32,812 nucleotides of DNA from Deltaproteobacteria bacterium (lineage in GTDB: Bacteria > Myxococcota_A > Polyangia > Polyangiales > Houyiibacteriaceae): NCBI GenBank assembly GCA_013151775.1, contig JAADHO010000235.1, forward strand, positions 1 through 32,812, written 5' to 3'. Position numbers and translations under genes: made by a program. Shown in pieces: positions 1 through 32,812 of the stretch (position 1 is its first letter; every line of letters starts with the position of its first letter). Below the pieces are notes generated by a model. The model had not been told where the DNA came from. It was given only the letters and a program-made list of their open reading frames with translations, and searched no databases.

Positions 1-1
1 G

Positions 2-1999
2 TATGTCGCGTCTCCGCCGGACGAGGTCGTGGCCTCGTGGCTTCAGCAGCTGCGCGCCGTGCGCGAGGTCGCTCCGACAGTGCGGGAGGTGCTGCTCACG
101 GACGAGCGTCCCCACGCGCAGCTGCCCGCGTTCTTCGAGGCGCTCGTCTCGGAACCATCGCTTCACGCTGTCGAGCTGTTGATCAAGAGTCGTGTGGATT
201 GGCTGATCGAGGGGGAGCAGGATCTGGCGGAGGCCGCCGAGCAGGCGCTGCGGACCGGAAGCGTCTTGCACCCCTACCTCGTGGGTTTCGAGAACTTCGA
301 CGCATGGCACCTGAAACTCTTCAACAAGGGTTACGACGCCGAGCAGAACGCGCACGCCATCGAGCTGCTTCGACGTCTGAAGACGCGCTACCCGGACAGC
401 TTCGAGTACCGGCGTCATCGCGCCCACGGCATCGTGCTCTTCACTCCCTGGACCGAACCCGAGGCGCTCTTGGAGAACGCCCGCTGGATGCGGAAGGTCG
501 GCTTCGCGGAGCTTCGCAGCGCCGCGGTGGAGACCCGGCTGCGTCTCTATCCGAGGCTCCCGCTCTACGCCAAGGCGCAGGCGGATGGCCTGCTCGCCGA
601 GAGCTTTGGGGACGCGCGCGAAGATCGCGCCTCGGAGCAGGGCTACGACGCGAGCACACCTTGGCGCTTCGCGGACTCGCGCACCGCGGCCATCGAGTCC
701 GCGTGTCGGGATCTGCGTCACCTCGGTCTGGACGACGCGGATCTGCTCGAGCTCTGCACTGAATTCGTGCTGCGCTGGCCCGGCCTCGCCCGACGACCGA
801 CCGCAGCGTCGGGGCCGATTCTTCAGGCGCTGCGAGCGTGGGGGAGACCGCCGCGAGCCCTCTTGTCGAGCCTCGGACCCAGGATCTCGGGTTGGGATCC
901 CGAGCTCGAGACCGTCGGTGAAGGCGCCCGCGAGTGTGCGCTCAAAGAGGACGTCCCGAGGGAGCACGCCGCTCGACTCGTGGAGGCCTACACGGCCATG
1001 GGTCTCTGCGCGCGCGTCGTCTCCGCCCATCGGCTGGAGCAGGAGACGGGTGACCACCTGCGTGGCGATCAGCGCGTGAAGGTGGCTGTCGCTCGCGCAC
1101 CCGAGCAGCTCGAGGCGCTGGTCTCGGTGCAGCGTGAACTCGAGGAGACGGGCGACGTCGCTCCACTCGAGCAGGCGGGGCGACTCCTGGGCTACCCGGC
1201 CTGTTGTGTGCGCGCGCTCTCGACGCGCGAGCATCCCGGCGACAACTTGGCCAACGAGCGTGAGCCCTTTCGGCGAGCGCCCGAGGCGCGTCTGGCGCCC
1301 GAGCTCAACCGCCTCGGTTGGGCCTCCCTCGTGCGCCATCACCTCTGCAGCCCGGACTGCGAGGCGTCTCTGGAGCGGGCGCAGGCCGTGCTCCTCGGGC
1401 TCGAGCGCCTCGACGCCGCGGGTGCGCGAGCGTTGCGTGAGCGTCTCGCCCGACCTGTGCTCTTTCTCGACTACCTTCGTCGCGCCGAGCTAGACGGCCG
1501 CTGGGTTGGCGAGAGCTTTCGTGTCGACGCGCTCGAGTGGCTCGAGCCCGACGCCGAGCTCGTCCCCGCGCGCCGCGTCCGCTCTCTGCGGCTCGATGCG
1601 CGTGGTGTGGTCTTCGAGCTCGACGATGGCGCGTCTCGACGCGTCGATGCCCGCGCCCCGTTGCTGGTGGAGCCGGGTCGCCCGTTGGCGCAGCAGGCAC
1701 GGGCTGCGTTGGCGCAGGAGGTGGGAGCCACCCTGACGCAGGAGCCCCGCGCGGTCCTTCGTCGAGGGCGACGCATCGGCGCCTTCGAGCTCACCCGACT
1801 CCGCACCCGAGGCGACGAGCGAGAGCTCCGCCTCCAACGCGACGCGGAGCGAGTCGAGCTGCGGATTCGGCCCCACGATCCCGCGCGACCCCAGACCATC
1901 CGCCGCGGGCGCTGGGCCTTGGACGTCCGCGATCCCCTCGCGCTCTCGGACGACGCCAAGCGCGCCATCACCTGGATCCTCCGGAGTCTCCCGCGCTGA
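2..1999 (+). CDS. Cobalamin-type radical SAM protein fused to a DUF483-like domain (5' partial)
   Basis: The frame is open to the left edge, so the true start and the Cx3Cx2C cluster motif probably lie outside the window; GTG at 29 is only the first in-frame start codon visible. Numbering from that codon, residues 1-200 read like the strands after the cluster loop of a B12-binding-type rSAM barrel (LLTDERP, then VGFENF near 86-91). Around residue 388 comes LGYPACC, and about 50 residues later HHLCSPDC, the paired cysteine motifs I associate with DUF483. The last ~130 residues are a beta-rich tail that may resemble accessory domains in two other proteins of this cluster. The 3' end overlaps the convergent double-rSAM gene by 32 bases. 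The rSAM fold is fairly clear, the DUF483 assignment is from motif memory, and the substrate is unknown. Confidence 0.72.
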   Translation, partial: YVASPPDEVVASWLQQLRAVREVAPTVREVLLTDERPHAQLPAFFEALVSEPSLHAVELLIKSRVDWLIEGEQDLAEAAEQALRTGSVLHPYLVGFENFDAWHLKLFNKGYDAEQNAHAIELLRRLKTRYPDSFEYRRHRAHGIVLFTPWTEPEALLENARWMRKVGFAELRSAAVETRLRLYPRLPLYAKAQADGLLAESFGDAREDRASEQGYDASTPWRFADSRTAAIESACRDLRHLGLDDADLLELCTEFVLRWPGLARRPTAASGPILQALRAWGRPPRALLSSLGPRISGWDPELETVGEGARECALKEDVPREHAARLVEAYTAMGLCARVVSAHRLEQETGDHLRGDQRVKVAVARAPEQLEALVSVQRELEETGDVAPLEQAGRLLGYPACCVRALSTREHPGDNLANEREPFRRAPEARLAPELNRLGWASLVRHHLCSPDCEASLERAQAVLLGLERLDAAGARALRERLARPVLFLDYLRRAELDGRWVGESFRVDALEWLEPDAELVPARRVRSLRLDARGVVFELDDGASRRVDARAPLLVEPGRPLAQQARAALAQEVGATLTQEPRAVLRRGRRIGAFELTRLRTRGDERELRLQRDAERVELRIRPHDPARPQTIRRGRWALDVRDPLALSDDAKRAITWILRSLPR

Positions 2000-3812
2000 T
2001 CGGCCGCAGCTCCTGATCGCCATAGAGCGCGGCGTATCCACGACGCAGCCCGTAGCAGCGCTCGAAGAGGGCGCAGCCGCTGCAGCGCTCGGTCTTGATG
2101 AACTCACCCTGATCGAACGCCTCGGGGATCGGCGTCAGCTCGTGGGCGCGCGAGAGGCTCGCGGGCACCAGACAGAGGGGCAGCCCGCACATGGCCTCGA
2201 GTCCACCCATCTGCACGCCCAGCTGAACGGCCAAGGTCGCGGCCTCTTCGAGCAGCGGCAGCACGTCTGTGTAGCGCGGGATCAGATCTTCATCGCGCGG
2301 CACGAGGTCAGTGGACGGCGCGACGAAGGAGATGGTGATGAACGCTTGCGGCCAGCGCGTGGCCACGAAGCGTACGTAGTCTGGAAGCTGCGCCATGTTG
2401 CGGCGGCAGATCACGAAGTTGAGCATCAACAGCAGGTCGAGTTTGGCGAGGTTGTCGATGCCGGCGACGCTGCGCGCGAAGGTGCCGGGCGCGCCCGTGA
2501 CGTCGTCGCTGACCTGCGGCGTGCAGCCGTGGAGCGAGACGAAGACCTCGTCGAGGCCCGCGTCGCAGAGCGCGCGCGCGCGCGTCATGTCGTCGAGCAA
2601 GACAGCGTTCGTCTGCAGCTGCACCGGCTGAGTCGAGTGCGCTTTCGCCAGACGCACGTAGTCGATGAGCCGCGGGTTCAGCGTCGGCTCTCCGCCGGAG
2701 AGCGTCAGCTTGCGTCCGGCGCGCCCCGCCTGCTCGATGGCGCTCACGATGCGCGCGTCGGCGGCGGTGGGTAGGTGCGTCGAGACGAAGCAGAAGCGGC
2801 AGCGTTGGTTGCAGCGAAAGTTGGTGCGCACGATGTCCTCGAAGGACTCGCCTCCCGCGCCAGGATCGAGCCTGTTGCGCGTCACCACCTCACGCTCGAT
2901 CTGCGCGTCGATGGAGCCGATCTGTGACAGCTGCCGGCGTGTGCGTTCTTCGAGAATCGGGTGCAGAGCGGGCTCTGGATCACGCGCGAGGTAGGCGTCG
3001 GCGAGCCCCGGGCAGCGGTCGCTCAGGACGCAGCCCTCACAGTCAGGGAGCTTGCGAAAACCTCTCCGCTGGCCTCCGCCGGCGGTAAGGCTGAAGATCC
3101 CAGAGGGCAGAGACCCAGCTCGGAAGATGCAAGGCGGCGTGCTGTCGTCGGGCGACAGGCGCACGGGCAGACCCTGATCGTGAGCCTCACGCGTCAGCCG
3201 AAGCAGCGCGGGCGCGGCCTCCCCGTAGTCGAGCAGCTCCTCCTCGAGGGGACCCGCCACGGGCACCAAGACCTGCAGCTCGCGCATGCCGTGGTCGTCG
3301 CCGAGCAGCTCGCGCAGCCCGCGCGGCACTCCGCCCACGAGCTCGCGGGTCGAGCGCGCCAAGGCCACGCAGATGACCAGCGGGATCCCGGCCTCGCGCA
3401 GCGCCAAGAGCCCGCGTCGAGTCGCCTCGAAGCCTCCGGGATCTCGGGTCACGGCGTCCAAGCCCGCGCCCCAGCCCGAGACGTTGACGTGTGCCAGATC
3501 GAGCCCGGCGTCCGCGAGTTCGTGTGCGCGCGCCTGGTCGATCAGCGTGGCGTTGGTCTCGAGCACCAGCGTGGCCTTCGTCCGGGCGCGCACCTCTCTC
3601 ACGAAGGTCGCGAGCTGTCCGTGGAGCGTGGGCTCGCCGCCGCTCAGCCTGAGCTCCTGCAGGTCGGCGCTGAGGCTCGCGCTCAACCGACCCAGGACCG
3701 CGGAGCTGGCCACGAAGTCGGAGTCGTCGCGAGGCCGCCGCCTGTCGCAGTAGCGACAGTTCTGATTGCAGGAGTGGTTGATGCTGACTCGAGCCGTACG
3801 CATGTCGCTCAT
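1968..3812 (-). CDS. Double radical SAM protein with two intact cluster motifs
   Basis: This 614-residue protein contains two complete rSAM units in tandem. Unit 1 has CNQNCRYC (Cys15, 19, 22), SGGEP ending at 61, a PPC segment, and an auxiliary CEGCVLSDRC (Cys258, 261, 267). Unit 2 has CNQRCRFC (Cys334, 338, 341), SGGEP ending at 376, and CSGCALFERCYG (Cys577, 580, 586) followed by an aromatic/acidic tail. Cx3Cx2C binds the SAM-cleaving 4Fe-4S cluster in this superfamily; the CxxCx5C motifs probably bind auxiliary Fe-S. ATG at 3812 overlaps the upstream stop as ATGA, which fixes the start; the frame stays open upstream only by chance. It is the last gene of the 8870-1968 operon. The fold is certain, the reaction unknown. 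Confidence 0.9.
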   Translation of the reverse strand: MSDMRTARVSINHSCNQNCRYCDRRRPRDDSDFVASSAVLGRLSASLSADLQELRLSGGEPTLHGQLATFVREVRARTKATLVLETNATLIDQARAHELADAGLDLAHVNVSGWGAGLDAVTRDPGGFEATRRGLLALREAGIPLVICVALARSTRELVGGVPRGLRELLGDDHGMRELQVLVPVAGPLEEELLDYGEAAPALLRLTREAHDQGLPVRLSPDDSTPPCIFRAGSLPSGIFSLTAGGGQRRGFRKLPDCEGCVLSDRCPGLADAYLARDPEPALHPILEERTRRQLSQIGSIDAQIEREVVTRNRLDPGAGGESFEDIVRTNFRCNQRCRFCFVSTHLPTAADARIVSAIEQAGRAGRKLTLSGGEPTLNPRLIDYVRLAKAHSTQPVQLQTNAVLLDDMTRARALCDAGLDEVFVSLHGCTPQVSDDVTGAPGTFARSVAGIDNLAKLDLLLMLNFVICRRNMAQLPDYVRFVATRWPQAFITISFVAPSTDLVPRDEDLIPRYTDVLPLLEEAATLAVQLGVQMGGLEAMCGLPLCLVPASLSRAHELTPIPEAFDQGEFIKTERCSGCALFERCYGLRRGYAALYGDQELRPISAGDSGGSR

Positions 3813-5770
3813 GGCACGATGGGCAGGTGACGGCCGGAGGGATCCGCGCTCGAGGACTCGGCCTCGATGGCCGCGCGAACGCCGGCGATCTCCCGAAGCC
3901 AGCGAGGGCGGGCTCGACGCGCCCAGCCTTGGAGGCGCTCGAGATCCGCTACGACCTCGGCGAGACGCACTGGGTCGCGATAGAAATCCGACTGGCTGGA
4001 GAGCTCGACGCTCAGCGGCAGCAGCCGAATATCGAGGCCGCGTCCACGGGCGATCTCGGCGAACTCCAGCAGTGAACCCGAGGACTCGGGCTGCACCACG
4101 AAGCTGAGGGTGATGCCGAATCGGCGATGGTGGCAGGCGCGAAACTCCATCAAGGCGTCGACGTTCTCGAGCAGCTGCTCGAAGGAGATCGTCCCCCGCT
4201 GCACCTGCTCGTACACCGCCGCCGTGCCGGCGTTCACGCTGATCGTGATGTTCCCGAACGTGCAGCGCCGCAGATGCCTGAGCGCAGCGGCGTTCAGCAG
4301 GCTGCCGTTGGTCACGAGGTCGACGGAGGCGTCGGGATAGCGCGCTGCATTGAAGCGTCGCAAGAACGTCATGGCGCCATGGCTCGCGAGGGGTTCGCCG
4401 CCGAGCAGGGTGAGCGTCTCGAGGGTCGGTAGATAGCCCTCGAGCTGTTCGAAGATCTCCGCGGGCAGCTCTCGAGTCGGCACGCGACCGTGATCGCACA
4501 TGATGCAGTCGAAGTTGCAGTAGGTGCTCGCCGCGACGGCGATGCGCAGCGGCCGCGCGCGTGTCACGGCGCGCCCCGCGGCGATGTCTTCGGCCATCAC
4601 GCGCTGATTCCGCACAAAGATCTCGGAGCCCTCACGGATGCGCAGGTGCGCCTCGGAGTACGCGCCGTCGTGCAGCCTCGGGCACACCGGGAGGCAGAGA
4701 TCGTCCAGAGGATCGGCCAACATCGCGCGACGCGCTCGCTGGTAGCCGGGACCGTTCCACACCGCGTCGAGGGAGCTCGCGCTGACGTCGCCGCGCGCGC
4801 CCACGGTCCACGCCTTGCAGCACTGTCTGGCGCGTCCGTCGGGATCGACGATCTCGAGCGTCGTCCAGGGGCTGACGCAGATCACTCCCTCTCCGCCGCG
4901 GGCGCGCGTCAGGCCGCTCGGGACCGGAGCGCTCCCTCGTCTGCGCGCGATCGCGAGCCCCGGGGCGTCGATGGCGACGGGCTGTGGAGCCACGCTGGGA
5001 CTCGCGTCGGCGTCGTCGAAGCGACAGCTCGATGCGAGACCACAGCTCGCGCACGCCTCGAAGACCTCGTTCTGGCCGCTCCGTCGACGCAGCACGCGGC
5101 GCCAGGCGCCAGGACGCCGGGCCCAGATCTGCGGCAGGAGGCACGCTGGCAGGTGGTCCATTCCTGGGCGCCTGCTGTCGTCGAACTCGATGTTGGGCGC
5201 CTCGGCGAGCGCGCTCGCGAGCTGCTCGATGGCCACCGGCTGCGGCGAGCCGCCGACGTTCTGTCGCAGCATCTGCAAGCGCACGATTCGAGGGGCGACG
5301 CGCCGCGCCAAGGGAGAGACCATGCGGAAGCTCTTCGGTCGCACCCGGGCGAAGATCTCCACGAGCAGACCCGCGGACTCCGCATCGGCGATGACTCGCT
5401 CGGGATCGCGACTGCCGATCGCCCGGCTCATGCGAGCGCCGAGGGACTCCACGAAGATCACGACCCCAGTGACTCCCGCCGCGGCGAGCCCCTCGAGAGT
5501 CTGCGGGTCGAGGCTGGCTGCGGGCGCCTCGAGCCACACCTCCTGCGGTACGTCACGCGCTTGGTTCTGGGCGAGGAAGGCCGAGAGCTGCGGCCAGCGC
5601 GTGGCGTCGCCGCCGCCGAGCACGAGGGTCGGCCCAAGGGACTCTTGCAGGACGGACTCGAGGCTGGGCTCCACCTGCGCCGGAGAGCAGCTCACGCAGG
5701 CGTAGCAGCTCCTCGCGCATCCAGAGCGGACGAGCACGCGACGCGCGTCATCGGTATGCGACAGGCTCAC
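3809..5770 (-). CDS. Double radical SAM protein with an internal SPASM-like segment
   Basis: This 653-residue protein has three parts. Residues 1-250 are an rSAM unit with CARSCYACVSC (Cys18, 22, 25), a degenerate GGGD at 52-55 where GGEP is normal, and CASCGLASSC (Cys240, 243, 249). Residues ~300-365 look SPASM-like: Cys317-Cys318, then SLDAVWNG, then CLPVCP (Cys359, 363). Residues ~405-653 form a second rSAM unit with CNFDCIMC (Cys418, 422, 425) and LLGGEP. In ordinary rSAM/SPASM enzymes the SPASM part follows the barrel; here it precedes the barrel, as in the gene at 12257-13456. GTG at 5770 overlaps the preceding stop as GTGA, supporting that start. Its own stop overlaps the next start as ATGA. 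The substrate is unknown. Confidence 0.87.
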   Translation of the reverse strand: MSLSHTDDARRVLVRSGCARSCYACVSCSPAQVEPSLESVLQESLGPTLVLGGGDATRWPQLSAFLAQNQARDVPQEVWLEAPAASLDPQTLEGLAAAGVTGVVIFVESLGARMSRAIGSRDPERVIADAESAGLLVEIFARVRPKSFRMVSPLARRVAPRIVRLQMLRQNVGGSPQPVAIEQLASALAEAPNIEFDDSRRPGMDHLPACLLPQIWARRPGAWRRVLRRRSGQNEVFEACASCGLASSCRFDDADASPSVAPQPVAIDAPGLAIARRRGSAPVPSGLTRARGGEGVICVSPWTTLEIVDPDGRARQCCKAWTVGARGDVSASSLDAVWNGPGYQRARRAMLADPLDDLCLPVCPRLHDGAYSEAHLRIREGSEIFVRNQRVMAEDIAAGRAVTRARPLRIAVAASTYCNFDCIMCDHGRVPTRELPAEIFEQLEGYLPTLETLTLLGGEPLASHGAMTFLRRFNAARYPDASVDLVTNGSLLNAAALRHLRRCTFGNITISVNAGTAAVYEQVQRGTISFEQLLENVDALMEFRACHHRRFGITLSFVVQPESSGSLLEFAEIARGRGLDIRLLPLSVELSSQSDFYRDPVRLAEVVADLERLQGWARRARPRWLREIAGVRAAIEAESSSADPSGRHLPIVP

Positions 5771-7671
5771 GCTCGGCGCACCCGCGCGACAGTCGCGGCG
5801 TCGATCGCTTCGAATTCGTCCGCGCCGTAGAGCTCCAGATAGTGCCGCGGCACACCCATGCACAGCTCGGACGCCGCGCAGTCTTCGCACGCCTCGACCT
5901 TCGTCATCCACTCCCTCTCCCACGCGTGCAGGCGGGCGCTCTCGGCTTGCCGAAGGATCGGGCCCAAGTACGTGGGGTCGGCGCCGAAGATGCACAGCGA
6001 CGGGATCCCCGTGGGGTCCTGAAGATCCGCGACCCGCAGCTGCCTCGCCTGCGCCCGCTCGATCGCTTCCCGCAGCGGGCTCGCGTACTCGCTGTAGCGA
6101 GCGATGTGTTCCCGCGCGTCCGCGTGAGACGCGAACTCGGTTCGTGGAGAATGAAATTGCAGCATGATGCGCTCGAGCCACGGCGCGTAGCGCTCGGCGA
6201 CGAGCTCCACGAAGGCCGTGAGCAGGTGCAGGTTGTCTCGAAAGATCAGGTGGTTGAGCGTGCAGCGGACGCCGGCTCGCAGCAGCGCCTCCACGCCCGC
6301 GAGGGTCTTCTCGTGCGTGCCCGGCGCGCCCGTCAGCCGGTCGCTGATCGCGCTCTCGGCGCAGTGCAGCGAGACCTGTGCGCTGTCGAGACCTGCCTCG
6401 CGCAGGCGGGCGGCGCGCCCGGGACGCGCGAGCTGCACAGCGTTCGTTTGGATCTCCACGTCGTCGAAGCCGAGCTGCTTGGCCAAGGCGATGTAGGACG
6501 CGAGCTCGGCGCAGAGCGTGGGCTCGCCACCCGTGAGGATCAGCCTGCGCGAGCCCCGCGCGCGCGCCGCCCGGATCGCCGTGCGCACGCGTTCTGGATC
6601 GAGCTCCGTGCGCATCTTGGAGAGCTCACAGAAGGTGCAAGGCTGATTGCAGCGGTAGATGATCCCCACGCGGCTGATGCCTCGCTCGGACTCCCCCGCG
6701 AACTCGTAGTCCACGTGAAAGAAGGGCTCCACGTCCGCGTCCACCACCCGCAGGGCGTCGCGCCCGCGCAGCTCCGGGAGGTACCCCGTGACTCGCTCGA
6801 TCGGGTGTGGAGCGCCGTCTCCGAGTAGCTGCTCGAGGCGCTCGGCGCGTACGGAGCAGCGGCCGGAGAGCGCGCAGGAGGCGCACGCCACATGAGCGCG
6901 AGTAGGGTCGCCCGCTCGCTCTCGGAGCTGTCGTCGCATGCGCTTCAGCAGGCTTGGACCAGGCTCGACTCCGTCAAATACGCAGGGCGGCAGCGGCAGA
7001 TCCGGCGAGAGTTCGATCTCACCACCGGCGCTGTCAGCTAGCGCGCAGACCCGCTCGAGTTCCTCGAGGACGGATCCCGGGAGGCCTCGGGGAGATCCCG
7101 CCACCGCGAGCTCGAAGAGCCGGATCGCCGGGATCGAGGCGTGCAGCTCCGTGAGCCTGTCTGAAGCCGACGGCGCTCCCTCTGCTACCGGCAGCGTCAC
7201 CACCACCACGAGGCCGGCCGCTGCTGCGGCGCGCAATCCGCGCATCACCCCCTCGGGTGAATCTCTGCCGCTCGAGAACCGTCCATGCGTAGACTCGTCC
7301 AGAGACCACCACGGTACGCGTACCATGGTCACCCCGGCGGCGCGCAGTCGCTCCGCGCGACCAGGCTCGGCGAGCAACGAGCCCGCCGTGACCAGCGTGA
7401 ATTCGCGCACCCCAAGGCGGCGTGCCTCGAGGGCGAGCGTCGCGATATCCTCGCGTGTCAGCGGCTCACCGCCCGCGAGCACGAGCCGCTCGACGCCCTG
7501 CTCTGCGTAGGCGCGCAGCGCGTTCATCAACTCTTCGGTGGATGCTTGGTGCTGGCCTTCCACGCCCAGCGGCGCGTTCGAGTGCGTCAGCCGCTCCGAG
7601 CGTCCGTCCCGGCGTGCCGGAGGCGCAGCCGAATCTGAATCGTGCGCGGGATTCGCGACGTCGGAGCCCAT
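5767..7671 (-). CDS. Double radical SAM protein whose first domain lacks the cluster cysteines
   Basis: This 634-residue protein has two rSAM units. Unit 1 keeps AGGEP (67-70) and the tail motif CASCALSGRC (Cys263, 266, 272), but where Cx3Cx2C should be the sequence runs SERLTHSNAPLGVEG with no cysteine, so this half probably cannot cleave SAM. Unit 2 is intact: CNQPCTFC (Cys341, 345, 348), TGGEP, and CEDCAASELCMG (Cys595, 598, 604), followed by a Tyr-rich FG-type tail. ATG at 7671 was chosen, 50 bases after the preceding stop; it lacks a good ribosome-binding site. An in-frame CTG overlapping that stop is an alternative. The stop overlaps the downstream GTG start. Unit 1 may act in binding or dimerisation; this is inference. 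Confidence 0.87.
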   Translation of the reverse strand: MGSDVANPAHDSDSAAPPARRDGRSERLTHSNAPLGVEGQHQASTEELMNALRAYAEQGVERLVLAGGEPLTREDIATLALEARRLGVREFTLVTAGSLLAEPGRAERLRAAGVTMVRVPWWSLDESTHGRFSSGRDSPEGVMRGLRAAAAAGLVVVVTLPVAEGAPSASDRLTELHASIPAIRLFELAVAGSPRGLPGSVLEELERVCALADSAGGEIELSPDLPLPPCVFDGVEPGPSLLKRMRRQLRERAGDPTRAHVACASCALSGRCSVRAERLEQLLGDGAPHPIERVTGYLPELRGRDALRVVDADVEPFFHVDYEFAGESERGISRVGIIYRCNQPCTFCELSKMRTELDPERVRTAIRAARARGSRRLILTGGEPTLCAELASYIALAKQLGFDDVEIQTNAVQLARPGRAARLREAGLDSAQVSLHCAESAISDRLTGAPGTHEKTLAGVEALLRAGVRCTLNHLIFRDNLHLLTAFVELVAERYAPWLERIMLQFHSPRTEFASHADAREHIARYSEYASPLREAIERAQARQLRVADLQDPTGIPSLCIFGADPTYLGPILRQAESARLHAWEREWMTKVEACEDCAASELCMGVPRHYLELYGADEFEAIDAATVARVRRA

Positions 7672-7721
7672 GCGGTCGAGTCTAGTGCCCCTCGCCAGAA
7701 AAGCGATGCGCTCTTCGCGTG

Positions 7722-8870
7722 TCAGCCCATGGCTCGCAGGTGTGAAGACCACGCGTCCACCAGCCCGCTCGGCAGGCCACAGCATCGGTCGCGTTCCACG
7801 CACGAGGAGCAGGCGTCGCCGAAGCGTCCCGCCTGAACATGGGCGTAGATCGTGAAGGGTCCGTGGGCTCGGAGCAGGTCGGTCGGGAGCGCGTCCGGGC
7901 CGAGACAGGGGGGAACTCCCAGCACCCGCAGCCTGCCGTTCAGCTCTCGCAGGATCTCGGGAGCCGGAAAGAAGGGGATGCCCGCGCCGTACTTGAAGCG
8001 CGGCAGGCCGGCGGCCAGAGGCAGGCCGCGCGCGTCCGCCCAGGCCGCGAGATCGAGCAGCTCGGAGGCGTTCTGTTCGAGCGCGATCGTGTGCAGGAAG
8101 ACCTCGAGCCCTGCCTGCTGCGCGCCATCGATCGCGGCGTGTAGACGCGCGAACGCTCCGGGCGCTCGCACGATGTCTTCGTGGGTCGCCGCGGTGGCGC
8201 CGTAGATCGGCAGCGACACGGACTTCAGACCCGCGTCGACCAGCCGTCGCCCCACGTCCGCAGTCGCCAGCGCGTCTCCCGTGGCGATCATGGTGACGGT
8301 CTCGGCGCCCGCGTCGGCGAACAGACGCACGGCGTCCTCGAGCCGTGGCCAGAGCGTCGGCTCGGGTCCTCCAAGGCACACGTAGGCGCCCTCGAGGGGC
8401 GTTCGCCCATCACGCACGGCTGCGAAGCAGAGCGCCTCCGGCACGCCGTCGGACTGACTCTCCACGTGACCGCAGAAGATGCAGTCTCCGAGGCATGACG
8501 TCTCGAGGAACGCGATCCAGGTCCGATCCGGATCGAGGATAGCCGACGTGACGTCCCCGAGGTCCACCTCACGAACGGGATAACAGCCGGGGCCGCGATC
8601 GAAGGGCAAGCTCCAGGGAAGCTCACCGGCGAGGCGCCGCCACTCGTCGCGCTTGGCCTCCACGAGTTGCGTCAAGGACGCGCGCAGCCCGGCTGCGTTC
8701 TCGAGATGGTCTGCGAGCTCGAGGTGAATGCCGCCACGCTCCCGCGGGAGTATCCGCGCCAGCGCTCTCCCGTCCCTCATGGCGCGGCACTCCCCACGCC
8801 ACCACGCGATCGAGACGCCTTCGAGGCCAGCGTCGCTCAGGGCGGCGCGAATCTGCTCAGCCAAGGACAT
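7722..8870 (-). CDS. Radical SAM protein with an N-terminal accessory domain
   Basis: This 382-residue protein has a ~110-residue N-terminal region without cysteine motifs, then an rSAM domain with SCLGDCIFC (Cys126, 130, 133) and LGGPEP (167-171), a one-residue-expanded form of GGEP. Near the end come PPC and CSSCVERDRC (Cys354, 357, 363), the auxiliary-cluster motif repeated across this locus. ATG at 8870 has GGAG six bases upstream; an in-frame TTG at 8882 lacks that support. It is the first gene of the minus-strand operon running to 1968 and is divergent from the cobalamin-type rSAM at 8975, with 104 bases between them. The N-terminal region may resemble those of the proteins at 13456-14883 and 2-1999. 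Function unknown. Confidence 0.87.
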   Translation of the reverse strand: MSLAEQIRAALSDAGLEGVSIAWWRGECRAMRDGRALARILPRERGGIHLELADHLENAAGLRASLTQLVEAKRDEWRRLAGELPWSLPFDRGPGCYPVREVDLGDVTSAILDPDRTWIAFLETSCLGDCIFCGHVESQSDGVPEALCFAAVRDGRTPLEGAYVCLGGPEPTLWPRLEDAVRLFADAGAETVTMIATGDALATADVGRRLVDAGLKSVSLPIYGATAATHEDIVRAPGAFARLHAAIDGAQQAGLEVFLHTIALEQNASELLDLAAWADARGLPLAAGLPRFKYGAGIPFFPAPEILRELNGRLRVLGVPPCLGPDALPTDLLRAHGPFTIYAHVQAGRFGDACSSCVERDRCCGLPSGLVDAWSSHLRAMG

Positions 8871-8974
8871 GTGGGACTCCAAGACTAGGGTGAAGGCCTG
8901 TGTCGGTCAGGCAGGCCGGCTTCTCGAGCAGGATAGCGTCTCGGCGCAGGTATGCTCTTCAAAAGCGCCCGGGT

Positions 8975-10366
8975 ATGATGACGCCGATGGAGAACACACC
9001 CTTCCGCTTGGCCTTGGTGAACCTGTGCGAGGACGCTTATGGCTACGGCGCTGGCGCGGCGGAGTATCTCGAGGCGGCCGTGCGCTCCGCGCCGGAGCTT
9101 CGCGACCGGGTGGACGTGCGGATCTTCTTTCTCCAGGGCTCGACCGCCGAGCAGGCCGCCGAGACCGTGCTCGCGTGGAGCCCCGATCTCGTGGGCTTCA
9201 GCGCCTACAGTTGGAACCTCGCCATCACCGGCGAGACATCGCGCATCATGCGCCGTCTCGCTCCCGAGCGGCCCATCGTGTGGGGCGGCTGCTCGTTTCT
9301 GCATCTGCGACAACGACACGACTGGTTCGAGTGGTGGGACGCGGTGGACGCGGTGGTCGTGGGATATGGAGAGCTCACGCTGATCGAGCTGCTCGGTCGC
9401 CTGCTCGAGCGACCGGGGCGCAGGACCGCGTCGCAGCTCGCGCCGGGGCTCGTCACGCAGGTAGACGGCGTCGTGCGTTCGGGTCCTCCGGGGCGTCAAC
9501 CCATGTGCTCCGATCAGATCCCCTCTCCCTATCTTCTCGGGAGCGCCCGACACGTCCCGCGACCCTATGTGGAGATGGCGCGCGGCTGTGTCTTCAACTG
9601 CACGTTCTGCAGTGACGCCAAGAGCTCACGCCAGATCCCCTTTCTTCATCATCCGGCCGATCGCATCGCCGCCGAGATCGCTCACATCGTAGCGTGGCCA
9701 GAGGCCGAGTGGATCGACGCCGGTGCGAGCACGGCCAACGTCAGCGATCAGGCGTTCCTCGATGTCTGCGAGGCCATTCGACGAGGCGATCCCAACCAGC
9801 GACTACAATATTCCTTTCAGCTATATCCATCCTTGGTTCGACCTGGACACCGCGACGCACTTCAAGGCATTCGAATCGGAAAACATCTGATCGGACTACA
9901 GTCCTTGAGTCCTGCGACATTTGCGCCCATGCGCCGTGGATCACGACTCGAACATTTGCGGCGCGCCGTCGATCTGCTGGCCGGCACAGGGCCGATCCAC
10001 GTCTCCGTGATTCTCGGCCTTCCCGGCGAGACCTTGGCATCTTTCGCCCAGATGATGGACCTGCTCGTCGAGATCGAGCCCTTGCGAATCAGCGTCCATC
10101 GGCTGCTGGTTCTGCCGGGCACACAGATGCACACGCAGAGCGAAGCGCTCGGGTTGAAGTTCGATCCCAAGCTCTTCTATCGCGCTACCCAATCTTCGAG
10201 CATGTCGAATGACGATCTGCGCGCGGCGCAGGAGTTGGTGATGGAACATGGACGCCGCTCCGATCGCGCAGGTGGAGACCGGTTTAGAATTGATTGGACC
10301 AACTTCGACATCCAGCGAAAAGCGTTTGATCCTCCTATTCCAGAGGACGCCAACTCGGTGGAATGA
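8975..10366 (+). CDS. B12-binding-domain radical SAM protein
   Basis: This 463-residue protein shows the class B plan. Residues ~1-150 form a Rossmann-like cobalamin-binding-type domain (SPDLVGFSAYSWN, then PIVWGG), without an obvious DxHxxG histidine. An rSAM barrel follows, with CVFNCTFC (Cys205, 209, 212), then LIGLQSLSP and VILGLPGET, typical of this class. Members usually methylate or rearrange unreactive carbons, often in natural-product pathways. ATG codons at 8975, 8978 and 8987 are all possible starts; none has a strong ribosome-binding site. The 3' end overlaps the convergent SDR/rSAM gene by 32 bases. Stretches around 9790-9960 and 10180-10360 look AT-richer than the rest. Substrate unknown. 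Confidence 0.87.
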   Translation: MMTPMENTPFRLALVNLCEDAYGYGAGAAEYLEAAVRSAPELRDRVDVRIFFLQGSTAEQAAETVLAWSPDLVGFSAYSWNLAITGETSRIMRRLAPERPIVWGGCSFLHLRQRHDWFEWWDAVDAVVVGYGELTLIELLGRLLERPGRRTASQLAPGLVTQVDGVVRSGPPGRQPMCSDQIPSPYLLGSARHVPRPYVEMARGCVFNCTFCSDAKSSRQIPFLHHPADRIAAEIAHIVAWPEAEWIDAGASTANVSDQAFLDVCEAIRRGDPNQRLQYSFQLYPSLVRPGHRDALQGIRIGKHLIGLQSLSPATFAPMRRGSRLEHLRRAVDLLAGTGPIHVSVILGLPGETLASFAQMMDLLVEIEPLRISVHRLLVLPGTQMHTQSEALGLKFDPKLFYRATQSSSMSNDDLRAAQELVMEHGRRSDRAGGDRFRIDWTNFDIQRKAFDPPIPEDANSVE

Positions 10367-12260
10367 CTGCCGGGTCGAGCGACTCGGGGCCGATGGCGTC
10401 GAAGGCCTGCACGCCGAAGCGCTCGATGTCGTCGTGGTACACACCGCTGCACACCCTTCGGTGGGCGCACGCCTCGCAGGGGACGTCGTGTGACCAATAC
10501 GCCGCGTGGGCGTTCTCTTCGGGTTCGCCGCTGACGATGTCGACCGAATAGTCTTCGAGGTAGTAGTCCACGAGGTGCCTGACGAGCTCCGGGGCCAGGC
10601 AGGCTTGTAGGTTCCGCAGGCCCAAGACGCAGCCCGTCTTCTCGGCCGCGGCCAGCGCCTCGCGCGCGATCGCCGCGCGCTCCTCGGGCGCGAGCAGGAG
10701 CATGTCGGCGTGCGATAGGGCGTCGCCTATGGGCTTCACGAACGCAAGGATCGAAGGCGGCGTGGGGCGCCCGAGGGCGCTTGCGTGTTCGGCGATGGCG
10801 TCCAAGAGCTGAGGAATCGCGGGCGCGTTCAAGCGCGTGACGGCCGTGTAGACATAGAGCCGCGCTCGCGGATGAGCGAGCACATGGTCCAGGGCCTCCC
10901 ACTGCTTGGGCGCTTGGCCCAGGCTGCGGCTGATGCGGTCGTAGGTGCTCTCGTCGGCGCTGTCGATGGAGACATGAAAGGTCCGCACGCCACGCTCGAC
11001 GAGCCACTCGACGAGGCCCGGCTCGGCCAGGCGCAGGCCGTTGGTCATCAGCACATGGTCGCGTAGATCGGCCGCGCTCAGCGCGTCGAGTAGCCCCTCG
11101 AGCTGTGGGTAGATGGTGGGCTCGCCGCCGATCAGGATGGCTCGCTCACAGCCCGCCGCGCGTCCCGCCGCGATGGCGTCCTCGAGGCGCTCGAGGGGAG
11201 TGAAGCCCTGCGTGTCGCCATGGGGTGGCACGGCGCAGTACACGCACGCCGAATTGCAGGGTCGTCCGGTGTCCACATAGAACGCCGGGGAGAGCCAGCG
11301 CGCGAGCTCCTCGATCTCGGGGTGCGGCTCGGCGAGCACCGGCACGCGTCGCCGGCCGTGGACGTCCACGACGCGTCTCCCGCTGAACCGCTTGCTCGGC
11401 TTGCGCACCACAGGTCGAGGTCGCTTGCCCGTGGGGTGAGCGGCGAGCCAGGCGCCGAGCTCCCGGTACACCTCGATCGGGTCAGGCCAAGACAGCTCCA
11501 GCAGGCGACACGAACGCGTCACGTCGAGCCGCTCGTCGCCCCCGCCGTGGGGCCCCCGCCAATTCGCATCCGGGTGTCGGCCCGTCGGGACCTTCAGGCC
11601 CGCGCCAGCCACTAGCGCGGCGACCGCCTGCTCTACGGCGATCGTCTCCGGCGGGCCCACATTGATGGGCCCTGGCGGCACCCGCTCCGCGTCGTCAGCC
11701 AACTCGCGGATCAGCTGCGCTACCCCAGCCACGGGCGCGATCGTCTGTCGCTGTCGACCCGACCCCGCGTGCAGGGCTCGTCCCGTGGACGCCGCCGACT
11801 CGAGATACGCCTGTTCCCGGCGAGCGTGGTCCACCGACGCCACGAGGCGCGGCAAGATCAACGTGTGCACAGGGCCGTCGAAGGCCTGCGCGTAGCGTGT
11901 CTCCGCGGCTCGCTTGCCGCGGCCATAGTCGTCCTCGTCGAAGCGCGCCGCGATGGAGGACGCGAAGACGAGATGGCGTCGAGCTTTGGGGAGACCAGCC
12001 AGGGCCTCGAGCAACACGTCGGCGTCCGCCTGGCCAAAACACAGCAGGTCCACGACCACGTCGGCGCCCTCGAGCAGAGGCGCGAGGTCGGCCGCGCGCC
12101 GTCGATCACCGAGCACGAGAGAGATCGACTCCACGGCCTCGTCGGAGTGCGCCGCGCGTCGTGACAGCCCGCGAACCTCCCAACCCGCGAACGCCCGGGC
12201 GACGGCGGGCCCGAGGCGCCCGGTGACGCCGAGGATGGCCACGACCCTCCGCCGACTCAT
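10335..12260 (-). CDS. SDR-type NAD(P)-binding domain fused to a radical SAM domain
   Basis: This is a 641-residue fusion. Residues 1-~280 are an extended short-chain dehydrogenase/epimerase-type domain, with GVTGRLG (11-17) for dinucleotide binding, SS at 101-102 and Tyr112-x3-Lys116 as the likely catalytic pair, and later INVGPPETI. Residues ~325-610 are rSAM: CNSACVYC (Cys335, 339, 342), IGGEP (378-381), MTNGLRL, FHVSID. Near the C terminus is CEACAHRRVCSG (Cys595, 598, 604) followed by an FG-type tail. Both halves keep their key residues, suggesting one polypeptide performs or channels a redox/epimerase step and a radical step. ATG at 12260 overlaps the upstream stop as ATGA. It is the last gene of the 14,883-10,335 operon. 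Substrate unknown. Confidence 0.9.
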   Translation of the reverse strand: MSRRRVVAILGVTGRLGPAVARAFAGWEVRGLSRRAAHSDEAVESISLVLGDRRRAADLAPLLEGADVVVDLLCFGQADADVLLEALAGLPKARRHLVFASSIAARFDEDDYGRGKRAAETRYAQAFDGPVHTLILPRLVASVDHARREQAYLESAASTGRALHAGSGRQRQTIAPVAGVAQLIRELADDAERVPPGPINVGPPETIAVEQAVAALVAGAGLKVPTGRHPDANWRGPHGGGDERLDVTRSCRLLELSWPDPIEVYRELGAWLAAHPTGKRPRPVVRKPSKRFSGRRVVDVHGRRRVPVLAEPHPEIEELARWLSPAFYVDTGRPCNSACVYCAVPPHGDTQGFTPLERLEDAIAAGRAAGCERAILIGGEPTIYPQLEGLLDALSAADLRDHVLMTNGLRLAEPGLVEWLVERGVRTFHVSIDSADESTYDRISRSLGQAPKQWEALDHVLAHPRARLYVYTAVTRLNAPAIPQLLDAIAEHASALGRPTPPSILAFVKPIGDALSHADMLLLAPEERAAIAREALAAAEKTGCVLGLRNLQACLAPELVRHLVDYYLEDYSVDIVSGEPEENAHAAYWSHDVPCEACAHRRVCSGVYHDDIERFGVQAFDAIGPESLDPAVIPPSWRPLE

Positions 12261-13456
12261 GGCTCGACCTCGTCCTGCGGGTCAGCGCGCCCATCGGGGA
12301 GCGGCTCGAAGAGCCTCTGGGCCAGCCGCTCGCGCAGCACGTCGGCTTCTCCCAAGACGCCCTGCGCCTGCCGGGTTTCTCCGCGCTCATTCAGCCGCTC
12401 GGCTGCGCGGTCGAGTTCGTGGAGCACCTCGCGCATGGTCTGCTCGTCGGTCATCACGCTCTGTCGGTTGCGATCGAACATGGGCAGCATGAAGCGCACG
12501 CGCACGTCGTCGCGCTCCGCGAGCTCGACGAACGCGGCGATCTCGTGTCGGTTCTGCTTCAGCAGCACCATGCTGTAGATGATGTCGCCACGCAGTGAGC
12601 CTCGACGTCGCGCCTCGAGCAGGGCGTCGAGGTTCCCGCGCACGCGTTCGAAGGCTAAGCCTCGGTTGACGGCCGCGTATGTCTCCGGGCTGGCTGCGTT
12701 CAACGAGATGATGATCGTAGAAAACGGGACGCGCTCCAGGATCGGATGGCCCGGTGATAGATACGATCCGTTGGTGACCAACGAGATTCTGAGATCTGGA
12801 TATATGTCGCGATCGAGTCGCAGCAGGAAATCGCGAAATATCGGAGAGGCGAGGGGCTCTCCGCCAGCCACCTCGAGCGCGCGCACGCTGGGAAGAAGTG
12901 GCGCGAGGGCGTCGTAGAACTCGGCTGAGAGTTCGTCTTCGAGCGTGCCGACCTCACCCCACTCGCACATCAGGCAGTCATAGTTGCAGAAGGTGGTGGG
13001 CGGCACCATCAGCTCCAAGGGCTGACCGCGCACCTGCTCCCGCCCCTCGAGTAGATCCTCCAGGACCATCAGCTGGTTTTCGACGAAGGGCGCGCTCCCG
13101 CCCCGGAGCTGCATCTCCGCGAGCCGCTCGCGCCCGCTTCGCAGCGTCGGACAGCTCTCCCGGCAGGTCTCCGGATGTCCTGCACGCGAGAGTGCGCGAC
13201 GAAAAGAGCGCTGCACGCTTCCGTTCCACGCGTCGGCGAAGCTTCCGCCGACACGCACAGGCTCGCGTTGGAAATCGGCGCAGCACGGTCCCAAGAAGCG
13301 ACGCGTGCTGAGCTCGAGGCGAGTCCACGGCAGGACGCAGTCGCGCCGTGGAAGCTCAGCGTGATCGATCAAGTCCCCCACGCGCAGGTGCCCTCGCGGA
13401 TGATCCACGAGCAGAGCGCGAGCACGCCTTCGCCAGTCCTCGGGATGCACCTTCAT
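12257..13456 (-). CDS. Radical SAM protein with a SPASM-like domain at the N terminus
   Basis: This 399-residue protein resembles the second half of the protein at 3809-5770. Residues ~35-105 look SPASM-like: Cys40, Cys58-Cys59, FADAWNG (73-79), Cys98 and Cys102 in CRESCP. After an FVENQLM linker the rSAM barrel starts, with CNYDCLMCEWG (Cys157, 161, 164), AGGEP (198-201) and LVTNGSYL. There is no cysteine cluster after the barrel, so the auxiliary site is permuted to the front. The start ATG at 13456 shares its A-T with the preceding stop (TGATG), and its stop overlaps the next ATG. The stretch around 12700-12850 is locally AT-rich. Mature-peptide modification is one guess by analogy with SPASM enzymes; the substrate is unknown. 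Confidence 0.88.
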   Translation of the reverse strand: MKVHPEDWRRRARALLVDHPRGHLRVGDLIDHAELPRRDCVLPWTRLELSTRRFLGPCCADFQREPVRVGGSFADAWNGSVQRSFRRALSRAGHPETCRESCPTLRSGRERLAEMQLRGGSAPFVENQLMVLEDLLEGREQVRGQPLELMVPPTTFCNYDCLMCEWGEVGTLEDELSAEFYDALAPLLPSVRALEVAGGEPLASPIFRDFLLRLDRDIYPDLRISLVTNGSYLSPGHPILERVPFSTIIISLNAASPETYAAVNRGLAFERVRGNLDALLEARRRGSLRGDIIYSMVLLKQNRHEIAAFVELAERDDVRVRFMLPMFDRNRQSVMTDEQTMREVLHELDRAAERLNERGETRQAQGVLGEADVLRERLAQRLFEPLPDGRADPQDEVEP

Positions 13457-14883
13457 CAGCCGGCCGGTGACTTGGGCGGCCCTGCGACCTCGTCGGCCGC
13501 GAAGGCTACGAGCTCGCGAGTGCCAAAGTGTTCGGCGTATCCGCTCCATACGCCCGAACACCAAGGACGCATGGAACAGTCGTCACACTGCGGTCCGTAG
13601 GCGCGGTCCTGATGGCTCCACATGTCTGGAGTCTCGCAGAACCAAAGCGACTCGAGATGTTGGACATCCTCAGGGATGACGCATGGAGGGACCTGGCATT
13701 GATGGCATAGAGCCACGCGCACATCGAGCTGTCGCGCTCGGGCGAGCGCCGGTGGCAGCGACACGCTGAGCTCTGAGAGGCGTGGGTACGTGTCCAAGAA
13801 GAGGCTCATGCGTCCTTCGAAGGAAGGCAGTGAGAACTGCAAGAAGATATCGTCTGCATTTCCGAAATCGGCACACATCTCGATGAATGACGTGAGCTCG
13901 CTGAGGTTATGTCGACTCAAGACCAGCGTGATCTTGGAGCGAAAACCCATGTCGATCGCCTTGCGAATTGCAGCGATCTTCTTGTCGAAGAATCCATGGG
14001 ATACTGTCGTGAGCTCGTCGTTGGATTCTGCGCTTGTGCTGTGAAGTGAGAAGCCGATGCCGAGCCGATCCTTATAGGGCAGCAGGCTCTCCAACACCCC
14101 ATCCTCAGCGAGTCGGATGCCGTTTGTTTGTAGTATGATCTGCTTGAATCCCTTGCCATGAAGGACGCCGATATACTCGACGAAATCCGGATGCAGCGTC
14201 GGCTCACCGCCCGTGAGGATGACCTGTTGCAGTGTGGAAACATCCAGGTCTTCAATTGCTTTTCGCAGATCATGATGCCTGAGCAAGTTGTCTACTTCAT
14301 CGCTCTGGTAGAAGAAGCAGAACTTGCAGCGTTCCTGACATGCGTCGGTGATGCGCAGGTAGACTTTGCCATCGGGCCGGATCTCCAGCATCTCGGAGTC
14401 GGGTAGATGTCGCGTCGAGACCGGCTGACGTCGCCAGCTGCTCCAAGTCGAGGCGGGGTCTTCGCCCAGAGCCGCGCGCAGCAGAGAGGCGAGCGCCTCT
14501 CCGATGGGCTTCACGACCTCGTCGAAGGACAGCTCCGTGCTTCCGTAGCTGAGACGCAGAGGGCTCGCCTCGAAGGGCCCATCGGGTCCGGGGCTGCCCG
14601 GCGCGCCCACGTCGAAGAGCAGGTGCGCGTCGCCCTTGGCTAGCGTGACGCGGAGCCCCTCGGTGATCGCGAGAGCCGAGACGCTCCAGCCGCGGACGAT
14701 GGGCTCGCCTACGCGCAGCGGACCCAGCGTCGAGAGACCTCCCTTGCCCGCGCCAGCGAGCGGCACGAGCTCGCCCTGCGCGCCAGCGTCCATGGCCTGG
14801 ATGATGTCGTTCTCTTCGAAGCGATCCGCGTAGGCACGAATCTCCTCCCAGCGAATCCGCGGCTGCACGCTGCCCTTGGCCAT
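13456..14883 (-). CDS. Radical SAM protein with a ~150-residue N-terminal accessory domain
   Basis: This 475-residue protein is the first gene of the second minus-strand operon. Residues 1-150 contain no cluster motif; residues ~60-140 look like a few beta strands followed by a helix, and may relate to the N-terminal part of the protein at 7722-8870. The rSAM domain has ITDACQERCKFCFFYQ (Cys182, 186, 189), LTGGEP (225-228), LQTNGIRL and FSLHST. A CHQCQVPPC segment and the terminal CDDCSMRPWCSG (Cys433, 436, 442), followed by an HFGTREL tail, probably ligate auxiliary Fe-S. Start ATG at 14,883. Much of 13,600-14,340 looks AT-richer than its neighbours, which could reflect separate acquisition. 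Substrate unknown. Confidence 0.9.
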   Translation of the reverse strand: MAKGSVQPRIRWEEIRAYADRFEENDIIQAMDAGAQGELVPLAGAGKGGLSTLGPLRVGEPIVRGWSVSALAITEGLRVTLAKGDAHLLFDVGAPGSPGPDGPFEASPLRLSYGSTELSFDEVVKPIGEALASLLRAALGEDPASTWSSWRRQPVSTRHLPDSEMLEIRPDGKVYLRITDACQERCKFCFFYQSDEVDNLLRHHDLRKAIEDLDVSTLQQVILTGGEPTLHPDFVEYIGVLHGKGFKQIILQTNGIRLAEDGVLESLLPYKDRLGIGFSLHSTSAESNDELTTVSHGFFDKKIAAIRKAIDMGFRSKITLVLSRHNLSELTSFIEMCADFGNADDIFLQFSLPSFEGRMSLFLDTYPRLSELSVSLPPALARARQLDVRVALCHQCQVPPCVIPEDVQHLESLWFCETPDMWSHQDRAYGPQCDDCSMRPWCSGVWSGYAEHFGTRELVAFAADEVAGPPKSPAG

Positions 14884-14936
14884 TGCGCCGTCAGCCTAGC
14901 ATAGCGACCGCGCGGGCGAGACCGCTGGGCGTTCGG

Positions 14937-16130
14937 CTACTCGGGAGGCGCGAAGGTCAGCACCACGCGCTGCCCGCGCCGGACCGTGGCGAGGGCGATG
15001 CCGAGGACGCGTCCGTCCACGGCGTAGCTGAGTTTCTGGGCTCCGGGAGCCACGGGATAGTCGACGCCGGCAGCCCACGCCTCGAGGGGCTCGTCGTTCA
15101 GCTGGATGAACGCGTTCGGCGCATCGGGCGCCGTGAAGCGTACGAAGGCGACCTCGCGACGCAGGGCCCTGAGCGCTCTGCGTGCCGAACGTCGCGCTCG
15201 TCGAGTGACGCCGTCGCCGTCCATGGTGAGGTAGCGTGTGTAAGCGCGCGCCGCCTCTAGGCTTCCGCCCGTCTGAGCTGCGGCGGCCGCGAGGTTGATC
15301 AGAACGCCCGGCCGATGTGCCAACTCGAAGGCTTGCCGCAGGTACACCAAGCCAAGCGAGGCGTTGTCTTCACGCACCAAGCGCAGGCCCTGCTCGAAGA
15401 GCGTGTGGGCGCGCGCCGTGGCGGTCTCTCGAGGGTCGGCCTCGAGCGCAGCAGGCGCCGTGTTCGTAGCGTCCGTTGCGGGCTGGGTGTCCGTTGGCAC
15501 GTCTGCGTCGACTCCGGCGTCGTGGCCTTCGGCGTCCTGCGTCGCGCTGTCGTTCCGCGTCTGCGTTCCGGTGGCCGCGGGCGGACTCGAGCCCACGGCG
15601 GGCGAGGCCAGTGTGGGCGACGGGGTCTCGACCTCTGGATCGTCGTCCACCTCGGCCTGTTCCATCACCGCCTGAGCGCTCGGGCCGGACCCAGCGCCCG
15701 CTTGGTACACCAGGAAGTAGTATTCCCTCGAGGCGTCTTCGCTAGACACCAGAAAGCGGAAGCGGGCCGCGCTCGCGGTGCAGAAATGTGCCGTCGGGTG
15801 TTCCCCTGTGTTCGCGCTGACCACGACTGCGTCTGCCGGCCCGCGCACCTCCATCGAAAACTCGGATTCACCCACGGGGAGAGCGATCGCCTCGTAGCAG
15901 TGGCCGCCACTCGCGGCCAAGACATGCGCCACGACGCGACCCTCGCCCGGCGCGACCATGTGCGCGAGTCCTCCCATGCGGGAGTATCCGTGTTCGGCCA
16001 TTCCACGATCCAGACGCGCCGTGGCCTGCTCGAGGCTGAGCCCGCCCTCGGCCACGCGCTGCTGTTGCCCTGCGCCGCAGGCTGTGCACAGCGCGAGCAT
16101 CAGAACAAAGATGTATCGGTCTCGGAGCAC
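14937..16130 (-). CDS. Putative lipoprotein with TPR-like and PEGA-like regions
   Basis: From the GTG at 16,130 the protein has 397 residues. It begins with a short charged n-region and a hydrophobic core ending in ALCTAC, a near-consensus lipobox with Cys18 as the likely lipidated residue. A globular region follows, with strands and paired Cys. Then comes a Pro/Thr/Asp-rich linker, a helical TPR-like segment (LFEQGLRL, LVYLRQAFELA, INLAAAAAQTG) and a C-terminal beta-rich PEGA-like end. The frame extends to a TTG at 16,172, but that would leave only eight bases to the divergent kinase gene and a poor signal peptide. It probably acts on the periplasmic face. The neighbouring kinase suggests, without proving, a shared signalling or envelope role. 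Confidence 0.7.
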   Translation of the reverse strand: MLRDRYIFVLMLALCTACGAGQQQRVAEGGLSLEQATARLDRGMAEHGYSRMGGLAHMVAPGEGRVVAHVLAASGGHCYEAIALPVGESEFSMEVRGPADAVVVSANTGEHPTAHFCTASAARFRFLVSSEDASREYYFLVYQAGAGSGPSAQAVMEQAEVDDDPEVETPSPTLASPAVGSSPPAATGTQTRNDSATQDAEGHDAGVDADVPTDTQPATDATNTAPAALEADPRETATARAHTLFEQGLRLVREDNASLGLVYLRQAFELAHRPGVLINLAAAAAQTGGSLEAARAYTRYLTMDGDGVTRRARRSARRALRALRREVAFVRFTAPDAPNAFIQLNDEPLEAWAAGVDYPVAPGAQKLSYAVDGRVLGIALATVRRGQRVVLTFAPPE

Positions 16131-16180
16131 GCCACCGAGGATATCGCGAATGGCGCCTCCGAGTCGCGGCAAAATCGGCT

Positions 16181-17653
16181 ATGCTCGGCGCCGTGTTCGA
16201 GGTTGGCGCGCGTGTGGATCGCTACGAGATCGTTGCGCCCTTGCGCTCCGGCGGCATGGCCGATCTCTACCTCGCTCGTCACGAAGGTCCGGGCGGCTTC
16301 GAGCGCGTCGTCGCCCTGAAGGTGATTCACCCGCGCTTCGCCAAGCGGCGCGATTTCCTCGACATGTTCCTCGACGAGGCGCGCCTCGCCGCGCGCATCG
16401 ATCACCCCAACGTCGTGCACATCGAAAACCTCGGCGAGCATCAGGGCACGTACTTCATGGTCATGGAGTACCTTCATGGTGCGTCCTTGGGTGAGGTCCT
16501 CGCCGCTTTGGGCCCGATTCGTCGCAAACTCACGCCCGCGGCGGCGGTCTCCATGATCGTCGATCTGGCCGCAGGGCTGCACGCTGCGCACGAGCTTCGG
16601 GGCGACGACGGAAAGCGTCTCGGCGTCGTCCACCGCGACATCAGTCCTCAGAACGCGCTGCTGACGACTCACGGTGAGGTGAAGCTGATCGACTTCGGGA
16701 TCGCCAAGGCGCGCGGACGCCTGCACGTCACTCAGGAGCAGCGCGTCAAGGGCAAGGTCGCCTACATGCCGCCCGAGCAGGTGATGGGTGAGACGCTCGA
16801 TCGCCGCACCGACATCTACGCTCTGGGCGTGGTGCTCTGGGAGCTGTTGACGCAGCGGCGCCTCTTCGCGGCCACCAACGAGATGGAGCTGATCCCGCTG
16901 GTGCGCGCCGGCGCACGATACGCTCCGAGCCAAGTCACTGAAGGTATCTCGCCCGAGCTGGACGCGGTCGTGATGTCCGCCCTGGCGCTCGCCCCCGAGG
17001 ATCGCCCGCCCACGGCGCGCGATTTCCGTCAGCGTCTTCGCGACGCCTGCCCCGAGGCCGCCCGCGTCGATCCGCCAGATCGCGCGGGTCTGTTGCTCTC
17101 GCTGCTCGGCGGCACCCTGGCCGAGCGCGCCACCGATCTTGGCACCGGCGCGATGGCCACCGCCTTCGACACCATCGAGCTCTCCACCGAGCCTCTGCGT
17201 TGTCTCGAAGTGCTCACGTATTCCGCCGGGTCCCTCGCTCCCCGTAGCTCACAGGCTCCCACCGTCGCCGCCACGCCTGCCGCGCTCGACGCTGCCCCTC
17301 ACGTCCCGGAGTCGCCTGTCGGCTCGACGAGGCGTGGCCTCGGTGCGCGGCTGATCGTGATGACGCTGCTCTTCGGAGCGCTCTTCGTCATGGGTTTGCT
17401 CTTCTTCTTCGGCCGGGCACACACGCCCGCAGAGGCGGCGTTGCCCACCGCCGCTGACGTTGCCGCCCCCGCGCCGAGCCCGCCTGCGCCACTGAAACTC
17501 CCGCCCATGGTCGCGACCTCACCCCCGAAGCCGGACGCCGGCCCTCCGGCCCACGACGCGAGCCAGGACGCTCCCGAGGACACGGGCCTCTCCCGGCCCG
17601 CACGTCACCGCCGTCGCCGCCCGACCCCCTTCGAGACCTTCGACGACTTCTAG
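16181..17653 (+). CDS. Transmembrane eukaryotic-type Ser/Thr protein kinase
   Basis: This 490-residue protein carries a full Hanks-type kinase domain at residues ~14-285. The glycine loop is LRSGGMADLY (a shortened form common in myxobacterial kinases), with ALKVIH lysine Lys47, the helix-C glutamate probably Glu66, HRDISPQN (151-158), DFG (171-173), and PPEQV in place of APE. After a linker, one membrane helix (about 390-411: LIVMTLLFGALFVMGLLFFF) is followed by a Pro/Ala-rich tail and a basic Arg/His patch near the end. The catalytic domain is predicted cytoplasmic and the tail periplasmic. GTG at 16,193 is an alternative start. It is divergent from the lipoprotein gene. Its target is not visible in the sequence. 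Confidence 0.92.
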   Translation: MLGAVFEVGARVDRYEIVAPLRSGGMADLYLARHEGPGGFERVVALKVIHPRFAKRRDFLDMFLDEARLAARIDHPNVVHIENLGEHQGTYFMVMEYLHGASLGEVLAALGPIRRKLTPAAAVSMIVDLAAGLHAAHELRGDDGKRLGVVHRDISPQNALLTTHGEVKLIDFGIAKARGRLHVTQEQRVKGKVAYMPPEQVMGETLDRRTDIYALGVVLWELLTQRRLFAATNEMELIPLVRAGARYAPSQVTEGISPELDAVVMSALALAPEDRPPTARDFRQRLRDACPEAARVDPPDRAGLLLSLLGGTLAERATDLGTGAMATAFDTIELSTEPLRCLEVLTYSAGSLAPRSSQAPTVAATPAALDAAPHVPESPVGSTRRGLGARLIVMTLLFGALFVMGLLFFFGRAHTPAEAALPTAADVAAPAPSPPAPLKLPPMVATSPPKPDAGPPAHDASQDAPEDTGLSRPARHRRRRPTPFETFDDF

Positions 17654-17656
17654 CAT

Positions 17657-17702
17657 TTGGGGACGGTCCTAAGCAGTTAAGTTGTTGGGGACGATCCTAA
17701 GC
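17657..17702. repeat. Pair of 18-bp REP-like direct repeats
   Basis: TTGGGGACGGTCCTAAGC at 17,657-17,674 recurs with one change (A for G) at 17,685-17,702, separated by ten bases. Each copy has a GGGGAC start and a small dyad (GGAC-G-GTCC in the first). The GGGGACG opening resembles the repeats flanking the transposase at 24,095-24,991, but the remainder differs. The pair sits between the kinase stop and the methyltransferase, and supplies the last codons and stop of the latter. A solitary mobile repeat is likely; a transcription terminator is a weaker alternative because there is no T-run. Confidence 0.6.
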
Positions 17703-18498
17703 GCAGGACGAAGACGGCGTCATCGAGGCTCGAGATGGGATGGTGCGCGTCGCCTCGACATAGGTAGGGCGTTCGCGTCCAGCGCTCGGTGACGAGTCCT
17801 TGGGCTTCGAAGAGGTCTGCGGCGAGTCGGTTCGCGGCGGCCTCGAAGCTGCTGCGCTCGATGGGCAGCAGCTCCTCCGGGTCGACGGTGTGAGCGCCCA
17901 CGTGGACGTGGGGCGAGAGCGGCAAGGGTGCGGCGACGATCAGACGACCCTCGGGCTCGAGCAGGTCCCGGGCTCGACTCAAGAGCGTTCGCGGGCGTCG
18001 ACAGCGGTCGAGCAGGTTCAGCATGCAGACGACATGAAAGCGCCCGAAGGATTCAGGTAGCGCCTGCTCCGCCAGATCGCCCAGCCAGCACTCGTAGCCA
18101 CGTTGGCGCAGCCGGCGCGCCATGCCCTTGGACAGCTCGTTGGTCACGACCTCGTCGAAGAGCGGAGCCAGCGTGGTCGTGACGCGCCCGTCGCCGGCGC
18201 CGAGGTCGAGGAGCCGGCCACGCGCTCCATCGTCGAGCAACGTGCGCCACTGCTCGGTCCCGAGCACGCGCATGTCGTGCGTGTCGAGCAAGGCGTTGGC
18301 GTCGTAGTCACTCATGAGTCCGCCGAGTCCGCGACGCATCCAAGCTCGCAGCGCGCCCGTCGGCCGCAGCTCGAGCTCCGCGACGAAGGCCAGCGTGTCC
18401 GCGTCGGCGTCGAGTTCGACGAAGGCGTGGGCGAGCGCCGGGTTCAGGAGGGAGGCGTCGCAGGTGTAGCGAAGCTGCGGTCGTGAAGACACGCGCAT
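17677..18498 (-). CDS. METTL9/DREV-family class I methyltransferase
   Basis: This 273-residue protein reads like a bacterial homologue of animal METTL9 (DREV), a SAM-dependent protein histidine N-methyltransferase that modifies HxH motifs. Matching stretches are LLDLGAGDGRVT (SAM-binding motif I, ~96-107), NELSKGM after it, CMLNLLDRCRRP (158-169), LLEPEGRLIVA, a P-x-SPHV segment, and the C-terminal TRTPYLCRGD (241-250) plus LDDAVFVL (258-265). The animal protein ends shortly after the equivalent of that last strand. Here the final GSSPTT and TAA come from the REP-like repeat. ATG at 18,498 was chosen over an adjacent GTG. The homology is confident; a protein-His target in this organism is inference. 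Confidence 0.85.
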   Translation of the reverse strand: MRVSSRPQLRYTCDASLLNPALAHAFVELDADADTLAFVAELELRPTGALRAWMRRGLGGLMSDYDANALLDTHDMRVLGTEQWRTLLDDGARGRLLDLGAGDGRVTTTLAPLFDEVVTNELSKGMARRLRQRGYECWLGDLAEQALPESFGRFHVVCMLNLLDRCRRPRTLLSRARDLLEPEGRLIVAAPLPLSPHVHVGAHTVDPEELLPIERSSFEAAANRLAADLFEAQGLVTERWTRTPYLCRGDAHHPISSLDDAVFVLRLGSSPTT

Positions 18499-18548
18499 CA
18501 CATATGCGGGCAGCAGCGAGTGGGCAACCGCGGTGATAAGGTAGCGGC

Positions 18549-19583
18549 ATGAGCAGCAGACGCGCGTGGTGGATCCTCGCGGCCATGGTCCTCTCCGTGC
18601 CCGCGCTGTGGGTCGGGGCGCATCACCTTCGACCGCTACCCGCGCCGAGGTTCAGCGCCTCGGAGTTGCCTCCAGCGCTGCCTGCGGGGCAGAACGGCTG
18701 GAGGGAGCTGCCCGCGATCCACGAGCTGCCCGAGGACGTCGCCCTCGACTTCGTCGTGCCCGCGGAGTGGGAGTCTTTGGGGCCCGAGGACGGTGTGGAC
18801 GCCGAGCTGGACGACAGAGAGCCGAAGGTCCGGCGCTTGCTCCAGAGCCCCGACTTCCGCGACGCCGTCGCCGCCTCCCGACGCGCCCTCGACGCGCCCA
18901 ATTTTCGTGACGCCCAGCCACCCGGTCCCATGACCAACCTGCTGCAGCTGCATTGGCTGCATGCGTTCTGGGATCTCGCTCTGGTCGACGCCAGGGACGA
19001 TCCAGATGAAATCCTGAGGCTCGCCTCCGCTCGGCTTCGAGCCGACCGGGATCTGCTCGAGAACGGTCGCAGCCTCACCGCCCTCTGGGCGACGCTGCAC
19101 GATCTGAAGACGACCTTGGCGCTCTTGGCGCCGCTCTCCCGTCGCATGACTCCGACGCAAGCGTCCGCGCTGTCGCGAGTCGTGTCAGAGCTGGATCTCT
19201 CCGCGATCCCTCTCCGCTCTCGCGTCATTCAGGATTACCTCGAGATGAGAGAGACGATCCTGAACTTTCCAATGGGTCTCTCGAGTCGGCTGCTCTTCGA
19301 CCGCGCCGCCACCATGGCCCACGTCGACGACTACTTCGAAGACCTGATGCGCCAGGTGGAGTCGTCCTCGGCGATCACCGTCACGATGAAGAGCGACACC
19401 TCCTTCATCCCCTACAACGTGAGCGGCCGGGAGCTGCTCGAGATGTTCCCCGACGAGGGCCGCTTGTTCGTTCAGGAGGAGCCCTTGCGGGCCGAGGCGC
19501 AGGCCGCGCAGGCGTATCTGCTCCGCTGGCTGCGCGCTCCAGGCCGAGATGGCGGCCAGGCCGCGCCGCCACCTGGCCTCTGA
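18549..19583 (+). CDS. Membrane-anchored or exported protein of unknown function
   Basis: This 344-residue protein has an N-terminal hydrophobic helix at residues ~7-25 (WWILAAMVLSVPALWVGA) preceded by two arginines, so it is either inner-membrane anchored or secreted. A Pro-rich stretch and a mainly helical body rich in Leu, Arg and Asp follow, with no motif I recognise. The C terminus is Ala/Pro-rich. It is divergent from the methyltransferase gene, with 50 bases between the starts. Its direction matches the acyltransferase downstream, 66 bases away. Base composition agrees with the neighbourhood. I cannot assign a family. Confidence 0.75.
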   Translation: MSSRRAWWILAAMVLSVPALWVGAHHLRPLPAPRFSASELPPALPAGQNGWRELPAIHELPEDVALDFVVPAEWESLGPEDGVDAELDDREPKVRRLLQSPDFRDAVAASRRALDAPNFRDAQPPGPMTNLLQLHWLHAFWDLALVDARDDPDEILRLASARLRADRDLLENGRSLTALWATLHDLKTTLALLAPLSRRMTPTQASALSRVVSELDLSAIPLRSRVIQDYLEMRETILNFPMGLSSRLLFDRAATMAHVDDYFEDLMRQVESSSAITVTMKSDTSFIPYNVSGRELLEMFPDEGRLFVQEEPLRAEAQAAQAYLLRWLRAPGRDGGQAAPPPGL

Positions 19584-19620
19584 CGGGCTTCACGCGCCGA
19601 GGTTCAAAATCCCTCAGCCA

Positions 19621-19634
19621 CGGGCGCGCGCCCG
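19621..19634. other. Perfect 14-bp GC palindrome between two genes
   Basis: CGGGCGCGCGCCCG is a perfect inverted repeat lying 37 bases after the stop at 19,583 and 15 bases before the GTG start at 19,650. It could form a hairpin in the leader of the acyltransferase mRNA or act as a weak terminator. No T-run follows, and such palindromes arise easily in GC-rich DNA. Confidence 0.3.
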
Positions 19635-19649
19635 GTGTAACATCAGCCC

Positions 19650-20489
19650 GTGCCGACACGTTTTCTGCCTACCAACCCCGCCATCGCCGAGCGCGTCGAC
19701 CGCCTCGACCTTCCCTTCAGCTCCCACGGCATCGATCCCTACGGGGTCGACAAGCGCGAGCTCGGGCGTTTCTTCACCTGGCTCGGCTGGCTCTATCGGC
19801 GCTACTTCCGCGTCGAGGTCTACGGCATCGAGCACGTGCCCGAGAAGGGCGGCGCGATGTTGGTGTCGAATCATCAAGGTGGCGTCGCCATCGACGCGGG
19901 CATGGTGCTCGCGAGCGTCTTCTTCGAGTGTGAACCGCCGCGCCTCGCCCAAGGCATGGTGGAGAAATTCCTCGCATCGCTGCCCGGTGCCGGCCGCTTC
20001 ACCGCCAAGGTCGGTCAGGTCACGGGCCTGCCCAAGCACGCGCGGCGCCTGCTCGAAGACGATCGCCTCTTGATGGTCTACCCCGAGGGCGCGCGTGGCA
20101 CGGCCAAGCTCCATCACCAATCCGACAGCCTCGTGCGCTTCGGCACGGGCTTCTTGCGGCTCGCCCTGTCGACCGGCAGCCCCATCGTGCCGCTCGCCGT
20201 GGTCGGCGCCGGCGACGCCTTCCCGACGGTGGCCAACCTCTACAAGCTCGGGAAGTTGTTCGGTGCGCCCTACATTCCCATCCCGCGCTATCTCCTGCCC
20301 ATCCCGCGACCGACGACCATTCAGATCCTCTACAGCGCGCCCATGACATTCGAAGGCGACGGCACGGAGAGCGACGACGTCATCGCGGGCTACGTGGAGC
20401 AGGTGAGGCTGCGCATCAAATGGCTGATCGAGCAGGGCCGGAAGCTCCGTGAAGGTCAGCTCGATCCCAACGATCTGGAGCTGACATGA
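19650..20489 (+). CDS. PlsC-like glycerolipid acyltransferase
   Basis: This 279-residue protein has the acyltransferase blocks of the PlsC/LPLAT superfamily. [10 protein letters not shown] (73-82) supplies the catalytic His75 and Asp82 with a wider H-to-D gap, as in the TMEM68-like branch. YPEGARG (144-150) is the EGxR phosphate-binding motif, and [13 protein letters not shown] is the distal block. It probably transfers an acyl chain to a glycerophospholipid or related alcohol at the inner membrane face. The start is GTG at 19,650. Its stop overlaps the next ATG by four bases (ATGA), so it is probably translated together with the SDR protein downstream. The exact acceptor cannot be told. Confidence 0.85.
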
Positions 20490-21400
20490 CCGTCTTGATC
20501 ACAGGCATATCGAGCAAGCTCGGCAGGCTCGTCGCCAAGGAACTCCTGACGCGTGACCACGAAGTGGTCGGCATCGACCGGCGCCCTTGGGGTGACGCCC
20601 CAGACGGTGTCGAGGTGGTGCAGACCGACATCCGCAAGCGCCCGGCGGAGGACGTGTTCCGCAGCCGGCGCCCCAAGGCCGTCGTGCACATGGCCACGGT
20701 CACGCATCTGATGCAGCGCAGCGCCGACCGCTTCCGCGTGAACCTTCAGGGCACGCGCGCCGTGGTCCAGCACTGCGATACCTATGGGGTGAAGCAGCTC
20801 GTCTTCGTCGGTCGTCACACCTACTACGGCGCCGCCGCTGACTCACCCCTCTACCACACGGAGGAGGAGCCTCCGATGGGGCTCGCGAGCTTCCCCGAGC
20901 TCGCCGATTTGGTCGCCGCCGATCTGTACGCGGGCTCCGCGCTGTGGCGCTTCCCCAAGCTCTCCACGGCCGTGCTGCGCATCTGCTACGTGCTCGGCCC
21001 ATCCAAGCACGGCACCCTCGCCGCCTATCTGCGCGGTCCTCGCGTGCCGACGGTGCTCGGCTTCGATCCGCTCTTTCAATTCATCCACGAGGCAGACGCG
21101 GCGCGCGCCATCGCGAGCTCCGTCGAGGCGAAGCTGCGCGGTGTCTTCAACGTCTCGGGTCCGCCGCCTACTCCTCTCTCCGTGGTGATCGAGCAGACGG
21201 GTCGCAGGGCCGTCCCTGTGCCCGCGCTGATCATGAACCTGACGCTCGGACGTTTCGGCCTGCCTCGCCTGCCCAAGGGCGCCATCGATCACATCAAGTA
21301 CCCGATCGTGATCGAGAGTGAGCCCTTCCGCGAGGCCTCCGGCTTCTCGCCTCTGCACGATGAAGACGAGACCATGCGCGACTTCCGCGACGCGCGCTGA
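20486..21400 (+). CDS. Extended SDR / NAD-dependent epimerase-like protein, atypical active site
   Basis: This 304-residue protein has a Rossmann N terminus with ITGISSKLG (glycines 7 and 13), Asp at the end of strand 2 (GIDRRPW), VVHMATVTH and [10 protein letters not shown], characteristic of extended SDRs. The canonical Tyr-x3-Lys is not obvious. Where it is expected the sequence has LVAADLYAG, so catalysis may be lost or altered. [12 protein letters not shown] and [10 protein letters not shown] match the substrate-domain side of sugar or lipid epimerase-like proteins. Its start overlaps the acyltransferase stop, implying a linked lipid or envelope function. It ends one base before the convergent M16 gene. 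Confidence 0.83.
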
Positions 21401-21401
21401 G

Positions 21402-22721
21402 CTACGCCTCGTCGGGTGCGTGGCGCGTGACGTCGTCCGTGCCGAGCAGCTGCTTCAAGGCTGGGACGAGCTTGTCCGCGTCGCCCACGATGGAGATGGC
21501 GACGTCCTCGGGGCGGATCCTCGCGCGCACGGCCGCGTCGGCTTCGGACTTCGTCACGGCGCGCAGGCGCGGGATGTAGTCGTCCCAATAGGACTCGGGC
21601 AGCCCGGCGAGGGCAGGTCCGAAGCGCTGATCGAGGCGCTTCTCGGCCGTGTCGAGCTCCATGCCGCGGGCGCCCACGAGGTAGCCCTTGGCGAAGCGCA
21701 GCCCGGCCGCAGGACAACCGCGCTCGACCCACGCATCGAGCAGCTCTAACTCGATGCGCAGGCAGTCGATGGCGTCCTCGCTGCTCGGGAAGCTCGAGAT
21801 GCTGAAGAGCCCGCGCTTTTGACCCAAGCTCAGGCGTGAGCCGACGCCGTAGCTGAAGCCCTCTTGCTTGCGGATGCGGTCCACGAGAGGCGACGAGAAG
21901 GTCTCGCCGAAGGCCGTGTTGGCGAGCATCAGAGGGTAGAGCTGCGGGTCTCGATAGTGTGTGCCCAAGGTGCCCACCAGCAGCTGCGACTGACTGCGTT
22001 CGGGCTTGTGCACCACACGCGCGCGGCGACCGCGAACGCGCGGGATGCCGGGGATCTTCACCGTGGGCCGCGCCTGTCGGGGCAGCTCGCCGAGGTGCGC
22101 GTGCAGCATGCGCGAGATGTCCTCCGCGCTCACGTCGCCCGCCACACCCACGACCAAGTTGCGCGACGTGAACGTGCGTCGCCAGAGCTCGCGCAGGTGT
22201 TCGCGCTGAATGGATCGAACGCTGCGACGCGTCCCGAGCATACCTCGCCCGTAGGGGTGATCCGGGTAGAGCATGCGGTAGAGGTGTCGGCCCGCGAGGG
22301 CGCGATCTTCGTCCACGAGCTGCGTGATCCGAGCTAGCGTCGCGCGACGCTCTCGCGCGAGATCCTTCGGCCGGAAGCCGGGCTCGAGCAGTATGCTCGC
22401 GACCATCGCGATCAGCGGCTCTAGATTGCGTGAGAGCACACTCGCGTGCAGCGTGAGGCTGCTCTGGCCGACCTGAATCGACATGCGCGCTCCGAGGTCG
22501 GCGAGCTCGTCCTCGATCTTTGCCGGGCTCGAACCGCGGGGCCCCGAGCGCAGCAACCGCGCCATCAAGCGTGCGAGTCCTTCCATACCGACGGGGTCGA
22601 GGAGGCTGCCGCTGCGGAAACCGAAGGCCAGATCCACCAAGGGTAGGTCACGGCTCTCTTCGACCAATACCCGCGCGCCGCCAAGCAAACCGAAGGCGTG
22701 ATGCGATGCGAGGTGTGTCAT
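21402..22721 (-). CDS. M16-family peptidase, non-catalytic partner subunit
   Basis: This 439-residue protein has the two-lobed M16 layout but no HxxEH: the expected position reads GMEGLARLMARLL (45-57). It retains the distal substrate-binding pair in DRIRKQEGFSYGVGS (Arg284 and Tyr291), as seen in the partner subunit of two-component M16B proteases and mitochondrial processing-peptidase-like pairs. ATG at 22,721 overlaps the stop of the catalytic subunit upstream (ATGA), implying stoichiometric production. It probably forms a heterodimer with the protein from 22,718-24,031. No signal peptide is obvious from this start, so the location is uncertain. Confidence 0.9.
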   Translation of the reverse strand: MTHLASHHAFGLLGGARVLVEESRDLPLVDLAFGFRSGSLLDPVGMEGLARLMARLLRSGPRGSSPAKIEDELADLGARMSIQVGQSSLTLHASVLSRNLEPLIAMVASILLEPGFRPKDLARERRATLARITQLVDEDRALAGRHLYRMLYPDHPYGRGMLGTRRSVRSIQREHLRELWRRTFTSRNLVVGVAGDVSAEDISRMLHAHLGELPRQARPTVKIPGIPRVRGRRARVVHKPERSQSQLLVGTLGTHYRDPQLYPLMLANTAFGETFSSPLVDRIRKQEGFSYGVGSRLSLGQKRGLFSISSFPSSEDAIDCLRIELELLDAWVERGCPAAGLRFAKGYLVGARGMELDTAEKRLDQRFGPALAGLPESYWDDYIPRLRAVTKSEADAAVRARIRPEDVAISIVGDADKLVPALKQLLGTDDVTRHAPDEA

Positions 22722-24031
22722 GCGCCCACCTTCGGCACGACCTCGACCACGCTGCGCTGCGTAGAGTCGAGGTAGCGACGCGCGACGTCGCGCACGGACT
22801 CGACGCTCGCGCTCTGATACGCCTCGAGGCGATCGAAGACCCGAGTGGCGTCGCCGAGCACGGATTCGTAGAAGCCGATCTGTTCGGCCTTGCCGGCGAT
22901 CGTCTCCATGGAGGTCAAGAAGGAGAACTCGAGGCTGTTCTGTGCGCGAGTCAGCTCCGCGGGCGTCGGCCCCTCGTCGAGGAAGCGCGTGAGCTCCCGA
23001 TCGAAGAGCTCGAGCACGTTTGCCGGCTCGACGTCCTCCCGCAGAGAGAGCCACACATCGAAGAGTCCGCCGTCGCGGAAGGGCGTCACGTGAGCGCGTG
23101 CCGACACGCAGAGTTCGCGTTCGTGAACCAACGAGCGCGGGAAGCGCGCCCCGCGGCTGCCGAAGAGGATGTCGCAGACCACGGAGAGCAGCGCCCAGTC
23201 CGGAGAACCGAAGGCGGGCGCGCGATAGCCGATGGCGAACTTCGGCGTGGGCGTGACGAAGCTCAGTGTGGTGCGTCGTTGCTTGCGCTGCGCGGGCGTG
23301 CGTCGAGCGGCACGTCGCGGCAGCTTGGACGCGGGGATCGAGCCGTAGGCCTTCTGAACACGCCGCAGCACGTCGGCAGGCGAGACGTCTCCGGCGACCA
23401 CGAGCGTGAGATTGTTGGGCGCGTACCAGCGTCGGTAGAAGGCCTGCGACGCGCGCAGGTCGAAGCGCCGGATGTCGCGCGCCCAGCCCAGAGTCGGCCA
23501 CGCATAGGCATGACCCTTCAGCGCGAGCGCGTAGAGCTTCTCCACGGCGAGCCCCTCGACGTCGTCGTCCACGCGGCTGCGACGCTCACTGAGCACGACG
23601 TCGCGCTCCGCCAGCAGGCGCTCGCGTTCGAGCTTCAAGTGCACCATGCGATCGGACTCGAGCTCCACGCAGCGCGTCCAGGCGCGCTTGGGGCAGGTCT
23701 CGTAGTAGTAGGTCCAGTCGGTCCAGGTGGCGGCGTTGATCTCGGCGCCCACGGCCTCGAAGGTGCGGTCGAGTTCGCCCTCCTCGCGCGTGTCGGTAGC
23801 GCCAAACATCAGGTGCTCGAAGAAGTGCGCCTGACCCGTGCGTCCGGGCTCTTCGTCCGCGGAGCCCACTCGAAACCAGCTCTGGTAGCTGACGATGGGC
23901 GCGCGCGAGTCGGGCAAGACACGCAGCTCGAGGCCGTTGTCGAGCCGGAAGCGGTGCAGCGTGAGCCCACCGAAGGGCACGCTGTCGGTCTTCCCGGTGG
24001 CGAATTTGGGGACGTGATCGCGGCGAGCCAT
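22718..24031 (-). CDS. M16-family zinc peptidase, catalytic subunit
   Basis: This 437-residue protein carries the inverted zinc motif HFFEH (69-73), with Glu149 in ERDVVLSE as the likely third zinc ligand, 76 residues after His73, the usual spacing. Fold markers include NNLTLVVAGDVS and FAIGYRAP. It lacks the Arg/Tyr pair supplied by the downstream partner (there VHERELCVSAR is found instead). The pair therefore looks like the complementary subunits of one active protease degrading short peptides or processing signals. ATG at 24,031. No clear signal peptide is seen. The gene is downstream of, and in the same direction as, the transposase, but is presumably independent of it. Confidence 0.93.
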   Translation of the reverse strand: MARRDHVPKFATGKTDSVPFGGLTLHRFRLDNGLELRVLPDSRAPIVSYQSWFRVGSADEEPGRTGQAHFFEHLMFGATDTREEGELDRTFEAVGAEINAATWTDWTYYYETCPKRAWTRCVELESDRMVHLKLERERLLAERDVVLSERRSRVDDDVEGLAVEKLYALALKGHAYAWPTLGWARDIRRFDLRASQAFYRRWYAPNNLTLVVAGDVSPADVLRRVQKAYGSIPASKLPRRAARRTPAQRKQRRTTLSFVTPTPKFAIGYRAPAFGSPDWALLSVVCDILFGSRGARFPRSLVHERELCVSARAHVTPFRDGGLFDVWLSLREDVEPANVLELFDRELTRFLDEGPTPAELTRAQNSLEFSFLTSMETIAGKAEQIGFYESVLGDATRVFDRLEAYQSASVESVRDVARRYLDSTQRSVVEVVPKVGA

Positions 24032-24070
24032 GGAGGCGGACTGTGGGGTCGCGACGCGCGCAGGTCAACG

Positions 24071-24101
24071 GCGGGGACGCTCTGCGTCATTGCGTCATTC
24101 G
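24071..24101. repeat. REP-like repeat, copy at the transposase 3' end
   Basis: This 31-base sequence is the exact reverse complement of the first 31 bases of each tandem copy at 25,107 and 25,143. It contains GGGG, then the hairpin GACGC-TCT-GCGTC, then two GCGTCATT units. The transposase stop codon (complement of 24,095-24,097) is read from inside it. Confidence 0.85.
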
Positions 24102-24991
24102 GCAGCGGTGGTGAATCGCTGGCGAAATTCTACGAGCAACGACGCGAGGCCTGGATTGTCCGCGTTACGCGAAAGCAGCTTTGTCACGCTTCCGGTGTTC
24201 ATGCGAAGCTTTTCGGCCACGGTCGAGCACGTCTGGTCTAGGTCGCGCGTCGCCACGAATGCGACGAGCAGGCGCGTTGTCATGCCACGCCGCTTCGACG
24301 ACAGGGAAACGGTGCTCGCAAGCCCCGTGACTTCGCGCGCCACCTTCACCACCCGGCGCCATTCCCCGTCACCCAGAGCGCGGCAGAGCGACGACACGCG
24401 GACATGTTCGGCAATCGCACCTGCGGGCGAAGCCTCGAGATCGACTTCCATCACGAAATCATCGAAGCGCCGTCTCCCCGCTTCCGTATCGTCGAAACCC
24501 AGAATGTGTAGTGCATGCTCCACGTCGAGCCAGCGGGGGGCAGGGTCGAGCCGGAGATATGCACGATGACTCGTCCAAGTCGACTGGCTGGGCCGATCGA
24601 CCAAGCCAGCGCTGACCGGATTGCGATGATGGTACGCCACCAATCGAGCGAGGCCAGACGCATGGATGGGGGTGACAGCAGGCCGGTTTGCAAGGACATG
24701 CCCCAGGGTTCGTCCGTCCCTGCGGTGGTGATATCGCTGAGCGAACCGAGTGTGTGCCGATCGAAAGAAGCGATCCGGTGCGTTGATGCCTGCCAAGTGT
24801 CCGTAGTGCATATGCGTCGACATCACCGCATAGGAGAGCCATTGCCAGTCCCAGCGGTCGTTTGCACGTCCGATGGCATCGAGCAGCATGCGCCGGTCGA
24901 GGTCGTCGACCAGGTAGAAACGGCGATCGATGAAGCGACAGATGGTGTGGGCGCCGGCGCCCGGGACCCATGTACGTGCTTTGCGGGGCAT
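24095..24991 (-). CDS. REP-associated tyrosine transposase (RAYT, Y1/HUH type)
   Basis: This 298-residue protein has the Y1 transposase core in residues ~10-150: ICRFIDRRFYLVDD at the start, the HUH motif as HMH (60-62) in YAVMSTHMHY, and the catalytic tyrosine in LVAYHHRNPVSAGLV (Tyr120). Residues ~190-298 form an added helical region with a helix-turn-helix look (TCSTVAEKLRMNTGSVTKLL). RAYTs nick and move single-stranded REP sequences and are usually single-copy, domesticated genes. The stop lies within the flanking repeat, and the upstream repeats lie more than 100 bases before the ATG at 24,991. The reading frame appears intact. Confidence 0.92.
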   Translation of the reverse strand: MPRKARTWVPGAGAHTICRFIDRRFYLVDDLDRRMLLDAIGRANDRWDWQWLSYAVMSTHMHYGHLAGINAPDRFFRSAHTRFAQRYHHRRDGRTLGHVLANRPAVTPIHASGLARLVAYHHRNPVSAGLVDRPSQSTWTSHRAYLRLDPAPRWLDVEHALHILGFDDTEAGRRRFDDFVMEVDLEASPAGAIAEHVRVSSLCRALGDGEWRRVVKVAREVTGLASTVSLSSKRRGMTTRLLVAFVATRDLDQTCSTVAEKLRMNTGSVTKLLSRNADNPGLASLLVEFRQRFTTAAE

Positions 24992-25106
24992 GACCTCTTG
25001 TCGACCGAGGTGCGCGCCGGTTGCGTATAGAGCGCCAAACGTGGCGAAATGTCGTGGTCCGACCTCCGAGCAGCATGAACGACGTGAGCGGCCCGTCGTC
25101 AGGACG

Positions 25107-25178
25107 CGAATGACGCAATGACGCAGAGCGTCCCCGCTGCTCCGAATGACGCAATGACGCAGAGCGTCCCCGCTGCTC
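25107..25178. repeat. Two tandem 36-bp REP-like repeats
   Basis: Copies at 25,107-25,142 and 25,143-25,178 appear identical. Each starts CGAATGACGCAATGACGC and ends with a GTCCCCGCTGCTC tail. They are inverted with respect to the copy at 24,071-24,101. Their ATGACGCA codons create a spurious in-frame ATG upstream of the small lipoprotein gene. Confidence 0.85.
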
Positions 25179-25222
25179 TCGGGTCGAGGAATGTCCTCGC
25201 GACGGACGGGGTATGTCGGGGT

Positions 25223-25447
25223 ATGCCAGACGCGATGGGACAGCGATCGAAGCTCGTGGTATTGGCGCTCCTCGCCGGTTGCAATCCGTACCAGCGGGAC
25301 CCAGGTTACATAGGGGCTCGGCTACGCGAGATCGTAACACACCCACTCCGCCCGGATTCCCTCAAGTACGTTTCGCTCGCGCTGGTGTTCGGGCTCTTCG
25401 CGTGCGTCGTGTTGGTAGCGTTGGCGCGTCGACCCGGCGGCGACTGA
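25223..25447 (+). CDS. Small putative lipoprotein with a C-terminal membrane helix
   Basis: From the ATG at 25,223 the product is 74 residues. An N-terminal basic and hydrophobic stretch ends in LALLAGC, a good lipobox with Cys at position 20. A ~25-residue polar segment follows, then a second hydrophobic helix (YVSLALVFGLFACVVLVAL) and a short basic tail. The same frame runs back into the REP repeats, but those codons are unlikely to be coding. ATG at 25,235 is an alternative start. No ribosome-binding site is convincing. I recognise no family. If it is not a gene, 24,992-25,536 holds only the repeats. Confidence 0.45.
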   Translation: MPDAMGQRSKLVVLALLAGCNPYQRDPGYIGARLREIVTHPLRPDSLKYVSLALVFGLFACVVLVALARRPGGD

Positions 25448-25536
25448 CCTTGGCTGCAGAGTGATCTGTCGAGGTATGCGCCATGAATCGACACCGCAGC
25501 CGGGGCAGCGGGTCTCAGGCGACTCGAGCCGACCGC

Positions 25537-25752
25537 TCAGCCTTCCTCCTCTGGCCAAGGCCCGCCGATGCGGCCGGCCCGTGCTTTCAGCGTCCGCACC
25601 AACGCCCCACTCTGGAGCGCGAGTCTCATCGCCTCTTCGAGCCACTGAAGACGCTGCTCCGGAGTCGTGCGGGCCCCGAGGGTCAGGGACCGGCGCCGCG
25701 CGTCTTCCCAGCGACAGCCCCAATCCTCCGAGCTTCCGGCAGTATCAGTCAT
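25537..25752 (-). CDS. Small helical partner protein of the nucleotidyltransferase
   Basis: This 71-residue, probably helical acidic/basic protein has the pattern TTPEQRLQWLEEAMRLALQSGAL. Short proteins of this type are often encoded beside stand-alone nucleotidyltransferase-fold proteins. Its ATG at 25,752 overlaps the last eight bases of the preceding gene, so the two are co-translated. A toxin-antitoxin-like relationship is possible but is inferred only from size and arrangement. Confidence 0.65.
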   Translation of the reverse strand: MTDTAGSSEDWGCRWEDARRRSLTLGARTTPEQRLQWLEEAMRLALQSGALVRTLKARAGRIGGPWPEEEG

Positions 25753-26242
25753 CCTTCACCTCTCGACCGGCCGTGAGTGCGGCGATGTCTTCCAGATCCA
25801 CAGGTCGGCCCGCGATTCGCTTCATCCGGATCAAGTCCGGCAACGAGGCGATCCGTGTGTCCGTCTCTCCGACGCGAGACAGAAGGGCGTTCGAGTACAA
25901 CTCTTCGAAGGGGATGGGCTGCTCGACGAAGACATCTACTTCGCGCAGTGGATTGGAGGGGTCGAACATAGAGAAGACCTGCATTCCCTTGTCACGTACC
26001 CACGAGCTGCGGATGCACGGGTCAGCGAACTGGGACGCAGGCACCGGCGCTCGGGGCCGGAGCCCGCTTCTGCTCAGGCTCTCCATCGCTCTCCTCGCGG
26101 CGTCCGGATCCAGATCGACACACAGATCCAGGTCGGCCGTCATGCGTGCATGGCCGTGCAGAACGACTGCCACACCTCCGACGATGACATAGCGAACGCC
26201 AGATTCGTTGAGGCACGAGAGCGTGGTCTCCCAGGGCGACAC
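25745..26242 (-). CDS. Nucleotidyltransferase-fold protein (AbiEii/DUF6036-like)
   Basis: This 165-residue protein has the compact polymerase-beta-like signature: YVIVGGVAVVLHGHARMTADLDLCVD, where Gly22-Gly23 and the DxD-like Asp37/Asp39 bind nucleotide and metal in this superfamily. A later IASLPDLIRMKRIAGRPVDLEDIAAL segment is typical of AbiEii-like and DUF6036-like relatives. Such proteins act as tRNA- or protein-modifying toxins, or as resistance or unknown transferases. The start is GTG at 26,242; no in-frame ATG fits. It is followed by an overlapping small gene. The frame appears complete. The target is unknown. Confidence 0.82.
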   Translation of the reverse strand: MSPWETTLSCLNESGVRYVIVGGVAVVLHGHARMTADLDLCVDLDPDAARRAMESLSRSGLRPRAPVPASQFADPCIRSSWVRDKGMQVFSMFDPSNPLREVDVFVEQPIPFEELYSNALLSRVGETDTRIASLPDLIRMKRIAGRPVDLEDIAALTAGREVKDD

Positions 26243-26281
26243 CTGTGCAGCATAGCTCTCCCTTCGCTGCCGAGGTAGTTC

Positions 26282-26947
26282 TCACTCGTCGCTGGCTGCT
26301 CCGCACGTGGGGCAGCGGGTTTCCCAGATGCGCATGGGCGCACGGCAGTAGGTGCAGAGGCGGCTATGGGGCAGGGCGCCGGCGTCGAGGGGGACGAGCG
26401 TGGGCGCGCCCTGCTGCGGCTCCGACGGCAATATCGCGAGGCGCCCGCCGAGTAGCTCGGAGTCGGGCAGTGACGCGAGCGTCGAGAGCGCCGTGCGCAG
26501 GTGGATGCCCTGGCTGTCGTCGAGCACGGTGTCGATGGGACGCGCCACGCGCGCGGTGAGCGCGACGACCACGCCACCGGCCATGGGTGAGTCGGCGGCG
26601 AGCTGCCGCGGCGCGGGGCCGACCCAGGCGTGGGTGGCGTCGACGATGGCGCGCATCAGCTCGAGCGCGGCGTCACGCATGGTCGCATCTGTGAGCGTGC
26701 CGTCGGGCGCTAGGCGCGCGGCGGCGGCACGCATCAGCTCGGCCGACTCGCCCTCGAGGCGTAGGAAGAACGCGGGCTCACGGCTGACGGGAGGCGGAGG
26801 CGGCAAAGCAGGCGCGGCGGCGACCGAGGGCAGCACGCCTTCACGCGAGCCGGAGGACGAGCCATGACGCATCAGCAGGAAGGCACCGATGCCGAGTACA
26901 CCGACAGCGAGCGCGAAGCCGACACAGAGCAAGACGAGTACAGACAC
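26282..26947 (-). CDS. DUF1517-like membrane protein with a C-terminal zinc ribbon
   Basis: This 221-residue protein starts with a membrane helix (VLLCVGFALAVGVLGIGAFLLM, ~4-26), followed by a Ser/Pro-rich linker. A globular alpha/beta domain (FFLRLEGESAELMRAAA, LTDATMRDAALELMRAIVDA, GGVVVALTARV) resembles what I recall of DUF1517. The last ~30 residues contain CTYC and CPTCG, two CxxC pairs suited to bind one zinc. The start is GTG at 26,947. It is predicted to be inner-membrane anchored by its N terminus. The family assignment is moderate and the role unknown. It is separated by 39 bases from the nucleotidyltransferase gene downstream. Confidence 0.72.
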   Translation of the reverse strand: MSVLVLLCVGFALAVGVLGIGAFLLMRHGSSSGSREGVLPSVAAAPALPPPPPVSREPAFFLRLEGESAELMRAAAARLAPDGTLTDATMRDAALELMRAIVDATHAWVGPAPRQLAADSPMAGGVVVALTARVARPIDTVLDDSQGIHLRTALSTLASLPDSELLGGRLAILPSEPQQGAPTLVPLDAGALPHSRLCTYCRAPMRIWETRCPTCGAASDE

Positions 26948-26961
26948 GAAGCGCAGCCTAG

Positions 26962-27036
26962 CAGAAGGGCGGTGAGTTCATCCTGCGCATCGAGGACACA
27001 GACGAAGCGCTGAGCACGGAGGAGAGCGTCGGAATC
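26962..27036 (+). pseudogene. Relic fragment of a glutamyl-tRNA synthetase gene
   Basis: These 75 bases align without gaps to 28,861-28,935 of the intact gltX downstream. I count nine mismatches (about 88% identity), several at third codon positions. In the matching frame they encode QKGGEFILRIEDTDEALSTEE, the conserved region after the HIGH motif. A TAG immediately precedes the match and the frame ends at TGA 27,061-27,063. No start or rest of the gene is present, so it is a remnant of a duplication or of a second gltX. Confidence 0.8.
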
Positions 27037-27056
27037 GATGGTCACGAACTCGCGAT

Positions 27057-28604
27057 TCAGTGAGACCGAGCGATCAACCGCGCACGGACGCGCTGCGCCT
27101 CGACGGTGAATGGTGGCCAGCTCGTGCTGTTGATGCGAGCGACAGCCTCGGGGCTTCCTTCGACGGCGAGGTGATCGATGGCTCGGAGGCTAGCGAGGCT
27201 GGCGAGCCGGTCGGGGCTGTCCAAATGTGCCACGAGGGCCGCGAGGGCTTCGGACGAACCGGGACCGAGCACGCCCACCATGTAGGCCGCCTTGGCGGCG
27301 ACGGAGACGTGGCCTGCGGGCGGCGTGTCGAGCTTCGTGAACCAACACGGCAAGTCCAGGTCGCACTCCTCGGCGACGGTGAGCACGACGTCGAGCCTGC
27401 TGAAGAGAGCGACGGTGTTCTCGGGCTCCGCTCGAATCATTGCTCGCAGAGAAGTGGCCGCAGCTCTCCCGGCCAAGAGCGCGTAGGCGTTGGCGGCGGC
27501 CACCCGGAGGCTTCCCAGCTCGCTGGCGTCACTGGCTAGGGCGAGCAAGAAGGGACGCGACTCTGGATCGTAGAGGGCAAGTGCGGCGCGGATCAGTCGC
27601 TCGCACACGCCAACGTACTTCCAGCGCGCGCGAACCTCACTCGACCTCGCGGCGGCATACACGCGCTCGAGTGCCTCGCGTGCCCGCCGCACATGATCCG
27701 CATCGAGCATGAGCTGCGTCAGCGTCAGGGCGGCTCCGGTGCTTCGACGGACATTCTCCGAGCGTGTCCGCTGCAGCAATGCTTCGAAGGTTTCGGGCTC
27801 GGTGTCAGGGCGTAGCACGGGGTCCATCTGGTTGGCTTCGAGGTGCGCCGCGGTCTCGAAGAGAGCGGCGGACGTGCTGCTCGACGTCAAGCGTAGCTCC
27901 GCGTAGCCGCCTTCCCACTCGTCGAAGCTCGGGTCGAAGCTTGGGTTCAGGATCCGAGTCTCGCCCGTCCGAGAGCGCAGCGCGCGGGCGGTTCGCGCAC
28001 CCACATCCGCGCTCCATCGCCACCCCTGACTCTCCAACGAACCGTTCACCACCGGGCTGCCGACGACCACTCGAACCTCGCGGTAGGGGGTGTCGGATCC
28101 CAACCGGGACCGAGCCACCAAGAAGACGCTTTCGAGGTGGGCCTGCGTTGCCGCTTCGACGAAGTGGCGCAGGAGCGGCGGCGGGACCCGCGCGTCCAAG
28201 CCCACACGCGGGCCAAAACCATCGAGCGCGTTCGCGTTGTCTGGGCGCAGCTCGAGGGCCGCGCGCATCGCCTCGAGCGTGGTGACGGGAGGCGAATGCT
28301 CCAGCTCCAAGCCCTCGGTGGTCAGCCAGATCGACGGCGGCGCTGCGGTCGCCGCGCCCGTGGCCGCCCGCAGTGGTGATCCACCCGTCGCCGAGCCCCA
28401 GGGGGCCGCCGCGTCCGACTCCGCTTCGGGAGCAGCTTGAAGACGTAGGTCGGAGTTTTCGAGAGCTGGAAGGTGAAGCAGGGCGAAGCCGGCGACGAGC
28501 GCCAGCGCGAAGAACGCTGCGACGAAGACGAACCGGAAGACCAATGGCAGCGAGGTCACCCACGCCGTCCAACCTTGCGCCTTGGTGTCCTTCCCCTCGC
28601 CCAT
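27057..28604 (-). CDS. Membrane-anchored protein of unknown function, possibly with helical repeats
   Basis: This 515-residue protein has a cytoplasmic N terminus of ~20 residues, one membrane helix (~23-45, FRFVFVAAFFALALVAGFALL), an Ala/Ser-rich linker, an alpha/beta middle (HFVEAATQAHLESVFLVARS, then EVRVVVGSPVVNG), and a long helical C-terminal half. The helical half has alanine/leucine-rich units such as LRVAAANAYALLAG and RLASLASLRAIDHLAVEGS, suggesting HEAT-like repeats. It is probably periplasmic. ATG at 28,604 follows a GGGGGAAGC purine tract, a good ribosome-binding site. A likely promoter sits at 28,640-28,667. I recognise no family. Confidence 0.78.
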   Translation of the reverse strand: MGEGKDTKAQGWTAWVTSLPLVFRFVFVAAFFALALVAGFALLHLPALENSDLRLQAAPEAESDAAAPWGSATGGSPLRAATGAATAAPPSIWLTTEGLELEHSPPVTTLEAMRAALELRPDNANALDGFGPRVGLDARVPPPLLRHFVEAATQAHLESVFLVARSRLGSDTPYREVRVVVGSPVVNGSLESQGWRWSADVGARTARALRSRTGETRILNPSFDPSFDEWEGGYAELRLTSSSTSAALFETAAHLEANQMDPVLRPDTEPETFEALLQRTRSENVRRSTGAALTLTQLMLDADHVRRAREALERVYAAARSSEVRARWKYVGVCERLIRAALALYDPESRPFLLALASDASELGSLRVAAANAYALLAGRAAATSLRAMIRAEPENTVALFSRLDVVLTVAEECDLDLPCWFTKLDTPPAGHVSVAAKAAYMVGVLGPGSSEALAALVAHLDSPDRLASLASLRAIDHLAVEGSPEAVARINSTSWPPFTVEAQRVRARLIARSH

Positions 28605-28639
28605 TGCTTCCCCCGGCCCGCTGGGCTCGACCAGTCGTC

Positions 28640-28667
28640 AAGATACTCGCCCGTCCCTCGAGGTCAA
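28640..28667 (-). promoter_or_regulatory. Candidate sigma-70 promoter for the 27,057-28,604 gene
   Basis: Read on the minus strand, TTGACC (28,667-28,662) and TATCTT (28,645-28,640) are separated by 16 bases, matching five and four of six consensus positions. The predicted start of transcription lies ~30 bases before the ATG at 28,604, a normal leader length. Not verified. Confidence 0.45.
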
Positions 28668-28764
28668 CGCGGAGCTTCGCGTGGGGTGTCGGTCGAGGCG
28701 CTGTTCCTGCGTGCTGACGCGCGCGCTTCTTGACCGCCTCGGGCGCCAATACTAGACGCGGGAC

Positions 28765-30219
28765 ATGTCTGCACCTCGCGTCCGCTTCGCTCCCTCGCCC
28801 ACCGGCTACCTACACATCGGCGGCGTCCGCGCCGCGCTCTATGGCTGGCTCTGGGCCAAGCAGAAGGGTGGCGAGTTCATCCTGCGCATCGAGGACACGG
28901 ATCAAGCGCGCAACACGGAGGAGAGCGTCGGCATCATCTTCGAGTCGCTGCGCTGGCTCGGCATGGACTGGGACGAGGGGCCCGAGGTGGGCGGTCCCAA
29001 CGCGCCCTACTTCCAGAGTCAGCGCCTCGAGCTCTATCGCGAGTACGCCGACAAGCTGATCGCCTCGGGCCACGCCTACCGCTGCTACGCCGGCAAGGAG
29101 GAGCTCGCGGCGGCGCGCGCGGAGCACAAGCTGCGCACGGGTCAGGATCACGGTTTTCGCTTCCAGAGCCCGTGGCGCGAGCGCACGGATGGCGACGCGA
29201 CGCAGAAGCACGTCGTGCGCTTCAAGGCGCCGAGCAAGGGCGTGATCGCCTGGGACGACTTGGTCAAGGGTCGCATCGAGGTCGACAACGCGACGCAGCA
29301 GGACTTCGTCTTGATGCGCCCCAACGGTCTGCCCCTCTACAGCTTCGGCTGCGTCGTGGACGACCTGACCATGGGCGTCACGCTGGTGACTCGCGGCGAC
29401 GATCACATGATCAACACGGCGCCGCAGATCTTGATGTATCGCGCGCTGGGCGCCGAGCCCCCGCAGTTCGCCCACATGCCCATGGTGCTCGGGCCCGACG
29501 GCAAGAAGCTGAGCAAGCGCCACGCCGCCGTCAGCGTGCTCGAGTATCGCGACATGGGCTACCTGCCCGACGCGGTCTTGAACTACCTCGTGCGCCTCGG
29601 TTGGTCCCATGGCGATCAGGAGATCTTCACGCGCGCCGAGCTCGTCGAGCTCTTCAATTGGGAGCACGTCGGCTCGGGCTCCGGGCGCTACGATCAGAAG
29701 AAGTTCCTGCACGTCAGCGCCGAGCACCTGCGCGCCTTGCCCCACGACGAGCTGGCCAAGTGGGTCGTGCCCTTCCTCGCCGAGCGCGGCATCGAGGTGA
29801 CGCCGGACGACGCCACGCTGCTCGCGGCGCTGCCCTACCTGACGCCGCGCGCGTCGACCTTGATCGAACTCGCGGACGCGGCGGATTACTTCCTCCGAGA
29901 CGCGCCCGTCTTCGAGGACAAGGCCCGACGCAAGTTCTTGATCCCGGAGAACGCCGAGACCCTGCGTGAGCTGACGCGTCGCATCGAGGGCGCGTCCGAG
30001 TTCACGCTCGAGGCGCTGGAGGCGAGCGTGAAGGCCTGGCTCGAAGAGGCCGACTTGAAGATGAAGCAGATCGCGCAGCCCGCACGCGTGGCGATGAGCG
30101 GACGCACGCGTAGCCCGGGGCTGTACGAGGTGATGGTGGTGCTCGGACGCGAGCGCACCCTCGAGCGCCTGAAGGCTGGCGCGGCGCTGGCCGAGTCGGG
30201 CGTGGACCTCAGCGCATGA
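28765..30219 (+). CDS. gltX: Glutamyl-tRNA synthetase
   Basis: This 484-residue enzyme is a full-length class I synthetase charging tRNA-Glu with glutamate in the cytoplasm. FAPSPTGYLHIGG (8-20) contains the HIGH-type signature and LILRIEDTD-type sequence follows as FILRIEDTDQ. KKLSKRH (247-253) is the KMSKS-type loop. The C-terminal ~150 residues match the anticodon-binding helical part. Start ATG at 28,765; a possible -35 TTGACC lies at 28,730-28,735 with only a weak -10, so a very short leader is possible. The stop overlaps the next ATG by four bases. A 75-base degraded copy of its 5' part occurs at 26,962-27,036. Some bacteria charge tRNA-Gln with this enzyme too; the sequence does not settle that. 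Confidence 0.97.
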   Translation: MSAPRVRFAPSPTGYLHIGGVRAALYGWLWAKQKGGEFILRIEDTDQARNTEESVGIIFESLRWLGMDWDEGPEVGGPNAPYFQSQRLELYREYADKLIASGHAYRCYAGKEELAAARAEHKLRTGQDHGFRFQSPWRERTDGDATQKHVVRFKAPSKGVIAWDDLVKGRIEVDNATQQDFVLMRPNGLPLYSFGCVVDDLTMGVTLVTRGDDHMINTAPQILMYRALGAEPPQFAHMPMVLGPDGKKLSKRHAAVSVLEYRDMGYLPDAVLNYLVRLGWSHGDQEIFTRAELVELFNWEHVGSGSGRYDQKKFLHVSAEHLRALPHDELAKWVVPFLAERGIEVTPDDATLLAALPYLTPRASTLIELADAADYFLRDAPVFEDKARRKFLIPENAETLRELTRRIEGASEFTLEALEASVKAWLEEADLKMKQIAQPARVAMSGRTRSPGLYEVMVVLGRERTLERLKAGAALAESGVDLSA

Positions 30220-31100
30220 GCGCGCCCGCGCAGGTCGAGGAGCTGAGCCGCTGGCAGCAGCTGCACCCCAAGCACTTCTTCCTCGACACCTGGAAGCGCA
30301 TGGACGCGGAGGCGCACGAGGCGCGAAAGGCTCGCGCGGCGCAGGGCCTCGGCTGGGATTACCGTCCGCTGGTCGCTCTGCTCAGCGGCGTGGTCGGCCT
30401 GATCCTGATGGAGTATTGGGGCATGGACGGCGGCTTCAACCGCAGCATCGAGTGGCTCGGCGGCCACATGGCGGGAGGTCAAGACTGGCTCTTCGGCCTG
30501 CGCGCCTCACACTACTTTCGCCTGATGCACAACGCCTGGTGGGCCGTCTGGCGCGTGATCGGCTTCTTGCTGATCCCCGTGCTGATGGTGAAGCTCACGC
30601 GGCAGAAGGTGCGCGCCCAAGGGCTCTCCACCAAGGACTTCTGGAAGCACGCCTGGATCTACCTGCTCGCGCTCAGCGTCGTGCTCGTCGCCGTGGCCAT
30701 CGTCAGCTTCGAGGACACGTTTCAGCGCTACTACCCCTTCTACTCCGAGAGCGGGCGCAGCTGGTCGGATCTGATCTTCTGGGAGCTGTTCTACGCCGCG
30801 CAGTTCTTCAGCCTCGAGTACTTCTTCCGCGGCTATCTGCTGACTCAGCTGCGCGACTCCATGGGCAGTCACGCGATCTTCGCCATGGTCGTGCCCTACG
30901 TGATGATCCACTTTGGCAAACCCATGCCCGAGACCTTCGCCGCCATCCTCGCGGGCGTCTTCCTCGGTACTCTGGCCATGAAGACACGCAGCATCTGGGC
31001 AGGTTTTCTGATCCACGTCTCCGTCGCCGTCTCCATGGACGTCGCCGCCCTGCTGCAGACGGGCGGTCTCCCGCACGTGCTCTGGCCGGTGTTCAGCTAG
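30216..31100 (+). CDS. CPBP-family intramembrane protein with a variant active site
   Basis: This 294-residue polytopic protein has about six to eight hydrophobic helices. The CPBP/CAAX-protease motif region is present as SLEYFFRGYLL (around Glu201 and Arg205), where the usual EExxxR pair is reduced to a single Glu, the first being Leu. A HFGKPMPE block and a final LIHVSV histidine stand in for motifs 2 and 3. It could be an active variant of this glutamic-type protease family or a non-catalytic relative. The start overlaps the gltX stop (ATGA), so it is translated with gltX, although the functional link is unclear. N-terminal ~45 residues are charged and cytoplasmic. Confidence 0.83.
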   Translation: MSAPAQVEELSRWQQLHPKHFFLDTWKRMDAEAHEARKARAAQGLGWDYRPLVALLSGVVGLILMEYWGMDGGFNRSIEWLGGHMAGGQDWLFGLRASHYFRLMHNAWWAVWRVIGFLLIPVLMVKLTRQKVRAQGLSTKDFWKHAWIYLLALSVVLVAVAIVSFEDTFQRYYPFYSESGRSWSDLIFWELFYAAQFFSLEYFFRGYLLTQLRDSMGSHAIFAMVVPYVMIHFGKPMPETFAAILAGVFLGTLAMKTRSIWAGFLIHVSVAVSMDVAALLQTGGLPHVLWPVFS

Positions 31101-31126
31101 CGCGTCTGCGCGCGTGGTGGGCCAGT

Positions 31127-31176
31127 TACGTAAATGAATATCGAGCTTACGTAAAGCTAAAGCTTTACGTAAAGCT
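31127..31176. promoter_or_regulatory. Three TTACGTAA palindromes upstream of the glycosyltransferase
   Basis: TTACGTAA occurs at 31,127-31,134, 31,147-31,154 and 31,165-31,172, i.e. start-to-start distances of 20 and 18 bases, near two helical turns. The last lies in a perfect 16-bp palindrome, AGCTTTACGTAAAGCT (31,161-31,176), and the middle one in a one-base-shorter version. The stretch is strongly AT-rich against its surroundings. It looks like an operator for a dimeric regulator acting on the gene at 31,289; the 188-base gap contains nothing else I recognise. Confidence 0.5.
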
Positions 31177-31288
31177 CTCTCCGACAATTCATTACATGCA
31201 TGACAATTGATGGCTGGCCCCAGACGGGGACACGACGCAACGTCACGCTGCCGCGAGATTTTCACGGATCCGTTGGTGGAGGCAAGGC

Positions 31289-32731
31289 ATGGAAACAGCA
31301 ATTATCGTGCTCTATATGGTGGTCTTGGGTGTCTTGGGCATCTACGGTTTCCATCGCAGTCAGCTCCTGATGCTCTACTTCAAGCACCGCGGGAACGCGC
31401 CGAAGAAGGCGACGCCCTTCGCAGAGCTGCCCATGCTGACCATTCAGCTGCCCATGTTCAACGAGATGTACGTGGCGGAGCGCCTGCTCGATGGCATCGC
31501 GGAGCTCGACTATCCGAAGGATAAGCTCGAGATTCAGGTGCTCGACGACTCCACGGACGAGACGGTGGCCATCGCAAAGAACAAGGTGGCCGAGCTAGTG
31601 GAGCGCGGCTTCGACGCCGTCTACATCCACCGCACGGATCGCACGGGCTTCAAGGCGGGCGCCCTCGAGGAGGGCCTGAAGGTCGCCAAGGGCGACTTCC
31701 TGATGGTCTTCGACGCGGACTTCGTGCCCAACACGGACGTGGTGATGAAGTTGATTCACCACTTCACGGATCCCGAGGTCGGCATGGTGCAGGCTCGTTG
31801 GGGCCACCTGAACCGCGACTACTCCACGCTGACGCGGGCGCAGTCCATGATGCTCGACGGTCACTTCGTGATCGAGCACATCGCGCGCAACCGCTCGGGT
31901 CGCTTCTTCAACTTCAACGGCACAGCCGGCGCTTGGCGCAAGGCGACCATCATCGACGCCGGTGGCTGGCAGCACGACACCGTGACGGAGGACATGGATC
32001 TCTCCTTCCGCGCGCAGCTGCGCGGCTGGAAGTTCGTCTACGTGCCCGACGCGCTCGCTCCGGCCGAGCTGCCCTGCGAGATGAACAGCTTCAAGACGCA
32101 GCAGTTTCGCTGGGCCAAGGGCTCCGCGCAGACCACGCGCAAGCTGCTCGGCAAGGTGATGAAGGCGGACATCCCCTGGAAGGTGAAGATGGAGCTCTTC
32201 TTCCACCTCACAGACAACTTCGCCTACGTCTTCCTGGTCGTGCTCGCGGCGCTTCAGCTGCCGAATATGCTGCTGCGTCGCCACATGGACAACCCCGAGC
32301 TCTTGCTGCTCGACATCCCCCTCTTCATGGCCACCTGCGGCTCGATCATCGTCTTCTATCTGGTGACGCATCGCGCCCTCTACGGCGATCTCTGGAGCGC
32401 CGTGAAGCGCCTACCGTTGATGATGGCGCTGGCCATCGGGCTCTCCATCAACAACGCCCGCGCTGTGCTCGAAGGCCTCTTCGGCAAGGACGTGGAGTTC
32501 GTGCGCACACCGAAGCACGGTGTGGCGGGCGATCGCGATGGCTGGAAGAAGAAGAAGTACCGCTCGCGTTGGTCCATCCACTCCCTCGTGGAGATGGGCT
32601 TCGGCATCTACTTCGTCATCACCATCGGCCTCGCCATGTTCACCGGCAGCTGGATCAGCATCCCCTTCTTGGCCCTCTTCATGGTCGGCTATCTCTACGT
32701 CGGCACGCTGAGCATCTACCAAGCACGCTAG
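31289..32731 (+). CDS. Processive family 2 glycosyltransferase (cellulose/mannan synthase-like)
   Basis: This 480-residue membrane protein has an N-terminal helix (~4-20), a cytosolic GT-A domain and three to four C-terminal helices (~310-480). Catalytic signatures are VLDDSTD (84-90), FDADF with the DxD at 142-144, TEDMDLSF (233-240) giving the base Asp, and QQFRWAKG (271-278), the QxxRW of processive beta-glycosyltransferases. It would polymerise a sugar from a nucleotide donor into a beta-linked envelope or exopolysaccharide. The CslA/mannan-synthase branch is the closest in my memory; ceramide or other glycosylation is an alternative. GGAGG at 31,278-31,282 is six bases before the ATG. 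Its last codons form the first unit of a tandem repeat. Confidence 0.9.
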   Translation: METAIIVLYMVVLGVLGIYGFHRSQLLMLYFKHRGNAPKKATPFAELPMLTIQLPMFNEMYVAERLLDGIAELDYPKDKLEIQVLDDSTDETVAIAKNKVAELVERGFDAVYIHRTDRTGFKAGALEEGLKVAKGDFLMVFDADFVPNTDVVMKLIHHFTDPEVGMVQARWGHLNRDYSTLTRAQSMMLDGHFVIEHIARNRSGRFFNFNGTAGAWRKATIIDAGGWQHDTVTEDMDLSFRAQLRGWKFVYVPDALAPAELPCEMNSFKTQQFRWAKGSAQTTRKLLGKVMKADIPWKVKMELFFHLTDNFAYVFLVVLAALQLPNMLLRRHMDNPELLLLDIPLFMATCGSIIVFYLVTHRALYGDLWSAVKRLPLMMALAIGLSINNARAVLEGLFGKDVEFVRTPKHGVAGDRDGWKKKKYRSRWSIHSLVEMGFGIYFVITIGLAMFTGSWISIPFLALFMVGYLYVGTLSIYQAR

Positions 32732-32812
32732 CGTGCGGAGCATCTACCAAGCACGCTAGCGTGCGGAGCATCTACCAAGCACGCTAGCGTGCGGAGCATC
32801 TACCAAGCACGC
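32711..32812. repeat. 28-bp tandem repeat beginning in the glycosyltransferase tail
   Basis: A 28-base unit starting AGCATCTACCAAGCACGC repeats at 32,711, 32,739, 32,767 and 32,795, the last truncated by the window end; the copies appear identical. Each includes the perfect palindrome GCACGCTAGCGTGC. The first unit encodes the terminal Ser-Ile-Tyr-Gln-Ala-Arg and the TAG stop, so the later units are extra copies of the gene's end. It could be a slippage product, a hairpin array acting as terminator, or the edge of a longer array. Confidence 0.85.

Follow-up and report, generated by a model that had tools for sequence, protein, structure and literature searches.

Nine adjacent genes, A to I, fill bases 2-14,883 of the window (the whole 32,812-nucleotide stretch analysed here, which is the entire contig C55, one of 460 in a 6.05 Mb draft genome), and all of them encode proteins of the radical SAM (rSAM) type. 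Four of the nine, A, B, C and D, are a real unit, rare and patchy in its distribution. Radical SAM enzymes are catalysts that rewire molecules by free radicals, and we know of few other catalysts within whose reach this chemistry lies. Our best explanation, to which we assign a probability of about one half, is a specialised-metabolism module made almost wholly of rSAMs, in which the A–B–C–D core and the lineage-specific genes E to I would perform serial radical steps on a substrate that the cell makes elsewhere and the cluster does not encode.

Table 1. The nine rSAM-type genes of the window
Gene	Position	Strand	Features
A	2..1999	+	5′ end cut by contig edge; C-terminal part of class-B-like rSAM barrel, then DUF483-like GYPxCC domain
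B	1968..3812	-	Twin rSAM, 614 aa; CNQNCRYC (B1), CNQRCRFC (B2); two auxiliary cysteine sites
C	3809..5770	-	Two barrels, CARSCYAC (C1) and CNFDCIMC (C2), SPASM-type segment between; start codon approximate
D	5767..7740	-	Twin-barrel; first barrel without motif, second CNQPCTFC (D2); start uncertain
E	7722..8870	-	Single rSAM, CLGDCIFC; one auxiliary site
F	8975..10366	+	B12-binding domain and rSAM, CVFNCTFC; class B; alternative start 8900
G	10335..12260	-	NmrA-like NAD(P)-binding domain (N-terminal) fused to rSAM, CNSACVYC
H	12257..13549	-	Twitch-like N-terminal segment and rSAM, CNYDCLMC; start uncertain
I	13456..14883	-	N-terminal domain of unknown type, about 170 aa, and rSAM, CQERCKFC; one auxiliary site

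The original prediction, that every gene up to base 14,883 is an rSAM gene, agrees with the Pfam results for B to I, each of which matches PF04055 above the gathering score; gene A has no PF04055 match and carries part of a class-B-like barrel. Twelve barrels were counted where about twelve folds had been expected: a single one in A and in each of E to I, and a pair in each of B, C and D. As also foreseen, the CX3CX2C motif is intact in ten of the twelve, is lost from the first barrel of D and lies off the contig in A. The first barrel of D still has GGEPL, and its motif is intact in the orthologues at L121 and L122. Most barrels end in CxxCx5C, mostly with PxC before it, which corresponds to a single auxiliary iron–sulfur site. 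Gene F matches PF02310 (40.2 bits, cut-off 32.1) and PF04055 (41.4 bits, cut-off 29.5), a domain content that predicts a B12-dependent class B rSAM. This clustering is not a product of chance, because 10 of the genome's 59 PF04055 matches lie inside 14.9 kb of 6.05 Mb, where about 0.15 would be expected (Poisson P of about 1e-15).

The claim that the set contains no other enzyme gene must be qualified: G, F and A carry fused NmrA-like, B12-binding and DUF483-like parts, respectively. The proteins had further been described as mutually different; however, D is a paralogue of B (35% identity between B2 and D2), and H is paralogous to C over the C-terminal half of the latter (36%). Inside E–D–C–B and inside I–H–G, neighbours share between 4 and about 94 bp. 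F is divergent from E and convergent with G, and A is convergent with B. With A and F in the opposite orientation, the cluster is not one transcript and only E–D–C–B and I–H–G resemble operons, so co-translation could apply to these two apparent operons and not to A or F. Elsewhere in the window, at 24095-24991, there is an open reading frame of low coding score and without a Pfam match, whose HMHYGHL recalls REP-associated Y1 transposases.

The missing N terminus of A was located at the end of contig C445, where bases 11,423-11,846 encode 141 aa that are matched by a full-length homologue from another genome. Because gene A is split across C445 and C55, we infer that the two contigs are neighbours, with roughly 60-90 residues of A, including the predicted cysteine motif, falling into the gap. 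The left flank had been proposed as a place to look for a precursor, a transporter or further rSAMs. After the N terminus of A, it holds (by eye) an opposite-strand glycosyltransferase–hydrolase-like gene, membrane proteins, another glycosyltransferase, a drug/metabolite-transporter-like protein and a peptidase-like protein; these look ordinary, and the cluster therefore ends with A.

In 19 non-redundant A-type proteins, the cysteines follow the pattern GCPxxxD...GCxFC, which corresponds to C-x22-31-C-x2-C and not to CX3CX2C; GCP is replaced by GCA in one of the 19. These cysteines may bind the predicted catalytic cluster, and if so, the A family would add an unusual cluster-binding motif to the rSAM superfamily. 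A further signature common to the A-type proteins, GFExFDxxLxxFNKG-like, can be aligned with class-B rSAMs, and an hhalign comparison of the A-type and F-type alignments gave a probability of 94.7% over 95 columns. Structure prediction for an A homologue gave an unusable model (pLDDT 67.5, pTM 0.45), which returned only spurious PDB matches. An hhalign match between A-type proteins and B proved to be an out-of-register chance match and was discarded, and ArsL was set aside as a guide to A, being a weak match (E 0.004) with a canonical CX3CX2C motif (PMC8552651). The C-terminal domain of A scores 15.6 bits against DUF483 (PF04467), and relatives tested singly score up to 24.1 bits, both below the gathering score of 25. 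Its GYPxCC and PCxxxC cysteines are invariant across nine aligned examples, and it is therefore named DUF483-like. At L095:7279-9633, adjoining an A-type rSAM, a tryptophan-halogenase-like flavoprotein is fused to a DUF483-like domain, with both matches just under the Pfam cut-offs.

The four core genes are found together in seven further myxobacterial genomes, among them Minicystis rosea and two of Sandaracinus type (L071/L118 in G030, L078 in G012, L121, L122, L123, L124 in M. rosea DSM 24000, and L177, in which A is split). Partial sets are present at L120, L134 and L131. The orthologues are mostly 44-54% identical, and the D–C–B order with a convergent A, as in the window, recurs at L123 and L124, the latter with other genes inserted. 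Among 379 sampled genomes of the phylum, C was found in seven and A in four, all four of which also carry C; within that sample, neither gene was found in other members of the window's own family. The expectation that the genes would co-occur elsewhere is thus borne out for A to D, whereas the nine do not recur as a set in the genomes searched.

For E, H and I, the genomes searched yielded no orthologue, and a search of the genome contigs with gene I returned no relative. Orthologues of F and G (51% and 48% identity) lie close together in one other genome only (L076/L130). The rSAM half of G has stand-alone orthologues of about 50% identity in 11 genomes of another family, and a separate NmrA-like gene is the divergent neighbour of the G-type rSAM in five of ten loci read, which marks G as the fusion of an apparent functional pair. 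This divergent pair, a split form of G, is seen at L217, L219, L220, L222 and L223, all from one myxobacterial family. The extra rSAMs at the A–D loci vary between genomes; E and I were compared with those of other islands (X, Y, Z and W) and dismissed as counterparts, the similarity being weak.

In 84,980 species genomes, the B family was found at 60 loci; nearly all carry the label Myxococcota or Deltaproteobacteria, and one is from a Candidatus Binatia MAG. Across 40 homologues, neither the two catalytic triads nor the two auxiliary sites vary, and B is often the sole rSAM within 10 kb. In a tree of the family, whose backbone is poorly resolved, core-linked members spread over several subclades, and their treatment as one clade is not supported. 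In Polyangium/Sorangium-type genomes (L079, L088, L089 and L090), B is paired with a protein of about 1000 aa in which two rSAM barrels are fused to a GFO_IDH_MocA oxidoreductase domain.

This variability could also reflect a loose hot spot, in which rSAM genes were acquired independently and have no common substrate. The lack of orthologues for E, H and I, the turnover of the extra rSAMs from genome to genome, the many genomes in which B and the G pair stand alone and the scatter of core-linked B genes over the tree are consistent with such a locus, and because B and the rSAM half of G also occur alone, the parts need not share one pathway. However, A to D are strictly associated and syntenic over distant genera, and start and stop codons overlap within E–D–C–B and I–H–G. 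Given the strict A–D linkage, independent accumulation could account for E to I and not for A to D, and we consider a hot spot unlikely as an explanation of the whole.

The serial-tailoring explanation draws on the surroundings of the core in relatives. Islands were counted in three complete genomes, for which the PF04055 figures are lower bounds; in each, the core is embedded in one densely packed rSAM island that accounts for at least 15 of 53 matches within 46 kb (G012), at least 21 of 57 within 69 kb (G030) and at least 19 of 70 within 63 kb (M. rosea). Both DUF483-like places in each of these genomes fall inside the island, and further rSAM families are common to the three. The islands also contain WelO5-type halogenases, 2OG oxygenases, a carbamoyltransferase, a UDP-GlcNAc 2-epimerase, a PIG-L deacetylase and glycosyl-, methyl- and sulfotransferases, and a tryptophan-halogenase-type gene lies near the core at L121. 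These non-rSAM natural-product genes do not adjoin the cluster in the window. The rSAM that marks the sugar/oxygenase module of M. rosea is absent from the window's genome; the core is therefore separable from this module, which we did not assign to its pathway. Secreted FG-GAP proteins that adjoin some islands were likewise rejected as substrates, as they do not recur with A to D.

Two other rSAM arrangements were seen in the course of this survey. At L121:20066-21562, an rSAM is fused to a peroxiredoxin (PrxQ/BCP-like) domain, under the curated cut-off. At L100:5278-10093 (G000:C309), three adjacent rSAM genes with two Cx3Cx2C motifs each are followed by reductase-like and ketosynthase-like genes (by eye); the three are probably the same as three tetraether-synthase-like (Tes) matches.

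A modified peptide had been suggested as the product, and the search for a peptide substrate encoded in cis found none. No small open reading frame is common to the A–D loci of different lineages, and the gap between E and F holds one of 30 aa that is not conserved. Pfam returned no RRE (PqqD-like), peptidase or exporter match in A to I, a search that divergent RREs may escape. No precursor, RRE, peptidase or dedicated exporter was recognised adjoining the cluster, and neither the window nor the A–D loci encode a His-Xaa-Ser repeat protein (HxsA).

Maturation of a peptide or protein in trans is nevertheless the main rival, because the auxiliary sites are HxsC-like and a true HxsC4 gene adjoins D in M. 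rosea. The enzymes would then be RiPP-like maturases, with a precursor or secreted protein from another locus of the genome as their substrate. Several barrels have HxsC, HxsC4 and other SPASM-type maturases as their nearest curated families, an HxsC4 gene also lies near the core in a Byssovorax MAG, and HxsB and HxsD-like genes are present within the same islands. Moreover, rSAMs with auxiliary clusters are often peptide maturases, which counts against our preferred explanation. By contrast, the core loci have no conserved small reading frame and no His-Xaa-Ser repeat protein, Pfam gave no PqqD-like RRE in A to I, and sugar-modifying rSAMs such as BlsE equal SkfB in sequence closeness. The structure model of B is confident (pLDDT 91.7), and a fold search matched known structures only at the level of the shared single barrel; the model therefore decides neither for tailoring nor for maturation. 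We regard in-trans maturation as possible, though less probable than tailoring. The genome to which the window belongs also has a true HxsB (537.8 bits, cut-off 370), which lies beside an HxsC-like rSAM at L101:5260-7717 (G000:C201).

Together, a conserved rSAM core, variable additions and location in natural-product islands, without a precursor, RRE, peptidase or exporter, make stepwise radical tailoring the best reading, and we favour a small molecule or glycoconjugate rather than a peptide encoded at the locus. Each intact barrel is predicted to cleave SAM to a 5′-deoxyadenosyl radical, and the twin proteins B and C would each have two predicted active sites. By analogy with twitch and SPASM enzymes, the single C-terminal auxiliary cluster may hold or oxidise the substrate. 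F would use B12 to add a methyl group or form a C–C bond, and G may link radical chemistry to an NAD(P)-dependent redox reaction. One further radical step would come from A, which has an atypical cysteine spacing and a metal-binding-like GYPxCC domain. The initial observation of an all-rSAM cluster is confirmed in part, and its first interpretation is supported in part: a multi-protein assembly or a sequential pathway on one substrate is possible. More tentatively, A–B–C–D might be the core of an undescribed biosynthetic class with chemistry carried out almost wholly by an rSAM relay, in which A would bind its cluster through the new C-x22-31-C-x2-C motif and carry a GYPxCC metal domain. If true, a conserved cassette that encodes four multi-domain rSAM proteins and no other enzyme, situated in culturable myxobacteria within islands of 15-21 rSAM domains, would represent an untapped pathway.

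A viperin-type defence locus that makes modified nucleotides was also considered. In its favour, B, D and I give 66-77 bits with viperin models and the distribution is patchy, but the best score against the NCBIfam model of prokaryotic viperin (NF038283) is 65.5 bits against a cut-off of 180. The matches are confined to the shared barrel and are outscored by MoaA and PqqE models, and the adjacent genes include no kinase or other defence gene. This assignment, highly improbable on these scores, was rejected.

The search for a known pathway or curated family that accounts for the set found none, and all nine proteins remain far below the NCBIfam equivalog cut-offs. In the literature searched, outside which most subscription journals fall, no description of all-rSAM cassettes or rSAM islands was found. 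The M. rosea genome in which we located the A–D core has been reported, by counts only, to have an overrepresentation of rSAMs, with 70 members (PMC8436480). Within that literature, the A–D cassette and the A motif appear to be new, and the enzymes themselves belong to a known superfamily. The nearest solved structures to the B barrels, in sequence and fold, are BlsE, SkfB, MoaA and GDGT-MAS; with each of these, one barrel alone aligns to B, and none is a fused twin. The best NCBIfam match of F is the family of KedN5-type B12-dependent rSAM C-methyltransferases (NF033712), with which it shares B12-binding and rSAM domains, but it scores 96.8 bits against a cut-off of 700. C and H resemble N_Twi_rSAM proteins (NF033640) in having a twitch-like N-terminal segment before the barrel, but reach 86.4 and 64.3 bits, respectively, against a cut-off of 170. 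Finally, for B, E, G and I, the Hxs systems (HxsB, HxsC and HxsC4; TIGR03978, TIGR03977 and NF038332) supply some of the top curated matches, namely HxsC or HxsC4. However, the window proteins are far under the cut-offs (the highest scores are 126.6 bits for a cut-off of 500 and 106.5 bits for one of 267.9), and the window differs from these systems in lacking HxsA and HxsD and in having a twin-barrel architecture.
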